From: Streptomyces sp. NBS 14/10 | Lineage (GTDB): Bacteria > Actinomycetota > Actinomycetes > Streptomycetales > Streptomycetaceae | Direction: 5' to 3' | NCBI RefSeq assembly: GCF_002224125.1 | Contig: NZ_NCSM01000054.1 | Location: 26,866-90,865, forward strand | Length of the DNA: 64,000 nt | Part shown: positions 1-64,000 of the stretch, piece after piece | Layout: every line of letters starts with the position of its first letter | Numbering within the stretch: the first letter of the stretch is position 1 | Made by a program: the position numbers and the translations under genes | The notes under the pieces: generated by a model | Databases searched by the model: none | The model's input: only the letters and a program-made list of their open reading frames with translations | What the model was told of the DNA's origin: nothing

Positions 1-1
1 C

Positions 2-37
2 CTGGACGGCAAGCGGCTCGCGGTCGTGAAGGTCTAG
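2..37 (+). CDS. 3' end of an upstream gene (partial)
   Basis: Eleven in-frame codons (LDGKRLAVVKV) end in TAG at 35-37, 58 bases before the GTG start chosen for the following helicase gene. Too little is visible to name a product; the reading frame is inferred only from the stop codon and the plausible codon usage. If real, the gene lies on the same strand and could be co-transcribed with the helicase gene. Confidence 0.35.
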   Translation: MDGKRLAVVKV

Positions 38-95
38 AGCGTGTTGTGAAGGTGTACGGTTGACGGCTGCCCTACGCACACAGAAGGGGGCTTGG

Positions 96-2537
96 GTGGC
101 CGCGCACAACGCCACGCACGCGAGCCGGAAGGCGAGACCGGACGAGGCCGGCGAAGCTGAGAAACGGGACGGGATCCGCGAGCGGGAGATGCGGATCGAG
201 CAGGCGCATCTGGACCGCGTGTACCGCCGCCTCGAGGAGAAGATCCACGAGGCGGAGTTCCTGATGAACGACGCCGCCAAACACGTCCAGGTCGGCACGC
301 CCGGCGCGCTCGCCGAGCGGGACGCCCAGGTCTTCCGGGCCGGGGTGCACCTCAACCGGCTCAACAGCGAGTTCGAGGACTTCCTCTTCGGCCGTATCGA
401 CCTGCTGCTCGGCAAGGACGGCGAGCGCGGCCCGGACGGCGCGTACACCTCCATCGAGCCCGCCGACGACGCGATCCGCCCCGGCGCGGACGGCGCGGAC
501 GGCGGCGGCCGCGCGGAGATCGCCGAGACGCTGCACATCGGCCGCATCGGCGTCCTGGACGCCGAATACGCCCCGCTGGTCATCGACTGGCGCGCGCCCG
601 CGGCCGCGCCCTTCTACCGCTCCACCCCCGTCGCCCCCGGCCGGGTCGTGCGCCGCCGGGTCATCCGCAGCAAGGGGCGCCGGGTGCTCGGCGTCGAGGA
701 CGATCTGCTGCGCCCCGAGCTGACCGCCACCCTGGACGGGGCGGAGCTGCCGGTCGTCGGCGACGGCGCGCTGATGGCGGCGCTCGGCCAGGCCCGCGGC
801 CACACCATGCGCGACATCGTCGCCTCCATCCAGGCCGAACAGGACCTGGTGATCCGCGCGCCCGCCGCCTCCGTCACCGAGGTGGAGGGCGGCCCGGGCA
901 CCGGCAAGACCGCGGTCGCGCTGCACCGCGCCGCGTATCTGCTCTACCAGGACCGGCGCCGGTACGCGGGCGGGATCCTGATCGTCAGCCCCACCCCGCT
1001 GCTGGTCGCCTACACCGAGGGCGTGCTGCCCTCGCTCGGCGAGGAGGGGCAGGTCGCGATCCGCGCCGTCGGATCGCTGGTGGACGGCGCCGAGGCCACC
1101 ACGTACGACGAGCCGGCCGTGGCCCGCGTCAAGGGCTCCTCGCGGATGACGCGGGTGCTGCGCAAGGCCGCCCGCGGCGCCCTGGAGCTGCCCGCGGGCT
1201 CCGGCCGGGCGGCCGGGCCGCCGGAGCGGCTGCGGGTCGTGGCGTTCGGCGCGCGGATCGAGCTGGACGCCGAGGAGCTGCGCCGGATCCGGCAGGCCGT
1301 CCTGGGCGGCACCGCGCCCGTCAACCTGCTGCGCCCGCGCGCCCGCCGGCTGCTGCTGGACGCGCTGTGGGCCAAGTCGGCCATGTCTGAGAGTGCCCGC
1401 CGCTACACCGACCCCGAACTGGCCGCCGAGGCGCGCGAGGGATTCGACGAGGACATCTCCACCGAGGACGACTTTCTCGGCTTCCTGGACGCCTGGTGGC
1501 CCGAGCTCACCCCGCGCGCCGTACTGGCCGCGATGGCCGACGAGAAGCGGCTGGCCCGCTGGTCGCGGCGGGAGCTGAACCAGCGCGACGCGCGCCGGCT
1601 GGCCCGCTCGCTGACCCGCCTGGGGGCGGACGGCAAGGGCCCGCTGTCGGTGCACGACGTGGCGCTGCTGGACGAGCTGTACACCGTCCTGGGCGCCCCG
1701 GCCCGGCCCGTCAGGCCCCGCGAGGCCGATCCGCTCGACCAGCTGACCGGGCTCGAGGAGCTGACGACCTTCGCCGACCGCTCCGCGCCCCGCCGCACCC
1801 GCGCGGACCGGCTGGAGCAGGAGCGGGTGGACTACGCCCATGTGATCGTCGACGAGGCGCAGGACCTGACCCCGATGCAGTGGCGGATGATCGGGCGGCG
1901 CGGCCGCCACGCCACCTGGACGGTGGTCGGGGACCCGGCTCAGAGCTCCTGGTCGGACCCGGAGGAGGCGGCCGAGGCCCGTACCGAGGCGCTGGGCAGC
2001 CGCCCGCGCCGCCGCTTCACGCTGACCGTGAACTACCGCAACCCGGCGGAGATCGCCGAGCTCGCCGCCAAGGTCCTCGCGCTCGCGATGCCCGGCGCCC
2101 AGGCGCCCGAGGCGGTCCGCTCCACGGGCCTGGTGCCGCGCTTCGCGCCGCTGCCGGACGGAAGCGGCGGCGCGAGCGGCGCGACCGGCGGGGCCGGAAG
2201 GGACCTGGCGGCGCGGGTGCGCGAGGAGGCGCGGCGCCTGCTGGACGAGGTGGACGGCACGGTCGGCGTGGTCGTCGCCATGCGGCGGCGGGCCGCGGCG
2301 CGCCGCTGGCTGGAAGGGCTCGGCGACCGGGTGGTGGCGCTGGGCAGCCTGGAGGCCAAGGGCCTGGAGTACGACGCGACGGTCGTGGTCTCACCCGCCG
2401 AGATCGCCGACGAGTCCCCGGCCGGGCTGCGGGTGCTGTACGTGGCGCTGACGCGCGCGACGCAGCGGCTGACCGTGGTGCCGGGGGAGCGGGACGACCC
2501 GGACGAGCACGGCGTCCCCGATCTGCTGCGGGACTGA
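96..2537 (+). CDS. helR: HelD/HelR-type UvrD-fold helicase (RNA polymerase-associated ATPase)
   Basis: 813-residue superfamily 1 ATPase of the HelD family, which in actinobacteria binds RNA polymerase, recycles stalled complexes and, for HelR, protects against rifamycins. Seen: an N-terminal helical/coiled region with the motif HLDRVYRRLEEKI, Walker A GGPGTGKTA (about residue 265), DEAQD with the following TPMQW (about 585), an NYR motif, and the terminal VALTRAT motif. GTG at 96 follows AGAAGGGGG at a good distance; a TTG at 60 with GAAGG before it is an alternative that adds 12 residues. The promoter lies outside the window, so the palindromic rifamycin-associated element cannot be checked. 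A second HelD-type gene lies at 37.6-39.7 kb. The helD/helR family is certain; the exact subclass is inference. Confidence 0.85.
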   Translation: MAAHNATHASRKARPDEAGEAEKRDGIREREMRIEQAHLDRVYRRLEEKIHEAEFLMNDAAKHVQVGTPGALAERDAQVFRAGVHLNRLNSEFEDFLFGRIDLLLGKDGERGPDGAYTSIEPADDAIRPGADGADGGGRAEIAETLHIGRIGVLDAEYAPLVIDWRAPAAAPFYRSTPVAPGRVVRRRVIRSKGRRVLGVEDDLLRPELTATLDGAELPVVGDGALMAALGQARGHTMRDIVASIQAEQDLVIRAPAASVTEVEGGPGTGKTAVALHRAAYLLYQDRRRYAGGILIVSPTPLLVAYTEGVLPSLGEEGQVAIRAVGSLVDGAEATTYDEPAVARVKGSSRMTRVLRKAARGALELPAGSGRAAGPPERLRVVAFGARIELDAEELRRIRQAVLGGTAPVNLLRPRARRLLLDALWAKSAMSESARRYTDPELAAEAREGFDEDISTEDDFLGFLDAWWPELTPRAVLAAMADEKRLARWSRRELNQRDARRLARSLTRLGADGKGPLSVHDVALLDELYTVLGAPARPVRPREADPLDQLTGLEELTTFADRSAPRRTRADRLEQERVDYAHVIVDEAQDLTPMQWRMIGRRGRHATWTVVGDPAQSSWSDPEEAAEARTEALGSRPRRRFTLTVNYRNPAEIAELAAKVLALAMPGAQAPEAVRSTGLVPRFAPLPDGSGGASGATGGAGRDLAARVREEARRLLDEVDGTVGVVVAMRRRAAARRWLEGLGDRVVALGSLEAKGLEYDATVVVSPAEIADESPAGLRVLYVALTRATQRLTVVPGERDDPDEHGVPDLLRD

Positions 2538-2630
2538 TGAGGGCTGAGGCAGGGACTGAGACAGAGGCTGAGGCAGGGACTGATGAGGGACTGGGACAAG
2601 GGCTGAGGTCGGGACTGATGAGGGGCTGAG
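2529..2630 (+). repeat. Degenerate tandem repeats over the helicase stop codon
   Basis: The 18-mer GGCTGAGGCAGGGACTGA occurs at 2542-2559 and again at 2566-2583 (24-base period), followed by degraded copies around GGGACTGATGAGGG. The tract starts in the last codons of the helicase gene, so copy number changes would move the gene's end little. No function is evident; replication slippage is the likely origin. Confidence 0.6.
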
Positions 2631-2684
2631 AAATCAACCCGTGGGGGAGGAATCACTTCCGGGGATGGTTTGTTAGCCTTGCTG

Positions 2685-2830
2685 ATGGCACCGGCTCGAT
2701 CCAAGCCCCCGGGCCCAACCTTCGTCGCTTCGAGCGACCACTTGCCGCGAGGCGAGCATGGCGGGTCGGTGCCACCTAAGACTTTCAAGAGGTCCGCGTC
2801 GGCTGTTCAGGACGCGGGCCTCTTTGTCGT
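2685..2830 (+). ncRNA. Candidate structured small RNA or attenuating leader upstream of malic enzyme
   Basis: A TAGCCT -10-like hexamer (2674-2679) would start a transcript near 2685. The 5' end then forms a closing stem, TGGCACCG (2686-2693) with CGGTGCCA (2767-2774), enclosing a GTCGCT/AGCGAC hairpin (2724-2738) and CTTGCC-GCGA-GGCGAG (2741-2756) with a GNRA tetraloop. A 14-bp terminator-like hairpin follows at 2787-2824. A multibranched domain followed by a terminator is the arrangement of a riboswitch or attenuator, or of a free small RNA. I recall a small RNA reported at the orthologous S. coelicolor locus but cannot verify it. An overlapping reading frame beginning at ATG 2685 (68 codons) is a weaker alternative. 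Confidence 0.55.
2787..2824 (+). terminator. Intrinsic terminator-like hairpin before malic enzyme
   Basis: 14-bp stem: 2787-2800 pairs with 2811-2824 with a single G-U wobble, 10-base loop, followed by a T-rich run (TTTGTCGTCTT). It sits 165 bases before the malic enzyme start codon, so it would end the RNA described at 2685 or attenuate the gene. Confidence 0.7.
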
Positions 2831-2988
2831 CTTCGCGGGGCTGAACAATATCTCCGAAACTCGAGCCCGGTTACCCGGTACCCGAAGGTAGGTGTAACCA
2901 TCTGAAGACCACCGTCCGAGGGCAGACCGGCGAACCACCACCGCGGCCCGGGACAACCTGGAACAAGGGAAAGCAGAGGAAGTCGGCC

Positions 2989-4419
2989 ATGGCAACGGCG
3001 CCCAGCGTCTCGTACTCGATGACGGTCCGGCTGGAGGTTCCCGCGAGCGGCACCGCGGTCAGCCAGCTCACCACGGCCGTGGAGTCCTCCGGCGGCTCGG
3101 TCACCGGCCTCGACGTGACCGCTTCCGGCCACGAGAAGCTGCGGATCGACGTCACCATCGCCGCGACGTCCACCGCGCACGCCGACGAGATCGTCGAGAA
3201 GCTGCGCGGTATCGAGGGCGTCTCGCTCGGCAAGGTCTCCGACCGTACGTTCCTGATGCACCTCGGCGGCAAGATCGAGATGTCGTCGAAGCACCCGATC
3301 CGCAACCGTGACGACCTGTCCATGGTCTACACCCCGGGCGTCGCCCGGGTCTGCCAGGCCATCGCCGAGAACCCCGAGGACGCCCGCCGGCTGACCATCA
3401 AACGCAACAGCGTCGCGGTGGTCACCGACGGCTCCGCGGTCCTGGGCCTGGGCAATATCGGCCCCAAGGCCGCGCTGCCCGTCATGGAGGGCAAGGCGGC
3501 CCTCTTCAAGCGCTTCGCGGGCATCGACGCCTGGCCGCTCTGCCTGGACACCCAGGACACCGACGCCATCGTCGAGATCGTCAAGGCCATCGCCCCCGGC
3601 TTCGCGGGCATCAACCTGGAGGACATCTCCGCCCCCCGCTGCTTCGAGATCGAGGCGCGGCTGCGCGAGGCCCTGGACATCCCGGTCTTCCACGACGACC
3701 AGCACGGCACCGCCATCGTGGTGCTCGCCGCCCTGACCAACGCGCTGCGCGTGGTCAACAAGAAGATCGGCGATGTGCGGGTGGTCATGTCCGGCGCGGG
3801 CGCGGCCGGCACCGCCATCCTCAAGCTGCTGATCGCCGCGGGGGTGCGGCACGCGGTGGTCGCGGACATCCACGGCGTGGTGCACGCCGGGCGTGACGAC
3901 CTGGCCGGCGGGAACGGCAACTCCGACATGACCGCGCTGCGCTGGATCGCCGACAACACCAACCCCGAGGGCGTCACCGGCACCCTCAAGGAGGCCGTAC
4001 GCGGCGCCGACGTCTTCATCGGCGTCTCCGCCCCGAACGTGCTGTCCGGCGACGACGTGGCCGCCATGGCCGACGGCGCGATCGTCTTCGCACTGGCCAA
4101 CCCCGACCCCGAGGTCGACCCGGCGATCGCCCGCCAGACCGCCGCCGTGGTCGCCACCGGCCGCTCCGACTTCCCGAACCAGATCAACAACGTGCTGGTC
4201 TTCCCGGGTGTCTTCCGCGGCCTGCTGGACGCGCAGTCGCGTACTGTGAACGACGACATGATGCTGGCCGCGGCCCGGGCGCTCGCGGATGTCGTCCACG
4301 ACGACGAGCTGAACGCCAACTACATCATTCCGAGCGTCTTCAACGACAAGGTCGCGGGCGCGGTGGCCGGCGCGGTACGGGTCGCCGCCAAGGCTGTGAC
4401 CGGTACCACGGCGGTCTAG
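2989..4419 (+). CDS. NAD-dependent malic enzyme with N-terminal ACT domain
   Basis: 476 residues. Catalyses oxidative decarboxylation of L-malate to pyruvate, linking the TCA cycle to pyruvate and acetyl-CoA supply. An ACT-like regulatory domain fills about residues 8-85; the catalytic part follows with MVYTPGVA (catalytic Tyr region), NIGP, the metal-binding stretch NLEDI...FHDDQHGTA, and a Rossmann GAGAAGTA nucleotide site near residue 265. The ATG is preceded by AGAGGAAG. This two-domain form resembles the NAD-specific Streptomyces malic enzyme; cofactor preference is inferred from that resemblance. The 451 bases upstream hold repeats, a structured RNA candidate and a terminator-like hairpin, so leader-mediated control is possible. 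Confidence 0.93.
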   Translation: MATAPSVSYSMTVRLEVPASGTAVSQLTTAVESSGGSVTGLDVTASGHEKLRIDVTIAATSTAHADEIVEKLRGIEGVSLGKVSDRTFLMHLGGKIEMSSKHPIRNRDDLSMVYTPGVARVCQAIAENPEDARRLTIKRNSVAVVTDGSAVLGLGNIGPKAALPVMEGKAALFKRFAGIDAWPLCLDTQDTDAIVEIVKAIAPGFAGINLEDISAPRCFEIEARLREALDIPVFHDDQHGTAIVVLAALTNALRVVNKKIGDVRVVMSGAGAAGTAILKLLIAAGVRHAVVADIHGVVHAGRDDLAGGNGNSDMTALRWIADNTNPEGVTGTLKEAVRGADVFIGVSAPNVLSGDDVAAMADGAIVFALANPDPEVDPAIARQTAAVVATGRSDFPNQINNVLVFPGVFRGLLDAQSRTVNDDMMLAAARALADVVHDDELNANYIIPSVFNDKVAGAVAGAVRVAAKAVTGTTAV

Positions 4420-4683
4420 GCCGGGCTCGGCGCGTCGTACGGCGCGTCGCATGGCGTTCAGCCGATCGGGCCCCCTTAGGGTGTCGGGCAGAAACGGCCG
4501 CCACGGCGCTTTTCGCGCGACTCACCAGGGCACCGGATTGGCTTTACCGCCACAGGTGGGGGCAGGATGCGTTCCGGGCGCGAGGGTCTGAACAGCAGAC
4601 CCGGGTCCGGGGACTGTCCGAGGGCCCTGGCAGCATCGGCTTCGATCTCACGCCTAATGGCAAGATGAACACGGGAGTACAAC

Positions 4684-4965
4684 ATGAACCGCAGTGAGCT
4701 GGTGGCCGCTCTGTCGGAGCGCGCCGAGGTGACCCGAAAGGACGCCGACGCCGTTCTGGCCGCCCTCGCCGAGGTGACCGGAGAGATCGTCGCCAAGGGC
4801 GACGAGAAGGTCACCATCCCCGGCTTCCTCACCTTCGAGCGCACCCACCGTGCCGCTCGCACCGCGCGTAACCCGCAGACCGGTGAGCCGATCGAGATCC
4901 CGGCCGGCTACAGCGTGAAGGTCTCCGCGGGCTCCAAGCTCAAGGAAGCCGCCAAGGGCAAGTAA
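4684..4965 (+). CDS. hupA: HU-family nucleoid protein
   Basis: 93 residues, the size of a short HU without the Lys/Ala-rich tail of the long actinobacterial HupS. Binds and bends DNA as a dimer in nucleoid architecture. Seen: an N-terminal helical dimerisation body beginning MNRSELVAAL, the conserved IPGFLTF strand, and the DNA-gripping arm around ARNPQTGEPIEIPA. GGAG at 4673 lies 7 bases before the ATG. The 264 bases upstream contain no gene but include a GGGTCTG/CAGACCC hairpin (4584-4602) that could fold in the leader. A strong terminator follows directly, so this is probably a single-gene transcript. Its position beside malic enzyme and murA matches the S. coelicolor hupA locus as I recall it. 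Confidence 0.95.
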   Translation: MNRSELVAALSERAEVTRKDADAVLAALAEVTGEIVAKGDEKVTIPGFLTFERTHRAARTARNPQTGEPIEIPAGYSVKVSAGSKLKEAAKGK

Positions 4966-4976
4966 GACCCCATACG

Positions 4977-5013
4977 AAGGGGCGGCCACCTCATCGGAGG
5001 GTGGCCGCCCCTT
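4977..5013 (+). terminator. Intrinsic terminator of the HU gene
   Basis: Perfect 14-bp inverted repeat: 4977-4990 pairs with 5000-5013, loop of 9 bases, followed by CTTTCGG. It starts 11 bases after the HU stop codon. Confidence 0.85.
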
Positions 5014-5084
5014 TCGGCGTTCCTACGGCCCCTGGAGGCCCTTCCCGGGCCCCCAGGAGGCCTTCCCCGGGCCTTTGGGGAGGC

Positions 5085-6428
5085 TCAGGCGGGTTTTTCG
5101 GCGTTGGGCAGTTCCACCTTGGCGCCCAGGTCACCGAGCTTGCTCATGAAGTTCTCGTATCCGCGGTTGATCAGATCGATGCCGTGGACCCGGGACGTGC
5201 CCTGGGCCGCCAGGGCCGCGATCAGGTACGAGAAGCCGCCGCGCAGGTCGGGGATGACCAGGTCCGCGCCCTGGAGCTTGGTCGGGCCCGACACGACCGC
5301 CGAGTGCAGGAAGTTCCGCTGGCCGAAGCGGCAGGCGGAGCCGCCCAGGCATTCGCGGTAGAGCTGGATGTGCGCGCCCATCTGGTTGAGCGCGGAGGTG
5401 AAGCCCAGGCGCGACTCGTACACCGTCTCGTGGACGATGGACAGCCCGGAGGCCTGGGTGAGGGCCACGACCAGGGGCTGCTGCCAGTCGGTCTGGAAGC
5501 CGGGGTGGACGTCCGTCTCCAGGGCGATGGCGTTGAGCTTGGAGCCCGGGTGCCAGAACCGTATTCCCTCGTCGTCGATGTCGAAGGCACCGCCGACCTT
5601 GCGGTAGGTGTTGAGGAAGGTCATCATCTCGCGCTGGCTGGCGCCGCGTACGTAGATGCTGCCCTCGGTCGCGAGCGCCGCGCTCGCCCAGGAGGCGGCC
5701 TCCAGGCGGTCCGGCAGGGCGCGGTGGTTGTAGCCGCCGAGCTTGTCGACGCCGGTGATCCGGATCGTGCGGTCGGTGTCCATGGAGATGATCGCGCCCA
5801 TTTTCTGCAGGACGCAGATCAGGTCCTCGATCTCCGGTTCGACGGCCGCGTTGGAGAGCTCCGTCACACCCTCGGCGAGCACCGCCGTCAGCAGCACCTG
5901 CTCGGTGGAGCCGACCGACGGGTAGGGCAGGCGGATCTTGGCGCCGCGCAGTCGGTGCGGGGCCTCCAGGTACTGGCCGTCCGCCCGCTTCTCGATCGTG
6001 GCGCCGAACTGGCGCAGCACGTCGAAGTGGAAGTCGATCGGCCGGCCGCCGATGTCGCAGCCGCCCAGGCCCGGGATGAAGGCGTGGCCGAGGCGGTGCA
6101 GCAGCGGACCGCAGAAGAGGATCGGGATGCGCGAGGAGCCGGCGTGGGCGTCGATGTCGGCGACGTTCGCGCTCTCCACGTGGGTCGGGTCCAGCACCAG
6201 CTCGCCGGCCTCGTCACCTGGCCGAACCGTGACGCCGTGCAGCTGCAGCAGGCCGCGCACCACCCGCACATCGCGGATGTCGGGGACGTTGCGCAGCCGG
6301 CTCGGCCCACTGCCGAGCAGCGCGGCGACCATGGCCTTCGGCACGAGGTTCTTCGCGCCTCGGACACGGATCTCGCCTTCGAGCGGGGTGCCGCCATGGA
6401 CGAGCAGGACATCGTTCGAGCGGGTCAT
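5085..6428 (-). CDS. murA: UDP-N-acetylglucosamine 1-carboxyvinyltransferase
   Basis: 447 residues. Transfers enolpyruvate from PEP to UDP-GlcNAc, the first committed step of peptidoglycan synthesis, in the cytoplasm. Seen: the substrate-binding GAKN motif near the N terminus (GAKNLVPKAM), the loop GGCDIGGRP carrying the catalytic Cys at the position of E. coli Cys115, and the C-terminal DLRGG motif. Having Cys rather than Asp predicts fosfomycin sensitivity for this paralogue. ATG 6428 gives the usual length; a longer frame extends to 6536 but its extra residues look like upstream DNA. It converges on the HU terminator and is divergent from yqgE, with an 8-bp inverted repeat between them. 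Confidence 0.95.
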   Translation of the reverse strand: MTRSNDVLLVHGGTPLEGEIRVRGAKNLVPKAMVAALLGSGPSRLRNVPDIRDVRVVRGLLQLHGVTVRPGDEAGELVLDPTHVESANVADIDAHAGSSRIPILFCGPLLHRLGHAFIPGLGGCDIGGRPIDFHFDVLRQFGATIEKRADGQYLEAPHRLRGAKIRLPYPSVGSTEQVLLTAVLAEGVTELSNAAVEPEIEDLICVLQKMGAIISMDTDRTIRITGVDKLGGYNHRALPDRLEAASWASAALATEGSIYVRGASQREMMTFLNTYRKVGGAFDIDDEGIRFWHPGSKLNAIALETDVHPGFQTDWQQPLVVALTQASGLSIVHETVYESRLGFTSALNQMGAHIQLYRECLGGSACRFGQRNFLHSAVVSGPTKLQGADLVIPDLRGGFSYLIAALAAQGTSRVHGIDLINRGYENFMSKLGDLGAKVELPNAEKPA

Positions 6429-6512
6429 CTGGTCTCGCGTTCCTGGGACGGTCGGGGGGCAAGAGAAAAGAGTAATAGCCGGGGAGAGCACCACTGTGTG
6501 ACCGACGTACCC

Positions 6513-6548
6513 ACCGAACGGACATGAATGTGTCACAACACGTTCGGT
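6513..6548. promoter_or_regulatory. Inverted repeat in the murA-yqgE divergent region
   Basis: ACCGAACG (6513-6520) and CGTTCGGT (6541-6548) are perfect inverted copies separated by 20 bases, so equivalent points lie about 2.7 helical turns apart. Position between divergent starts suits an operator, but no regulator is encoded next to it. Confidence 0.35.
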
Positions 6549-6667
6549 TCAGAGCAGAAAGCGTACGGTTACGTGCGCCGTTCCTGCTGTCGTACGCCCC
6601 GACCTGCTCTCACATGGGACTCGTCTTCCACTCCCCCTCCGGGGCGAACATGCGGGATCATGTGTCC

Positions 6668-7273
6668 ATGACCGAGGTGTCCTCGCTCACAGGACGGCTG
6701 CTTGTCGCGACACCGGCGCTGGCGGACCCGAACTTCGACCGTGCGGTGGTGCTCCTCCTCGACCACGACGAGGAGGGGTCGCTGGGCGTCGTGCTCAACC
6801 GCCCGACCCCGGTGGGGGTCGGCGACATCCTGGAGTCCTGGGCCGCGCTGGCCGGGGAGCCGGGGGTGGTGTTCCAGGGCGGCCCGGTGTCGCTGGACTC
6901 CGCGCTGGGGGTCGCCGTGGTCCCCGGCGAGGCCGGAAGAGCCGCCGAGGCCGGAAGGGTCTCCTCGCGGACCGAGGACGGCCCGCTCGGCTGGCGCCGG
7001 GTGCACGGCGCGATCGGGCTGGTCGACCTGGAGGCGCCGCCCGAACTGCTGGCCGCCGCGGTCGGCTCGCTGCGGATCTTCGCGGGCTACGCCGGATGGG
7101 GGCCCGGGCAGCTGGAGGACGAGCTCTCCGAGGGCGCCTGGTACGTCGTGGAGTCCGAGCCGGGCGATGTCTCCTCGCCGGCCCCGGAGCGGCTGTGGCG
7201 GGCGGTGCTGCGCCGCCAGCGCAGCGAGCTGGCGATGGTCGCCACGTACCCGGACGATCCCTCGCTCAACTAG
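6668..7273 (+). CDS. YqgE/AlgH family protein (UPF0301)
   Basis: 201 residues of the YqgE/AlgH fold, a widespread family without a settled biochemical role. Seen: the family opening LTGRLLVATPAL...FDRAVVLLLDHDEEGSLGVVLNRP and the GYAGWGPGQLEDEL signature. ATG 6668 is chosen because the conserved fold starts right after it; an ATG at 6650 would add six residues and neither has a clear ribosome-binding site. It diverges from murA and precedes the DUF3039 gene by about 110 bases. Confidence 0.9.
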   Translation: MTEVSSLTGRLLVATPALADPNFDRAVVLLLDHDEEGSLGVVLNRPTPVGVGDILESWAALAGEPGVVFQGGPVSLDSALGVAVVPGEAGRAAEAGRVSSRTEDGPLGWRRVHGAIGLVDLEAPPELLAAAVGSLRIFAGYAGWGPGQLEDELSEGAWYVVESEPGDVSSPAPERLWRAVLRRQRSELAMVATYPDDPSLN

Positions 7274-7382
7274 GGGCAGTGCCCAACTGGAGGCAGTGTT
7301 CGCCGGGTGGCGGCGACACCGGGTGACGCCGCGGGAGGCGCTGATCCGTCGTTCGCTCGGCGCGTGAGTACCCTAGGGCTGT

Positions 7383-7676
7383 ATGAGCACTCTTGAGCCC
7401 GAGCGCGGGGCAGGCACGGGGACCCTCGTTGAGCCGACACCTCAGGTGTCGCACGGTGACGGCGACCACGAGCGCTATGCCCATTACGTACAGAAGGACA
7501 AGATCATGGAGAGCGCGCTCTCCGGATCTCCGGTGGTCGCACTCTGCGGCAAGGTCTGGGTCCCGGGCCGCGACCCGAAGAAGTACCCGGTCTGCCCGAT
7601 GTGCAAGGAGATCTTCGACGGCATGGGAGCCGGCGGCGACAAGGACAAGGGCAAGGACGGCGGCGGCAAGAAGTAG
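7383..7676 (+). CDS. DUF3039 family small protein
   Basis: 97 residues, an actinobacterial family of unknown function. Three cysteines occur in LCGKVWVPGRDPKKYPVCPMC, a spacing that could bind zinc. The N terminus is acidic and low in complexity; the C terminus is a Lys/Gly/Asp-rich tail (DKDKGKDGGGKK) probably disordered. ATG 7383 lies a few bases after CCCTAGGGCTGT. It is followed by a strong hairpin. Confidence 0.85.
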   Translation: MSTLEPERGAGTGTLVEPTPQVSHGDGDHERYAHYVQKDKIMESALSGSPVVALCGKVWVPGRDPKKYPVCPMCKEIFDGMGAGGDKDKGKDGGGKK

Positions 7677-7720
7677 CCCCTCCGCCCCGGCCCCACCCGC
7701 CGGAGCCCCCGCGCGCACCA

Positions 7721-7764
7721 CGCCCGGCCCGCGCCCCTCTCGACCAGGGGGCGCGGGCCGGGCG
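7721..7764 (+). terminator. GC-rich terminator-like hairpin after the DUF3039 gene
   Basis: A 17-bp perfect stem (7721-7737 with 7748-7764) and 10-base loop. No T tract follows, which is common for Streptomyces terminators. Confidence 0.65.
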
Positions 7765-7889
7765 TAGCGCGCTGTACGCATTCACAGCGTCTCTCGCGTT
7801 CACACCCCCTCCCGCCGTATTTGGCATATGCCGCGCACCTGATGGCGTACGGCCCCGGCGGTGCGGAGGGCGCCGTTAGGGTCGCCTCC

Positions 7890-8324
7890 ATGAGCGGGCG
7901 CGGGGAGAGCGGTGCCGAGCGGGCGGCGTACCTGGTGTTCGGGGCGCGAGAGATCGATGAACTCGACGAGCCCGTCGAGCCCGTCGAGCCCGACGGGGAA
8001 GCGGCGGGCCGGTTCCGCCAGTTCGAGAAGGACTGGGACGCCCAGCTGGAGCGGTGCGCGCGGCTGGCCGCCGAGCGCGGCTACAGTCCGGCGGGCAGCT
8101 GTGTCGTCTCGGCCGCCCAGCCCGCCCTGCCCCGGCTGCTGGAGTGGGCCGACGAGCCGGACTGCGAGATCGTGCTGATCGCCGGCCGCGGGGTGCTGGA
8201 GCGGATGCGGAGCTGCTGGCCGGACTGGGACCAGTTGGTGGTCCGTCTGGCGGCGGCGGGTGCGCGCGTGGAGGCCGTGCCGTATCCCGAACCGGCCTGT
8301 CCGGCCGACGAGTCGCCCTCGTAG
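7890..8324 (+). CDS. Hypothetical protein, conserved-looking
   Basis: 144 residues, not recognised. An acidic N terminus contains a DEPVEPVEPDG run; the remainder alternates hydrophobic strands and helices (CVVSAAQPALPRLLEWA, EIVLIAGRGVLERMRSCW), resembling a small alpha/beta domain. ATG 7890 is preferred because translation upstream (to 7821) reads through the GC-rich intergenic hairpin region. No clear Shine-Dalgarno is present. The stop codon lies inside a short tandem repeat. Confidence 0.6.
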   Translation: MSGRGESGAERAAYLVFGAREIDELDEPVEPVEPDGEAAGRFRQFEKDWDAQLERCARLAAERGYSPAGSCVVSAAQPALPRLLEWADEPDCEIVLIAGRGVLERMRSCWPDWDQLVVRLAAAGARVEAVPYPEPACPADESPS

Positions 8325-8415
8325 CCGCCGACTCTCCCTTGTAGACGACGCGTCGCCCTCGTAGCCGCCGACTCCGTCGTAGACGACGAGTCTCCCCTTG
8401 GACGACGAGTCTCCT
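8312..8415 (+). repeat. Short tandem repeats with 40-base period
   Basis: A 23-base block beginning GTCGCCCTCGTAGCC is identical at 8312-8334 and 8352-8374, and TAGACGACG-type segments recur between and after, decaying to 8415. The tract overlaps the stop codon of the preceding gene. Confidence 0.6.
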
Positions 8416-8422
8416 TCGTAAA

Positions 8423-8438
8423 CCTGGTTTAGACCTCT
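8423..8438. promoter_or_regulatory. DasR-responsive element-like site
   Basis: CCTGGTTTAGACCTCT matches 13 of 16 positions of the dre consensus ACTGGTCTAGACCACT that I know for the GntR regulator DasR, the amino-sugar repressor of Streptomyces. It abuts a promoter for an importer plus hexosaminidase, exactly the kind of gene DasR controls. The match is by eye. Confidence 0.55.
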
Positions 8439-8466
8439 TGTGGGCGGACGGACCCACCCTTAATCT
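8438..8466 (+). promoter_or_regulatory. Promoter of the sugar-import operon
   Basis: TTGTGG (8438-8443) and TAATCT (8461-8466) are separated by 17 bases, giving a start near 8473. The DasR-like site touches the -35 and a second dyad lies about 20 bases downstream of the start. Confidence 0.45.
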
Positions 8467-8492
8467 CCTGCGTGTTGTGCATGGTGAAATGC

Positions 8493-8513
8493 GCGTTGCA
8501 CAGGATGCAACGC
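8493..8513. promoter_or_regulatory. Inverted repeat operator candidate before the binding-protein gene
   Basis: GCGTTGCA (8493-8500) and TGCAACGC (8506-8513) form a perfect 8-bp dyad with 5-base spacer; additional TTGTGCA/ATGCGC half-like words lie just upstream. Position in the 5' leader fits a repressor of the LacI or ROK kind, which is inference. Confidence 0.45.
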
Positions 8514-8538
8514 AATGCCAGTAGGGGTTGTTCTGCCA

Positions 8539-9855
8539 ATGAAGCGATCAAGCCTGTCCCTCCGCCTCGCCGCCCCGGCCGCGGCGCTCGTCCTGGCCGG
8601 CCTCACGGCCACCGCCTGCGCCCCGTCCACCTCCTCCAACAGCGAATCCACCAAGGACTCCAAGAGCGGAACCATCAGAGTGTGGCTCTTCCGGGAGGTG
8701 AACAACGCGCCCAAGGAGAAGGTGGTGAAGGAGGCCGTCGCCGAATTCACCAAGAAGCACTCCGACACCCGGGTCGACGTCACCTACATCCCCATCGAGA
8801 CCCGCGCCGAGAAGATGAAGGCCGCGTTCAACGACCCGAAGAGCGCCCCTGACGCCGTCGAATTCGGCAACACCGACACCGCCGGCTATGTCAACGACGG
8901 CGGACTCGCCGACATCACGGCCGAATTCGGGAAGTGGGGGGACGCGAAGAGCGTCACGGCGTCCGTCAAGGAAGCCGTCAGCGTCGGCGGGAAGGTCTAC
9001 GGCGTTCCCTGGTACGTCGGCGTACGGGCCCTCTACTACCGCACCGACATCTTCAAGGAGCTGGGGCTGAAGCCGCCCGCCACACAGGGCGAACTGGCCA
9101 CGGCCGCCCGCAGAATCCGTGCCGAACACCCCGATATGTTCGGCATCTCGGTCGGCGCCAAGAACGTCTACGGCATGCTCCCGTTCCTGTGGTCCGCGGG
9201 CGGCGACCTCGCCGAGAAGCGCGGCGACACCTACACCGCCGCCATCGACAGCGCCGCGTCCCGTAAGGGCCTGAAGACGTATACGGACCTGATCGCCAAG
9301 GACAGCTGTCCGCCACAGCAGTGCGCCGAATTGGGCGGTGACGCCGGCGTCCAGACGTTCGCGGGCGGAAAGGCCGGTATGGCGATCGGCGGCGACTTCA
9401 GCCGCCAGGCGATGGAGGACGGGGCGGTCAAGGGCAAATACGCCGTCGTGCCGCTGCCGGGCCCGGAGAAGGGCGTCATATCCCCGGCCTTCGCGGGCGG
9501 CAACAACCTCGGCGTCATGCGCGGCACCACCCACCGCACCCTGGCCGTGGACTTCGTCGAATTGCTCGGCGGCGCCGCATACCAGTCGAAGATGTTCGAC
9601 GCCATGGGCAATATGCCCGCGCTCACCGACGTCCAGGAAAAGGTCGCGGAAAAGGCGCCTTTCACCAAGCCGTTCGTCGACACCCTGAAATCCGGCACCA
9701 AGTTCGTCCCGGTGACCCCCGCCTGGAGCAAGATCGACTCCGAGGCGATGATCCCGACGATGATGCAGGAGATCGTCAGCGGCCGTAAGAGCGTGGACGC
9801 GGCCACGGCCGACGCGGCGAAGAAGATGGACGCCGCGTTCTCCTCGGCCGGCTGA
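8539..9855 (+). CDS. Sugar ABC transporter substrate-binding lipoprotein
   Basis: 438 residues, family 1 extracellular solute-binding protein. Begins with a basic n-region (MKRSSLSLRL), hydrophobic core and TATAC, a weak lipobox, so the mature protein probably starts at that Cys and is anchored outside the membrane. The body shows the usual sequence of a sugar-binding protein (RVWLFREVNN, VEFGNTDTAGY, GVPWYVGVRALYYRTD). An ATG at 8515 would add eight residues. It heads an operon with two permeases and a GH20 enzyme, pointing to import of GlcNAc-containing oligosaccharides; substrate is inference. Confidence 0.88.
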   Translation: MKRSSLSLRLAAPAAALVLAGLTATACAPSTSSNSESTKDSKSGTIRVWLFREVNNAPKEKVVKEAVAEFTKKHSDTRVDVTYIPIETRAEKMKAAFNDPKSAPDAVEFGNTDTAGYVNDGGLADITAEFGKWGDAKSVTASVKEAVSVGGKVYGVPWYVGVRALYYRTDIFKELGLKPPATQGELATAARRIRAEHPDMFGISVGAKNVYGMLPFLWSAGGDLAEKRGDTYTAAIDSAASRKGLKTYTDLIAKDSCPPQQCAELGGDAGVQTFAGGKAGMAIGGDFSRQAMEDGAVKGKYAVVPLPGPEKGVISPAFAGGNNLGVMRGTTHRTLAVDFVELLGGAAYQSKMFDAMGNMPALTDVQEKVAEKAPFTKPFVDTLKSGTKFVPVTPAWSKIDSEAMIPTMMQEIVSGRKSVDAATADAAKKMDAAFSSAG

Positions 9856-9869
9856 GCGGAGCGCCGCCC

Positions 9870-10892
9870 ATGGCTCGCGAGATCGCGCCCGCCGTGGCCG
9901 GTGCGGAGCGGCCGCCGGGCCGGGACACTCTCCCGGCCCGGCGCCGCCCCCGCCCGGCGGCCCGGGGCAACCGACCGCCGGCGGGCCGCGGCCCGCGCCG
10001 GCACCCCGCCTGGACTCCCTGGCTCTATCTGGCCCCCGCGCTCATGGTGCTGGCCGGACTGCTGGTCTACCCCGTCTACCAACTCGGCCTGATCTCGTTC
10101 CTGCGCTACACCCAGGCACAGGTCAGCGGGGGCCGCCCCACCGAATTCATCGGCTTCGACAACTACGCCGCCCTCTTCCGCGACGACCAGTTCTGGCAGG
10201 TGCTGCTGAGCACCCTGCTCTTCGCCGCCGCCTGTGTGCTGTCCACCCTCGCCGTGGGCTGCTCGCTGGCCGTCCTGCTCACCAAGGTGCGCGCGGTGCC
10301 CAGGACGATGCTGATGCTCGCCGCCCTCGGCGCCTGGGCCACCCCGCCCGTGACCGGCTCCACGGTGTGGGTCTTCCTCTTCGACTCCAGCTTCGGCCCG
10401 GTCAACAAGGTGCTCACCTGGCTGGGCCTGAGCGGATTCGAGAACTACTCCTGGACCTACGGGAAGTACAGCGCCTTCACGCTGGTGCTCCTCGAGGTCG
10501 TCTGGTGCTCGTTCCCGTTCGTGATGGTCACCGTCTACGCGGGCATCCGGGCCGTTCCGCCCGAACTGCTGGAGGCCGCCGCCCTCGACGGGGCCTCCAC
10601 CTGGCGCACCTGGCGCAGCATCATGGCGCCCCTGCTGCGCCCGATCCTGGTGATCGTCACCATCCAGTCGGTCATCTGGGACTTCAAGGTCTTCGGGCAG
10701 ATCTACGTCATGACGAACGGCGGCGGCATCGCGGGCCAGAACCTCGTGCTCAACGTCTACGCCTACCAGAAGGCCTTCGCCTCCTCCGAGTACGGACTCG
10801 GCTCCGCGATCGGCGTCGTCATGCTGCTCATCCTGCTCGCGGTGACCCTGGTCTATCTGCGGCTTCTGCGACGCCAAGGGGAGGAACTGTGA
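9870..10892 (+). CDS. Sugar ABC transporter permease (MalF/UgpA type)
   Basis: 340 residues. A long Arg/Pro-rich cytoplasmic N terminus (about 50 residues) precedes six hydrophobic segments. The ATPase-coupling EAA loop is seen as EAAALDGASTWRTWRSI near residue 235. It starts 14 bases after the binding protein and overlaps the next permease by four bases. No ATP-binding gene is in the operon, which in Streptomyces usually means a shared ATPase such as MsiK serves the transporter. Confidence 0.9.
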   Translation: MAREIAPAVAGAERPPGRDTLPARRRPRPAARGNRPPAGRGPRRHPAWTPWLYLAPALMVLAGLLVYPVYQLGLISFLRYTQAQVSGGRPTEFIGFDNYAALFRDDQFWQVLLSTLLFAAACVLSTLAVGCSLAVLLTKVRAVPRTMLMLAALGAWATPPVTGSTVWVFLFDSSFGPVNKVLTWLGLSGFENYSWTYGKYSAFTLVLLEVVWCSFPFVMVTVYAGIRAVPPELLEAAALDGASTWRTWRSIMAPLLRPILVIVTIQSVIWDFKVFGQIYVMTNGGGIAGQNLVLNVYAYQKAFASSEYGLGSAIGVVMLLILLAVTLVYLRLLRRQGEEL

Positions 10893-10915
10893 ACGCGGGA
10901 GGAACTGTGCACGCG
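10880..10915 (+). repeat. 18-bp tandem duplication of a ribosome-binding site and start codon
   Basis: GGAGGAACTGTGAACGCG (10880-10897) is followed directly by the same 18 bases with one change (10898-10915). Each copy contains a GGAGG and an in-frame GTG, so the second permease has two equally good nested starts six codons apart. Confidence 0.85.
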
Positions 10916-11830
10916 CCCACGGCTTCATCGAGGCCACCCGCTCCAGCCCAGTTCCGGCGGCGGGTCCGCTTGCCGCGGCTCCGCCGCCCCGCCCGGCCCT
11001 GGCGGCTGGCCGCCGAGGCCGCCGCGGTGGTGATCGCGCTGGTGGTCGCCTTCCCCCTGTACTGGATGGTGCTCTCGGCGTTCAAACCCGACGGCGAGGT
11101 CCAGTCGGCGCACCCGAGGCCCTGGACGCTCCACCCGCAGCTGGACGCCTTCCGCCGGGTCTTCGTGCAGCAGGACTTCGGCCGCTACTTCATCAACAGC
11201 CTCATCGTGGCCGGGGTCGTGGTGGTGCTCTCGGCGCTGATCGCCTTCCTGGCGGCCACGGCCGTCGCCCGCTTCCGGTTCCGCTTCCGCACCACGCTGC
11301 TGATCATGTTTCTGATCGCCCAGATGGTGCCGGTGGAGGCCCTGGCGATCCCGATGTTCTTCCTGATGCGCGACCTCGGCACGGCCGTCCCCGGGGTCGG
11401 CCTCAACACCCTGGGCTCGCTGATCCTGCCGCACCTCGCCTTCTCGCTGCCGTTCGCGATCTGGATGCTGCGCGGATTCGTCAAGGCGGTGCCGGAGACC
11501 CTGGAGGAGGCCGCGATGATCGACGGCGCGAGCCGGTCCCGGTTCCTGTGGCAGGTGCTGTTCCCACTGGTGCTGCCCGGCCTCGTGGCGACCAGCGTCT
11601 TCTCGTTCATCAGCGCCTGGAACGACTTCCTGTTCCCGAAGTCCTTCATCATCAGCGCGACCGAGAACTCGACCCTGCCCATGGCGCTGCTGGTCTTCTT
11701 CAAACCCGAGAACAACGACTGGGGCGGGATCATGGCCGGATCCACCGTCATGACCCTCCCCGTTCTGGTCTTCTTCGTGCTTGTCCAACGCCGGCTGGTC
11801 TCCGGGCTCGCCGGGGCCGTGAAAGGTTGA
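10889..11830 (+). CDS. Sugar ABC transporter permease (MalG/UgpE type)
   Basis: 313 residues from GTG 10889, which overlaps the stop of the first permease. GTG 10907, created by the 18-bp duplication, is an equally good start. Six membrane segments follow a basic N terminus; the coupling loop reads EEAAMIDGASRSRFLWQV. Partner of the preceding permease in a heterodimeric importer. The hexosaminidase gene starts 8 bases after its stop. Confidence 0.9.
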   Translation: MNAGGTVHAPTASSRPPAPAQFRRRVRLPRLRRPARPWRLAAEAAAVVIALVVAFPLYWMVLSAFKPDGEVQSAHPRPWTLHPQLDAFRRVFVQQDFGRYFINSLIVAGVVVVLSALIAFLAATAVARFRFRFRTTLLIMFLIAQMVPVEALAIPMFFLMRDLGTAVPGVGLNTLGSLILPHLAFSLPFAIWMLRGFVKAVPETLEEAAMIDGASRSRFLWQVLFPLVLPGLVATSVFSFISAWNDFLFPKSFIISATENSTLPMALLVFFKPENNDWGGIMAGSTVMTLPVLVFFVLVQRRLVSGLAGAVKG

Positions 11831-11838
11831 GCCTCGCC

Positions 11839-13509
11839 ATGAACGCCACAGGTAACGCCGCAGGTAACGCCACAGGTCTGATCCCGGCGCCCCGCCTCGC
11901 CCGCGAGTTGCAGTTCGGCGCCCTCCACCCCCTGGACTCCGAGACCGAGCTCGGCGCCGGTCCTGGCACCGAGGCCGCGGCGCGCTGGCTGAGCGCCACC
12001 CTCGGCGCGGCGACCGGCCTGCCACTCCTGGTCGGCGAAGGCCACGACTTCTTCCTCTCGATCAGCCCCGAGGTCGAACGGGAGCTCGGCCCCGAGGGGT
12101 ATCGCATCACCGTCGACGGCTACGCGATCCGGATCGAGGGCGGCGGCCCGGCCGGGGTCTTCTGGGGCGCGCAGACCTTCCGCCAGCTGCTCGGCCCCGA
12201 GGCCTTCCGCCGGGCGCCGGTCGCGCCCCGGGAGACGTGGTGGGTGCCGTGTGTGCTGATCGAGGACGCCCCGCGCTTCGGCTGGCGCGGCCTCATGCTG
12301 GACGTGGCGCGGCACTTCATGCCCAAGGACGATGTGCTCGCGTACATCGACCTCTTGGCCGCGCACAAGCTCAATGTGCTGCATCTGCATCTGACCGACG
12401 ACCAGGGCTGGCGCATCGAGATCCGCCGCTACCCCAGGCTCACCGAGGTCGGCGCCTGGCGCGAGCGCACCAAATTCGGGCACCGCGCCTCACCGCTGTG
12501 GGACGAGCGCCCGCACGGCGGCTACTACACCCAGGACGACATCCGCGAGATCGTCGCCTACGCCGCCGAGCGGCACATCACCGTCGTCCCGGAGATCGAC
12601 ATCCCCGGACATTCGCAGGCCGCGATCGCCGCGTACCCGGAGCTGGGCAACACCGACGCCGTCGACACCGCCTCCCTCGGCGTCTGGACCACCTGGGGCG
12701 TCAACCCGAACGTACTCTCACCCGCCGACACCACGCTGCGCTTCTACGAGAACGTCCTGGACGAGGTCCTGGAGCTCTTCCCGGGCAGCTTCGTCCACCT
12801 CGGCGGCGACGAGTGCCCCAAGGAGCAGTGGCGGGCCTCCCCGGCCGCCCAGGCGCGTATCCGGGAGCTGGGCCTGGCGGACGAGGACGAGCTGCAGAAC
12901 TGGTTCCTGGGTCACTTCGGCCGCTGGCTGGCCGAGCGCGGCCGCCGGCTGATCGGCTGGGACGAGATCCTGGAGGGCAGCGCGCAGGGGGCCGATCTGG
13001 CCGAGGGCGCCGCCGTGTCGTCCTGGCGCGGCTACGCGGGCGGCATCGCCGCCGCCCGCGCCGGCCACGACGTCGTCATGTGCCCGCAGCAGCAGGTCTA
13101 CTTCGACTACCGCCAGGCCGCCGGCGACGATGAGCCGGTCCCCATCGGCTACGTGCGCACCCTGGAGGACGTCTATCGCTTCGAGCCGGTTCCACCCGAG
13201 CTCACCGGCGCGGAGGCGGAGCGCGTACTCGGCGCTCAGGCCAACGTCTGGACGGAGGTGACCGAGGACCGGCGGCGCGTCGACTACCAGACCTTCCCGC
13301 GCCTCGCCGCCTTCGCCGAAGCCGTCTGGTCGCCGCTTCCGCCCCCGTCCGAGCGGGACTTCACCGGCTTCCAGGAGCGCATGACGGCCCACTACGCGCG
13401 CCTGGACGCGCTCGGCGTGGACTACCGGCCCCCCGGCGGCCCGCGTCCGTGGCAGCGGCGCCCTGGCGTATCCGGACGTCCGATCGACGGGTCGCCCCCG
13501 ATCGTGTGA
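11839..13509 (+). CDS. Beta-N-acetylhexosaminidase, glycoside hydrolase family 20
   Basis: 556 residues. Releases terminal beta-linked GlcNAc or GalNAc by substrate-assisted catalysis. A GH20b-type N domain (about 1-140) leads into the TIM barrel, with FGWRGLMLDVARHF, HLHLTDDQGWRIEI, PEIDIPGHSQAAI and HLGGDECPK, whose Asp-Glu pair (about residues 323-324) is the catalytic dyad. No signal peptide is visible, so it should act in the cytoplasm on imported chitobiose-like sugars. The first codons are three tandem 12-base repeats encoding NATG-NAAG-NATG, an odd feature. Last gene of the import operon; a double hairpin follows. Confidence 0.92.
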   Translation: MNATGNAAGNATGLIPAPRLARELQFGALHPLDSETELGAGPGTEAAARWLSATLGAATGLPLLVGEGHDFFLSISPEVERELGPEGYRITVDGYAIRIEGGGPAGVFWGAQTFRQLLGPEAFRRAPVAPRETWWVPCVLIEDAPRFGWRGLMLDVARHFMPKDDVLAYIDLLAAHKLNVLHLHLTDDQGWRIEIRRYPRLTEVGAWRERTKFGHRASPLWDERPHGGYYTQDDIREIVAYAAERHITVVPEIDIPGHSQAAIAAYPELGNTDAVDTASLGVWTTWGVNPNVLSPADTTLRFYENVLDEVLELFPGSFVHLGGDECPKEQWRASPAAQARIRELGLADEDELQNWFLGHFGRWLAERGRRLIGWDEILEGSAQGADLAEGAAVSSWRGYAGGIAAARAGHDVVMCPQQQVYFDYRQAAGDDEPVPIGYVRTLEDVYRFEPVPPELTGAEAERVLGAQANVWTEVTEDRRRVDYQTFPRLAAFAEAVWSPLPPPSERDFTGFQERMTAHYARLDALGVDYRPPGGPRPWQRRPGVSGRPIDGSPPIV

Positions 13510-13521
13510 GGTACGCCGGAA

Positions 13522-13562
13522 GGTGCGCCCGGAGGCGGCGCACCCCTGGGACCGTAGGTCCC
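13522..13562 (+). terminator. Double hairpin after the hexosaminidase gene
   Basis: GGTGCGCC/GGCGCACC (13522-13544, 7-base loop) is followed at once by GGGACC-GTA-GGTCCC (13548-13562). They start 13 bases past the stop. No T run. From here to 13784 I see no gene; a loose TTGCCA/TACCGT pair (13714, 13739) could be the promoter of the next operon. Confidence 0.5.
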
Positions 13563-13784
13563 CGGCTCAACCCCAAGTCGTACAAGGGTCCCTGAAACGT
13601 GGCAATCCACACCTGGCGGAGACGTCGCCCTAAACCCGTACCATCCCCCTGGTCGGGGACGGATCCATGCTTCACGGACCCTCGCGACGGCGGACTCGGA
13701 AGATGTGCCAGAGTTGCCACGTCCGGGCTGTCAGCACGTACCGTACGGCGCAACAGCCGGGACACCGGGGAAGGGGCAGCTGGG

Positions 13785-14684
13785 TTGACCACGCACGCAC
13801 CGCAGGCGGCGCACACGGTGACGATGCCGGGCACGCTCGACGAGGCCGTGGCGGCGCTGGCCGCCATGCCCGCCGCCGTGCCCGTCGCGGGCGGCACCGA
13901 TCTGATGGCCGCCGTCAACTCCGGGCTGCTGCGGCCCGCCGCACTCGTCGGCCTCGGCCGGATCACCGAGATCCGCGGCTGGCGCTACCTGGACGGCCAC
14001 GCCCTGCTCGGCGCCGGACTCTCCCACGCCCGTATGGGCCGCCCCGACTTCGCCGCGCTCATCCCGGCGCTGGCCGCCGCGGCGCGCGCCGCCGGGCCGC
14101 CGCAGATCCGAAACGCCGGCACCCTCGGCGGCAACATCGTCACCGCCGCCCCCTCGGGCGACGCGCTGCCGGTGCTCGCCGCGCTGGAGGCCACGGTCAT
14201 CATCGCCGGGCCCGAGGGCGCGCGCCGCGAGATCCCGGTCAGCCATCTGCTGGCCGGGGTCGAGATGCTGCGCCCCGGCGAACTCGTCGGCTTCGTACGC
14301 GTGCCGATCCTGCACGCCCCCCAGGCCTTCCTCAAGGCCACCGGGCGCACCGGCCCGGGCCGGTCCACGGCCTCGTGCGCCGTCGTGCTCGACCCGGCGC
14401 GGCGGGGTGTGCGCTGCGCGGTCGGCGCGGTCGCGCCCATGCCGCTGCGGCCGCTGGAGGCCGAGCGCTGGGTAGCCTCGCTCATCGACTGGGACGGCGA
14501 CCGGGGGCGCCTCGACCCGCAGGTGACGGCGGCCTTCGGCGAGTACGTGGCCGCCGCCTGCATTCCCGACCCGGCTCCGCCGGCGGACGGCTCGGAGCCG
14601 GTGCCCCTGCCGCCCGCCGCCATCCATCTGAGGCGTACGGTGGCAGCCCTGGCCCGCCGAGCACTGGGGAGGGCACTCGCGTGA
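13785..14684 (+). CDS. Xanthine dehydrogenase family FAD-binding subunit
   Basis: 299 residues, CoxM/XdhB-type medium subunit that passes electrons from Fe-S clusters to FAD. Seen: FAD motifs AGGTDLMAAV (about residue 35) and NAGTLGGNIVTAAPSGD (about 110). TTG 13785 follows GGGGAAGGGG at 8 bases and matches where the domain begins. The stop overlaps the start of the Fe-S subunit gene (GTGA), so the three subunits are translationally coupled. Substrate cannot be told from sequence. Confidence 0.88.
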   Translation: MTTHAPQAAHTVTMPGTLDEAVAALAAMPAAVPVAGGTDLMAAVNSGLLRPAALVGLGRITEIRGWRYLDGHALLGAGLSHARMGRPDFAALIPALAAAARAAGPPQIRNAGTLGGNIVTAAPSGDALPVLAALEATVIIAGPEGARREIPVSHLLAGVEMLRPGELVGFVRVPILHAPQAFLKATGRTGPGRSTASCAVVLDPARRGVRCAVGAVAPMPLRPLEAERWVASLIDWDGDRGRLDPQVTAAFGEYVAAACIPDPAPPADGSEPVPLPPAAIHLRRTVAALARRALGRALA

Positions 14685-17020
14685 GTGACGAACAGCAGCC
14701 GCACCGGCCGGAACCCGGGAGCGGGTGGCAGCCGATGCCACACGGCCCCGAGTACGACGCGGAGGCCACGGGGTTCGTGCAGCTGCCGCCCGACCACTCG
14801 CTTCAGGACCCGGCCGCCCTCGGGGGCGGATGGGACCCGCTCGCGGCCCCCGGCACCGGCTACACCCCGCCGCCCATGACGGGTGGTCCGGGCGCGCCCT
14901 CGGAGGGCGGCCAGTGGCAGCCGACGGCCCACGCCCCTGGTGCGCACGGCGACTCCTCCGGGACCGGGCACTGGGCCGTGCCGATGGAGGGCGGCGCGGA
15001 CGACTCCGGCCAGTGGGCCCAGCCGGGCCCGGCGGGCGGATCCGGCGACACGGGCGAGTACGCGTACGGCGAACACCACAACCCGCACGCCCCGCATGAC
15101 CCGCACACGACCGCGCAGTGGCATATGCCCGGCGCGGGGCAGCCGGGCCAGTCCGGGCAGACTGATCAGTGGTCGATCCCGTTCGCCGCCGACGACGGCG
15201 TCGACGAGACCGGCGTGTACCAGGTGAACGACCCGACGGCCGCGGCCCAGTGGCAGGTGCCCGAGTCGGCCGACGGCCCGTGGGCCGTCCCGGCCGCGGG
15301 TGACGACGGGGTCGACGAGAGGGCGGCGCATCCGTACGGGGCGCAGGACACCGCGCAGTGGACGATGCCCTTCGCGGGCGGCGCACAGGAGCAGCAGGAA
15401 CAGCAGGAACAGCAGGTCCAGCAGGGCCTGCACCAAGACCAGCGGCAGGGCGGGCAGAGCCAGCCGGGGCAACCTGGCCAGCCTGGTCAGCAGCACGGCC
15501 AGACCGGTCAGTGGTCGATTCCGGTGGCCGGTGACGACGGCTCCGCCGAGGAATCCGGCGAGTACGCGCTCGGCGACCACGCCGTCCGCCGCGCCCCCGC
15601 GGCCCCGACGCAGCAGGGCCGGGGCCCCGCCCGGCGGCGCCTGAGGCTGCCCGGCGGCGCCGACGTACCCGTCGAGCACCGCGGCGCCCCCACCCCGCCG
15701 CACGGCAGCACCGCCGCGTCCGGCGCACTGGCCACTCCGGCGGCGGGCACCGAGGTGCCCGAGGTGGACGACTGGCCCGAGGAGTTGACGCACGGCGGCC
15801 AGGGCCGCCCGGCCGGCCCCGACGGCGGCCATACGGGCCAGACGACCCCGCCGCACGGCGTGGCGCCCGTGGGCGGTCGCGGTGGGTTCGTGGACGACGG
15901 CCACGCGGGTCCGGGGACCCCGCCGCACGGTGTCGCGCCGGGTGGCGGTCGCGGTGGGTTCGTGGACGACGGCTACGAGGCCCATGACGGCCCGGGAGCG
16001 GGCGGCGTCCCGGCCGGGGCCGACGGCGGTCATGTGGCCCAGGCGACCCCGCCGCACGGCGTCGTGGCCGATGCCGACGGCCCGGCCCCTGAGGCCCTCC
16101 AGGCGCCTGCCGACCTCGTACAGGCCGAGGAATCGGCCGAGTTGGCGCTGGACGGCCACGGCGCGCCCCTCACCGGAGCCGAAGCCGGAGCCGAAGCCGG
16201 GGCCGGAGTCGACCCGTCGGCCGAGGACGTCGAGTACGCCGAGTCCGCCGACGCCGACGAGCGGCCCACCGCGGAGACGACGGCCCCCGAGGCGCCGCCC
16301 GTCCCCGAGGCCGACCCGACCGACCCGACAGACGCCCAGACGGACCCCGGCACAGCCCCCGACACGGCCCTCCAGGCCGACAGTGAGCACCCCAGCGCCT
16401 CGTACGTCCTGCACGTCAACGGCACCGACCGCCCCGTCACCGACGCCTGGATCGGCGAGTCGCTGCTGTACGTACTGCGCGAGCGCCTGGGCCTGGCCGG
16501 GGCCAAGGACGGCTGTTCGCAGGGCGAGTGCGGGGCCTGTTCCGTCCAGGTCGACGGGCGGCTGGTCGCCTCGTGCCTGGTGCCCGCCGCGACCGCCGCG
16601 GGCTGTGAGGTCCGTACGGTCGAGGGTCTGGCCGTGGACGGGCAGCCCTCGGATGTGCAGCGCGCGCTGGCCGCCTGCGGCGCGGTGCAGTGCGGGTTCT
16701 GCGTACCGGGCATGGCCATGACCGTGCACGATCTGCTGGAGGGCAACCACTCCCCGACCGCCCTGGAGACCCGGCAGGCGATCAGCGGCAACCTGTGCCG
16801 CTGCTCCGGCTACCGCGGGGTGGTCAACGCGGTCCGCGAGGTCGTCGCGGGCCGGGAGGCGGCGGCCGCTGCCGAGGCGGAGGAGGCCGCGGCGGCGGAC
16901 GACGGGCAGGACGCCGCCGGCCGCATTCCGCACCAGGCGGGCCCGCCGGGGATACACGGCACCGGCGACGGCGGCTTCGACGGCAGCGGCAGCACGGGCG
17001 GCGGAAGGGCTTCGGCATGA
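14681..17020 (+). CDS. XDH-family [2Fe-2S] subunit with long Trp-repeat disordered N terminus
   Basis: 779 residues, against about 160-200 for ordinary small subunits. The catalytic domain is confined to the C terminus from about residue 573: plant-type cluster motif CSQGECGACS with a fourth Cys in SCLVP, then CGAVQCGFC...LCRCSG for the second cluster. The first 570 residues are Gly/Pro/Gln/Asp-rich with about ten copies of a short Trp motif of the form QW-x-[VIM]-P (GHWAVPM, DQWSIPFA, AQWTMPFA, GQWSIPVA), a QEQQEQQ stretch, and a later TPPHGV...GGRGGFVDDG repeat (three versions). Reading frame continuity and the GGGGAGGG site before GTG 14681 support one protein. Role of the extension is unknown. 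Confidence 0.82.
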   Translation: MSDEQQPHRPEPGSGWQPMPHGPEYDAEATGFVQLPPDHSLQDPAALGGGWDPLAAPGTGYTPPPMTGGPGAPSEGGQWQPTAHAPGAHGDSSGTGHWAVPMEGGADDSGQWAQPGPAGGSGDTGEYAYGEHHNPHAPHDPHTTAQWHMPGAGQPGQSGQTDQWSIPFAADDGVDETGVYQVNDPTAAAQWQVPESADGPWAVPAAGDDGVDERAAHPYGAQDTAQWTMPFAGGAQEQQEQQEQQVQQGLHQDQRQGGQSQPGQPGQPGQQHGQTGQWSIPVAGDDGSAEESGEYALGDHAVRRAPAAPTQQGRGPARRRLRLPGGADVPVEHRGAPTPPHGSTAASGALATPAAGTEVPEVDDWPEELTHGGQGRPAGPDGGHTGQTTPPHGVAPVGGRGGFVDDGHAGPGTPPHGVAPGGGRGGFVDDGYEAHDGPGAGGVPAGADGGHVAQATPPHGVVADADGPAPEALQAPADLVQAEESAELALDGHGAPLTGAEAGAEAGAGVDPSAEDVEYAESADADERPTAETTAPEAPPVPEADPTDPTDAQTDPGTAPDTALQADSEHPSASYVLHVNGTDRPVTDAWIGESLLYVLRERLGLAGAKDGCSQGECGACSVQVDGRLVASCLVPAATAAGCEVRTVEGLAVDGQPSDVQRALAACGAVQCGFCVPGMAMTVHDLLEGNHSPTALETRQAISGNLCRCSGYRGVVNAVREVVAGREAAAAAEAEEAAAADDGQDAAGRIPHQAGPPGIHGTGDGGFDGSGSTGGGRASA

Positions 17021-19344
17021 CTGGAATCGCGGACGGCACCGGCGCCGCCACCGCCACCCCCGCCGCCGGGGTCCCCCTCACGCCCAAGGAGCCGCCGACC
17101 ATCGGCCTGGGGATGTCGCTGCAGCCCGCGGACGCGGCGGCCAAGACCTCCGGCACCTTCCCGTACGCCGCCGACCTGTGGGCCGAGGGGCTGCTGTGGG
17201 CCGCCGTGCTGCGCTCCCCGCATCCGCACGCCCGTATCGTCTCCATCGACACCGCGCCCGCCGCCCAGATGCCGGGCGTACGGGCCGTGGTGACCCACGC
17301 CGACGTGCCCGGCGACGCCGCGCACGGCCGCAGGGTCGCCGACCGCCCCGTCTTCGCCAAGGACCTGGTCCGCCACCACGGCGAGCCGATCGCCGCGGTC
17401 GCCGCCGACCACCCCGACACCGCCCGGCTGGCCGCCGCGGCCATCGCCGTCGAGTACGAGGTGCTGGAGCCGGTCACCGACCCCGAGCAGGCGTTCGGGG
17501 CCGAGCCGCTGCACCCCGACGGCAATCTGGTCCGCCACATCCCGCTGAGCTTCGGCGACCCGGACGTGGTCGGCGAGGTCATCGTCGAGGGCCTGTACCG
17601 GATCGGCCGGCAGGACCCGGCGCCCATCGGCGCCGAGGCGGGCCTGGCCGTGCCGCGCCCCGACGGCGGTGTGGAGATCTACACCGCCTCCACCGACCCG
17701 CACGCCGACCGCGACCTGGCCGCCGCCTGCTTCGGCCTGGAGCCGGAGCGGGTCAAGGTCGTGGTCACGGGCGTGCCCGGCGCCATGGGCGAGCGCGAGG
17801 ACCCCGGTATGCAGCTGCCGCTGGGCCTGCTCGCGCTGCGCACCGGCCATCCGGTCAAGCTCGCCGCGACCCGCGAGGAGTCCTTCCTCGGCCACGCCCA
17901 CCGCCATCCGACCCTGCTGCGCTACCGCCACCACGCCGACGCCGAGGGCAAGTTGGTGAAGGTCGAGGCGCAGATCCTGCTGGACGCGGGCCCGTACGCC
18001 GACTCGTCCGCGGACTCGCTGGCCGCCGCGGTGTCCTTCGCCTGCGGCCCGTACGTCGTACCGCACGCGTTCATCGAGGGCTGGGCGGTGCGCACCAACA
18101 ACCCGCCCTCCGGCCATGTCCGCGGCGAGGGCGCGATGCAGGTGTGCGCCGCGTACGAGGGCCAGATGGACAAGCTGGCGGCCAAGCTGGGCCTCGACCC
18201 GGCCGAGATCCGGCTGCGCAACGCGATGGCGACCGGCGATCTGCTGCCCACCGGCCAGACCGTCACCTGCCCGGCCCCGGTCGCCGAACTGCTGCGCGCC
18301 GTACGGGACACCCCGCTGCCCCCGCTCCCCAAGGACGACCCCGAGGAGGAGTGGCTGCTGCCCGGCGGCCCCGAGGGCGCGGGCGATCCGGGCGCGGTGC
18401 GGCGCGGCGTCGGCTACGCCCTGGGCATGGTGCACATGCTCGGCGCCGAGGGGGCCGACGAGGTCTCCACGGCCACGGTCAAGGTCGTCGGCTCGGTGGC
18501 CACCGTCATCTGCGCCGCCGTCGAGACCGGCCAGGGCTTCACCACCCTGGCCCGCCAGATCGTCCAGGAGGTCCTGGGCATCGAAGAGGTGCATGTCGCA
18601 CCGGTCGACACCGACCAGCCCCCGGCCGGGCCCGCGGCGCGCGGCCGCCACACCTGGGTGTCGGGCGGCGCGGTGGAGCGGGCCGCGAAGATGGTCCGCA
18701 CTCAGCTGCTGCAGCCGCTCGCGCATAAGTTCGGCATGTCGACGGAGCTGTTGACCATCGCCGACGGCAAGATCACCTCGTACGACGGGGTGCTCAGCAC
18801 GACCGTCGACGAGGCCCTGGAGGGCAAGGAGCTGTGGGCCACCGCGCAGTGCCGCCCGCACCCCACCGAACCGCTGGACGAGACGGGCCAGGGCGACGCC
18901 TTCGTGGGCCTGGCCTTCTGCGCGATCCGCGCCGTGGTCGACGTCGACATCGAGATCGGCGCGGTGCGCGTGGTGGACATGACGATCGCCCAGGACGTGG
19001 GCCGGGTGCTCAACCCCCGCCAACTGGCGGCCCGGATCGAGGCGGGTGTCGCCCAGGGCATCGGCGCGGCCCTCACCGAGAACCTGCGCACCTCCCGCGG
19101 CGTGGTCCGGCACCCGGACCTCACCGGCTACACCCTGCCGACCGCCGTGGACGTCCCCGACATCCGTATCGTCAAACTCGTCGAGGAACGGGACGTGGTC
19201 GCCCCCTTCGGCGCCAAGGCCGTCAGCGCGGTGCCGGTGGTCACCACCCCGGCGGCGGTGGCGGCGGCGGTCCGCTCGGCGTCCGGCCGCCCGGTCAACA
19301 GGCTGCCGATCCGGCCTCAGGCGGCGGTCGTCAACAGAGCCTGA
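17017..19344 (+). CDS. XDH-family molybdopterin-binding large subunit, divergent
   Basis: 775 residues; starts ATGA-overlapped with the Fe-S gene. Domain order is typical: an a/b hammerhead domain near the N terminus (KTSGTFPYAADLWAEGLLWAAVLRSP) then the Mo-binding halves. Two hallmarks are altered. The segment aligned with the first cofactor loop reads GVPGAMGERED instead of a GGGFGGK-like motif. Near the C terminus, where the family has a KAVGEPPL-like motif with the catalytic Glu, the protein reads GAKAVSAVPV, so Glu is Ala. It may be catalytically altered, inactive in classical hydroxylation, or use another residue. The operon of FAD, Fe-S and Mo subunits still suggests an assembled complex. 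Confidence 0.8.
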   Translation: MTGIADGTGAATATPAAGVPLTPKEPPTIGLGMSLQPADAAAKTSGTFPYAADLWAEGLLWAAVLRSPHPHARIVSIDTAPAAQMPGVRAVVTHADVPGDAAHGRRVADRPVFAKDLVRHHGEPIAAVAADHPDTARLAAAAIAVEYEVLEPVTDPEQAFGAEPLHPDGNLVRHIPLSFGDPDVVGEVIVEGLYRIGRQDPAPIGAEAGLAVPRPDGGVEIYTASTDPHADRDLAAACFGLEPERVKVVVTGVPGAMGEREDPGMQLPLGLLALRTGHPVKLAATREESFLGHAHRHPTLLRYRHHADAEGKLVKVEAQILLDAGPYADSSADSLAAAVSFACGPYVVPHAFIEGWAVRTNNPPSGHVRGEGAMQVCAAYEGQMDKLAAKLGLDPAEIRLRNAMATGDLLPTGQTVTCPAPVAELLRAVRDTPLPPLPKDDPEEEWLLPGGPEGAGDPGAVRRGVGYALGMVHMLGAEGADEVSTATVKVVGSVATVICAAVETGQGFTTLARQIVQEVLGIEEVHVAPVDTDQPPAGPAARGRHTWVSGGAVERAAKMVRTQLLQPLAHKFGMSTELLTIADGKITSYDGVLSTTVDEALEGKELWATAQCRPHPTEPLDETGQGDAFVGLAFCAIRAVVDVDIEIGAVRVVDMTIAQDVGRVLNPRQLAARIEAGVAQGIGAALTENLRTSRGVVRHPDLTGYTLPTAVDVPDIRIVKLVEERDVVAPFGAKAVSAVPVVTTPAAVAAAVRSASGRPVNRLPIRPQAAVVNRA

Positions 19345-19391
19345 TCACGGGCTGAGCCTGATCGCGGGCTGAGGGGGATTTGAGGGGGCTG

Positions 19392-20141
19392 TTGAGCGCG
19401 CGCATCCTGGTCGCGGAGGACGACGAGAAGCAGGCGCGGCTGATCCGGATCTATCTGGAGCGGGAGGGGAACGCCGTCCAGACCGTCCACGACGGCCGCT
19501 CGGCGATCGACCGGGCCAGGACCAGCCGCCCCGACCTCATCGTGCTCGACGTGATGCTGCCGCAGGTCGACGGCCTGGACGTATGCCGCATCCTGCGCAC
19601 CGAGTCCCAGGTGCCGATCCTGCTGCTGACCGCGCGTGCCACCGAGGAGGACATGCTCCTCGGGCTCGACCTCGGCGCCGACGACTACATGACCAAGCCG
19701 TACAGCCCCCGGGAGCTGACCGCCCGCGTCAGGGCCCTGTTGCGGCGGTCCCGGGCCGCCACGGGGGAGCCGACGGTCGTCCGGGCCGGGGCGCTGGAGA
19801 TCGACACCGCACGCTACGAGGTGCGGCTCGCGGGCGAGACGATCGCGCTGACGGGTAAGGAGTTCGCCATCCTGGCCCTGCTGGCGGGCGAGCCGGGGCG
19901 CGCCTTCACCCGGGCGCAGATCATCGACCGGGTCTTCGGCTTCGAGCAGGACGTATTGGAGCGCACCGTGGACGCGCATGTGATGAACCTGCGCCGCAAG
20001 CTGGAGCGCGGGCCGGGGGCACCTCGCATGGTGGAGACCGTCTACGGACGCGGCTACCGGCTGGCCGACCCGGGCCCGGACCCGGACTCGAACGCCGACC
20101 CGGGCCCGGACCCGATGCCGAGCGCGGGCCCCGCGCGATGA
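19392..20141 (+). CDS. OmpR/PhoB-family response regulator
   Basis: 249 residues. Receiver domain with acidic pocket EDD near the start, phospho-acceptor Asp in LIVLDVMLP (about residue 53), and Lys in TKPYSP; winged-helix DNA-binding domain from about 130 with RTVDAHVMNLRRKLE and VYGRGYRL. A Pro/Asp/Gly-rich tail ends the protein. TTG 19392 with GAGGGGG ahead is preferred over TTG 19380, which sits too close to its upstream purine run. It overlaps the histidine kinase gene by four bases. Confidence 0.92.
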   Translation: MSARILVAEDDEKQARLIRIYLEREGNAVQTVHDGRSAIDRARTSRPDLIVLDVMLPQVDGLDVCRILRTESQVPILLLTARATEEDMLLGLDLGADDYMTKPYSPRELTARVRALLRRSRAATGEPTVVRAGALEIDTARYEVRLAGETIALTGKEFAILALLAGEPGRAFTRAQIIDRVFGFEQDVLERTVDAHVMNLRRKLERGPGAPRMVETVYGRGYRLADPGPDPDSNADPGPDPMPSAGPAR

Positions 20142-21808
20142 GCTTCCGGCTGCGGGCGCTCGCCCTCGTCATGCTGCTCGTGATCGCCGCCACCGCGGCC
20201 ACCGCCTGGCTGACGCTGCGTCAGGCCACCCGGCAGGCGAACGAGACCGCCGCCGCGGACCGGGCCGACATCAACCGGGTCACCGGCGAGCTGCGCCGGT
20301 ACGGCCTGCGGCACGGCACCTGGGACGGCGTCGCGTCCGCCGTGCGCGAACTGGCCGCCGGCACCGGGCAGCGCATACAGGCCACCACCACGACCGGCTC
20401 CGGTGCGCCGCTGGCGGACTCGGACGTGCTGATGGGCCATAAGCCCCGCAAGACCGGCACGGGCGCACCGCTCCTGGTGGACCCGCGCCCCGAGTTGCGG
20501 CTGCCCGAGGGGCTGGTTCCGGTGGCGGTGTTCAAGCTCACCACTACCGAGATCGCCAAATACCGCTCCGGGACGGCGTACGCGGCGTGTCTGACCCGCG
20601 ACGGCTTCGAGGTGACGGTCGGGCGCGACGATTACGGCGTGCCGACGTACGCGGCGGGCCGGAAGACGGGAAGCGGCGGCACATCGGCGTCGCGCGGGTC
20701 CTGTCAGCGGCCGAAGCCGACACCGGCGCAGTATGTCCGGTACGACAAGGCCGCGAGGCCCTGCCTGTCGGCCACGGACGAGGGCATCACCCCGTGCCTC
20801 GAGCGGGTCTTCGCCGAGCAGATCAGCGACGCCGCCCCGCCGCCCCTCCAAGTCCGCCTCGGCGCCCTCGACGAACCGCCGTCCGCCCTCGCCGCCGCGC
20901 CCGCGGTCACCGTGGCCGTAGCCGTCGCGGTGGCGGCCATCCTCGGCGCGCTGCTGCTCAGCCGGACGGTGCTCCGTCCCGTCAGCGCCCTGACCGCCGC
21001 CTCCCGCGGCCTCGGCGAGGGCGACCTGGCCCGGCGGGTGTCTGTGACCGGCCGGGACGAGATCGCCGAACTCGGCCGCTCCTTCAACCGCATGGCCGCG
21101 TCGCTGCAGGACAGCGAGGAGCGTCAGCGCCGGCTCGTCGGAGATGTCGCCCACGAGCTGCGCACCCCGCTGGCCAATCTGCGCGGCTATCTGGAGGCGC
21201 TGCGCGACGGGGTCGTCGACCCGGAACCCGAGCTGCTGGACTCGCTCCACGAAGAGGTCCTGCTCCAGCAGCGGATCGTCGACGACCTGCAGGACCTGGC
21301 GCTCGCCGAGGCGGGTGCGCTCAGCTACCACCGCGACCACATCGATCTGGGCGAACTGCTGGAGACCTGCCGCACCGCCCACCGGGCCCAGGCCGAGCGC
21401 GCCAGGGTCGCCCTCACCGTCGAGACGCCGGGCGGCGACCCCGTGTACGCGTACGCCGACGCGGACCGGCTGCGGCAGGCCGTCGGCAATCTGGTGAGCA
21501 ACGCCGTACGGGCCACCGGGCCCGGCGGCACCGTTCGGCTGTCCCTGGCGCGCCGCGGCGCGGGGGCCGTGGTCCAAGTCGGCGACACCGGGCACGGCAT
21601 CCCCGCCGAGCAGTTGCCGCACGTCTTCGACCGCTTCTGGCGGGCCGACGCCGCGCGGGGGAGGGCCACCGGCGGCAGCGGGCTCGGGCTGTCCATCGCC
21701 CGCCAGATCGTGAAGGACCATCAGGGGACGATCGGGGTGGAGAGCGCGGTCGGGGTCGGCACGACCTTCACCATCGAGCTCCCCACGACCGCCGCGCCCA
21801 CCGCTTGA
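20138..21808 (+). CDS. Sensor histidine kinase
   Basis: 556 residues. TM1 at about 7-27, an extracytoplasmic domain of some 220 residues carrying four cysteines (AACLT, GSCQR, RPCLS, TPCLE) that could form disulfides, TM2 near 255-275, HAMP, then the H-box DVAHELRTPLANL (His near 338), N-box NLVSNAVRA, and ATP-lid motifs GDTGHGIP and GSGLGLSI. Cognate of the overlapping response regulator. It converges, 12 bases apart, on an ABC exporter/HlyD/lipoprotein operon, a layout seen for cell-envelope stress systems; that this operon is its target is inference. Confidence 0.92.
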   Translation: MSFRLRALALVMLLVIAATAATAWLTLRQATRQANETAAADRADINRVTGELRRYGLRHGTWDGVASAVRELAAGTGQRIQATTTTGSGAPLADSDVLMGHKPRKTGTGAPLLVDPRPELRLPEGLVPVAVFKLTTTEIAKYRSGTAYAACLTRDGFEVTVGRDDYGVPTYAAGRKTGSGGTSASRGSCQRPKPTPAQYVRYDKAARPCLSATDEGITPCLERVFAEQISDAAPPPLQVRLGALDEPPSALAAAPAVTVAVAVAVAAILGALLLSRTVLRPVSALTAASRGLGEGDLARRVSVTGRDEIAELGRSFNRMAASLQDSEERQRRLVGDVAHELRTPLANLRGYLEALRDGVVDPEPELLDSLHEEVLLQQRIVDDLQDLALAEAGALSYHRDHIDLGELLETCRTAHRAQAERARVALTVETPGGDPVYAYADADRLRQAVGNLVSNAVRATGPGGTVRLSLARRGAGAVVQVGDTGHGIPAEQLPHVFDRFWRADAARGRATGGSGLGLSIARQIVKDHQGTIGVESAVGVGTTFTIELPTTAAPTA

Positions 21809-21820
21809 CGCGGGGCCCGC

Positions 21821-23029
21821 TCAGGACCCGGCGAGGGCCTGGGTCGGGGCCAGCCGTCCGGCCCGTATCGCCGGATACAGCCCGGCCAGGGCCCCGATGG
21901 CGAGCGTCACCCCGACCCCGGCCCCCGTGGCCCACAGCGGCACCTCGGTCGGCCAGCCCCGCACCCCCGCGTACACGGCGGTGATGCCCGTGCCCAGCAC
22001 CGCCCCGGCCGCCCCGCCCAGCGCGCACAGCAGCAGCGACTCGGTGACGAACTGCCCCCGGATCTGCCCGCTGGTGGCGCCCAGCGCCCTGCGCAGCCCG
22101 ATCTCCGGGCGGCGCTCCAGCACGGAGATGACCATGGTGTTGCCCACCCCCACGCCCCCCACGAGCAGAGCCACCCCGCCGAGCCCCAGCAGCAGCCCGG
22201 TCAGCGCCGACTCGGCCGCCTCGCGCGCGGCCAGCGCGTCCGAGGGCCGCGAGACCACCACCTGATTCGGATGCTCGGGGTTCGCGGTCGCCGCGAGCAC
22301 GTCCCGTACAGCCGTCACCCGGTCTTCCTCCGTGCGGACGTACACGGTCGACGGGTGGCCGTCGAAGCCCAGATACCGCTGGGCCGCGGGCCAGCCGACC
22401 AGCGCCGCCTGGTCGATCTCGGGCGCGAGCGGCACCGGGTCCACGATGCCCACCAGCGAGAACCACGTACCGCCCAGCCACAGCCGGGTGCCCGGGGTGT
22501 GCACGTCCAACCGCCGGGCCGCCTGCCGGCCGAGCACCACCCCCGGGTACTCGGCGGTGGCCGAGTCCAGCCACCTGCCCGTACGGACCTTCCCGCCCAC
22601 CGACGCGAGCAGCCGCGGTTCGGCCGCCAGTACCTCGATGCTGCCGGTGCGCCCGCTGGGCATGTGCTCGTTCCGGTACACCTTGGCGTCCTTGACCGCG
22701 CCCGTCGCCGCGACCTGTAGCACCGGGCCGATCCGCCGGATCATCGCCGTGGACTCCTCGGGCAGCTGGGAGCTTTGGCCCGTGGACTGGCCGCCCGCGG
22801 ACTGGCTGGGGGAGACGCGCAGCAGATTGGTGCCGAGCCGGTCCAGACGGCGGTCCACCTCGGCCCGCCCGGACATGGAGATCCCGACGACCGCGAGCAT
22901 CGCGGCCACGCCGATCGCGATTCCCAGCGCGGACAGGAGCACGCGCAGCGGGCGGGTGCGCAGACCGGTGCCACCCAGGCGGACGACGTCGGCGGGCCGC
23001 AGCCGGGCCGGTCGCAGTCCCCGGCTCAT
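21821..23029 (-). CDS. MacB/FtsX-type ABC transporter permease
   Basis: 402 residues: one TM near the N terminus ([20 protein letters not shown]), a periplasm-facing MacB core domain of about 200 residues, then three TMs with the typical [19 protein letters not shown] loop between. Such permeases act in mechanotransmission or in efflux of peptides and antibiotics rather than import. Four-base overlap with the ATPase gene upstream. Confidence 0.9.
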
Positions 23030-23889
23030 GGCTGCCTCCCGAAGACCGCCGGGCGGGCCGGGACCGCCACATCCGCCCCGCCGGGCTCGTCCGCCTTGTT
23101 GGGCTCATCCACCCCACCGGGCTTATCCACCCCACCGGGCTTATCCACCCCACCGGGCTTGTACGCCCCACCGGGCTCGTCCGCGCCGCCGGGCCCGTCC
23201 GCCCCGCCGGGCTCATGTGCCCCGCTGTCGGCGACGATCCGCCCGTCGTGGATCTCCACCCGCCGGTCGAGCGCCGCGGCCAGCTCCCGATCGTGGGTGA
23301 TCACCACCACCGTCGTACCGGCCGCGTGCAGCTCGCGCAGCAGCTCCAGCACCGCCGCGCCCGAGGCCGAGTCGAGATTGCCGGTCGGCTCGTCGGCCAG
23401 CAGCAGAGCCGGCTCCCCGATCACCGCCCGCGCCACGGCGGCCCGCTGGCGCTCGCCGCCGGACAGCTGATGGGGCAGATGGCCGGACCGGTGGGCCAGC
23501 CCCACCCGGGCCAGCGCCACCGAGGCCCTGCGGCGGCGCTCCCGCAGGGGCACGCCGGCGTACAGCAGCCCGTCGGCGACCGTGTCGAGCACCGGCACGC
23601 CCACCGCCAGGTGGAACTGCTGGAACACAAAGCCGATCCGCTGCGCGCGCAGCGCGGACAGCTCCCGGTCGGACAGCCGCGCCACGTCGTGGCTGTCGAT
23701 GGTGACCCGCCCGGCGGTCGGCCGGTCGAGCGTGCCCATCAGGTGCAGCAGACTCGACTTCCCGGAGCCGGACGGGCCCACGACGGCGACCAGTTCCCCG
23801 GAGCGGACGAGCAGATCGGCGTCACGGACCGCCGCGACCCCGCCGGGGTAGGTCTTCGTGACCCCCTCGAAGACGACGACGGGCCTCAT
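23026..23889 (-). CDS. MacB-type ABC transporter ATP-binding protein with repeat tail
   Basis: 287 residues. Walker [10 protein letters not shown], signature LSGGERQR, Walker [13 protein letters not shown] and H-loop ITHDRE are intact over the first 225 residues. The C-terminal 60 residues are unusual: nine or so five-residue units of the form [ED]-x-P-G-G-[AV], encoded by 15-base DNA repeats. The repeats are in frame, so copy number can vary without frameshift. Partner of the overlapping permease gene and of the HlyD-like gene upstream. Confidence 0.9.
23071..23215 (-). repeat. 15-bp coding minisatellite in the ABC ATPase gene
   Basis: About nine copies of a 15-base unit (plus-strand form CCACCGGGCTTATCC or CCGCCGGGCTCGTCC). 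The three central copies are almost identical, the outer ones diverged. Encodes the GGxDxP pentapeptide tail. Confidence 0.85.
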
Positions 23890-25037
23890 TCGGGGATCCT
23901 CACCTTCAGGCCCTCGCGCACGGTGGACCCGCTCACCTCGACCTTGCCGTTCGCGAACAGACCGGTCTTGACGGCGACGAAGCGACTGCCCTTCCCGTCC
24001 CCGTCGGCACCCCCGGCGTCGGCGATTTCCAGCCCGTGGCCGCCCTCGGCGAGCGCCACCAGGGCGGCCACGGGAACGGTCAGGACGTTCTCGCGCTTGC
24101 GGCCGACGTAGCGGACGGTCACCGGGGTGCTGTTCAGCTGCCTCAGGGCCTCCTGGTCCTTGATGCGGATGAGGACCGGGACCTTGGCGTTCTTGGCCGC
24201 GTCCCCGTCGCCGCCCCCGCCCCCGCCCCCGCCCCCGCCCCCGTCGCCGCCCTCGGCGCCCTGTGCCGGGGAGGCGTCCTGCCCGACCTCCGCCACCCGG
24301 CCCTTGACCGTATGCCCGTCCGGCAGCTCGACGGTCACCCGATTGCCGCGCTCCGCCCAGCCGGTCTCCCCGGCCGGTGCCTCGACGGTCACCGAGCGTG
24401 TGGTGCTCGTGTAGCTCAGCACATTCCCCGTGGCCTGGGCGCCCACCCGGACGCTCGTGCGGGCGATCCGGATCGGCCCGGACACGTACGCGATGTCCCC
24501 GGTCCCCACCTTGCCGGTCCTGGGCCTGCCCAGGTCCCGCTGCCAGCGCTTGACCGCATCGGCGGTCAGTTGAGAGTACGTGTCGTCCACCGTGAAGCCC
24601 GAGTAGCCGAGCATGGCCAGGTTGGACTCGAACTGCTTGACGTCCAGGCCCCGGAGGGGACGGTCCGGGTCCCGGCCGACCGCCAGCTCCCGGTACATCG
24701 GCAGGTCCCCGTACAGCAGCACGACGGGCTTCTCGTCCACCCGCAGCAGCGTCCGGCCGCGCGTGACGGTCTTCCCGGCCTTCGGCAGCCAGGTGATGGT
24801 GCCCTCCGCCCGTGTCTCGAACGGCACCTCAGGACCGTGGTCCAGTGTCCCGTCGACCGCCGTCTCGTCGACCAGCGTGCCGCGGGTGACCCGTACCGTT
24901 CTGTCCCCGCGCCCGGAGTCCGGCCCGCCGGAGTCCGAGCCGTCCCCGCCGCCGAGCCCCAGCGCGCCGACCACCGCCACGGCGGTGACCGCCACGGCCC
25001 CCGCCGCCACCAGGACGGACCTGCGCCCGATGCCCAT
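23886..25037 (-). CDS. HlyD/MacA-like efflux accessory protein with peptidoglycan-binding domain
   Basis: 383 residues. N-terminal membrane anchor ([23 protein letters not shown]), then a barrel/lipoyl-like region, a peptidoglycan_binding_1 domain inserted at about 125-170 ([15 protein letters not shown]...[10 protein letters not shown]), and further beta-barrel segments. An eleven-Gly run near residue 270 is encoded by a pure CCCCCG-type repeat (24211-24243). Probably bridges the ABC exporter to the wall. Overlaps both neighbours by one to four bases. Confidence 0.85.
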
Positions 25038-25645
25038 CAGCCCTTGCCCTTACCGGGGTTGACCGGGTCCCCGATGATCGGCGCACAGATGCGGATGGCC
25101 CGTTTGGCGCGGGCCGACGTCGGGTCCCACGACATCTTTCCGTCATTCTGGAAGTCCTCGTCGGAGTAGCCGTCGTCGCCCACGTCCGGGGCCTCGGGAA
25201 CCCCGTTCTCCTGCATGCACTTCGCGTAGCGCTTCCTGGTCGCGATCTCCTTGGCGGACAGCTTCGGCCTCTCCTGCCGCTCCAGTTCCTCGGGCACCGG
25301 GAGCGAGAACTCCTCGCACTTCACCTGGGCCCGGGTGAACTTCGGGTCCGCCTTCAACTCCCGCGCGTCGCCGAAGTCGATGTGGCCCTTCGCATCGGGG
25401 TCGGGGACCTCGAGCCCCTCCTCGCGCAGACACTTGACGAACCTGCGCTGCCCCTCGACGTACCGCGCGATCTCGCCGTCCCCGGCCTTCGACGAACCGG
25501 CCTTGGTCTTTCCGTCCCCCGCCGAGGCCACCTCGTCCCCGCCTCCGCCGCCCCCACCACAACCGCTCAGCCCCAGCGCCACCACCGACACCACCACGGC
25601 CGGCCACGCCCGAGCCGCGAACCGTCGCCGCGCACATGCCTTCAT
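25037..25645 (-). CDS. Lipoprotein with duplicated Cys motif
   Basis: 202 residues. Signal peptide with lipobox LSGC followed by a Gly-rich linker. Two related segments, FVKCLREEGLEVPDPD and YAKCMQENGVPEAPDV, each with one Cys, suggest an internal duplication; further Cys occur at VKCEEF and RICAPI. ATG 25645 after GAGGGAT is chosen over the ATG seven codons upstream. First gene of the exporter operon. This lipoprotein/HlyD/ABC arrangement is common in Streptomyces; function is not established. Confidence 0.8.
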   Translation of the reverse strand: MKACARRRFAARAWPAVVVSVVALGLSGCGGGGGGGDEVASAGDGKTKAGSSKAGDGEIARYVEGQRRFVKCLREEGLEVPDPDAKGHIDFGDARELKADPKFTRAQVKCEEFSLPVPEELERQERPKLSAKEIATRKRYAKCMQENGVPEAPDVGDDGYSDEDFQNDGKMSWDPTSARAKRAIRICAPIIGDPVNPGKGKG

Positions 25646-25786
25646 GGACACAGATCCCTCAATCACTCGTGACCGCCCGGACGCTGGTGCGGCCGGGCGG
25701 GCTCGAACGTATGAGGGGCCCTATGAAGAACCTATGAAGAAGCCATCAAGAACCGACGCGGGAGCCACCACCGCCACGCGTCACCG

Positions 25787-25851
25787 CCGTACGCCACCGC
25801 AGTACATCACTGCCGTACGTCGCTGCGGTGCATCGCTGCCGTACATCACTG
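25787..25851. repeat. Five tandem 13-bp repeats
   Basis: Five head-to-tail 13-base units at 25787, 25800, 25813, 25826 and 25839; consensus CCGTACATCRCTG. The last unit runs into the stop codon of the minus-strand gene that follows. The rest of the roughly 200-base gap to the lipoprotein gene (25646-25845) shows nothing else. Confidence 0.8.
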
Positions 25852-26469
25852 CATCCAGGCGCTGAATGCCTGCTGGGTCGCCGTGCGCAGCAGCGCGTCC
25901 TCCACCGCCCGCAGCCTGCCTTCGCCGGCCACCGGCGACGCCCCGTACGGCCGCCCCTTGGCGCGCCACAGCTCCTTGGCGTCCGGAGTGGCGACCAGGC
26001 ACGCCGAGCGCAGGTCCCCGGCGATCCAGAGCATGCCGCGGCCGTCGGGCGTGCCGTGCCATACGGTGTCGGGCACGGCCGAGTCCAGCGCCCGGGCGAC
26101 GCTGCCGTCGGGCGCCAGCAGCAGGATCAGCCGCTGGTGGTCCTTCGTCTCCTCCAGCTGACAGGGCCAGGCCTGGAACGGGTGGCTGAGGGCGACGGTG
26201 AGCTTCGGCGCGGTCACGGCGAGGCCGACCGCACCGCCGAGACCGGAGAAGACCGCCAAGGTCCCCGCCAGGCCGGCCACGACCACGCCCGCGTTCAACG
26301 AGACCGGTACCACCCACTTCACGGCGGCGACGGTCACCGCCACCATCACCACGGCGAACAGCAGGACATTGCGGGCCGCGGTCTTCTCGCGCCGCAGCCG
26401 CTCGTAGACCCCCGGATAGGCCGCCGCCGTTCCGCCCGACACCTGATATCCGTACTCGTCCGCCAGCAT
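25846..26469 (-). CDS. Hypothetical membrane protein
   Basis: 207 residues, not recognised. Two predicted membrane helices lie at about 35-55 and 60-90 (LLFAVVMVAVTVAAVKWVV; AGVVVAGLAGTLAVFSGLGG), followed by a roughly 110-residue soluble domain with beta-rich sequence (RLILLLAPDGSVARALD, GRGMLWIAGDLRSACLV). ATG 26469 is preceded by GGAGGGG. Its 3' end overlaps a 13-bp repeat array. It lies downstream of the DUF1963 gene on the same strand. Confidence 0.65.
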   Translation of the reverse strand: MLADEYGYQVSGGTAAAYPGVYERLRREKTAARNVLLFAVVMVAVTVAAVKWVVPVSLNAGVVVAGLAGTLAVFSGLGGAVGLAVTAPKLTVALSHPFQAWPCQLEETKDHQRLILLLAPDGSVARALDSAVPDTVWHGTPDGRGMLWIAGDLRSACLVATPDAKELWRAKGRPYGASPVAGEGRLRAVEDALLRTATQQAFSAWMQ

Positions 26470-26607
26470 GATGCCCCTCCGTCCGTCGCCTTGCGGCCCT
26501 GGAGGGGATGTTGACGGGGCGCGGCGGCGCCCTGCCAGGTCTTCAGGCGTCCCGGACAGTCCCGGACATCCTCCCGGACACTCCAAGACCCGGCAGGGCG
26601 TCTGGCC

Positions 26608-27450
26608 TCACCAGATGTCCGGGGTCGGGACCGCCTGGCCGAAGTCGCCGATCCGCAGCGCGTCGGTGGGTATCGCCCAGTGCATCCAGCCGCCGTCGCC
26701 GCCGATGGACCACTCTTCGTGCCCGGACAGCTGGAGCAGATGGTGGTAGCGGTTCGGGTCCTTGCCGAACGGCACCATCGGCGAGCTGCCGGTGGGGAAC
26801 TGGGGCCGGCCGAAGGCCATGTCCTCGGAGTCGACCGCGCCCGGCCGCTCCGACCACTCGGTGAGCTGATTCTCCACATGGTTGCCGGGCATGGCCCTGG
26901 CCATGTCGTCGGCGTCGGGCCCCACATCGAAGCCGTTCCAGGCGGGATCCCAGGTGTCGGGGAACGCGAACCCGGGCTTCGCCGCCCACGGGATCGGCTC
27001 GAAGACGCTCGACCGGGCGGGCGGGTCCGTCTCGACGGCGTGTGCGAAGCGGGCCGGGATGACGCAGCTCACCTCGGCCCCGTAGTGGCTGTATTTCTGC
27101 ATCAGGTCGTAGGAAACGGGGTCGTGCTGCTCGGATTCGGTGTCGAGAAAGAAGAAGTTGAGCAAGCCCGTCCCGGCGGGGAGGACACCGCCGAGCCAGG
27201 GGGAGAGGGTGTCGGCGTCGAGGACGGCGATCAGGCTCAGCGGAAAGCCGTCACAGGTCGGCCAGGGAGTGCCCGGTTCGAGCATCGCTCTGCCCCCGAA
27301 ACGACTGTGCCCGGCGGCCTCCCCGGGGTTCTCGGCCTCGGTGAGCGCGAAACCCGGCCGGGCCAAGTCGACGTAGCGGGCGGCGAGTTCCGGGCCCAGG
27401 CGCTCGGCGCAGAAATCACGAAGGGCGGAGAGTGTGCTCTCTGGATCCAT
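26608..27450 (-). CDS. DUF1963 (YwqG-like) family protein
   Basis: 280 residues. Family features seen: FGGRAMLEPGTPWPTCDGFPLSLIAVLD near the start, GTGLLNFFFLD, and the C-terminal HHLLQLSGHEEWSIGGDGGWMHWAI, which corresponds to the 'flat/beta-sandwich' YwqG fold of unknown function that often sits near toxin-immunity loci. Start could be ATG 27450 or 27462. Divergent from the small gene at 27645. Confidence 0.75.
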   Translation of the reverse strand: MDPESTLSALRDFCAERLGPELAARYVDLARPGFALTEAENPGEAAGHSRFGGRAMLEPGTPWPTCDGFPLSLIAVLDADTLSPWLGGVLPAGTGLLNFFFLDTESEQHDPVSYDLMQKYSHYGAEVSCVIPARFAHAVETDPPARSSVFEPIPWAAKPGFAFPDTWDPAWNGFDVGPDADDMARAMPGNHVENQLTEWSERPGAVDSEDMAFGRPQFPTGSSPMVPFGKDPNRYHHLLQLSGHEEWSIGGDGGWMHWAIPTDALRIGDFGQAVPTPDIW

Positions 27451-27644
27451 GGCCGCATTCAAACACCCGCCCCCGACAGGCCGCCCGCGCCCGGGGGCTC
27501 ACGGCGCGGCGAGGTGTCCCTGGCCGGAGTCGGCGCATCGCGGGGGTACGCCACCGGCGACGGCCAGGGCGCGCCGCCGGCGTGACGTTCGTACGGGCGC
27601 CCCTGACCGCGCGGGCGGACGCGCCGGCCGTGAGAATGTGCCCC

Positions 27645-27953
27645 ATGCTCCCTCACCACCTGCGCTTCTTCTTCGAAGCCGGCGTCCCGCACACCCCGCT
27701 GTGGCCGGACGACGTCGACAGCCCGTACGGCTCCCCCTGCGAGCTGGAACGACTGCCGATCAGCCCCGCCACCCAGGCCGAATTGGCGAGGCTGTGCGAG
27801 TGGTACCAGTCGTCCCTCGACTGGGATCACCCACCGGACCCGTCCCCGTGGCCCCAAGAGGAATGGGACCGGTTCAGACAGCAGGCGGACGCGGCATTGG
27901 CTGCCCTGCGCCGGGAGTTGGGCGACGAATGGACGGTCGAGGACCGACGCTGA
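27645..27953 (+). CDS. Hypothetical small protein
   Basis: 102 residues, rich in Trp, Pro and Asp (FFFEAGVPHTPLWPDD, LDWDHPPDPSPWPQEEWDRF). Similar short acidic proteins are common in Streptomyces; I cannot name a function. ATG 27645 is used; ATG 27636 would add three residues. No Shine-Dalgarno is present, so a leaderless start is possible. Confidence 0.6.
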   Translation: MLPHHLRFFFEAGVPHTPLWPDDVDSPYGSPCELERLPISPATQAELARLCEWYQSSLDWDHPPDPSPWPQEEWDRFRQQADAALAALRRELGDEWTVEDRR

Positions 27954-28036
27954 CCGGCCACCCCGCGGCCGACCGGCGGCTGAGCCCGCCCGGGTCACCG
28001 TCGCCCGCTGGTGGGTCGCGAGTAGGATCGGGACTC

Positions 28037-28981
28037 ATGCCCCTGAGCATGAGCGACGTGGACCGGTTCGAGGCCTCCAGGTTCCGTCTGGAGGCGATCG
28101 CCTATCGCCTCCTCGGTTCCGCGAGCGAGGCCGAGGACGCCGTGCAGGAGGCGTTTCTGCGCTGGCAGGCCGCCGACGTCGACCGTATCGAGGTCCCCGA
28201 GGCCTGGCTGACGAAGGTCCTCACCAATCTGTGCCTCAACCAGCTCACTTCGGCCCGCGCGCGGCGCGAGACCTATGTGGGGCAATGGCTCCCCGAGCCG
28301 CTGCTCGCCGGGGACGTGATGCTGGGCCCGGCCGACACCGCCGAGCAGCGCGAATCGGTTTCGTACGCGGTCCTCACGCTCATGGAGCGCCTGTCCCCCA
28401 ACGAGCGGGCGGTGTACGTGCTGCGGGAGGCATTCGACTACCCGCACCGGGAGATCGCCGAGATCCTGGACATCACCGAGGCGTCCAGCCAGCAGATCTT
28501 CCACCGCGCCAAGAAGCATGTCGCGGACGGCCAGGCCCGTACCGAGGTCGACGAGGCCGCCGCCCGGCGGATCGTCGAGGAGTTCCTGGCGGCCGCCACC
28601 AGCGGCCGGCCCGAGCCGTTGGTGCGGCTGCTCACCCAGGACGCCGTCGCGATCGGTGACGGCGGTGGGAAGATCCCGGCCCGCACCAAGGCGTTCGAGG
28701 GCGCCGTCGCGGTCGCGAAGTTCATGTGGGGCCTGTTCAAACCCGGCAAGGCCAAGCGCGATCTGGTGGGTGGATCGATCGAGGTCTACGCCACGACCGC
28801 CAATGGCGACCCCGCCGTCGTGGGGGTCGTCGACGGCCAGGTCGTCGGTGTCCTGTGTCTGGAGGTCACGGCCGAGGGCATCGCCGCGTTCCGTAACCAG
28901 GTCAACCCCGACAAGCTCGAACGTGCGAGCGAGCAGTGGGCGGCCGTCGACCACGGGGAACCTCTGCTCAACGCCTTCTGA
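28037..28981 (+). CDS. sigJ: ECF41-group RNA polymerase sigma factor
   Basis: 314 residues. Sigma2 (about 10-75, RLLGSASEAEDAVQEAFLRW) and sigma4 (about 105-165, LSPNERAVYVLREAFDYPHREIAEIL) are followed by a SnoaL-like extension with the ECF41 hallmarks DGGGK (about 208) and NPDKL (about 290), plus WLPEP between the sigma regions. In this group the extension, rather than an anti-sigma factor, tunes activity. ECF41 factors typically drive an adjacent oxidoreductase-type gene; here a flavoprotein dehydrogenase follows 140 bases on. ATG 28049 is an alternative start. Confidence 0.88.
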   Translation: MPLSMSDVDRFEASRFRLEAIAYRLLGSASEAEDAVQEAFLRWQAADVDRIEVPEAWLTKVLTNLCLNQLTSARARRETYVGQWLPEPLLAGDVMLGPADTAEQRESVSYAVLTLMERLSPNERAVYVLREAFDYPHREIAEILDITEASSQQIFHRAKKHVADGQARTEVDEAAARRIVEEFLAAATSGRPEPLVRLLTQDAVAIGDGGGKIPARTKAFEGAVAVAKFMWGLFKPGKAKRDLVGGSIEVYATTANGDPAVVGVVDGQVVGVLCLEVTAEGIAAFRNQVNPDKLERASEQWAAVDHGEPLLNAF

Positions 28982-29014
28982 CTTCCTGACCTTCTGACCT
29001 GACCTCCTGGCCGG

Positions 29015-29114
29015 TGTGAGGTGCTTCACATCGGAACCCTGTCAGGAAACGGCGGGCCGCCCGGTTCAAGGGGCGACTCGCTGAAGACAGGAACGGACAG
29101 GAACAGACAGGAGC
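29015..29114 (+). promoter_or_regulatory. Dyad and direct repeats upstream of the flavoprotein gene
   Basis: TGTGA-N6-TCACA (29015-29030) is a short dyad in the gap after the ECF41 gene. Closer to the start, GACAGGAAC, GACAGGAAC and GACAGGAGC repeat with a 10-base period (29086-29114) and supply the ribosome-binding site. I could not fit a convincing ECF41-type promoter by eye. Confidence 0.4.
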
Positions 29115-29120
29115 AAGGAC

Positions 29121-30329
29121 ATGCAGCACCGCATCGTCGTCCTCGGAGCCGGATACACCGGAGCCAGCGCCGCCGGGCGCCTCGCCAAGCGGCTGGACCG
29201 CGAGGACGTCACCATCACCCTCGTCAACGCCGAGCCCGACTTCGTCGAGCGCGTCCGGATGCACCAGCTGGCGGTCGGCCAGGACCTCAAGCCCCGGCCC
29301 TTCGGTGAGATGTTCGCGGGCACGGGCGTCGAGCTGAAGCTCGCGAGGGTCACCGGCGTCGACGTCGACCGTAAGACCGTCGCCGTCATCGACGCGAACG
29401 GCGCGAACGGCGCGAACGGCGCCGAGGAAGAGGAACTGGAGTACGACACCCTCGTATACGCCCTCGGCAGCGGCTGGAACGACCAGGGCGTCCCCGGCAC
29501 CGCCGAGCACGCCCATGAGGTCGCCGGCCGCCCCGGAGCGCTCCAGTTGCGCGAGCGCTTGGCCCGCCTGGACGCCGGACAGTCCGTGGTCGTCGTCGGC
29601 GGCGGCCTCACCGGTCTGGAGGCCGCGACCGAGATCGCCGAGGCCCGCCCGGACCTCGCCGTCGCCCTCGCCGCCCGCGGCGGCCTCGGCGACTGGCTCT
29701 CGCCCAAGGGCCGCCGGCATGTGCGGAAGGTCTTCGACAGGCTCGGCATCACCGTGCACGAGCACAGCGCCGTCACCGGCGTCGAGGCCGACCGCGTCGC
29801 CACCGCCGACGGCAAGGCCATCCCGGCCGCGGTCACCGTGTGGACCACCGGCTTCGCGGTCCACCCGATCGCGAAGGCCACCACCCTGGAGGCCACCGAC
29901 ACCGGCCAGATCGTGGTCGACGGGACCATGCGCTCGGTCTCGCACCCGGATGTGTACGCCGTCGGTGACGCGGCCATGGTGATGGGCCCCGGCGACAAGC
30001 CGCTGCGGATGTCGTGCGCCTCGGGCGTCCCCACCGCGTGGCAGGCCGCCGACGCCATCGCGGCGCGCCTGACCGGCGGGAAGCTCCCGAACGTGTCGCC
30101 CCGCTACTTCAACCAGTGCATCTCGCTGGGCCGCAAGGAAGGCGTGATCCAGTACGTCACCGCCGACGACCGCGCCGTCCGGGCGGCCCTGACCGGACGG
30201 CTCGCCGCCGTCTACAAGGAGCTGGTCTGCAAAAGCGCGGCCTGGGGCGTCGCCAACCCGACGCTCGGGATGCCGACCCGGCGCCGCCGCGTCGTACGGG
30301 AGCGGGCCCAGGTGGCATCGGCGTTCTGA
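29121..30329 (+). CDS. NAD(P)/FAD-dependent oxidoreductase (NDH-2-like)
   Basis: 402 residues, pyridine nucleotide-disulphide oxidoreductase fold. N-terminal FAD motif GAGYTGASAAGRLA, NAD motif VVVGGGLTGLEAATEIAE (about residue 155), and the second FAD motif DVYAVGDAAM (about 275). No redox-active CxxxxC pair is present, which fits type II NADH dehydrogenases or ferredoxin reductases rather than disulphide reductases. An ANGANGANGA in-frame mini repeat lies near residue 95. Likely target of the adjacent ECF41 sigma factor by family precedent. Confidence 0.82.
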   Translation: MQHRIVVLGAGYTGASAAGRLAKRLDREDVTITLVNAEPDFVERVRMHQLAVGQDLKPRPFGEMFAGTGVELKLARVTGVDVDRKTVAVIDANGANGANGAEEEELEYDTLVYALGSGWNDQGVPGTAEHAHEVAGRPGALQLRERLARLDAGQSVVVVGGGLTGLEAATEIAEARPDLAVALAARGGLGDWLSPKGRRHVRKVFDRLGITVHEHSAVTGVEADRVATADGKAIPAAVTVWTTGFAVHPIAKATTLEATDTGQIVVDGTMRSVSHPDVYAVGDAAMVMGPGDKPLRMSCASGVPTAWQAADAIAARLTGGKLPNVSPRYFNQCISLGRKEGVIQYVTADDRAVRAALTGRLAAVYKELVCKSAAWGVANPTLGMPTRRRRVVRERAQVASAF

Positions 30330-30354
30330 AGGGCGGTGGTCCGAAGGCTCCCGG

Positions 30355-31299
30355 CTACCGAAGGGCGCCGTGGAAGCAGGTCTCTCCGTCGATCCGGACC
30401 GGCCGGCCGGGCGGCAGGGGCGGGTCCAAGGGCTCGCCTTCCGGAAGCCCCGACCAGTCGATGAGGAACGACGAGTCCAGGGGCTCGGCCGGGAAACGGG
30501 TGATGGGCTGTCCCGGTCGGTGGATCTCCAGGGTCAGCTTCAGCATGGTCGGGAGGTCTTCAGGGTCGAAGCCCCCGTTGTCGCAGGATTTCAGGGTCTC
30601 GTCGGCGTCGCGCCGCGCGGCGTCGACGGACCCGAAAACGCACGCTATCGAGGACCACTCCGAGTTGCTGATCCGGGCGTCTTCGCGGACCAGGGCGAAC
30701 GCGTAGCGGTCCGGGGACTCGGTGCCGTCGAAGTCGTCCTCCTCGGGCACGTCTTCGCCGAGTTCGCCGAGTTCGGCGAGGCTGTCGCGCGCGACATGGT
30801 CCCCCGGGTCGCGCCGCAGCGCTTCGGCGTACGCGGCGACGGCGCCGTCCCGGTCGCCGGACCAGCACAGGGCGTGGCCCAGCTGAAGGGGTACGAGAGG
30901 GTCGCCGGGGTCGGCGTCCAGGGCGGCCCGGGCCGTCTCGACCGCCCGGGCGGCGAACTCCTCGCTGAGGCCGTCCTCGTCGTACTCCTCCATGTCGCCC
31001 AGCCATGGCCCGTCGTCCCCGTCCGTCCAGGACCAGTCGCAGGACAGCTCCTCAAGGACGCACCGCTGCAGGGCCAGCCCCGCTGTCGTCGAGCGTCCCA
31101 CGGCGACGGTGGCGGCGGTCTCCGCGTCGTCGGCGCTCAGCTGCCGCGCGACGGCGTCGTAGCAGCGGGTCGCCTCCGCGAGCAGGTGCGGGACCGTGTC
31201 CGTGTCTGTCTCGGCGCCGTACGACAGCCGCTCACTGCTCTCGAGGAGCAGCGAACCGGCCTTGATCAGCAGAGCGTTCGTCGCGTCATCGTCGGTCAT
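30355..31299 (-). CDS. TPR-like protein, paralogue A
   Basis: 314 residues. A central tetratricopeptide-like stretch (PLQLGHALCWSGDRDGAVAAYAEALRRDPGDHVARDSLAEL) lies between an N-terminal helical region (ATNALLIKAGSLL) and an acidic C-terminal domain ending PLDPPLPPGRPVRIDGETCFHGALR. Close paralogue of the gene at 33309-34271. The start ATG is preceded by a shared upstream sequence containing TAACGT about 9 bases before it, consistent with a near-leaderless promoter. Function unknown. Confidence 0.7.
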   Translation of the reverse strand: MTDDDATNALLIKAGSLLLESSERLSYGAETDTDTVPHLLAEATRCYDAVARQLSADDAETAATVAVGRSTTAGLALQRCVLEELSCDWSWTDGDDGPWLGDMEEYDEDGLSEEFAARAVETARAALDADPGDPLVPLQLGHALCWSGDRDGAVAAYAEALRRDPGDHVARDSLAELGELGEDVPEEDDFDGTESPDRYAFALVREDARISNSEWSSIACVFGSVDAARRDADETLKSCDNGGFDPEDLPTMLKLTLEIHRPGQPITRFPAEPLDSSFLIDWSGLPEGEPLDPPLPPGRPVRIDGETCFHGALR

Positions 31300-31310
31300 G
31301 CACCGGCACG

Positions 31311-31862
31311 TTACTGCTCCGTGGCGGCGTGCCGTGCTGTGGCGTGGACGAGGCTGTGTTCGATCCGGGTCAGGGCGTCGATGGCCTCGGTCTGCTGGTC
31401 GGGGGTCAGGCTGTCGGCGACGGAGCTTTCGAGTTCGGCCCAGACCTCCTCGACCTGGCGGCGCAGGGCGAGGCTGGCGGTGGTGGGTTCGATGATGAAG
31501 GCGCGTTTGTCGGTGGCGCAGGGGTGGCGGCGGACGAAGCCGGCGTGTTCGAGGCGCCGGATGGTACGGGTCATGGTGGCCGCGTCGGAGCCGAGCAGGC
31601 GCACCAGATCGGCCTGGCGCTGGGGGCCGAGGTCCCACAGCTGCATCATGACCAGCTCCTGGCCGGGGTGGAGGCCGACGCGGCGCAGCAGCTGCGCGGC
31701 GAGCATGCGGTGCAGCCGGGCGACGCGGAAGATCGCGTGGGTCATGGCGCCGGCCTGGACGGAGGGCGGCATCGGCATCTCGGCCGTTGCCGCGGCTTCG
31801 GCCGCGGCTTCGGCGGAGGCGTCGGCCGACCGGCTGCCGGACGTGTCCTTCGGCTGACTCAT
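31311..31862 (-). CDS. MarR-family transcriptional regulator
   Basis: 183 residues. A 35-residue Ala/Glu/Ser-rich N terminus precedes the winged helix (HPGQELVMMQLWDLGPQRQADLVRLLGSDAATMTRTIRRLEHAGFV). GAGGGACGT lies before ATG 31862. It is divergent from an old yellow enzyme gene, the classical layout in which a MarR protein represses a flavin reductase and responds to an electrophile or quinone. It contains no Cys in the DNA-binding domain apart from the wing (HPCATDK), which is where redox sensors often place one. Confidence 0.85.
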   Translation of the reverse strand: MSQPKDTSGSRSADASAEAAAEAAATAEMPMPPSVQAGAMTHAIFRVARLHRMLAAQLLRRVGLHPGQELVMMQLWDLGPQRQADLVRLLGSDAATMTRTIRRLEHAGFVRRHPCATDKRAFIIEPTTASLALRRQVEEVWAELESSVADSLTPDQQTEAIDALTRIEHSLVHATARHAATEQ

Positions 31863-31897
31863 ACGTCCCTCGCTACGTCCCTTGCTGCGATCTGTAG

Positions 31898-31938
31898 CTG
31901 CTCGAGCAGGGACGAGCCTATCGCGCTCGATGTCGATA
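31898..31938. promoter_or_regulatory. Palindromes in the MarR/old-yellow-enzyme divergent region
   Basis: CTGCTCGAGCAG is a perfect 12-bp palindrome (31898-31909), followed by TATCG-N10-CGATA (31919-31938). Both lie within 80 bases of the MarR start and about 160-200 bases from the reductase start; either may be the MarR operator. Confidence 0.4.
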
Positions 31939-32094
31939 CGGCGGTGAGTCCATGTGCGTTGTAGGTCGCGGTAGAGCGGGGTGGATGGTGACGCAGCTCA
32001 CAGCTGTGCGGGAATGCCCTGCCGGGATTTATTTGTTCGGACAGGCAATGGCGCTGCACCGCGCGGCGCCCCTCCGTGACCAAGGAATGTGATC

Positions 32095-33165
32095 ATGGCG
32101 ACGGCATTCGATCCGTACCACCTGGGCGGCAAGCCCCTGGCCAACCGCATCGTGATGGCCCCGATGACCCGCAGCCGTGCGTACGGCCCCGGGGCGACCC
32201 CGACGGACCTGATGGCGACCTACTACGCGCAGCGGGCAGGCGCCGGGCTGATCGTCACCGAGGGCACCCAGCCCTCGGTGGTCGGGCAGGGCTACCCCGA
32301 CACCCCGGGCTTGCACTCCACGGAGCAGGTCGCGGCCTGGCGCAAGGTGACCGACGCCGTGCACGACGAGGGCGGGGTGATCTTCGCGCAGCTGATGCAC
32401 ACCGGCCGTATCGGCCACCCCAGCCTGCTGCCGGACGACCAACTGCCGGTCGGCCCCTCCGCGGTGGCGCCGAAGGGGCAGGTGTTCACCCACGAGGGCC
32501 CCAAGGACTTCGTCACCCCCAAGGAACTGACCGAGGCCGAGATCGCCCGGACCGTCGACGAATTCGCCACCGCGGCACGCAACGCGGTGGCCGCCGGGTT
32601 CGACGGCGTGGAGATCCACGGCGCCAACGGCTACCTGGTCCACCAGTTCCTCGCCCCCAACGCCAACCGGCGCACCGACGGCTGGGGCGGCTCGGTCGAC
32701 GGCCGTATCCGCTTCGCCGTCGAGGTGGCGACCGCGGTGGCCCAGGCCATCGGCGGCGAGAAGGTGGGCTTCCGCATCTCGCCCGGCAACCCGTACAACG
32801 ACATCGCCGAGGACGACCTCCAGGAGACCTACGGCGCCCTGGTGGCGCGGCTGGCCCCGCTGGGCCTCGCCTATCTGCACCAGCTGGAGGCCCCGGGCGT
32901 ACGTGACCTGGTCCTCCGCCTGCGCAAGGAGTGGCCCGGCACCTTCATCCTCAACCCGTTCACCGGCACCGACCCGACCGGCCCGGAAGAGCTGGGTCTG
33001 GTGGAGGACGGCACGGCGGACCTGATCGCCTACGGCGCGCTGTACCTGGCCAACCCCGACCTCCCGGCCCGCCTCGCCGCCGGCGGCCCGTTCAACACCC
33101 CCGACCCCACCACCTCCTTCGGTGGCGACCACCGCGGCTACACCGACTACCCCACCCTCGGCTGA
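32095..33165 (+). CDS. Old yellow enzyme family alkene reductase
   Basis: 356 residues, FMN-dependent NADPH reductase of activated alkenes (cytoplasmic). Seen: the FMN-binding MAPMTRSRA near residue 20, the substrate-binding motif HTGR, GFDGVEIHGANGYLVHQFL with the active-site His-Gly-Ala-Asn, and the C-terminal FMN phosphate site LIAYGALYLANPDLP. AAGGA lies 8 bases before ATG 32095. Paired divergently with a MarR regulator. Confidence 0.92.
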   Translation: MATAFDPYHLGGKPLANRIVMAPMTRSRAYGPGATPTDLMATYYAQRAGAGLIVTEGTQPSVVGQGYPDTPGLHSTEQVAAWRKVTDAVHDEGGVIFAQLMHTGRIGHPSLLPDDQLPVGPSAVAPKGQVFTHEGPKDFVTPKELTEAEIARTVDEFATAARNAVAAGFDGVEIHGANGYLVHQFLAPNANRRTDGWGGSVDGRIRFAVEVATAVAQAIGGEKVGFRISPGNPYNDIAEDDLQETYGALVARLAPLGLAYLHQLEAPGVRDLVLRLRKEWPGTFILNPFTGTDPTGPEELGLVEDGTADLIAYGALYLANPDLPARLAAGGPFNTPDPTTSFGGDHRGYTDYPTLG

Positions 33166-33308
33166 TACCTGCCCGAACAGCTAAGCGTGTCGTGCGCGGC
33201 GGGCGCCCGCTGGGTGGTCGGCCACCCCGGAGCGGAACACCCTCGGGCGCCCGCACCGCCGCGGCACGGCGCCGACGGACACGGCTACGGCTGTGGCTAC
33301 GGCTATGG

Positions 33309-34271
33309 CTATGACCACACCAGACCGCCGTGGAAACAGGTCCGGCCGTCGATCCGGACCGGTCGGCCGGGCGGCAGGGGCGGGTCCAGGGGCTCGCCCT
33401 CCGGGATGGCCGACCAGTCGATGAGGAAGGGGCCGCTGCGGGGCTCGGCCGGGACGTGGGCGATGAGGTCGTAGCAGGTGACCGGCTGCCCGGGGTGGTG
33501 GATTTCCAGGGTCAGCCTCAGCATCTCGGCGAGCTCTTCTCGGCTGAGATCCGCGTCGGCAAGGCCCTTGAGGACCGCGTCGGCGTCGCGCCGCGCGGCG
33601 GCGACCGTGCCGGAGGCGAGCGCGATGGAGGACCATCCCCAGCTCGCGTTCCCGGCCTCTGCGCGGATCAAGGCGAACGCGTAGCGGCCCGGGGACGGGG
33701 ACCCGGTGCCGTCGAAGTCGTCGTCCTCGAGCACCTCTTCGCCCAGCTCGGCGAGCCTGTCGCGTGCGACGTGGTCCTCCGGATCGCGCCTAAGCACCTC
33801 GGTGTACGCGGCGACCGCGCCGTCCCGGTCGCCGGACCAGCACAGGGCGTGGGCGAGTTGGAGGGGGACCAGGGGGTCGCCTGGGTCGGCGTCCAGGGCC
33901 GCGCGGGCCGTCTCGACCGCCCGCGCGAGCAGTGGCTCGCTGATGCCGTCCTCGTCGAACTCCTGCATATGGCCCAGGTACGGCCCGTCGCTCTCGTCCT
34001 CCCACGACCAGTCGCAGTCCAGCTCATCCCAGGCACACTGGTGCAGGGCCAGCGACGCTACCGTCGAGCGTCCTACGGCGACGGTGGTGGCGGTCTCCGC
34101 GTCATCGGCGCTCAGCTTCCGCGCGACGGCGTCGTAGCACAGGGACGCCTCCTCGAGCAGGCGCGGGACCCCGTCCGTCTCCGCGTCGTCCATCAGCCGC
34201 TCACCGCAGTCGCGGAGCAGCGAACCGGCTTTGATCAGCAGCGCGTTCGTCGCGTCATCGTCATCCGCCAT
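33309..34271 (-). CDS. TPR-like protein, paralogue B
   Basis: 320 residues, colinear with paralogue A (30355-31299) throughout: same start (DDDATNALLIKAGSLL), same TPR-like core (CWSGDRDGAVAAYTEVLRRDPEDHVARD), same end (PLDPPLPPGRPVRIDG). Upstream bases including CACGTTACTG are also shared, so the duplication covered the promoter. A GGCTAC/GGCTAT hexanucleotide run (33280-33308) lies just beyond its stop codon. Function unknown. Confidence 0.7.
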   Translation of the reverse strand: MADDDDATNALLIKAGSLLRDCGERLMDDAETDGVPRLLEEASLCYDAVARKLSADDAETATTVAVGRSTVASLALHQCAWDELDCDWSWEDESDGPYLGHMQEFDEDGISEPLLARAVETARAALDADPGDPLVPLQLAHALCWSGDRDGAVAAYTEVLRRDPEDHVARDRLAELGEEVLEDDDFDGTGSPSPGRYAFALIRAEAGNASWGWSSIALASGTVAAARRDADAVLKGLADADLSREELAEMLRLTLEIHHPGQPVTCYDLIAHVPAEPRSGPFLIDWSAIPEGEPLDPPLPPGRPVRIDGRTCFHGGLVWS

Positions 34272-34400
34272 GGACCAGCACGTTACTGTTCCCCGCCGTT
34301 CCCTGGCTGCCCATGCCCCGACCGTGGCCGGTCACCCTCGCGGACTGGCAGGATGGCGCGGACCGCAGAAGCGGACCGCAGAAGTGGGAGGGGCAGGGGC

Positions 34401-34598
34401 ATGACCGTGTTCGTTTTGGCCGGCATCGTCGTGCTCGCCGTCGGAGGGTGTGTCTGCGTCGTGTGGGCGGCGCGGGGCGGCCCGCGTTGGGTGCGCGCGG
34501 CGGCAACCACGACACTGGTGGCGGGCGAGTTGGCGCGCAAGGCGGGGCGCAAGGACCGGAGCCGGAGCGGCAGCTCGGGCGAGTCATCGGACGAGTAA
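34401..34598 (+). CDS. Small membrane protein
   Basis: 65 residues: one strongly hydrophobic helix at the N terminus (VFVLAGIVVLAVGGCVCVVWAA) followed by a basic and Ser-rich tail. GGGAGGGGCAGGGGC precedes the ATG. No family recognised. Confidence 0.6.
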   Translation: MTVFVLAGIVVLAVGGCVCVVWAARGGPRWVRAAATTTLVAGELARKAGRKDRSRSGSSGESSDE

Positions 34599-34637
34599 GG
34601 GCGCGCGCGAGGGATGGACCTCGCCACGTAAGCCACG

Positions 34638-35504
34638 TCAGGCGGTGGAGGTGTTGGCGATGGCGCGCGCCGCGGTGACCACCACCGTGGCGTACGGCAT
34701 GGTGAAGCCGCCCCCCACCGCGTCGATCGCGGTCCCCGTGCCCGTCAGCAGTTCCGCCAGCTTGGCCGGTGGCATCTGGCCCGCGTCGCCGCCGGTACGG
34801 AGCTGATCCAGCCACTCCTCCCGGGTGTAGGCGCGCTCCCAGTCGAACCGCCGCTGCTCCGGTTCGCCGAACGCGCCCGTCTGCCGTATCCCGTCGACCG
34901 CCCTGGTGAACAGCGCCGAGTAGGGGTCGAGCGCGGGCTTCGCCCAGGGGTTGCGGGGCGAGTCGGGCAGGACCCGGCGGTAGACCTCGGCGAAGGCTTC
35001 CGCGATATCGGGCGAGGGCTGGAACACGTTCCAGAACACGGCCAGCCGGCCGCCGGGCCGCAGCGCCTCGGCTGCCTTGGCCGCTCCGGCGACGGGGTCG
35101 ATCCAGTGCCAGGTCTGGGCGGCGATGACCGCGTCGAAGGTCCGGCCGGCCGGGTCCCAGGACTCGAAGGCCGCCACCTCGACCTCGAGCCCGCCGCCGT
35201 GGAGCCCGCCGCCGCGGCGCGCGAACTCGGCCATACGGGCGTCCACATCGACGCCCAGCACCGTGCAGCCGGCCGCCTGGAACTGCCGGGCCGCGATGCC
35301 GGTCCCGACGCCGACGTCGAGGACGTCGGGCCTGGGGGTCGCAGTGGCGATCGCGGCGGTGATCGCTTCCACCATGGCGTCGGGGTAGCGGGGCCGGGCC
35401 CGGTCGTAGCGTTCGGCGTCCGAGCCGAACGACTCCGCCATCTCGCGGGCGTGATGGGGCTCGCGTTGCGCATGAGGGGCTTGCTCGGATTCGTTAGTGG
35501 GCAT
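34638..35504 (-). CDS. Class I SAM-dependent methyltransferase
   Basis: 288 residues. Seen: an N-terminal SFGSDAERYDRARPRYP typical of UbiE/class I methyltransferases, SAM-binding motif I VLDVGVGTGIAARQF (about residue 60), and the AQTWHWIDP segment. Substrate unknown. Its start codon at 35504 overlaps the first of two identical operators, so repression would block transcription right at translation start. Divergent from a TetR regulator. Confidence 0.86.
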   Translation of the reverse strand: MPTNESEQAPHAQREPHHAREMAESFGSDAERYDRARPRYPDAMVEAITAAIATATPRPDVLDVGVGTGIAARQFQAAGCTVLGVDVDARMAEFARRGGGLHGGGLEVEVAAFESWDPAGRTFDAVIAAQTWHWIDPVAGAAKAAEALRPGGRLAVFWNVFQPSPDIAEAFAEVYRRVLPDSPRNPWAKPALDPYSALFTRAVDGIRQTGAFGEPEQRRFDWERAYTREEWLDQLRTGGDAGQMPPAKLAELLTGTGTAIDAVGGGFTMPYATVVVTAARAIANTSTA

Positions 35505-35534
35505 GCGCCCACTATGAGTGGGCGGTTGCCCACT
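35496..35534. promoter_or_regulatory. Twin palindromic operators between methyltransferase and TetR genes
   Basis: AGTGGGC-N4-GCCCACT occurs twice: 35496-35513 and 35517-35534. Arms are identical, the four-base centres differ (ATGC, GGTT), and the two sites are 21 bases centre to centre, i.e. two helical turns on the same face. The first site overlaps the methyltransferase start codon. Confidence 0.8.
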
Positions 35535-35579
35535 CGTCAACCGGGTACAGTCCCCCGAGGTGAGAAGGAGGTGCGGTCC

Positions 35580-36164
35580 ATGCCGACCGGGGTGGCCCTG
35601 CGCGATGCGCGCGAGCAGCTGTTCGGCGCCGCCGAGCGCGTACTGCTGCGGGACGGGCCCAGCGCGCTGACCAGCCGGGCGGTCACCACGGAGGCGGGCT
35701 GCGCCAAGGGGGTCCTGCACCGGCACTTCGCCGACTTCGACGCCTTCCTCGCCGAGCTCGTGCTCGACCGCATCGCCCGGCTCGACCACCAGGCCGCCGC
35801 CCTGCGCGAGTCCGCCGGGACCGGCACCGTCGCCGACAACCTCACCCGTGCGCTGATGGAGCTGTTCGAGTCGGTCGCCGTGGCCGTCGTCGGCCTCGTC
35901 ATCTCCCGCGACGACCTGCGCGCCCGGCTGCGCGAGACCAGGCCGACGGCCGGGCTCCCGGTGCTGACCGAGGCGGCGGCCATGGTCGCCGGCTATCTCG
36001 CAGCCGAGCGCGACCTGGGGCGTATCGCGGCGGACGCGGATCTCGACACGCTCGCCCCCACGCTGATCGGGGCCGTGCATCTGCTGTTCGCCGACCGGAA
36101 GGGCACCCCGCCCGAGGCCGACGCCGTCCGCAAGGTCGTGACCACGGTCATCGCCGGGGCCTGA
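35580..36164 (+). CDS. TetR-family transcriptional regulator
   Basis: 194 residues. N-terminal HTH reads LTSRAVTTEAGCAKGVLHRHFADFDAFLAEL; the C-terminal ligand domain is all-helical. A near-perfect AGAAGGAGGT stands 8 bases before ATG 35580. Twin palindromes between it and the divergent methyltransferase are its probable binding sites. Confidence 0.9.
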   Translation: MPTGVALRDAREQLFGAAERVLLRDGPSALTSRAVTTEAGCAKGVLHRHFADFDAFLAELVLDRIARLDHQAAALRESAGTGTVADNLTRALMELFESVAVAVVGLVISRDDLRARLRETRPTAGLPVLTEAAAMVAGYLAAERDLGRIAADADLDTLAPTLIGAVHLLFADRKGTPPEADAVRKVVTTVIAGA

Positions 36165-36196
36165 ACCGCTCGGGCCTGAATCCCCGCCCGGCGGCT

Positions 36197-36457
36197 CTAC
36201 GGCCCGACCACCGGCGTCCACTCCCGCACCCGTACCACCTCGACCCCCGCCACGCCGTAGTACGGATCCGCCTCCAGGATCCGGTCCAGGCGCTCCCGGT
36301 CCACGTCGAAGACGAGGAGCGCGCCCGTGTCGTCCGCCCATGGCCCGGCCGCCACCAGTTCGCCCGCCTCGCGCAGGGCGGTGAGGCGTTCGCGGTGGGC
36401 GGGGCGGGCGGCCAGGCGTTCGGGGGCGGGAGTGAAGGCGAGTTCTACGACCAGCAT
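36197..36457 (-). CDS. YCII-family small protein
   Basis: 86 residues with the YCII-like ferredoxin fold: MLVVELAFTPAPERLAARPAHRERL, then AAGPWADDTGALLVFDVDRERL and the DPYYGVAGVEVVRVREW ending. The His and Asp conserved in family members (PAHRE and GALLVFD region) are present. AGAAGGGA lies before the ATG. Members often sit beside a TetR regulator; here one ends 32 bases away convergently, with a palindrome upstream of the YCII gene. Confidence 0.8.
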   Translation of the reverse strand: MLVVELAFTPAPERLAARPAHRERLTALREAGELVAAGPWADDTGALLVFDVDRERLDRILEADPYYGVAGVEVVRVREWTPVVGP

Positions 36458-36470
36458 GGGGCCGTCCCTT

Positions 36471-36548
36471 CTCGGTGTTGTCCGGACTCGGTGTTGTCCG
36501 GCGGAACGTATCGTCGGCGCGGCCGGGCGGGCTGTATCAGCTGATACA
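36471..36548. promoter_or_regulatory. Direct repeat and perfect 16-bp palindrome upstream of the YCII gene
   Basis: CTCGGTGTTGTCCGG occurs twice (36471-36485 and 36487-36501). About 30 bases further upstream TGTATCAGCTGATACA (36533-36548) is a perfect palindrome of TetR/AcrR-operator type. The wider 36458-36758 gap also holds a 9-bp hairpin (36670-36692) and otherwise no gene I can support. Confidence 0.6.
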
Positions 36549-36758
36549 CGGGCGGCTGACGCGGGGCGCCTGACGGGGCGTTCGACACTCCGCCCGCGCC
36601 TGTGCCACGATCGCGGCGACAGAATCCATGAGGTTCGTCGACGCCAGGTCGGTCGGTGGAGCGCGTCGGCGTGCTCGCTCGTCGCGAGCACGGCCCGGCT
36701 CCGCCCTGCGCGTTGTCAGGTCGTTCTCGGGACTGATCCCGTCCCGAAAGGACTATTC

Positions 36759-37445
36759 GTGACCACCGACCAGTTCGAAATGGCCGACGGCGACTACGTT
36801 CCCGATCCCGAACACGACACAGCGCTGCTGATCGCCGGTTTCTTCGACCACATCTCCGCCACGCTGCAAAAGCAGGCACTGCCGCCCGGCGAACTCGTCT
36901 CCGCGATCTCCGCGATGCGTAAGCGGCACGCGGAGCTGGAAGCGGCGAACGCGCATATGGTCGTCGACGAAGCCTCGCGCTACAACCTCCGTATCACCCT
37001 CGCGGTGGTCGCGGCGTACGAGAAGCTGCTCCCGCGGCTGGGCCGCGACGCCGCCACCCGCGCGGTACGGGACGCGCTGGTCGAACCGCTCGGCGAGGCG
37101 GTTCACGCGAGCACCCGGGCCATGCTGGACGCCGCGCCGGATCCGTTCCGGGCGATGGTGGACGTGTCGAAGGCCCGTGAGGAGTACGCCTTCGGCAAGA
37201 CCTTCACTTTCCAGCGCTCCGCCGACGACGATCAGCGATATCTGCTGGACATTCACCGCTGCTTCTACCACGACGTGCTCACGGCGAATTCCGCCGCGGA
37301 GCTGACCCCCGTCATGTGCGCGTTCGACGGAAACTGGATCGAGGCGATCGACCCGGAAAGGCACGGCTTCCGCTTCGACCGTGCCACCACCATCGGCCTG
37401 GGCGGCGCCACCTGCCCGTTCCATTTCACCCGCACCGCGCCCTGA
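36759..37445 (+). CDS. L-2-amino-thiazoline-4-carboxylic acid hydrolase family protein
   Basis: 228 residues. The family hydrolyses a thiazoline to L-cysteine derivatives in Pseudomonas, but many homologues are uncharacterised. Seen: the helical N domain, FTFQRSADDDQRYLLDIHRCFYHDVLTAN, MCAFDGNWIEAI and the terminal GGATCPFHF. The Cys in HRCFYHDVL and in TCPFHF are the family's conserved positions. GTG 36759 follows AAAGGA at 6 bases. It stands alone between a palindrome-rich gap and the HelD-type gene. Confidence 0.75.
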   Translation: MTTDQFEMADGDYVPDPEHDTALLIAGFFDHISATLQKQALPPGELVSAISAMRKRHAELEAANAHMVVDEASRYNLRITLAVVAAYEKLLPRLGRDAATRAVRDALVEPLGEAVHASTRAMLDAAPDPFRAMVDVSKAREEYAFGKTFTFQRSADDDQRYLLDIHRCFYHDVLTANSAAELTPVMCAFDGNWIEAIDPERHGFRFDRATTIGLGGATCPFHFTRTAP

Positions 37446-37486
37446 GCGACGCACCGGGGCGGTGGCTTTTGAGGGCCGATCCGCCC

Positions 37487-37506
37487 AAGTAAGTCAAGAC
37501 TTACTT
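37487..37506. promoter_or_regulatory. 20-bp palindromic operator candidate
   Basis: AAGTAAGTC-AA-GACTTACTT: 9-bp perfect arms with two-base centre, AT-rich in a GC-rich setting. It is directly adjacent to the hairpin at 37507-37550 and 55 bases before the HelD-type start. Confidence 0.7.
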
Positions 37507-37550
37507 TCTCGGGAATTCAGCCGCATAGTGGTGCGGCTGAATTCCCGAGA
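37507..37550 (+). promoter_or_regulatory. Perfect 19-bp inverted repeat at the ribosome-binding site of the HelD-type gene
   Basis: 37507-37525 and 37532-37550 are perfect inverted copies (arm begins TCTCGGGAATTC) with a six-base loop. The downstream arm runs into the AGAGGAG ribosome-binding site, so an RNA hairpin would mask part of it; as DNA it is a long dyad operator. Confidence 0.8.
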
Positions 37551-37561
37551 GGAGCCATGTG

Positions 37562-39727
37562 TTGTCGCAGGTCACCGATACCGCCGCGCGGTGCCAGGTC
37601 GAGTTGGAGCAGACCCATGTGTCCGCCCTGTACGGACTGATCAGCGAGCGGATCGCCGAGGCGCGAACGCAGTTGGCCGATGTGCTGAAGGCATCGGCCG
37701 GGCGGAGCGACAGCGCGGGCGAGGTGTACGAGCGTGAGGTCACCGCCGGGCGTCTGGCGAGGGAGGTGCGCAGGCTGGAAGGGGCCGAGGAGGGTCTGGT
37801 CTTCGGCCGGATCGACGGTGCGGACGGTACGGCCCTGCGCATCGGACGTCTCGGCCTGCACACGGACGAGGACGATCTGCCGCTGCTCGTGGACTGGCGC
37901 GCGGACGCGGCGCGGCCCTTCTACGAGGCGACCCCGATCCACCCGATGAGTCTGCGGCGCCGCCGTCACTTGCGGCTGGAGGGCCGTGCGGTGGCGGCGG
38001 TGAGCGATGAGCTGCTGGACGGCTCCGCCCCCACTGCCGACGACGTCGTCGGCGACGGTCCGCTGGCGGAGGCGCTGCAGGCACGGCGTACGGGACGGAT
38101 GCGGACGGCGGTCGCGACGCTGCAGGCGGAGCAGGACGACATCGTCCGGTCCCCGCACCGGGGGGTGACGGTGGTGCGGGGCGGCCCCGGCACCGGCAAG
38201 ACGGTGGTGGCCCTGCACCGGGCGGCCTATGTGCTGTACGCGTTTCCGCGCGCCGCCGAGCGCGGTGTCCTGGTGCTCGGTCCGAACGCGCGGTTCCTGG
38301 ACTACATCTCCCAGGTCCTGCCCTCGCTCGGGGAGAACGATGTCGTCCTGGCGACCTGTCAGGAGCTGGCAAGGACAGGGGTCGTTCCGGACGCCCTGGA
38401 GCCGATCGACACGGCCCGCCTCAAGGGCAGCGCCGCGCTGGCCGACGCCCTGGCGGGCCTGGTCCGCGCCAGGCAGGCACCGGGCGGTGACTTCGCTGTG
38501 CGCGTGGGACGGGAATGGATCCGCCTGGAGGACGGGGAGGTCGCCAGGGCCCGCGACGCGGCCGTGGCAGCCGACGTGGGACACAACCGGGCGCGCCAGG
38601 TGTTCAAGGAGCTGTTGGCCGACGCCGTCACGCACGCGCTGGAACGCGGCACGGCCGAGACTCTGGAGCGCATCGACGCCGAGGTCGCGCAGAGCACCGG
38701 CCTCGACCTCGACCGGGCCGCGGCGGCCGACCTGCGTCGGCTCGGCCTCGACGACGCACCGGCCGAGGGGCCGGCCGATGAGTTCGACGCGCGGGCCGTC
38801 CGGGCGAACCTCCTGGACGACGCCCACTTCGACGGTGCCGTGGAAGCGCTGTGGCCACGGCTCGCGCCCGACGACCTCGTACGGGCCCTCCTGGCGGACC
38901 CCGACGCACTCGCCGAGCATCTGCCGCAACTGACCGATGACGAACGGTCCCGGCTGCTGCGCACTCCGCACACCGACGGCCGGGGGCGGACCGACGCGCG
39001 GACCGACGCCTGGACCGACGCGTACGCGTGGACCGACGCCGATGTGCCGCTGTTGGACGAGGCGGCGAGCCTGCTCGACGGCCCGGCGGAGCGGACGTAC
39101 GGACACGTCGTCGTCGACGAGGCGCAGGAGCTGACCGCCATGCAGTGGCGGATGGTCGTGCGCCGCTGCCCGGCCAGGTCGATGACCCTGGTGGGCGACT
39201 TCGCCCAGGCGGGCCCGGCGTCGACCGCACACGACTGGCAGCAGGCCCTGAACCCCCATGTCGGCTCGCGGTTCAACCTGCACACCCTGACCGTCAGTTA
39301 CCGCACCACGCAGGAGATCCTGGCCACCACCCGGGATCTGCTCGCCCGTATCGCCCCCGGTCAGACCCCGAGCCGCTCGATCCGCCGCGGCGAGGTGCCC
39401 CGTACCCGCACCGCGCCCCCGCACACGCTGGCCGCCACCGTCGAGCAGGAGCTCCGGGACCAGGTCGCGGCGCACCCCGGTGAACTGCTCGGGGTGATCT
39501 GCGCGGACACCAGGCTGGACGAGCTGACGTCGGCGGGGATCGCGCGGCAGGCGCGGCTCGTACCGGCGTCCGAGGCGCGCGGTCTGGAGTTCGACGCGGT
39601 CGTCGTCGTGGACCCGGACGAGATCATCGCGGCCCGCTCCGGAGGCGAGCGGGACCTGTACGTCGCGCTCACCCGGGCGACGAAGCGGCTCTGCACGATC
39701 ACGATCGCCGTCCGGTCCGATCAGTGA
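37562..39727 (+). CDS. Second HelD-type UvrD-fold helicase
   Basis: 721 residues. Same family as the gene at 96-2537 but about 90 residues shorter. Seen: N-terminal helix CQVELEQTHVSALYGLISERIAEA, Walker A GGPGTGKTV (about residue 208), VVVDEAQELTAMQW (about 517), SYRTTQEIL, and VALTRATKR near the end. TTG 37562 sits 7 bases after GGAG; GTG 37559 is only 4 bases away. HelD proteins dislodge RNA polymerase from DNA or drugs. The two stacked palindromes ahead of it predict tight induction. A Crp-like regulator gene overlaps its stop codon (GTGA at 39724). Confidence 0.85.
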   Translation: MSQVTDTAARCQVELEQTHVSALYGLISERIAEARTQLADVLKASAGRSDSAGEVYEREVTAGRLAREVRRLEGAEEGLVFGRIDGADGTALRIGRLGLHTDEDDLPLLVDWRADAARPFYEATPIHPMSLRRRRHLRLEGRAVAAVSDELLDGSAPTADDVVGDGPLAEALQARRTGRMRTAVATLQAEQDDIVRSPHRGVTVVRGGPGTGKTVVALHRAAYVLYAFPRAAERGVLVLGPNARFLDYISQVLPSLGENDVVLATCQELARTGVVPDALEPIDTARLKGSAALADALAGLVRARQAPGGDFAVRVGREWIRLEDGEVARARDAAVAADVGHNRARQVFKELLADAVTHALERGTAETLERIDAEVAQSTGLDLDRAAAADLRRLGLDDAPAEGPADEFDARAVRANLLDDAHFDGAVEALWPRLAPDDLVRALLADPDALAEHLPQLTDDERSRLLRTPHTDGRGRTDARTDAWTDAYAWTDADVPLLDEAASLLDGPAERTYGHVVVDEAQELTAMQWRMVVRRCPARSMTLVGDFAQAGPASTAHDWQQALNPHVGSRFNLHTLTVSYRTTQEILATTRDLLARIAPGQTPSRSIRRGEVPRTRTAPPHTLAATVEQELRDQVAAHPGELLGVICADTRLDELTSAGIARQARLVPASEARGLEFDAVVVVDPDEIIAARSGGERDLYVALTRATKRLCTITIAVRSDQ

Positions 39728-39750
39728 CGTCGGGGTCGGGGGAGGTGGCC

Positions 39751-40521
39751 ATGGCCGGGGACGAGCCCGGGCCGTTGACGTGGCGCGCGCTGGGCGCCGT
39801 GCCGCTGTTCGCGTCGCTGCCCGAGGCGCGGCTGCGGGAGCTGTGGGGGGCGTCCGTGCCACGCGGCCACCCCGTCGGCAGCGTGCTCAGGTCGGCGGGC
39901 GCCCCGGCCGACCACCTCCTGGTGCTGCTGCGCGGCCGGGTCGCGGCGACGGGCACGACCGGCGGTGGGCGCGTGGTCCGGTACGGGCAGTGGGACGGCC
40001 CGTGCGCGCTGGACAAGGTCGCGCTGCTCGACGGCCGGGGGCATACCGCCACGTTCACCGCCCTGACGTTGTGCGCGGTGCGCAGTGTGCGGCGCGAGAG
40101 GTTCCTCGGGCTCGTCGACGACACGGCCGCCGTCCGGGCCCATGTGTTCGCCGTGCTCGCCCGCCAGGCACGCGCGCAGCAGCAACGGCTCACCGAAACC
40201 GCCACCCTCCCGGCCGAGGCCCGGCTGGCCGGCTGGCTACTGGCGCAGGCCGCCACCTCGGCGAGGGGAGCCCGGGGAGCCCCTGGAACTCCGGGCGTCC
40301 CGGGGCCCGCGTGGGTGCGGATCCCCGGGACACAACAGGCGCTGGCGGACACGCTCGGCGTGACGAGGGTGACCGTCAACCGGGCGCTGGCCCGGCTCCG
40401 GCGCGACGGGCTGATCCGCGTCGAGGGGGACTGCGTCCACCTGCTCGCCCCGGAGTCCCTGGCGCTGCGCGCGGGGGATGAGCGCGAGCACCGGGACGGA
40501 CACGGGGATCAGGGCTTGTAG
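39751..40521 (+). CDS. Crp/Fnr-family transcriptional regulator
   Basis: 256 residues. Cyclic-nucleotide-binding-like beta barrel over residues 10-120 and C-terminal HTH (TQQALADTLGVTRVTVNRALARLRRDGLI). A Gly/Ala/Pro low-complexity insert (ARGARGAPGTPGVPGP) separates two helices of the hinge. ATG 39751 follows GGGGGAGG; a GTG at 39724 overlapping the helicase stop is possible. Gene overlap suggests co-transcription with the HelD-type gene. Its 3' end overlaps the convergent deacetylase by 13 bases. Confidence 0.82.
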   Translation: MAGDEPGPLTWRALGAVPLFASLPEARLRELWGASVPRGHPVGSVLRSAGAPADHLLVLLRGRVAATGTTGGGRVVRYGQWDGPCALDKVALLDGRGHTATFTALTLCAVRSVRRERFLGLVDDTAAVRAHVFAVLARQARAQQQRLTETATLPAEARLAGWLLAQAATSARGARGAPGTPGVPGPAWVRIPGTQQALADTLGVTRVTVNRALARLRRDGLIRVEGDCVHLLAPESLALRAGDEREHRDGHGDQGL

Positions 40522-41309
40522 ACCTTGCCGGCCTCGGGCTTCCCGGGGGCCATCAGCTCGGAGACGGTGACGACCGTGTAGCCGCGCTTCTTGAGCCCTT
40601 CGAGGATCCCGGGAACGGCGGGCACGGTGCCCTTGTAGATGTCGTGCAGCAGGATGATGCCGTCGCGGTCCACCTGGTCGAGCACCCGCTTGGTGATGAG
40701 CGCGGAGTCGGTCGTCTGGTAGTCCTTCGCGGTCACGCTCCACAACACCTGCGCGATGCCGAGCTCGCGGCAGATCTTGGTGACCCGGTCATCGGTGCGG
40801 CCCTGCGGCGGACGCATCAGCAGGGGCTGCTTGGAGCCGGTGATCTTGGCGACGGCGTCCTGGGTGCGGGTGATCTCGTCGCGCACCTCGTCGTCGTCGG
40901 ACTTGGTCAGGATCTTGTGCGTCCAGGTGTGGTTGGCCAGTTCATGGCCCTCCGCCGCGATACGGCGCACCATGTCGGGGTGCTTGAGGACATGGTTCTT
41001 GCCGAGCATGAAGAAGGTCGCGTGCGCGTTCTCCTTCTTCAGGATGTCCAGCAGGCGGGGCGTGTTCTCGCTGGGCCCGGCGTCGAAGGTGAGCGCGACA
41101 CACTTGGCCTTCGAACAGTCGACGGCCCCCGCCTTGACCTCCTTCCCGTCGGCCGAGGCGCGCTCGCGTGCGCTGCTCGGCGCGGTCGCGTCATACGAGG
41201 CGCCGCCACAGCCACTGAGGGCGAGCGCGAGGGAGGCGGCGGTCAGAAGCCCGGCTATCGGCTTGGCCTTGCGCTTCCGGTCCGTCGATATGCTTTTACG
41301 TCTATACAC
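40509..41309 (-). CDS. Polysaccharide deacetylase (NodB domain) lipoprotein
   Basis: 266 residues. Lys/Arg-rich n-region, hydrophobic core and lipobox LSGC mark a lipoprotein. The NodB domain shows TFDAGPSENTP (motif 1), NHTWTH (motif 2), RPPQGR (motif 3) and LLHDIYKGT. In motif 1 the usual metal-binding second Asp (TFDDGP) is Ala. Start is uncertain: GTG 41309 is used, TTG 41336 adds nine residues; neither has a good ribosome-binding site. An imperfect dyad overlies this region. Confidence 0.83.
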   Translation of the reverse strand: MYRRKSISTDRKRKAKPIAGLLTAASLALALSGCGGASYDATAPSSARERASADGKEVKAGAVDCSKAKCVALTFDAGPSENTPRLLDILKKENAHATFFMLGKNHVLKHPDMVRRIAAEGHELANHTWTHKILTKSDDDEVRDEITRTQDAVAKITGSKQPLLMRPPQGRTDDRVTKICRELGIAQVLWSVTAKDYQTTDSALITKRVLDQVDRDGIILLHDIYKGTVPAVPGILEGLKKRGYTVVTVSELMAPGKPEAGKVYKP

Positions 41310-41328
41310 GCGGTGTAGACGTCGCGAC
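41300..41328. promoter_or_regulatory. Dyad at the deacetylase promoter
   Basis: GTCTATAC (41300-41307) and GTGTAGAC (41313-41320) are inverted with one mismatch, 5-base spacer, followed by the 8-bp palindrome GTCGCGAC (41321-41328). On the minus strand TATAGA would be a -10 candidate. Confidence 0.4.
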
Positions 41329-41384
41329 CAGCACAAAGGTTCGCACCGTGACCAAAAAGCGATCAGGCAGCTACCTCCGCGACA

Positions 41385-42071
41385 TCACAGCGTCAGCGAC
41401 CGCGCCAGCCGGAAGCCGAGGTCGTCGATGCGCAGGGTCGGATGGCTCTTGCGGCGGCACGACGCCCGGCACCCCCGAGGCGGGTCGTACGCACCTCCGC
41501 CGCGGAAGACCCGGTACGGGCCGTAGACGCCGGGGTCGTACAGATCCCAGCACCACTCCCATACGTTGCCGATCGTGTCGTGGAGACCCCAGGCGTTCGG
41601 CGCCTTGGCCGCGACCTCGTGCACCCGGTCGCCGGAGTTCCCGCGATACCAGGCGATCTCGTCGAGTTCGCCGTAGCGCACCCCGGAGTCCCCGGCCCGG
41701 CACGCGTACTCCCACTCCGCCTCGGAGGGAAGCCGATAGCCGTCGGCCGCCCAGTCGCAGTCCACGTCCCGCGCGTCGGGGTCCTGCTCGTCCTGCTCGC
41801 CGCCCAGCGCGTAGCAGGGCGTGAGCCCGCTCGCCTCCGACAGCAGATTGCAGAACCGGATCGCGTCCCGCCAGGAGACCTCGGTCACCGGCGTCCGCGC
41901 CCCCGCCGCCCCGCCCGCGGGCGCCTCGCCCCGTACGGCGCCGTACAGCTCGCGGGTCACGGGGTACGGCGCCAGCCGGAAGGGCGCGACCTTCACCTGC
42001 CAGTCGGTCCGCGTGCCCTCGTCCCGCAGGACGATCTCCCCGGCGGGGATCTCCACCATGTCTGTGCTCAT
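41385..42071 (-). CDS. SUMF1/EgtB-type formylglycine-generating-like protein
   Basis: 228 residues. The fold is visible from MVEIPAGEIVLRDEGTRTD, PVTEVSWRDAIRFCNLLSEASGLTPCY, YRLPSEAEWEYACRAG and GNVWEWCWDLY. The end reads FRGGGAYDPPRGCRASCRRKS and GFRLARSL. Authentic formylglycine-generating enzymes carry a C-x4-C copper site there; here only C-x3-C is seen, so sulfatase maturation is doubtful. Start ATG 42071 or 42077: the latter shares its A with the CCA end of the tRNA gene. No sulfatase gene is nearby. Confidence 0.75.
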   Translation of the reverse strand: MSTDMVEIPAGEIVLRDEGTRTDWQVKVAPFRLAPYPVTRELYGAVRGEAPAGGAAGARTPVTEVSWRDAIRFCNLLSEASGLTPCYALGGEQDEQDPDARDVDCDWAADGYRLPSEAEWEYACRAGDSGVRYGELDEIAWYRGNSGDRVHEVAAKAPNAWGLHDTIGNVWEWCWDLYDPGVYGPYRVFRGGGAYDPPRGCRASCRRKSHPTLRIDDLGFRLARSLTL

Positions 42072-42079
42072 GTTCATGG

Positions 42080-42151
42080 AGGCCGTGGCGGGAATCGAAC
42101 CCACGTAACTCGCTTTGCAGGCGAGCCCCTCAACCACTCGGGCACACGGCC
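42080..42151 (-). tRNA. tRNA-Cys (anticodon GCA)
   Basis: Read on the minus strand, a seven-bp acceptor stem GGCCGTG/CACGGCC, D-arm, anticodon stem CTCGC/GCGAG with loop CTGCAAA (anticodon GCA), and T-arm GTGGG-TTCGATT-CCCGC form a cloverleaf. The discriminator base is T, as expected for tRNA-Cys, and CCA is encoded next (42077-42079). The downstream protein gene begins within a few bases of the tRNA end. Confidence 0.93.
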
Positions 42152-42317
42152 GATGTCGTGCTCTTGTGCCTTCGACGATAGGGACGGGGCAGGAGGGGCA
42201 CAACGGCCCGGCGGGCGCTGCCATGCGACTGACATACGGCGTTCATGATGCGCGGTCGTGACGGGCGGTCGTGATGGGCGTTTGTGTTGGGCGTTTGTGT
42301 TGGGCCGGGGCCGGGGT

Positions 42318-43190
42318 TCAGCGGTGGGTCAGGAACTCCTCGACCACCGGGCGGAAGAGCTCCGGCTCGTCGACCCACGGGTAGTGCCCCACCCCGTGCA
42401 GCGGCCGCACCCGCCCGTTGGGGAAGGACTCCGCGACCAGCTCACCGGCGCGCATACCGGTCACCGCGTCCCGGTCCCCGGTGACCACCAGCACCGGGCA
42501 CCGCACCTCCCGCAGCCGCACCAGCACCGCGCGCCGCGCCGCCTCGTCCACGCCCTGCCAGAAGCCCGCGCGCGGCACCGGGCCCAGCTGTTCACCCTCG
42601 CTCGCGGCGTGTGCGCGCTGGGGCTCGTCCCAGCGGCCGTACGCCATGGGGGCGGCCTGGAGGAGCAGTTTGCGCACCTCGGCCAGGTCCGTGGTGTCGG
42701 GCAGCAGCTGGACCGCGGCCGAGGCGTCGGGCCACCACGGCTCGGTGGCGCGGGCCTCGAAGATCTCGCGGGCGTCCTGGGGGAGTTCGCCCTGCATCCG
42801 CGCGCCGGGGCAGACCAGGATCAGGTGCGTCAGCCGCTCGGGGTGGGCGGCGGCGTACGCCTGGGCCGTCGCGGCGGCCGCGTCGTGGGCGAGCAGCGCG
42901 AACCGTTCGAGTCCGAGGTGGCCGCGGAGCGCTTCGAGGTCTTCGGCGAGGCTGGGGAAGGCGTAGCCGCTCGGTTCGGCGGCGGGCGGGGAGTCGCCGG
43001 TGCCCCGGCTGTCGGGGATGACCAGGGTGCGATCGGCGTCGAGGCCGCCGAGGTCGCCCAGATACGCGGCGTTCCGCCCCGGCCCGCCGGCCAGACAGAC
43101 GAGCGGCGGCCGGGCGGCGCCGGGGCCGGTACGGGACTCAAGGACGCGGTAGGCGAGTTCGGCGCCGTCGTACGAGGTGTAGTGGGGCAT
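42318..43190 (-). CDS. Alpha/beta hydrolase with Asp nucleophile
   Basis: 290 residues. Resembles proline iminopeptidases in the oxyanion-hole segment LAGGPGRN and in VIPDSRGTGDS, but the nucleophile elbow is LLAHDAAAA, so Asp replaces Ser. Asp nucleophiles occur in epoxide hydrolases and haloalkane dehalogenases. Catalytic acid (VTGDRDA) and His (GVGHYPW) positions are intact. An ATG at 43220 would add ten residues; the conserved part starts at MPHYTSYDG. Confidence 0.85.
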   Translation of the reverse strand: MPHYTSYDGAELAYRVLESRTGPGAARPPLVCLAGGPGRNAAYLGDLGGLDADRTLVIPDSRGTGDSPPAAEPSGYAFPSLAEDLEALRGHLGLERFALLAHDAAAATAQAYAAAHPERLTHLILVCPGARMQGELPQDAREIFEARATEPWWPDASAAVQLLPDTTDLAEVRKLLLQAAPMAYGRWDEPQRAHAASEGEQLGPVPRAGFWQGVDEAARRAVLVRLREVRCPVLVVTGDRDAVTGMRAGELVAESFPNGRVRPLHGVGHYPWVDEPELFRPVVEEFLTHR

Positions 43191-43325
43191 TGGCCCAGCT
43201 TGCCTGATTACGGTGGGCATACGGCGCGCGTCACGCGGCGTCGGCCCGTCACGTGGCTTACATAGCTTACGCGGCGCCGGGTGCCGCCGTGTCGAGCAGA
43301 TCGCGGCGGCGGGGCTGCTTGAGCT

Positions 43326-44060
43326 TTACGGCGCGTAAGTCGCCTGGCTCTCACCATGGTTGGCCGCTGCGCTGAGGGTTTCCGCGCTCAGGCCCGCCTC
43401 GTCGAGCACCGTCGCGGCCACCCCGCGGCCGATCCGGGCGAGCCCCAGGAGCAGATGGTCGCAGTCGATGTGAGCCGAGCCCGCCTCCTCCGACCGCTCC
43501 TCCGACAGTTCCTCCGCGAGGGCGATGGCCTTGCGGGAGTAGGGGGTCCAGGCGATGCGTTCGGCCGCCTGTGACGCTCCCATGCTCAGCCGGTCGCCGA
43601 CGGCCCTGTGCAGGGTCTCGGGCGATGCGCCGGCGGCGCTCAGGAGGCGGGTGGCGCTGTTGTCCTCGGCGGTGAGGCCCCAGAGCAGATGCTCGGTCCC
43701 GATGTAGTTGTTGCGGTGCTGCACCGCGGCCCGTTTGACGTGCGTCATGGCCTGGCGGAGTTCTTCGCTCATCGTCTCGGGGCCGTAGCGCTTATGGGGT
43801 GCGTGGAAGCGCTGCTGCACGGCCTGCCGGGTCACGCCGAGGGCCGTACCGATGTCCGTCCATGAGCAGCCGTGCATCCGGCAGTGCTCGACATAGTCCT
43901 CGACCAGGTCGTCGGCGAGGGCCTGCAGCCGGCCGGCCAGGTCTGCCGCGGTGGTCAGGAGGGCCAGCCAGTCGGGCTGCTCCTGTCCGCCGGGGCGGTG
44001 GGCGGTGGCGCAGGTCCGGTCGACTTCCGCGATGAGGTCGTCAAGATCGGGGATCGTCAT
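43326..44060 (-). CDS. Clp_N-domain protein with N-terminal helix-turn-helix
   Basis: 244 residues. N-terminal coiled helices lead to an HTH-like segment (CSWTDIGTALGVTRQAVQQRFHAPHKRYGP), then two Clp amino-terminal repeats (YIGTEHLLWGLTAEDNSATRLL and CDHLLLGLARIGRGVAATVL). No ATPase domain: it is not a ClpA/C chaperone but probably a DNA-binding protein using Clp_N as a sensor. A perfect 17-bp dyad lies just before its start, suggesting autoregulation. Divergent from the LysR gene. Confidence 0.8.
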   Translation of the reverse strand: MTIPDLDDLIAEVDRTCATAHRPGGQEQPDWLALLTTAADLAGRLQALADDLVEDYVEHCRMHGCSWTDIGTALGVTRQAVQQRFHAPHKRYGPETMSEELRQAMTHVKRAAVQHRNNYIGTEHLLWGLTAEDNSATRLLSAAGASPETLHRAVGDRLSMGASQAAERIAWTPYSRKAIALAEELSEERSEEAGSAHIDCDHLLLGLARIGRGVAATVLDEAGLSAETLSAAANHGESQATYAP

Positions 44061-44063
44061 GAG

Positions 44064-44106
44064 GCAAGTACGCCTTGACAGTTTGGATTTGTCAAGGCGT
44101 ACTTGC
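44064..44106. promoter_or_regulatory. Perfect 17-bp dyad at the Clp_N/HTH gene start
   Basis: 44064-44080 (begins GCAAGTACGCC) and 44090-44106 are perfect inverted copies, nine-base centre. Each arm also contains CAAG-N5-CTTG. The dyad begins 4 bases before the ATG. Confidence 0.8.
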
Positions 44107-44185
44107 GTAGACGGGTTTCGTGGGTGATCCAAAAGCGAGGGAGGGGAGATGTGCCCGAACCCCAAGTTGCGCTTATGATTCGAGG

Positions 44186-45091
44186 GTGTTCGACTCCCGG
44201 CACATCAAGACGTTCCACGAGGTGGTCCGCGTCGGCTCGTACTCCGCCGCGGCCCGCTCCCTCGGCTATACGCAACCGGCGATCACGCAGCAGATGAAGG
44301 CGCTGGAACGGGAGGTCGGCAGCCCGCTCTTCGTCCGCGTCGGCCGTGGCATGCGGCTCACCGAGGCAGGGGAGACCCTGGCCCGCCACGCGGACGTCAT
44401 CCTCGACTCCATCTCCGCCGCCCGGCAGCAGCTCAACGCCATCACCCGGCTGCGCGCCGGCCATGTACGCCTCTGCGGCTTCCCCAGCGCCAACGCCACC
44501 CTCATCCCCGAGGCCATGGCCCGCCTCGCCGCCGCCCACCCGGGGGTGCGGGTGGAACTGCTCGAAGGCGAGCCGCCCGAGTCGCTGAGGCGGGTGGTGC
44601 GCGGCGAATGCGACATCACGCTCGCCTTCACCTACCCCGGCCTGCGCGAGCAGGCCCCCGCCGAACTGGTCGAGATCCCGCTGCTCGAAGACCAGCTGAC
44701 CGTGCTGCTGCCCACCGGCCACCCGCTGGCCCGGCGGCGGGCCGTCAAGCTCACGGAGCTGAGCGGGGAGCGCTGGATAGCGGGCTGTCTGCGCTGCCGC
44801 GCCAACTTTCTGCACGAATGTGCGGAGCAGGGCTTCGCCCCCGATATCGCCTTTACGACGGACGACAACCTGGTCATCCAGAGCATGGTCGCGGCGGGGC
44901 TCGGCGTGGCGATGATGCCCGGGCTCGTCCTGTCCTTCCTCTGCCATCAGAAGGTCACCGGCCGCGCCCTGGAGCCCGCCTCGCGCCGCCATGTCTCGGC
45001 GTATGTGCTGCGGGAGCATCTGCGGGTGCCGGCGACGGAGATGGTGCTGGAGGAGCTGAAGGCGGTGGCGGCGAACCGGGTCGGCTGCTGA
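44186..45091 (+). CDS. LysR-family transcriptional regulator
   Basis: 301 residues. HTH reads YSAAARSLGYTQPAITQQMKALEREVGSPLFVR; the periplasmic-binding-like effector domain follows from about residue 90. A TATGAT hexamer (44174-44179) lies 7 bases before GTG 44186, so translation is probably leaderless. It heads a same-strand cluster with a cysteine-dioxygenase-family gene (76 bases later) and a YeiH-type membrane gene, so its effector may be a sulfur compound. Confidence 0.9.
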   Translation: MFDSRHIKTFHEVVRVGSYSAAARSLGYTQPAITQQMKALEREVGSPLFVRVGRGMRLTEAGETLARHADVILDSISAARQQLNAITRLRAGHVRLCGFPSANATLIPEAMARLAAAHPGVRVELLEGEPPESLRRVVRGECDITLAFTYPGLREQAPAELVEIPLLEDQLTVLLPTGHPLARRRAVKLTELSGERWIAGCLRCRANFLHECAEQGFAPDIAFTTDDNLVIQSMVAAGLGVAMMPGLVLSFLCHQKVTGRALEPASRRHVSAYVLREHLRVPATEMVLEELKAVAANRVGC

Positions 45092-45166
45092 ACCATAAGC
45101 AGCTGTTGAGGTTCGCGAAGAAACCGTCGTTGGACGTGATGGTTCCGGCGGCAGGACCCTGCGGCC

Positions 45167-45799
45167 ATGACCACTCCGACCGCCTCCGCGCCGCCTGTCC
45201 CCGCGTCGCATGTCCCTGCGTCGCCTGCCGCCGCGCTGTCTGCCCCCGCGTCGTCCGCCTTGCGCCGGGCCGCGCGTATCAGCACGTTCGTCGACGAGGT
45301 ACGCGAGGCCGTCGGGCGTGGCCTGGCGCCGGACCTGACCGCCCAGCTGGTCGCCGACCGCCTCGCCCCCCACCTCGGCGCGCCCGACCTGCTCACGGCG
45401 GCCCAACGGCAGGGCGACGCCGCGACCTACCGCCAGCACCTCCTGCACGCCGAACCCGACGGCAGCTTCTCCGTCGTCGCCCTCGTCTGGCTGCCCGGCC
45501 AGCGCACCGCCATCCACGACCACGTCTCGTGGTGCGTGGCCGGCGTCCACGAGGGCCAGGAGCGCGAGCGCCGCTACGACCTCGTCCCCGACGGCACCAC
45601 CTCCCGCCTGGTCGCGGTGGCGGAGGTGACCAACCCGCTCGGCTCGGTGGCCGGGTTCGCGCCGCCGGGAGATATCCACAGGGTGTGGAACGCGGGTGCG
45701 GGCATGGCGATCTCCATCCACGTCTACGGCGCGGATGTCGCCCGGCTGGGCAGCAGCGTCCGGCGCGTGTACGCCCTGCCGGAGGGTGAGGACCTGTGA
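45167..45799 (+). CDS. Cysteine dioxygenase family protein
   Basis: 210 residues, cupin with a 35-residue Ala/Pro/Ser-rich start. Family members oxidise cysteine or related thiols to sulfinates. Iron ligands: HDH in TAIHDHVSWCVAGVHEG and the His in PPGDIHRVWNAG. The position that is Gly in many bacterial homologues is Cys here (SWC), and a Tyr follows in SIHVYGAD, so both halves of the Cys-Tyr crosslink known in mammalian enzyme are potentially present. Followed by the YeiH-type gene. Confidence 0.85.
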   Translation: MTTPTASAPPVPASHVPASPAAALSAPASSALRRAARISTFVDEVREAVGRGLAPDLTAQLVADRLAPHLGAPDLLTAAQRQGDAATYRQHLLHAEPDGSFSVVALVWLPGQRTAIHDHVSWCVAGVHEGQERERRYDLVPDGTTSRLVAVAEVTNPLGSVAGFAPPGDIHRVWNAGAGMAISIHVYGADVARLGSSVRRVYALPEGEDL

Positions 45800-45854
45800 G
45801 CCCGCGGCGCCGCCGGACGGCGGCCGCGGCTGGGCGACGCGGGTGGGCCGCGCC

Positions 45855-47417
45855 ATGGCGCTGACGGACGCGCGCGGCGGCGCGCCGGAGGCCGGCGGCG
45901 CGTCCAGTGCCGATGGCCCGCCTGGCCTCGGCGCGCCCACCCCGGCACGGGCGCCGGGCGCCGACGGCCCGCTTGGCGTCGCTGCCCCGGCCCCGGCTCC
46001 GGCCCCGGCCCTGGCTCCGGCCCCGGCCCCGGCGCCGGGCGCGTCTGGCCCGGCAGCGGAGCCCCCGGCGGCCGGCCGCGTGGCGCCTGCGGGCCCTGCG
46101 GCCGGGGCCTTGGCGTCTGCGCTGCGCCCGCCCGGGCCCGGCGCGCCTGCGGTACCCGGCGCGCCTGCGGTAGCCGCACGCCCGCCCGCCGACGCCCCGG
46201 AGCCCGCACCCCGCGCCTCCGCTGGGCCCGCTGGGGGTGCAGTGCCCCCGAGGCCCGGCGCGTCCGGGGTGCCGGTGGATCCGGCCGATGTGCCACGCTC
46301 GCCGTCATCGCGGGCCGCGACCCCCGCGACCCCCGCGACGCCCGCGCCCCTCGCCCGCCGCGCGGCGCGGATTCGGGCCCTCCTGCCCGGCCTCGCGCTC
46401 GGCGGGCTCGGAGTCGCGGTCGCCTGGGGGGTGCACCGAGGGCTTCCCGGGGTGCCGATGCTGACCGTTGCCGTCGTGCTGGGCATCCTCGCCGCGCATC
46501 TGCCGGGCACACGCGGGGCCGTACGGGGCGGTGGCCGGGCCGGGCTGTCGTTCGCGGGGAAGCGGCTCATGCGCCTGGGCGTGGTGCTGTTGGGGCTCAA
46601 GCTCAGCCTGGACGATGTGCTGGGCCTCGGCTGGGCGAGTGTGGCGATGGTGTGCGGCGTGGTCGCGGCCACGTTCTTCGGTACGTGGTGGCTCGGCCGC
46701 CGGATGGGTCTGCACGGCGACCAGCCGCTGCTGGTCGCCACCGGCTACGCGATCTGCGGCGCGTCCGCGATCGGCGCGGTCAGCGAGGTGTCGGACAGCG
46801 ATGAGCGCGACGTCGCGACGTCCGTGGCCCTGGTGACGCTGTGCGGGACGCTCGCCATCGCCGTACTGCCGCTGCTCCAGCACCCGCTGGGGCTCAGCGA
46901 CGCGCGGTTCGGCCGGTGGGTCGGGGCGAGCGTGCACGACGTGGGGCAGGTCGTGGCCGCCGCACAGACGGCCGGGCCGTCGGCGCTGGGCGAGGCGGTG
47001 CTCGTGAAGCTGATGCGGGTGGCGCTGCTGGCGCCGCTCGTCGCGGCGGTCGCCGTCTCCGTACGGGCCCGGCGGGCGCGGGGGGCCGAGCAGGCCCAGT
47101 CGGCCCAGGAGGCCCAGCTCGGCGAGGAGGCCGGACGTACCGCCCCCGCGACCCGGCGGCCACCCCTCGTGCCGCTGTTCGTCCTCGGCTTCCTGGCGAT
47201 GGTCGCCGTGCGCAGTACGGACCGGCTGCCGTCCGCCGCGCTCGACACCGCCGCGACCGCCCAGGAGCTGCTGCTTGCCGCCGCCCTCTTCGGCCTCGGC
47301 AGCGCGGTGCACCTGCCCTCGCTGGCCCGTACGGGCGGGCGCGTGGCGGCGCTCGGGCTGTGTGCGTGGGTGGTGGTCGCGGGCGTCGGCTACGCCGGGG
47401 TGCTGCTCACGATGTAA
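45855..47417 (+). CDS. YeiH/UPF0324 family membrane protein with long Ala/Pro-rich N terminus
   Basis: 520 residues, against about 340-350 for the family. The first 170 residues are Ala/Pro/Gly-rich ([20 protein letters not shown] runs); ten or so membrane helices follow from RALLPGLALGGLGVAVAW, with the signature GYAICGASAIGAVSEVSD. The family includes putative sulfate or sulfite exporters; a role with the upstream thiol dioxygenase and LysR gene is inference. ATG 45855 is the first usable start; no Shine-Dalgarno. Confidence 0.82.
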   Translation: MALTDARGGAPEAGGASSADGPPGLGAPTPARAPGADGPLGVAAPAPAPAPALAPAPAPAPGASGPAAEPPAAGRVAPAGPAAGALASALRPPGPGAPAVPGAPAVAARPPADAPEPAPRASAGPAGGAVPPRPGASGVPVDPADVPRSPSSRAATPATPATPAPLARRAARIRALLPGLALGGLGVAVAWGVHRGLPGVPMLTVAVVLGILAAHLPGTRGAVRGGGRAGLSFAGKRLMRLGVVLLGLKLSLDDVLGLGWASVAMVCGVVAATFFGTWWLGRRMGLHGDQPLLVATGYAICGASAIGAVSEVSDSDERDVATSVALVTLCGTLAIAVLPLLQHPLGLSDARFGRWVGASVHDVGQVVAAAQTAGPSALGEAVLVKLMRVALLAPLVAAVAVSVRARRARGAEQAQSAQEAQLGEEAGRTAPATRRPPLVPLFVLGFLAMVAVRSTDRLPSAALDTAATAQELLLAAALFGLGSAVHLPSLARTGGRVAALGLCAWVVVAGVGYAGVLLTM

Positions 47418-47468
47418 CGGTCGCCCAAAGGGTGGTGTGGGGGCCCGGTGCCACGGGCCCCATGCGCC

Positions 47469-48041
47469 CTACGACGCGTAGATCTCGGTCATCTGCGTGA
47501 TCTTGTTGTTGGAGTCGACCGCGACGTCGTAGAAGTTCAGACCCCAGCAGTCGCCGGTGTCCGCCTTCGTCTGCCCGCCGTCGTAGCTCTTGCCGTTCGG
47601 GTCGGCACATGTCTTGACGTGCGCGATGCCGCCGTACTGGGCGGTGAGGGTCTTCTGCGTGGAGGCCTTCTTGCTGATGATCGTCACCTTGGTGTCGCCC
47701 GAGGCGACGGAGTAGGTGTTCAGCTGCCCGATCGGCTGATAGGACGCACCCGCGTGCGACTTCGGGTCGCAGTGCATCTTGGCGCCCTTGGCGATGATGT
47801 TGTTCATCGCGCCCTCGACGTTGTTGACCCAGATGACCTTGTGGCCCGTGGCGATCGTGGGGCAGTCGCCGTTGGTCCTCTTGGCCTTCTTCTTGCTCTT
47901 CTTGCCGACCTTCTTCGCGGCGTGGCTCGCCGACGAGCTCGAGCGCCCCTTGGCGCCGGAGTCCTTGGGGCCGCAGGCGGTGAGGGCGAGCGCTGCGGAG
48001 GCGAGAACGGCGGTGGCGAGAATTGAACGCTTGAAAGGCAT
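47469..48041 (-). CDS. Secreted lipoprotein of unknown function
   Basis: 190 residues. GGGGGAA precedes ATG 48041. Signal peptide with lipobox LTAC, then a Lys/Ser-rich linker (KKVGKKSKKKAKR) and a domain of about 130 residues with CPTIATG, MHCDP, KTCADP and GDCWGLNFYDVAVD. The four Cys likely form two disulfides outside the cell. Convergent with the YeiH-type gene. Confidence 0.75.
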   Translation of the reverse strand: MPFKRSILATAVLASAALALTACGPKDSGAKGRSSSSASHAAKKVGKKSKKKAKRTNGDCPTIATGHKVIWVNNVEGAMNNIIAKGAKMHCDPKSHAGASYQPIGQLNTYSVASGDTKVTIISKKASTQKTLTAQYGGIAHVKTCADPNGKSYDGGQTKADTGDCWGLNFYDVAVDSNNKITQMTEIYAS

Positions 48042-48309
48042 GTTTCCCCCGATGTGCGGGCCTGGACGTCCATGACCAGGCAGGTAGTGAGAGTGAGGCC
48101 ATACGTCGCTCGTCATGCGGTATGTCGACCTGTCCGAAAGCTTAGGGTCGTGGGCATGACGATTTGCTTGTTACTTACCGAATACTGGGAGACCGGTTTC
48201 CAACCTGTGACGATGATCGCGGCGGCGTGTCGGGACTAGGGCAGAGGACTGAAGGGATCTCCGTCCCGCGCCAGGTGTCATACCCGGAAACGCCTCTTAC
48301 GCTGGTCTG

Positions 48310-49794
48310 ATGACCGCTATCGACCCATGCGACACCGATGTCGCTGACAGTCCCGCAACACCAGCCGGAGCCGAATCCCACGCCGAAGCCCAAGCCGAAG
48401 ACGGCGGCGGCTCCGTACTCGGGCGGCGCTACCGCGCCCTCACCCTCGGCATCGTGTCCGTCGTCTCCCTCATCGCCTTCGAGGCGAGCGCGGTCAACAC
48501 GGCGATGCCGGTCGCGGCCCGCGCCCTCGACGGGATCGAGCTGTACGCGTACGCCTTCTCCGCGTACTTCACCGCGAGCCTGTTCGCGATGGCGCTGTCG
48601 GGCGAGTGGTGCGACCGCCGGGGTCCGCTCGCGCCGCTGTTCGCCGGGATCGCGGCCTTCGGGGCCGGTCTTGTGGTCTCCGGCTCGGCGCAGGACATGT
48701 GGACGTTCGTGGGCGGGCGCGCGGTGCAGGGGATCGGCGGCGGGCTGGTGATCGTCGCGCTGTACGTACTGGTCGGCCGCGCCTATCCGCAGCGGCTGCA
48801 ACCCGCCGTGCTGGCCTCCTTCTCCGCCGCCTGGGTGCTACCGGTGATCGTCGGACCGCTGGTCGCGGGGACGGTCACCGAACAGGCCGGATGGCGCTGG
48901 GTCTTCCTGTCCATCCCGGTGCTGATACTGCTGCCGCTCGCGGTGATGCTCCCCGCCCTGCGCAAGGTGGACCGGGGCGAGCCCTCCCCGGCCATGAACC
49001 GCCGCCGCATCCTCCTCGCACTCGCCGTCGCGTCCGGCGCGGGCCTGCTCCAGTACGCGGGCCAGGACCTGGCCTGGATCTCCCTGATCCCCGCCGCGGC
49101 AGGCCTCGCGCTGCTCGTCCCCTGCGTCCTGCGGCTGCTGCCCCCGGGCACCTTCCGCGCCGCCCGCGGCCTGCCGTCCGTGGTGCTGCTGCGCGGCGTC
49201 GCGGCGGGCTCCTTCCTGGGCGCGGAGAGCTTCGTACCGCTGATGCTCGTCACCGAGCGCGGCCTGTCGGCCACCGCGGCCGGGTTCTCGCTCACCGGCG
49301 GCGGACTGACCTGGGCGCTCGGCTCGTACACCCAGAGCCGCCCACGCCTGGAGCCCTACCGCGAGCGGCTGATGGCGGTGGGCATGCTGCTGATGGCGCT
49401 GTCCATCGGCATGGTCCCGCTGGCGCTCGTCGACTCCGTACCGGCGTGGCTGGTCGCGGTGGCGTGGGTGATCGGCGGCTACGGGATGGGGCTGGTCATC
49501 TCCAGCGGCAGCGTGCTGCTCCTCAAGCTCTCCGGCCCCAAGGAGGCGGGCAGCAACTCCGCCTCCCTCCAGGTCTCCGACGCGCTCGGCAACATCACGC
49601 TGGTGGGGCTGAGCGGGGTGCTGTTCGTGGGCTTCGGCGGCGGCTCGGTGGCGGGGGCGGGCCATACGGCCACCGCGGCGGGGGCTGGGGGCACGGGGCA
49701 CACGGGGGCGTTCGCGGCGGTGTACGTGGCGATGGCGGCGGTGGCGCTGCTGGGGGCGGTGCTGACGACGCGGCTGCGGCCCGCCACCCCATAG
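48310..49794 (+). CDS. MFS multidrug-type exporter
   Basis: 494 residues. Fourteen or so hydrophobic segments; motif A-like GEWCDRRGPL after TM2 and a drug-antiporter-like segment GGRAVQGIGGGLVIVALYVL. TACGCT (48299-48304) just before the ATG suggests a leaderless start. The 268 bases between it and the lipoprotein gene hold a GGACGTCC palindrome and otherwise no feature I can support. Followed directly by the toxin-antitoxin operator. Confidence 0.88.
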   Translation: MTAIDPCDTDVADSPATPAGAESHAEAQAEDGGGSVLGRRYRALTLGIVSVVSLIAFEASAVNTAMPVAARALDGIELYAYAFSAYFTASLFAMALSGEWCDRRGPLAPLFAGIAAFGAGLVVSGSAQDMWTFVGGRAVQGIGGGLVIVALYVLVGRAYPQRLQPAVLASFSAAWVLPVIVGPLVAGTVTEQAGWRWVFLSIPVLILLPLAVMLPALRKVDRGEPSPAMNRRRILLALAVASGAGLLQYAGQDLAWISLIPAAAGLALLVPCVLRLLPPGTFRAARGLPSVVLLRGVAAGSFLGAESFVPLMLVTERGLSATAAGFSLTGGGLTWALGSYTQSRPRLEPYRERLMAVGMLLMALSIGMVPLALVDSVPAWLVAVAWVIGGYGMGLVISSGSVLLLKLSGPKEAGSNSASLQVSDALGNITLVGLSGVLFVGFGGGSVAGAGHTATAAGAGGTGHTGAFAAVYVAMAAVALLGAVLTTRLRPATP

Positions 49795-49798
49795 AGTA

Positions 49799-49825
49799 GT
49801 ACCACTTTGACCCCAGAAGTGGTAC
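49799..49825. promoter_or_regulatory. Operator of the toxin-antitoxin pair
   Basis: GTACCACTT-N9-AAGTGGTAC, a perfect 9-bp dyad ending 9 bases before the antitoxin ATG, overlapping the likely transcription start (TAGAGT at 49792 as -10). Typical for antitoxin autorepression. Confidence 0.75.
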
Positions 49826-49834
49826 CGTGCTGGT

Positions 49835-50038
49835 ATGGCAATGAATCTCCGTCTGCGCGACGACCAGCAAGAGGCGCTCAAGCAGCGGGCCGAAGAGGAG
49901 GGCCGCAGCATGCACGCCATAGTGCTTCAGGCGATCGACCGGTATCTGGAGCAGGAGACCGACCGGGAATCCGTCCGGCGCCTGGGGGCGAAGTACGCGG
50001 CACGCCATGCGGACCTGCTGCGGAGGCTGGGGGAGTAA
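49835..50038 (+). CDS. Antitoxin, ribbon-helix-helix type
   Basis: 67 residues. N-terminal strand and helix MNLRLRDDQQEALKQRAEEEGRSMHAIVLQAIDRYL fits a CopG/RHH DNA-binding fold; the C-terminal helix would neutralise the toxin. Its stop is directly followed, without spacing, by the toxin start. Confidence 0.82.
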   Translation: MAMNLRLRDDQQEALKQRAEEEGRSMHAIVLQAIDRYLEQETDRESVRRLGAKYAARHADLLRRLGE

Positions 50039-50422
50039 GTGAAGTACCTGACGGTCCAGGAAGTGCTGGACCTGGCGGAAATCGCCTGCGGGGGGCAGCG
50101 GGTCGCGGTGCGTGACCTGGGGTTGCTGAGTTCGGCGGTGCACCGCCCGCAGTCACAGATGTTCGGCATGGAGGCGTACACCGACCTGTTCGAGAAGGCG
50201 GCCGCGCTGCTCCAGTCGCTCGCTGTCAACCACCCCTTGGTGGACGGCAACAAGCGGATGGCGTGGATGTCCACGGTCGTCTTCCTCGACCTCAACGGCA
50301 CGGACATGCTCGATGTCGACCAGGACGAGGCGTACAAGCTCGTCGTCGGCGTGGCCGCGGGCGCGATCGAGGACGTCGAGGACATCGCGCGCGGACTGCG
50401 CGCGCTGCACGCGGCAATGTGA
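50039..50422 (+). CDS. doc: Fic/Doc-family toxin (Doc type)
   Basis: 127 residues. Doc proteins phosphorylate EF-Tu and stop translation. The active-site motif reads HPLVDGNKRMAW, a close variant of Hx[FL]xDxNKR, with all catalytic residues present. GTG 50039 follows the antitoxin TAA directly. Chromosomal Doc with RHH antitoxin rather than Phd. Confidence 0.87.
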   Translation: MKYLTVQEVLDLAEIACGGQRVAVRDLGLLSSAVHRPQSQMFGMEAYTDLFEKAAALLQSLAVNHPLVDGNKRMAWMSTVVFLDLNGTDMLDVDQDEAYKLVVGVAAGAIEDVEDIARGLRALHAAM

Positions 50423-50533
50423 GCTGAATCCCACCTCCGGGTGGACCCGGGGCGTAGCCCCCAAGCGTGAAGGACGGCACCGGTAGGCTGACGCGGTCCT
50501 CGAACCCGCCGCCGATCCAGCCCGACGGAGACC

Positions 50534-52333
50534 GTGACTACTACCGCCTCCTCCACCACCAGCCATCACCTCTCGCCCGCCTTCCCCGGGCGGGCCCCTT
50601 GGGGTACCGCGAGCAAGCTGCGCGCCTGGCAGCAGGGCGCGATGGAGAAGTACGTACAGGAGCAGCCCCGCGACTTCCTCGCGGTCGCCACACCCGGCGC
50701 CGGGAAGACCACCTTCGCGCTGACGCTCGCCTCCTGGCTGCTGCACCACCACGTCGTGCAACAGGTGACGGTCGTCGCGCCGACCGAGCATCTGAAGAAG
50801 CAGTGGGCGGAGGCCGCGGCCCGGATAGGCATCAAGCTGGACCCCGAGTACAGCGCGGGGCCCGTCGGGCGGGATTACCACGGCGTCGCCGTCACCTACG
50901 CGGGCGTCGGCGTACGGCCCATGCTGCACCGCAACCGCTGCGAGCAGCGCAAGACGCTGGTCATCCTCGACGAGATCCACCACGCCGGCGACTCCAAGTC
51001 CTGGGGCGAGGCGTGCCTGGAGGCGTTCGAGCCGGCCACCCGCCGGCTCGCGCTGACCGGCACCCCCTTCCGGTCCGACACCAACCCCATCCCCTTCGTC
51101 GCCTACGAGGAGGGGAACGACGGCATCCGGCGCTCGGCCGCCGACTACACGTACGGATACGGCAGCGCCCTGAACGACGGCGTCGTCCGGCCGGTCATCT
51201 TCCTCTCCTACAGCGGCAACATGCGCTGGCGGACCAAGGCCGGCGACGAACTCGAAGCGCGCCTCGGCGAGCCGATGACCAAGGACGCCGTCTCGCAGGC
51301 CTGGCGCACCGCGCTCGACGCGCGCGGCGACTGGATGCCGAACGTGCTGCGCGCCGCCGACCAGCGGCTCACCGAGGTCCGCAAGTCCATCCCGGACGCG
51401 GGCGCGCTCGTCATCGCGACCGACCAGGACTCGGCGCGCGCCTACGCCAAGCTGATCCGCGAGATCACCGGCAGCAAAGCCACCGTCGTGCTGTCCGACG
51501 ACTCCGGGGCCTCACAGCGCATCGAGGACTTCACCCACTCCGAAGACCGCTGGATGGTCGCGGTCCGCATGGTGTCGGAAGGCGTGGACGTGCCGCGCCT
51601 GGCCGTCGGCGTGTACGCGACCACGATCTCCACCCCGCTGTTCTTCGCGCAGGCCGTCGGCCGTTTCGTACGGTCCAGGCGGCGCGGCGAGACCGCCTCC
51701 GTCTTCCTGCCCACCATCCCCATGCTGCTCGGCTTCGCGAACGAGATGGAGGTCGAACGCGACCACGTCCTCGACAAGCCCAAGAAGGAGGGCGAGGAGG
51801 AGGACCCGTACGCCGAGGAGGAGAAGCTTCTCCAGGAGGCCGAGAAGCAGCAGGACGAGGACACCGGCGAGCAGGACATGCTGCCCTTCGAGGCGCTGGA
51901 GTCGGACGCGGTCTTCGACCGGGTGCTCTACGACGGCGCCGAGTTCGGCATGCAGGCGCACCCGGGCAGCGAGGAGGAACAGGACTACCTCGGCATCCCC
52001 GGGCTCCTGGAGCCCGACCAGGTGCAGCTGCTGCTCCAGCGCCGGCAGGCACGGCAGATCGCGCACAGCCGCAAGAAGCCGGACACCGAGGCTGACCTGC
52101 TGGAACTCCCGGCGGAGCGGCGGCCGGTCGTCACCCACAAGGAGCTGCTCGAGCTGCGCAAGGAGCTCAACTCCCTGGTGGGGGCGTACGTCCACCAGAG
52201 CGGCAAGCCGCACGGGGTGATCCACACCGAACTGCGCCGGGTGTGCGGCGGACCGCCGAGCGCGGAGGCGACGGCGGGGCAGATCCGGGAGCGGATCAAG
52301 AAGGTGCGGGAGTGGGCGACGCGGATGCGGTGA
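50534..52333 (+). CDS. DEAD/DEAH-box superfamily 2 helicase
   Basis: 599 residues. Motifs in order: ATPGAGKTT (I), LDEIHH (II), TGTPFRSD (III), and the C-terminal helicase half with MVSEGVDVPRLAVGVYAT and QAVGRFVRSRR (VI). An acidic/Glu-rich linker around residues 420-460 and a C-terminal helical domain follow. GGAGACC precedes GTG 50534. XPB-like architecture is suggested but substrate is unknown. A perfect terminator hairpin follows about 100 bases downstream. Confidence 0.87.
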   Translation: MTTTASSTTSHHLSPAFPGRAPWGTASKLRAWQQGAMEKYVQEQPRDFLAVATPGAGKTTFALTLASWLLHHHVVQQVTVVAPTEHLKKQWAEAAARIGIKLDPEYSAGPVGRDYHGVAVTYAGVGVRPMLHRNRCEQRKTLVILDEIHHAGDSKSWGEACLEAFEPATRRLALTGTPFRSDTNPIPFVAYEEGNDGIRRSAADYTYGYGSALNDGVVRPVIFLSYSGNMRWRTKAGDELEARLGEPMTKDAVSQAWRTALDARGDWMPNVLRAADQRLTEVRKSIPDAGALVIATDQDSARAYAKLIREITGSKATVVLSDDSGASQRIEDFTHSEDRWMVAVRMVSEGVDVPRLAVGVYATTISTPLFFAQAVGRFVRSRRRGETASVFLPTIPMLLGFANEMEVERDHVLDKPKKEGEEEDPYAEEEKLLQEAEKQQDEDTGEQDMLPFEALESDAVFDRVLYDGAEFGMQAHPGSEEEQDYLGIPGLLEPDQVQLLLQRRQARQIAHSRKKPDTEADLLELPAERRPVVTHKELLELRKELNSLVGAYVHQSGKPHGVIHTELRRVCGGPPSAEATAGQIRERIKKVREWATRMR

Positions 52334-52430
52334 CGGCGTACGCCGTGGCGTCGGCCGCGCCGACGCTGCAGGCGCGCCGCCCGCGCCGACGCTGTACGCC
52401 GTGCGCGGCGCCCACGGCGCTGTAAGTCCG

Positions 52431-52458
52431 CGGAAGGGCTTCCCCGTAAGCCCTTCCG
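52431..52458 (+). terminator. Terminator after the helicase gene
   Basis: CGGAAGGGCTT-CCCCGT-AAGCCCTTCCG: perfect 11-bp stem, six-base loop, followed by CCTTGTAT. Confidence 0.85.
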
Positions 52459-52734
52459 CCTTGTATATGAGCCCGTCGTCGAATCGGGGCGAAAGCCCAT
52501 CATCCCGGCGCACATACGGCCCCTTGCAGGGCAGCTCTGCTCGGATTCTGGACAAACTCTTTCGCTCAGCGGACCAGCTCGCTACCGTTCCGGCCAACGC
52601 ACACGCCCCGTGGCAGCGCCGCCGCGGAGCGCAGCCGGTGCGTGCGACCACGACCGGCGGCCTCTGGCGCGCCGCCGTCGGGACCGGCGGCGCCCTCTGC
52701 CAAGAGCCGCCACTCATACAGAGGAGGGGGCGTC
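52459..52734 (+). other. Non-coding gap before the IclR gene
   Basis: About 276 bases without a supported gene. A weak TTCGCT/TACCGT pair (about 52562 and 52583) and GAGGAGG (52721-52727) are the only signals; the latter is the ribosome-binding site of the next gene. Confidence 0.5.
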
Positions 52735-53376
52735 GTGACCGCGGAGACCTCCCAGACGCTCGACCGAGGACTGCGTGTCCTCAAACTGCTCGCCGACACC
52801 GACCACGGGCTGACCGTGACCGAGCTGTCCAACAAGCTCGGCGTCAACCGCACCGTGGTGTACCGCCTGCTGGCCACGCTCGAACAGCACTCCCTCGTAC
52901 GCCGCGACATCGGCGGCCGCGCGCGGGTCGGGCTCGGCGTGCTGCAGCTCGGCCGCCAGGTCCATCCGCTGCTGCGCGAGGCGGCGCTGCCCGCGCTGCG
53001 CGCCCTCGCCGACGACATCGGCGCCACCGCGCACCTCACCCTGGTCGACGGCGCGGAGGCGCTGGCGGTCGCGGTCGTCGAACCGACCTGGACCGACTAC
53101 CACGTCGCCTACCGGGCCGGCTTCCGCCACTCCCTGGACCGCGGCGCCGCGGGCCGCGCCATCCTGTCCGCCCGCTCGGGCCGGGGCGGCGACCCCGGCT
53201 ACGTCCTCACCCACGGCGAACTGGAAGCGGGCGCGAGCGGCGCGGCCGCGCCCCTGGTCGGGGTGACCGGGATCGAGGGCAGTGTGGGCGTGGTGATGCT
53301 CTGCGACGCGGTGCCGGAACGGGTCGGTCCACGCGTAGTGGACGCGGCCCGCGAGGTCGCGGACGCCCTGCGCTGA
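52735..53376 (+). CDS. IclR-family transcriptional regulator
   Basis: 213 residues. N-terminal winged HTH LTVTELSNKLGVNRTVVYRLLATLEQHSLV, then a GAF-like effector domain (LRALADDIGATAHLTLVDGAEALAVAVVEP). GTG 52735 is 7 bases after GAGGAGG. No catabolic operon adjoins; the target is unknown. Confidence 0.88.
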   Translation: MTAETSQTLDRGLRVLKLLADTDHGLTVTELSNKLGVNRTVVYRLLATLEQHSLVRRDIGGRARVGLGVLQLGRQVHPLLREAALPALRALADDIGATAHLTLVDGAEALAVAVVEPTWTDYHVAYRAGFRHSLDRGAAGRAILSARSGRGGDPGYVLTHGELEAGASGAAAPLVGVTGIEGSVGVVMLCDAVPERVGPRVVDAAREVADALR

Positions 53377-53549
53377 CGGTCTGAGCTGACGGCCTGCGCC
53401 GCGGGCTGGGGCGGATGGTCTGCGCTGCCGCCTGCCGCGCCGTCTGCCGCCCGCGCCGCCCGCCGCCCGCCCCGCCCGCCGTCGGTCATGGCGGGCGGTG
53501 GGGCCGGGGCGACGCACCTCGCACCCCGGGAGTCAACTAGATTCACACC

Positions 53550-54338
53550 ATGCCTGCCGTCTCCCCGCGTGCCCGGATCGTCGCGATCTGCTCTGCGCCC
53601 GTTATCGCCCTCCTCGCGGTTGCCGCCTTCGCGCCGCTGCCTTTTTCCGTGGCGGAGCCCGGCACGACCGTGAATGTGCTCGGTTCGGACCACGGTGGGC
53701 CGGTGATCAAGATCTCCGAGGCGAAGCCCCGTAAGACCACCGGGCAGCTGCGGATGACGACGATCGCGGCGACCGGGCCGGACGCCACGGTTCGGCTGAA
53801 GGACGTCATCGGCGGCTGGTTCGACACTGACCGCGCCGTGATGCCGCGCGACTCCGTCTACCCCGTCGGCAACTCGACCAAGGAGATCGAGGCGCACAAC
53901 GCCAAGGAGATGCAGGAGTCCCAGGACGACGCCACCAAGGCCGCGCTCGGCTATCTCCACCTCTCCTCCAAGGACGTCAAGGTGCGGCTGCGTCTCGCGG
54001 ACGTGGGCGGGCCGAGCGCGGGGCTGCTCTTCTCGCTCGGGATCGTGGACAAGCTCGACGGGGACGGGCGCGGTGGCGATCTCACGGGAGGCCGTACGAT
54101 CGCGGGGACCGGCACGATCACGGCGGGCGGCAAGGTCGGTGCGGTGGGCGGGGTGCCGCTCAAGACGCAGGCGGCCCGGCGGGACGGGGCGACGGTGTTC
54201 CTGGTTCCGAAGGCGGAGTGTTCGGACGCCAAGGCCGAACTCCCCAAGGGGCTGCGGCTGATCCCCGTCACCACGCTCAAGGGCGCCGTGAACTCGCTGG
54301 TGGCGCTGAAGTCCGGCGGCCAGGTGCCGCACTGCTGA
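53550..54338 (+). CDS. Lon-fold S16 protease, YlbL-like without PDZ
   Basis: 262 residues. TM helix near the N terminus (VIALLAVAAFAPLPF), a beta-rich N domain, then Lon-type S16 with catalytic Ser in VGGPSAGLLFSLGIVDKL and Lys in GGVPLKTQAARRDGATVF. YlbL relatives carry a PDZ domain between these parts; here the join reads LHLSSKDVKVRLRLADVGG and no PDZ is left. Acts outside the membrane. Confidence 0.82.
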   Translation: MPAVSPRARIVAICSAPVIALLAVAAFAPLPFSVAEPGTTVNVLGSDHGGPVIKISEAKPRKTTGQLRMTTIAATGPDATVRLKDVIGGWFDTDRAVMPRDSVYPVGNSTKEIEAHNAKEMQESQDDATKAALGYLHLSSKDVKVRLRLADVGGPSAGLLFSLGIVDKLDGDGRGGDLTGGRTIAGTGTITAGGKVGAVGGVPLKTQAARRDGATVFLVPKAECSDAKAELPKGLRLIPVTTLKGAVNSLVALKSGGQVPHC

Positions 54339-54412
54339 CTCACTGCCGCAGAGCGGCTGTTGAGCCGCTGCCGCGCGGTCGACTGTCGTAGGGGCCTGTC
54401 ATAGTCAGCAGC

Positions 54413-55285
54413 ATGTCCACACCCCTTGATCCGCTTGTGTGGGTTCCGACCGTGGGCGGTCATGAACTGGCCCTGGACGGGACCACTCTCACCTGCCGTA
54501 ACAGCAGCGGCCGGGTCCTGAAGTCGGTCCCGAAGGCCGTGCGTACGAGCCTGGCGGGCGAAAAGCTGACGGAGCTGCGTGACCGGCTGTTGCGGCATGA
54601 GACGGAGTGCCGGGCGACCGTGGAGTCATGGCTGCTGGCCGGCGTGCCGATACCCGCCGCGCTCCTGGCCCGCGTGTGGCCGGACCCGGGCTGGCGGTCG
54701 TGTCTGCGGCATTTGGTGGTGGTCGTGGATGGGCAGGTCGGCCTGTTGGAGGACGTGAGCGAGGAGGGCCGTACGCGCCTGAGGGGCCCGGATGGCACCC
54801 CGTACGCTCCTCCCCTGGGCGTGGGCGTGGGCCCGGTGACCGTGCCGCACCCCGCCCTGCTGCCCGACGTCGCGGCATGGCAGGGCGCGCTGGACGCGGC
54901 GCAAATCGTCCAGGGGATAACGCAGTTGGCGCGCGAGGTCCACCGCCGCCCGGCCGACGTCGACCCCGAGGCCACGAGCGTCGACGACTACGCGGGCGGG
55001 TACTTCGAGGAGCTGCGCCACGCCACGGCGCGCGCGGCCCAGCACGGCTTCGTCATGCGCGGCGGCTTCGCGGTGGTGCGGACCGTCGGCCGGGGCGCTC
55101 CCGTCCAGGCCCGCTATTGGCTGGGCGCCGACGACCCCGGCCTGCCCGCCGATACCGGGCGCCTGATCTGGGTCGACGAGGCCGAGCGCCCCGTCCCGCT
55201 CGGCGAGGTCGGCCCGGTGGCCTGGTCCGAAGGGGTTCGTATGGCCGCGTTGATCTACGGGGGAAGGCAGACCCATGACCAGTGA
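54413..55285 (+). CDS. DUF4132-domain protein
   Basis: 290 residues. The C-terminal half carries the family pattern YFEELRHATARAAQHGFVMRGGF and APVQARYWLGADDPGL. Such genes usually precede a larger partner and MoxR-AAA/vWA genes in conflict-type operons. Overlaps the next gene by 11 bases. Confidence 0.7.
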   Translation: MSTPLDPLVWVPTVGGHELALDGTTLTCRNSSGRVLKSVPKAVRTSLAGEKLTELRDRLLRHETECRATVESWLLAGVPIPAALLARVWPDPGWRSCLRHLVVVVDGQVGLLEDVSEEGRTRLRGPDGTPYAPPLGVGVGPVTVPHPALLPDVAAWQGALDAAQIVQGITQLAREVHRRPADVDPEATSVDDYAGGYFEELRHATARAAQHGFVMRGGFAVVRTVGRGAPVQARYWLGADDPGLPADTGRLIWVDEAERPVPLGEVGPVAWSEGVRMAALIYGGRQTHDQ

Positions 55286-58118
55286 CCACAGCGACGGCCG
55301 TCGCGGCGACGGCGACCACGGCCCCGGCACCCCGATCGCGCTGGACGTGGGCCTGGCGCCCGTCGGCACCCCGGACGGCGAGCCGATCACCGCCCGCCGC
55401 TACGACCACCCGCTGGTCGGCGACCGGCCGATCGTCCGGCTGATGGGGGAGGCCGCCGCGCCCGGCGAGGACCGGTTGCTGGCTGCCGCCGGGTTCGGCG
55501 CCCCCGACGTCGGCCCGCCGGTGGCGGCCGGGCGCCGCCGCGAGCTCGGCTATCCGGCCTGGGCCCTGATCCACGACCCGGGCGGCCGGGATGTCGCGCT
55601 GGCGGTGGCGCCCGAGATGGAGCGGGCCGAGCGGCTGGTCAAGGCCAAACCCGGGCCCGCGCTTGAGATGTACCAGCGCATCAGCGAGAGGCTTCCGCAC
55701 GACCACCACCCGGCCTACTGGGAACAGGTCGGCCGGGCGATGATCGCGGCCGGACGGCACAAACAGGCCGCGATCATGTTCGGCAGGGCCCGTACGGCCG
55801 ACCGTCACGCCACGGCGGTCGACCCCGCCCGGCGCCGCGCGGTCTTCCTGGAGTTCGCCCTCGCCGGAGCGCTGTCGGTCAAGGACATCAAGGCGTACGT
55901 GGCCGAACTGGCCCGGGGCGCCAACCCCGTCGACTCCTACGGCGAGCTGCGCGAGCTGGCCGTCCGCCGTACCCTCGGCGGCCTGCCGCCGTGGCCCGAC
56001 ATGCTGCCGCAGCTCGCCAAGCCGGCCAAGGCCGCCGGTCTGGACGTCGTGGCCGAGTTCCGGCTGCTGCTGGAGACCCTGGTGGACGCGCCGGCGCTGT
56101 GGCGGGCGGCGGACGGATTCTGGACAGCGCCCGCTCAGCGCGTCCACCTGACGTCCGCGATCGCCGGGTCCGCGACACTGCGGAGGCGGCTCCTGCGGCA
56201 ACTGACCGACCTGCCGCGCTCGGACCTGGATGCCTGGTGGCTGGCGCTGCTGGAAGAGACGGGCGCTTTTGGCGAGTTGACCGCCGACGCCGCCGATTGG
56301 CTGACCGCGATGCTGGCCCGGTACCGGGGGGAGGGCCCGCGCGGCTGCCCCAAGGTCCCCGAAGAGCTGCTGCGGCTGCTCCCCGGGCTCGCGGAACGCA
56401 TCCGTGACGCCGACGGCCCGCCCGTACGGTTGGCCGGCCCCGACCCCGTACGGTCCGGCAGCGGCTCGTCGGACCGGCACTGGATCGACGCCGCCGTCCC
56501 CGGCCGCTGCCTGGCCGTCGGCATCCCAATCGCGGACCCCGAGCCACACCAGATGCTGGCCCACTGGCAGGACGCCGCCCGCGTCGGGCTCGAAACGCTG
56601 ACCGCCGATGCCCGGTTCGCCGCCGTGCTCGCCCGGTCCATCCAGTACGAGACCCGGTACGACGGCTTCGGCGAACTATGGACGAGCGAACCGCTACGGC
56701 CCCTCCTGCGCGACATCGTCGACGCCTGGCTGCGCGACGCCCGGTCCGGCGGTCTGCAGGGCGCCCTCGACGCGCTCACCGCCCTCGACCGCGGCATCGG
56801 TCTCGGCCGGCGGGCGGTGGCGGCGATGCCGGACCTGCGCGCCGGGATCAAGGACATCGACCTGGTGGCCCCGCTGACCCGGTCGCTGCGCGCGGGCATC
56901 CTCGACGAGCTGGGCTGGCAGGCCCTGGACGAGGCCGCCGCCGAGCTCAAGGGGCAGACGTACTGCCGGGCGAGCTGGCCGGTCCTGACGGCGCACGACC
57001 GGAGCCGTGCCATCGCGGTGGGGCCCGGCGGCCGGATCGCGGAGCACCGGTACCGGGCGCCGCGCGGAGCGAACCAATTCGACTACGACGTCCATGTGTT
57101 CTTCTCCGGCGGACACTTCCTGGTGTGCCACTGGGTCAACGGCAAGTCCACGATCCACTGGTCCGACGCTCCGGACGACAAGTTCGAAGTGACGTATCAG
57201 ATGTGGCGCTCGCTCGACCACGAGCCCCCGCGCCGCGGTTACACCTTCCTGGCCCCGGACGGCCGGCGGTTCATGGGCCACCGCCCCCTCGCCCCGGGCG
57301 ACCGGCGGGTCGGGCCGAACGGCCATATGTTCCACGACGGCCGGACCTTCTGGTGGCACACCGAGACCGGCTCCGAGCCGCGCGTACGGCGGATCGACCC
57401 GGCCGCCGACGAGCTCGGCGAGCCGGGACTGCCGGACTTCCTCGATCCGTCCCTGCTGGACGAGGGCGAGCACTGGGTCATCGAGTCCTCGTCGCTGGCA
57501 CCGCTGCCCGAGGGCGTCACCTCATCACCGCTGGGCACCGACGGCACCCTCGTGGGCCTGCGGGTCGCCCGGGACCGGACGACCGGGCGGTTCCGCTACC
57601 GCCGCATCGACGGCGCTGAGGGTGCTGACGGCGCCGACGGGGCGATCGATCTGCCGCCGCGTTCGAAGGGCCCGTGGGGCCTGCTCGACATACCGGGGGC
57701 GGCGCGCCGCCTGTTGCTCGACGGGGACGACGAAGTCACCGCCCGCGACCCGGAATCCGGCGCCCCCCACTGGCGGGTGGAGCTGAAGAACCGCCGCTCG
57801 ACGGCCCCTGGACCGTCCCCGATGGCCGCGGGTACGTCGCGTATGCCACCGCCCGCGTTCTGGCACTTCCTCACCCCCCGGGACCCCGCCGGGTCACGGG
57901 CCCTGAGGGAGATCCCCGAGGACACGGTGCGCCGACTGCTCGCGGCCGCGGCCACCTCGCAGCGGGCGCTGACGGCCGCCGTCCAGTCGCTGTTGCCCGA
58001 GGTGGGGCACCCGCTGCTGCTCCGGGGAGTCGTCGGATTCGTTCAGGAGGCCGCTTGGGGGATCCGCACCCGGGACAAGATCCTGTCGCGGCTCAAGAAG
58101 GTGGGGACGGGCGCCTGA
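55275..58118 (+). CDS. Large DUF4132-associated protein
   Basis: 947 residues. A TPR-like segment (ALEMYQRISERLPHDHHPAYWEQVGRAMIAAGRHKQAAIMFGRARTAD) lies near residue 125-175, followed by helical repeats and two beta-rich segments (GPGGRIAEHRYRAPRGANQFDYDVHVFFSGGHFLVCHW; VGPNGHMFHDGRTFWWHTETG). No catalytic motif recognised. Partner of the upstream DUF4132 gene; the AAA/vWA partners usually expected are not in the window. Confidence 0.7.
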   Translation: MTSDHSDGRRGDGDHGPGTPIALDVGLAPVGTPDGEPITARRYDHPLVGDRPIVRLMGEAAAPGEDRLLAAAGFGAPDVGPPVAAGRRRELGYPAWALIHDPGGRDVALAVAPEMERAERLVKAKPGPALEMYQRISERLPHDHHPAYWEQVGRAMIAAGRHKQAAIMFGRARTADRHATAVDPARRRAVFLEFALAGALSVKDIKAYVAELARGANPVDSYGELRELAVRRTLGGLPPWPDMLPQLAKPAKAAGLDVVAEFRLLLETLVDAPALWRAADGFWTAPAQRVHLTSAIAGSATLRRRLLRQLTDLPRSDLDAWWLALLEETGAFGELTADAADWLTAMLARYRGEGPRGCPKVPEELLRLLPGLAERIRDADGPPVRLAGPDPVRSGSGSSDRHWIDAAVPGRCLAVGIPIADPEPHQMLAHWQDAARVGLETLTADARFAAVLARSIQYETRYDGFGELWTSEPLRPLLRDIVDAWLRDARSGGLQGALDALTALDRGIGLGRRAVAAMPDLRAGIKDIDLVAPLTRSLRAGILDELGWQALDEAAAELKGQTYCRASWPVLTAHDRSRAIAVGPGGRIAEHRYRAPRGANQFDYDVHVFFSGGHFLVCHWVNGKSTIHWSDAPDDKFEVTYQMWRSLDHEPPRRGYTFLAPDGRRFMGHRPLAPGDRRVGPNGHMFHDGRTFWWHTETGSEPRVRRIDPAADELGEPGLPDFLDPSLLDEGEHWVIESSSLAPLPEGVTSSPLGTDGTLVGLRVARDRTTGRFRYRRIDGAEGADGADGAIDLPPRSKGPWGLLDIPGAARRLLLDGDDEVTARDPESGAPHWRVELKNRRSTAPGPSPMAAGTSRMPPPAFWHFLTPRDPAGSRALREIPEDTVRRLLAAAATSQRALTAAVQSLLPEVGHPLLLRGVVGFVQEAAWGIRTRDKILSRLKKVGTGA

Positions 58119-58146
58119 CCGATGGGCGTCTGACCGGCCGGGACGC

Positions 58147-58374
58147 TCACAGCCGGGCCGCCAGGCCCGGCTGTTGCCCCGGCCGGGGGCGCGGCGTCGC
58201 GAGGCGCAGGCCCACCTCGACCAGCGTCCAGCCGAGACGGCTGCGCAGCCGACGCGGGGGGCGGGATCGGCGGGGCGGGCGAGGCCGGTGCCGTGCGCGG
58301 GCGCGCAGGGCCTCGCGGCGCAGCCGCTCGGCCCGGATGCGGTGCAGCCGCAGATGGATGTCGTCGCCGTACAT
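58147..58374 (-). CDS. Small Arg-rich protein
   Basis: 75 residues. N-terminal helix MYGDDIHLRLHRIRAERLRREAL and C-terminal LGWTLVEVGLRLA resemble short proteins often found upstream or downstream of ArsR-like regulators in Streptomyces. GGGGGGAACGACC lies before the ATG. Function unknown. Confidence 0.6.
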   Translation of the reverse strand: MYGDDIHLRLHRIRAERLRREALRARARHRPRPPRRSRPPRRLRSRLGWTLVEVGLRLATPRPRPGQQPGLAARL

Positions 58375-58395
58375 GGTCGTTCCCCCCAGGGTCGG

Positions 58396-59010
58396 TCAGT
58401 CGTCGTCGCGCGGGAAGGCGTGCAGATGGACGCGGACGCGGGCCGAGTTCTCGACGTCCTGGCCCACTTCCTTGTCGCGGTAGCTCGCGATCACCTCATG
58501 CACCTTGTCGCGCATCTCCGCGGCGAGTTCGGGGGTGAGGCGGGTGGTCCAGTCGCTGATGTCCCAGGCGCGACGCCACTCCTCGGGCCACTCGCGCCAG
58601 TTGCCGAGCCAGGTGGACATCTCCTCGCCGTGAGTGGTGGCGACACCGTAGAGCATGGTGCTCATCGCACCGCGCACGGACGGGTCGGCGTCGCTCAGCA
58701 ACTCGTCCACGCCCATGCGGATGCTGCGCTGCGCGCTCTTCCACCACCGCTCGCGCCCCTTGCCGCGCTCCGGGTCCTCCGCGACGAAGCCGTACCTGGC
58801 CAGCTGCCGGAGGTGATAGCTGGTGGCCCCGCTCGATTCGCCGAGGCGGTCGGCGAGTTGAGAGGCGGTGGCCGGGCCGTACTCGCGCAGCGCGTCGAGC
58901 AGACGCATCCGCAGGGGGTGCGCGAGCCCGCGCAGGGAGCGGGCATCGAGCACCCGTACGTCGTCGGGGATCGGCTTCTCGTTCTCGGCCATGGTCGGCA
59001 GCGTAAGCAT
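58396..59010 (-). CDS. ArsR-family (HTH_20) transcriptional regulator
   Basis: 204 residues. HTH reads RSLRGLAHPLRMRLLDALREYGPATASQLADRLGESSGATSYHLRQLARYGFV; a long C-terminal helical domain follows. ATG 59010 has GGAG 7 bases upstream; ATG 58992 is an alternative. No metal-binding Cys cluster is visible, so this is a non-metal ArsR. Inverted repeats lie just upstream. Confidence 0.85.
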   Translation of the reverse strand: MLTLPTMAENEKPIPDDVRVLDARSLRGLAHPLRMRLLDALREYGPATASQLADRLGESSGATSYHLRQLARYGFVAEDPERGKGRERWWKSAQRSIRMGVDELLSDADPSVRGAMSTMLYGVATTHGEEMSTWLGNWREWPEEWRRAWDISDWTTRLTPELAAEMRDKVHEVIASYRDKEVGQDVENSARVRVHLHAFPRDDD

Positions 59011-59011
59011 G

Positions 59012-59067
59012 CAAAGACTCCGTTGCAAGGGTTCCTTTGCGTGAAAATCTTTGCAACGAAGTCTTTG
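59012..59067. promoter_or_regulatory. Inverted repeat upstream of the ArsR gene
   Basis: 59012-59028 (begins CAAAGACTCCG) and 59051-59067 (TTGCAACGAAGTCTTTG) are inverted copies, 17 bases with one mismatch, 22-base spacer. A further TTTGC half-site lies between. Likely operator. Confidence 0.65.
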
Positions 59068-59086
59068 TAAGTTCGAGTGTCCCCAG

Positions 59087-59554
59087 TCAGTCCTCCGCCG
59101 CCTGCTTGACCAGCGGGATGATCCTCAGCGGCACCGCGTTCTCCATCACGATCGTCGTCGACGCCCGCACGATCCCCTCGAACCCCACCACCCGGTCGAT
59201 CACCCGCTGCAGATCCGCGTTGGAGCGGGCGACCAGGCGGCAGAGCATGTCACCGTGGCCGGTGGTGGTGTGCAGTTCGAGTACTTCCGGGACGCTCGCC
59301 AGGTGGATCCGTACATCCGGGCCCTGGCCCTGCTTGATCTCCAGCGTCGCGAACGCGGTGACCGGATAGCCGATGGCCGCCGGGTCCACCTCGGGCCCGA
59401 AGCCCCGGATCACGCCCTGGGCCTGTAGCCGGTCCAGTCGCGCCTGCGCCGTGCCGCGCGCGACGCCGAGCCGGCGCGACGCCTCCAGTACGCCGATCCG
59501 GGGCTCCTCGGCGAGCAGCGTGATCAGTCGGGCGTCGAGCCGGTCGATTGCCAC
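59087..59554 (-). CDS. Lrp/AsnC-family transcriptional regulator
   Basis: 155 residues. HTH ARLITLLAEEPRIGVLEASRRLGVARGTAQARLDRL, then the RAM ligand domain (VTAFATLEIKQGQG, VLELHTTTGHGDMLCRLVA). GTG 59554 is preceded by AGGAGG at 6 bases. Divergent from hppD, so it is the likely local regulator of tyrosine catabolism. Confidence 0.9.
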   Translation of the reverse strand: MAIDRLDARLITLLAEEPRIGVLEASRRLGVARGTAQARLDRLQAQGVIRGFGPEVDPAAIGYPVTAFATLEIKQGQGPDVRIHLASVPEVLELHTTTGHGDMLCRLVARSNADLQRVIDRVVGFEGIVRASTTIVMENAVPLRIIPLVKQAAED

Positions 59555-59586
59555 GGCGGTCCTCCTATCAAGAGTCAAGAGTGTGA

Positions 59587-60855
<1,269 letters not shown>

Positions 60856-60974
60856 CGGCCCCCGTTTGCGGGAAAGTACGAACTAAAGCTGTTACGAACT
60901 TCGGACCGTCTACACTCGGCGCGTTGCTATCCAGTACAACCACGCGTGGTGTATGGGGAGTTGTTGAGGTTCGA

Positions 60975-61184
60975 ATGGCGCAAGATGTGCAAGATATGTA
61001 TGCCAAAGGGCGGCTGACCAGGAATAAGTTCGCCCTCGGGGGAGGGAAGGCCGCCGCCTCGGGCGCGCTGGGAGTGCTTTCCGTCCCCGCGCCCGACACG
61101 GCCGAGGACGAGGTGCCGGTCGTGCCGGTCGGCGAGGGCGGCGCACGGGAACTGCCGGCCCTGACGGCTCAGGAGCAGCCGTAG
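60975..61184 (+). CDS. Small conserved hypothetical protein
   Basis: 69 residues. Begins MAQDVQDMYAKGRLTRNKFALGGGKAAASGALG and ends with an acidic, Pro/Ala-rich tail. GAGG lies 5 bases before the ATG. Short proteins of this kind sit between hppD and the FAD-oxidase gene in Streptomyces as I recall. Confidence 0.65.
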   Translation: MAQDVQDMYAKGRLTRNKFALGGGKAAASGALGVLSVPAPDTAEDEVPVVPVGEGGARELPALTAQEQP

Positions 61185-61272
61185 CTCCGGCGCCGACCCA
61201 GCCGCCCGCTCCCGCACCACCCGCCGCCGTGGCGATCTTCCCTCCCGGACGGTCGGGTGCGAGTCTGGAGCC

Positions 61273-62643
61273 ATGGCTGATCTGATGGAGATGCTGCGGG
61301 AGGGCCTCCCCTCCGAGGCCGTCCTGACCGACCCCGACGTCATGAGCTCGTACGCCAACGACATGGCGAGCTTCTGCGAGGCGGGCACCCCGGCCGTCGT
61401 CGTCCTCCCGCGCAGCGTCGAGCAGGTGCAGCACGTGATGCGCACCGCGACCGTCCTTCGTGTCCCGGTCGTGCCGCAGGGGGCTCGTACGGGCCTGTCG
61501 GGGGCCGCCAACGCCTCCGACGGCTGCATCGTCCTCTCCCTGGTCAAGATGGACCGGATCCTGGAGATCAACCCGGTCGACCGGATTGCGGTCGTCGAGC
61601 CGGGCGTGGTCAACGCCGTTCTGTCGCGGGCCGTCATGGAGCACGGCCTCTACTACCCGCCGGACCCCTCCAGCTGGGAGGAGTGCACCATCGGCGGCAA
61701 CATCGGCACCGCCTCCGGCGGTCTGTGCTGTGTGAAGTACGGCGTCACCGCCGAATACGTACTGGGCCTGGACGTCGTCCTCGCCGACGGCCGGCTGCTG
61801 AAGACCGGCCGCCGCACCGCCAAGGGCGTCGCGGGCTATGACCTGACCCGGCTGTTCGTCGGCTCCGAAGGCAGCCTCGGCATCGTCGTCCGCGCCGTGC
61901 TCGCCCTCAAGCCCGCCCCGCCCCAGCAGCTGGTCCTCGCCGCCGAGTTCCCGTCCACCGCGACCGCCAGCGACGCCATCTGCAAGATCATGGAGAGCGG
62001 ACACACCCCCTCGCTCCTCGAACTCATGGACCGCACCAGCGTCCACGCGGTCAACACGATGGCGAACATGGGCCTGCCGGACTCCACCGAGGCCCTGCTC
62101 CTGGCCGGCTTCGACACCCCGGACCCCGCCGCAGACCTCGCCGCCGTCGGCGAGCTGTGCACCGCCGCGGGCGCCACCGAGGTCGTCCCCGCCGAGGACA
62201 CCGCCGAGTCCGACCTGCTGCTCCAGGCACGCAGGCTGACCCTCCCGGCCCTGGAGGCGGTCAAGGGCGTCACGATGATCGACGACGTCTGCGTTCCGCG
62301 CTCACAGCTCGGCGCGATGATCGACGGGGCCGCCGCGATCGCCGAGAAGTACGGCCTGACCATCGGCGTCGTCGCCCACGCCGGCGACGGCAACACCCAC
62401 CCGACCGTCTGCTTCGACCCCTCCGACCCGGACGAGACACGGCGCGCGCGGGAGTCCTTCGACGAGATCATGGCCCTGGGACTCGAGCTGGGCGGCACGA
62501 TCACGGGCGAGCACGGGGTGGGCGTCCTCAAGCGCGAGTGGCTGGCGCGGGAACTCGGCCCGGTGGGGGTGGAGTTGCAGCGAGGCATCAAGCAGGTCTT
62601 CGACCCGCTGGGGCTGCTGAACCCGGGCAAGCTCTTCGTGTAG
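61273..62643 (+). CDS. GlcD-type FAD-linked oxidase
   Basis: 456 residues, FAD_binding_4 domain (VVPQGARTGLSGAA, TIGGNIGTASGG) and FAD-oxidase C domain (GVVAHAGDGNTHPTVCFDP, GTITGEHGVG). Family includes glycolate oxidase subunit GlcD and D-lactate dehydrogenases. No GlcE/GlcF partners adjoin, so it may work as a stand-alone 2-hydroxyacid dehydrogenase. Confidence 0.9.
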   Translation: MADLMEMLREGLPSEAVLTDPDVMSSYANDMASFCEAGTPAVVVLPRSVEQVQHVMRTATVLRVPVVPQGARTGLSGAANASDGCIVLSLVKMDRILEINPVDRIAVVEPGVVNAVLSRAVMEHGLYYPPDPSSWEECTIGGNIGTASGGLCCVKYGVTAEYVLGLDVVLADGRLLKTGRRTAKGVAGYDLTRLFVGSEGSLGIVVRAVLALKPAPPQQLVLAAEFPSTATASDAICKIMESGHTPSLLELMDRTSVHAVNTMANMGLPDSTEALLLAGFDTPDPAADLAAVGELCTAAGATEVVPAEDTAESDLLLQARRLTLPALEAVKGVTMIDDVCVPRSQLGAMIDGAAAIAEKYGLTIGVVAHAGDGNTHPTVCFDPSDPDETRRARESFDEIMALGLELGGTITGEHGVGVLKREWLARELGPVGVELQRGIKQVFDPLGLLNPGKLFV

Positions 62644-62666
62644 CCGCCTTTCCGGTTCTCCGGCGG

Positions 62667-63083
62667 CTATTTTTTCCGTCGGCCCCGGTACGCCTCCCAC
62701 GCCATCCAGTGCAGGAGCTGGTCCCTGACCTTCGCCTTGGCAGCGGGCAGTGATGCGAAATCCGCTTTGGCGATGTCGAGCCTGGCGAACTCGCATCGCG
62801 GGTTCTCCCCGGCCTCCAGCTCCATGGCATGTGGGAAAGCCGCGATCAGGCACATCCAGCTTTTCACGGGTGAGGGCTCCGGAAGATACGGAATCACCAC
62901 GAAGACCTGCCCCGCTTCCAGGTCGAGGCCCTTGCCCGTCCTGCTGAAGCCGCTGGTCTTCGCGGTCTCCACCAGTTCCCGCACACGGGACGGCGATGCC
63001 GTCCTTACGGCGGCGGGGACGGGCCAGCCGAACCACGACGGGACCGACCGAGCTCGCCCGAATCTGCGCAACCAATTCCTCAT
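62667..63083 (-). CDS. Probable immunity protein of the RHS toxin
   Basis: 138 residues, no family recognised. Mixed alpha/beta sequence with VFVVIPYLPEPSPVKSWMCLIAAF and LHWMAWEAYRGRRKK. Its ATG overlaps the RHS stop by four bases (ATGA, 63080-63083), the usual arrangement for a polymorphic-toxin immunity gene. Function is inferred only from position. Confidence 0.65.
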   Translation of the reverse strand: MRNWLRRFGRARSVPSWFGWPVPAAVRTASPSRVRELVETAKTSGFSRTGKGLDLEAGQVFVVIPYLPEPSPVKSWMCLIAAFPHAMELEAGENPRCEFARLDIAKADFASLPAAKAKVRDQLLHWMAWEAYRGRRKK

Positions 63084-64000
63084 GGGACGACCCAGACCTC
63101 TGTATCGGGGGTGATCCCTGGAGAGTACGGGTCGTGCACGCGATCCAGCGCCTCGCCTATGCGGTGGTTGCCGTTGAGCACTTCTCCGTCGCTCAGGACA
63201 ACACTGCCGCCCAGCTCATCCGGGTTGTTGATCGATTCCAGCAGGCGCTCGTCGTCCATTCCGCGGATAGCCGCCAGCTTCTCCGGGTCTCCGCGGTCGG
63301 GCAGTCTGACGTCTTCCAGATCGCCGAGTCGCATGGGCACCCGTTTGGCCCTCATCGCCGCGTCGGCCGCTTCCGCGGCGCTGGGTTGGCGGCTGAAGAC
63401 CTTGCTGAGAAATTTCCCGATTCCGGAACGGGTTTCGCCGTCGGGGTACGGCCCGAGCCCCAGCGGGTCGCTCCAGGTGTGGGGGTTGTGGACGTAGGTG
63501 GCGGGGTTGGGGGCGGGGATCAGGCCGAGGGGGTCGGGGGTGAGGTAGCGGGCGGTGGTGGGGTCGTAGTAGCGGTGGTGGTTGTAGTGGAGGCCGGTTT
63601 CGGGGTCGTAGTACTGGCCGGGGAAGCGGAGCGGGGTGTACGTGGTGCTGGTGGCGGCCCAGGTGGTCGTGCCCCAGAGGGTGGTGCGGGCGTGCCAGGC
63701 GATCTCGCCGGTTTCGTCGATGAGGTGGGTGGGGGTGCCGACGAGGTCGGTGACGATGGCGTAGAACCGCTGGTCGACCTCGCGTTGGGAGGTCGCGTCG
63801 GTGATCCGCTCGGTCTGGGCGATGGGGTGGCCGCCCCGGTGGTCCCAGGTCAGCGAGATGGGGTGGGGGAGGCCCGGTGTGCTGGTGGTCTGTTCGACGA
63901 GGGTCGAGCCGTCCCAGGTGAAGTCCACCCGCTCCATGACCGCTTCGCCGTCGGCGGCGAGGCGTTGTTTGGTGGTGCGGCGGCCGAGGGGGTCGTAGAG
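63080..64000 (-). CDS. RHS-repeat polymorphic toxin, C-terminal part (runs off the window)
   Basis: 306 residues visible; the frame is open through the right edge. RHS core repeats (LYDPLGRRTT, GEIAWHARTTLWG) lead to the YD-core end GLHYNHHRYYDPTTARYLTPDPLGL and, after DPLGL (near 63466), a 125-residue variable tip. The tip has a ParB/sulfiredoxin-like segment VVLSDGEVLNGNHRIGEALDRVHDP near the end, pointing to a nuclease-like or nucleotide-acting toxin. The core is C/A-biased in the coding strand, the tip is more balanced, as if tip and core had separate histories. Confidence 0.85.
   Translation of the reverse strand, partial: LYDPLGRRTTKQRLAADGEAVMERVDFTWDGSTLVEQTTSTPGLPHPISLTWDHRGGHPIAQTERITDATSQREVDQRFYAIVTDLVGTPTHLIDETGEIAWHARTTLWGTTTWAATSTTYTPLRFPGQYYDPETGLHYNHHRYYDPTTARYLTPDPLGLIPAPNPATYVHNPHTWSDPLGLGPYPDGETRSGIGKFLSKVFSRQPSAAEAADAAMRAKRVPMRLGDLEDVRLPDRGDPEKLAAIRGMDDERLLESINNPDELGGSVVLSDGEVLNGNHRIGEALDRVHDPYSPGITPDTEVWVVP

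Follow-up and report, generated by a model that had tools for sequence, protein, structure and literature searches.

Architecture of the RNA gene and its promoter

The analysed stretch of DNA, hereafter called the window, comprises 64,000 nt of Streptomyces sp. NBS 14/10 (contig NZ_NCSM01000054.1 of assembly GCF_002224125.1, positions 26,866-90,865 of the forward strand). Between a gene for a protein resembling the RNA polymerase recycling motors HelD and HelR and a malic enzyme gene, we found a structured RNA element (2686-2824) that was divided into two components: a core of approximately 90 nt, with a closing stem (P1), a hairpin with a C-rich loop (P2), a third helix (P3) and a GNRA-capped hairpin (P4), and a terminator hairpin. 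Together with its promoter, the stretch 2649-2824 reads as a whole small RNA gene (Table 1). Degenerate tandem repeats with periods of 12 and 35 (unit like GGGACTGAGGCA) occupy positions 2530-2631, covering the end of the HelD-like gene and the sequence beyond it, before the RNA. Additionally, the malic enzyme leader contains an inverted-repeat-like stretch (GGTTACC...GGTAGGTG, 2869-2894), similar forms of which were observed in relatives and which may be an operator of the malic enzyme gene's own promoter.

Table 1. Features of the RNA gene and of its two neighbours, in window coordinates.
Feature	Position	Strand	Basis
HelD/HelR-like RNA polymerase recycling motor gene, neighbour, from a putative start codon	60-2537	+	matches below NCBIfam cut-offs
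GGAAT, -35 element of a SigR/SigH-type promoter	2649-2653	+	motif scan; family conservation
GTTAGCCT, GTT (SigR-type -10) overlapping TAGCCT (HrdB-type -10)	2672-2679	+	conservation of GTTA in the family
Likely transcription start	2685 (+/- a few nt)	+	inferred from promoter spacing
5' arm of the closing stem P1 (3' arm at 2762-2774)	2686-2698	+	fold; compensatory changes
CCA pairing with TGG (2759-2761) inside P1	2701-2703	+	fold; invariant in 60 family sequences, hence no covariation support
P2, weak hairpin with C-rich loop (GCCCCCGGGC)	2705-2714	+	fold; family alignment
CCAACCTTC, conserved and unpaired, a candidate site for target binding	2715-2723	+	unpaired probability; role inferred
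P3 hairpin	2724-2738	+	compensatory U-A/G-C and G-C/C-G changes
P4 hairpin, GNRA tetraloop GCGA at 2747-2750	2741-2756	+	mostly invariant, hence weak covariation support
P1 closing stem, 3' arm	2762-2774	+	fold; family alignment
14-bp terminator-like hairpin ending the RNA, stem 2787-2800/2811-2824	2787-2824	+	fold
Neighbouring malic enzyme gene; no conserved target in cis	2989-4419	+	malic enzyme models, below NCBIfam cut-offs

The predicted fold of positions 2680-2840 was unusually stable, with a z-score of -3.53 and none of 200 shuffled sequences equally stable. The corresponding values were -2.83 (1 of 200) for the core alone (2685-2776) and -4.74 (0 of 200) for the terminator stretch (2778-2832), and P1 and the terminator hairpin formed separate helices. 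An earlier note on this DNA had described such a fold with a separate 14-bp terminator-like hairpin, and both proved to be real, although some details differed. In particular, the closing stem does begin at 2686, but it comprises 13 bp rather than 8, with the additional CCA/UGG pairing inside it; and the inner hairpin with the GCGA tetraloop was found as P4, while the number of inner hairpins was three (P2, P3 and P4) rather than two. The tetraloop is GCGA in the window and GAGA or GTGA in other copies. A simple terminator scan of the window did not return the 14-bp hairpin because its loop of 10 nt exceeds the limit of that scan.

The interval 2649-2674 agrees with the SigR consensus, GGAAT-N18-19-GTT (PMC9205884; PMC2375139), to which the sigma-H consensus of C. 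glutamicum, GGAAt with GTT, is close (PMC10012870); the spacing between the two window elements is exactly 18 nt. The GTT overlaps the hexamer TAGCCT (2674-2679). This hexamer, from which the earlier note had derived its promoter, is indeed present, whereas the GGAAT-N18-GTT motif around it had been overlooked. The window promoter matches both the SigR motif (GGAAT-N18-GTT) and a housekeeping-type extended -10 (TGT-TAGCCT); a strict sigma-70 scan of the window returned no promoter for the RNA element. We found the SigR-type motif twice in the 64-kb window against 0.85 occurrences expected; because the motif by itself is not rare by chance in a sequence of this length, its weight rests on conservation. 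The second occurrence (GGAAT-N19-GTT, 32011-32037, + strand) lies about 50 nt before a flavin-oxidoreductase-like gene (32089-33165), the family of which was recognised by eye, and is a plausible SigR target site.

Conservation in the host family and independence from malic enzyme

The element was present in 149 of 150 family genomes and in 16 of 17 genera. The first search had already found it in every one of 25 genomes of the same genus, one of which is that of the window itself; the sole family genome without it (G049) was also negative with the covariance models. Named carriers belonged to Streptomyces, Kitasatospora, Embleya and Actinacidiphila. Because an exact 24-base pattern served to select the named loci, that stretch is necessarily invariant in them, and it was nearly invariant also in the loci found by BLAST. 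One locus (L026), the match of which from the first search lay outside the core, was left out of the family alignments; some family loci represent the same genome counted twice, and all counts given here are of related sequences, not of independent events.

Upon alignment of 60 diverse family sequences, we observed compensatory changes in P1 and P3 (A-U to G-C, U-A to G-C and G-C to C-G), while P2 was invariant and P4 nearly so. The CCAACCTTC segment showed a mean unpaired probability of 0.70-0.99 per base in these 60 sequences, and the C-rich loop of P2 and the CCAAC segment were conserved and mostly unpaired in family sequences. The hairpin just 3' of P1 varied in sequence between species and was usually present. 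Among the 120 of 181 unique family sequences that were folded (the other 61 were not), the 60 nt just 3' of P1 gave a mean z-score of -6.2, and 96% of them fell below -2, compared with 8% of 120 control stretches.

A frame of 68 codons, starting with an ATG at 2685, is open in the window and raised the question of a small protein. This reading was rejected as exceedingly improbable: an ATG, GTG or TTG was found at that place in only 118 of 192 family copies, the length of the frame varied (the commonest, 30 codons, was seen in 29 of the 118), and single-base insertions and deletions occurred inside the core while the base pairs were kept.

Upstream of the core, 176 unique family sequences were compared, with repeats and loci with fewer than 50 nt upstream left out. 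Of these, 175 carried GTTA close to the -10 position and 129 carried GGAAT followed by GTT, at a spacing of 18 in 58 and of 19 in 71. The GGAAT was missing in six named Kitasatospora loci (one name is bracketed in its record) and in the named Embleya locus; copies of the Kitasatospora type carried TTG-like -35 stretches in its place.

One of the readings offered in the earlier note was a riboswitch or attenuator. Such an RNA would be a cis-acting 5' leader of malic enzyme, with the terminator hairpin serving as the expression platform. As evident from 137 family loci, the RNA often does lie on the same strand as malic enzyme, 128-1337 nt upstream of it, and an aptamer-like junction followed by a terminator-like hairpin is what such a switch would look like. 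However, among the 185 family loci that could be assessed (194 minus 9 dropped for want of an assessable malic enzyme gene), the RNA was inverted and faced away from malic enzyme in 48, and in 36 of these 48 the HelD gene was located within reach on the opposite flank of the RNA, convergent with it. Because an RNA that faces away cannot be a 5' leader, malic enzyme control is not a conserved role of the element. The different neighbours outside the family and the separate folding of P1 and the terminator also speak against a cis switch, which we regard as very improbable. In the window copy, the RNA has its own terminator-like hairpin ahead of malic enzyme.

Distribution across the class and a second architecture with a long P3

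For searches beyond the family, two covariance models were used: R1, built from family sequences, and R2, built from 81 class-wide sequences. R1 matched 213 of 394 class genomes and 66 of 137 genera. Forty of the 213 genomes belong to the window's genus, and each of them gave a single match, which speaks against R1 being a loose model. The distribution was patchy, with 181 of the 394 genomes lacking an R1 match and some of these carrying the long class described below instead. In a phylum-wide sample of 396 genomes, R2 matched 32, all but one of them in the class Actinomycetes; the sole match outside the class (G840) had an E-value of 0.005. The 364 genomes without an R2 match include class members, at least five of genus g24 among those listed.

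In the alignment of the 81 class-wide sequences, 93.5% of the cells were paired and both sides had changed in 12 of 17 pairs. The covariation score of 0.381 was reached by none of 500 shuffles, and pairing fell to 34-44% when the partners were slid. The compensatory stem changes on which the earlier note had staked its structure are thus present among relatives, and they went beyond the controls in the short class and in the long class alike. The invariant columns of this alignment comprised CCCC-GG and the cores of P3 and P4; the pairing of P2 was absent from the class-wide consensus fold. Across the class, the CCCC stretch was half paired (0.26-0.70 unpaired).

We examined 90 distant loci, a non-random selection made among the listed matches so as to sample across families; L279, with an R1 E-value of 0.013, was left out. 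The sequence GGAA[CT]-N17-20-GTT preceded 47 of the 90 loci, 40 of them at a spacing of 18, whereas it occurred in 1 of 3808 control windows taken at these loci, and shuffling predicted 0.2 of 90. The distance from the GTT to the core was 4-11 nt in most of the motif-bearing loci and 17-24 nt in 10. The motif is absent from the remaining 43 distant loci, as from the six named Kitasatospora loci and the named Embleya locus, so that control by SigR is not universal. Two genomes (G490 and G373) each contain two copies, one with the SigR-type motif and one without. Tandem short-class copies, 90 nt apart and each with its own SigR-type motif, were observed at L248:3788-3879 and L248:3970-4061. Four loci of family f21 (L267, L268, L270 and L273), which have no SigR motif, shared a hairpin-like stretch (GCGACAGC...CTCGC) just before P1. 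The downstream hairpin was weaker in the distant loci, where 42% of 89 stretches fell below a z-score of -2, compared with 6% of 88 controls.

Outside the family, the neighbours of the RNA varied. The commonest was an uncharacterised protein of about 200 residues, several members of which contain the motif LPGALWRLY; it was encoded near 34 of the 90 distant loci (L233, L239, L240, L242, L244 and 29 others) and gave no Pfam match in the two members scanned and no NCBIfam match in the one scanned. At this frequency it is not universal, and it was rejected as a general partner. General cis control of a downstream phosphate-transport gene was likewise rejected, as the corresponding protein cluster, which we take from reading the sequences by eye to be DUF47/Pit, was near just 11 of the 90 loci.

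R2 also matched copies of 113-118 nt with a longer P3, which were found in family genomes, G277 and G025. Short-P3 and long-P3 architectures share the P1-closed junction, the CCCCGG motif and the GNRA-capped P4. A third model, R3, was built from the long-P3 copies. It found matches in 67 of 197 genomes of the class and in 46 of 61 of the genus, in both sets partly through short-class copies. One Streptomyces genome (G020) gave seven R3 matches, all of 115-118 nt, and two genomes of family f19 without an R1 match (G203 and G223) had R3 matches; tandem long-class copies were observed at three loci of this family (L366, L372 and L376). The window's genome had no R3 match at E <= 1e-4. The long-class covariation score of 0.284 was reached by none of 500 shuffles, and the 11 pairs with both sides changed were reached by 1 of 500, while the number of further pair types was reached by 69 of 500. 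Immediately downstream of the element, 86% of 76 long-class loci had a stable stretch (z-score below -2), compared with 12% of 76 controls. The SigR-type motif preceded 70 of 78 long-class loci, 69 of them at a spacing of 18, compared with 15 of 2641 control windows, tandem copies being counted among the controls. R3 had itself been built from about 20 of these 78 loci, and the model does not cover the promoter.

These promoter data bear on whether the gene could instead belong to the housekeeping factor HrdB, with GGAAT-N18-GTT being a chance match or the target of a different ECF sigma factor. The TAGCCT hexamer with its extended -10 and the TTG-like -35 stretches of the Kitasatospora-type copies agree with this alternative, and a ChIP-seq study of HrdB assigned 75 of 105 S. 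coelicolor small RNAs to this factor (PMC6344877), possibly including the present one. However, the frequency and fixed spacing of the motif were far above controls in two sets (the 90 distant and the 78 long-class loci), the motif is conserved in a third, the family, a set without such a control, and in both G490 and G373 it precedes one of the two copies but not the other. We therefore consider a purely HrdB-type gene unlikely.

Relation to known RNAs and proposed function

In the Rfam search that the earlier note had proposed, no family of Rfam 15 matched the window element at the gathering score. In a permissive search, only Thr_leader appeared (E = 1.6), a sub-threshold match that was taken as noise. 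Scans with cmscan, which covered 18 of the first 20 distant loci, returned nothing but tRNAs there, and no Rfam family on the element for four long-class loci and L323. The sole gathering match in the window was a tRNA-Cys (GCA) at 42077-42151 on the - strand.

The S. coelicolor small RNA scr2952 (Vockenhuber et al. 2011), the expression of which was confirmed, is reported to be conserved in more than half of the tested Streptomyces and to be included in Rfam (PMC8388888). Small RNAs of this series are named after adjacent genes: scr5239, one of just two noncoding RNAs of Streptomyces for which, according to a 2015 paper, a target had been identified, lies upstream of SCO5239 (PMC4365011), and scr0792 lies between SCO0791 and SCO0792 (PMC11077062). 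By this rule, scr2952 is expected between SCO2951 (malic enzyme) and SCO2952 (HelD), which is the place of the element. The S. coelicolor copy is probably scr2952, and since the expected place fits the element, the transcript is probably known already, although PMC8388888 places scr2952 in Rfam and the window element matches no Rfam model. RF02829, which had been guessed to be scr2952, is Scr4115, and its match over the cut-off lies elsewhere in the genome. In the literature searched, consisting of the main texts of mainly open-access papers, we found no function for scr2952 and nothing on the RNA beyond the mention of scr2952, nor did we meet the class-wide family, its sigma-R promoter or the second class.

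Our preferred reading, to which we assign a probability of roughly 0.7 on sequence evidence, is that the element is an independent small RNA gene of about 140 nt, belonging to a class-wide family of stress-sigma RNAs that act in trans. An independent, trans-encoded small RNA is supported because the gene has its own promoter motif, its own terminator hairpin, compensatory changes in its stems and no fixed downstream gene; its location is intergenic. The 140-nt small RNA acting in trans, which the earlier note had offered as the other possibility, is in agreement with these observations. Transcription would start at about 2685 and end at the terminator hairpin, and the RNA would be induced by thiol/oxidative or heat stress. 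It would then act in trans, most likely by base pairing of its C-rich P2 loop and CCA(A)C segment to mRNAs at their G-rich translation starts; we prefer this mechanism because, within the family, both the P2 loop and CCAAC are conserved and for the most part unpaired. We know of no Hfq in these bacteria.

The main rival to base pairing is protein binding, in which the RNA would bind or sequester RNA polymerase, the ribosome or a regulator and the invariant loops and the GNRA cap would be contacts. Invariant blocks in loops and short helices, the compact junction and the several copies per genome in some lineages are consistent with such a role. However, the analysis yielded no protein partner, the only recurrent neighbour protein is near just 34 of the 90 distant loci, and the main text of an RNA polymerase RIP-seq study names scr3559 and scr0792 for S. 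coelicolor and contains no '2952' (PMC11077062). We regard protein binding as a tenable but somewhat less than probable role.

Returning to the small RNA that pairs with mRNAs, we judge the chances to be about even that the disulfide-stress (SigR/SigH) regulon of actinomycetes has its RNA arm here, in a hitherto unrecognised class-wide family with two architectures, sometimes several copies per genome, sometimes a stress promoter before one copy but not before another, and conserved C-rich loops that reprogram translation in bacteria not known to possess Hfq. If true, the actinomycetes would have a class-wide stress small RNA, unmatched by Rfam where scanned and tied to SigR/SigH by its promoters, and annotators could mark many RNA genes that are now left blank. 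To our knowledge, no class-wide stress small RNA is known in actinomycetes.

Among known systems, 6S RNA, Ms1 and 6C RNA are structured small RNAs like the element; the latter two are found in actinobacteria, and the loops of 6C, too, are C-rich (PMC8388888). They differ from the element in that no Rfam model matches it, a difference that for Ms1 presupposes a model in Rfam. The tmRNA gene ssrA is a SigR target, and together with other members of the SigR regulon it illustrates that non-coding RNA genes can belong to this regulon; tmRNA is unrelated to the element, the SigR control of which we infer from its promoter. The CcsR or cuckoo RNAs of alphaproteobacteria form a group of related small RNAs under stress sigma factors, and their C-rich loops are conserved. 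As far as is known, they differ from the present family in fold, sequence, sigma factor and phylum, and no membership is claimed, but they work in the way proposed here for the RNA family.
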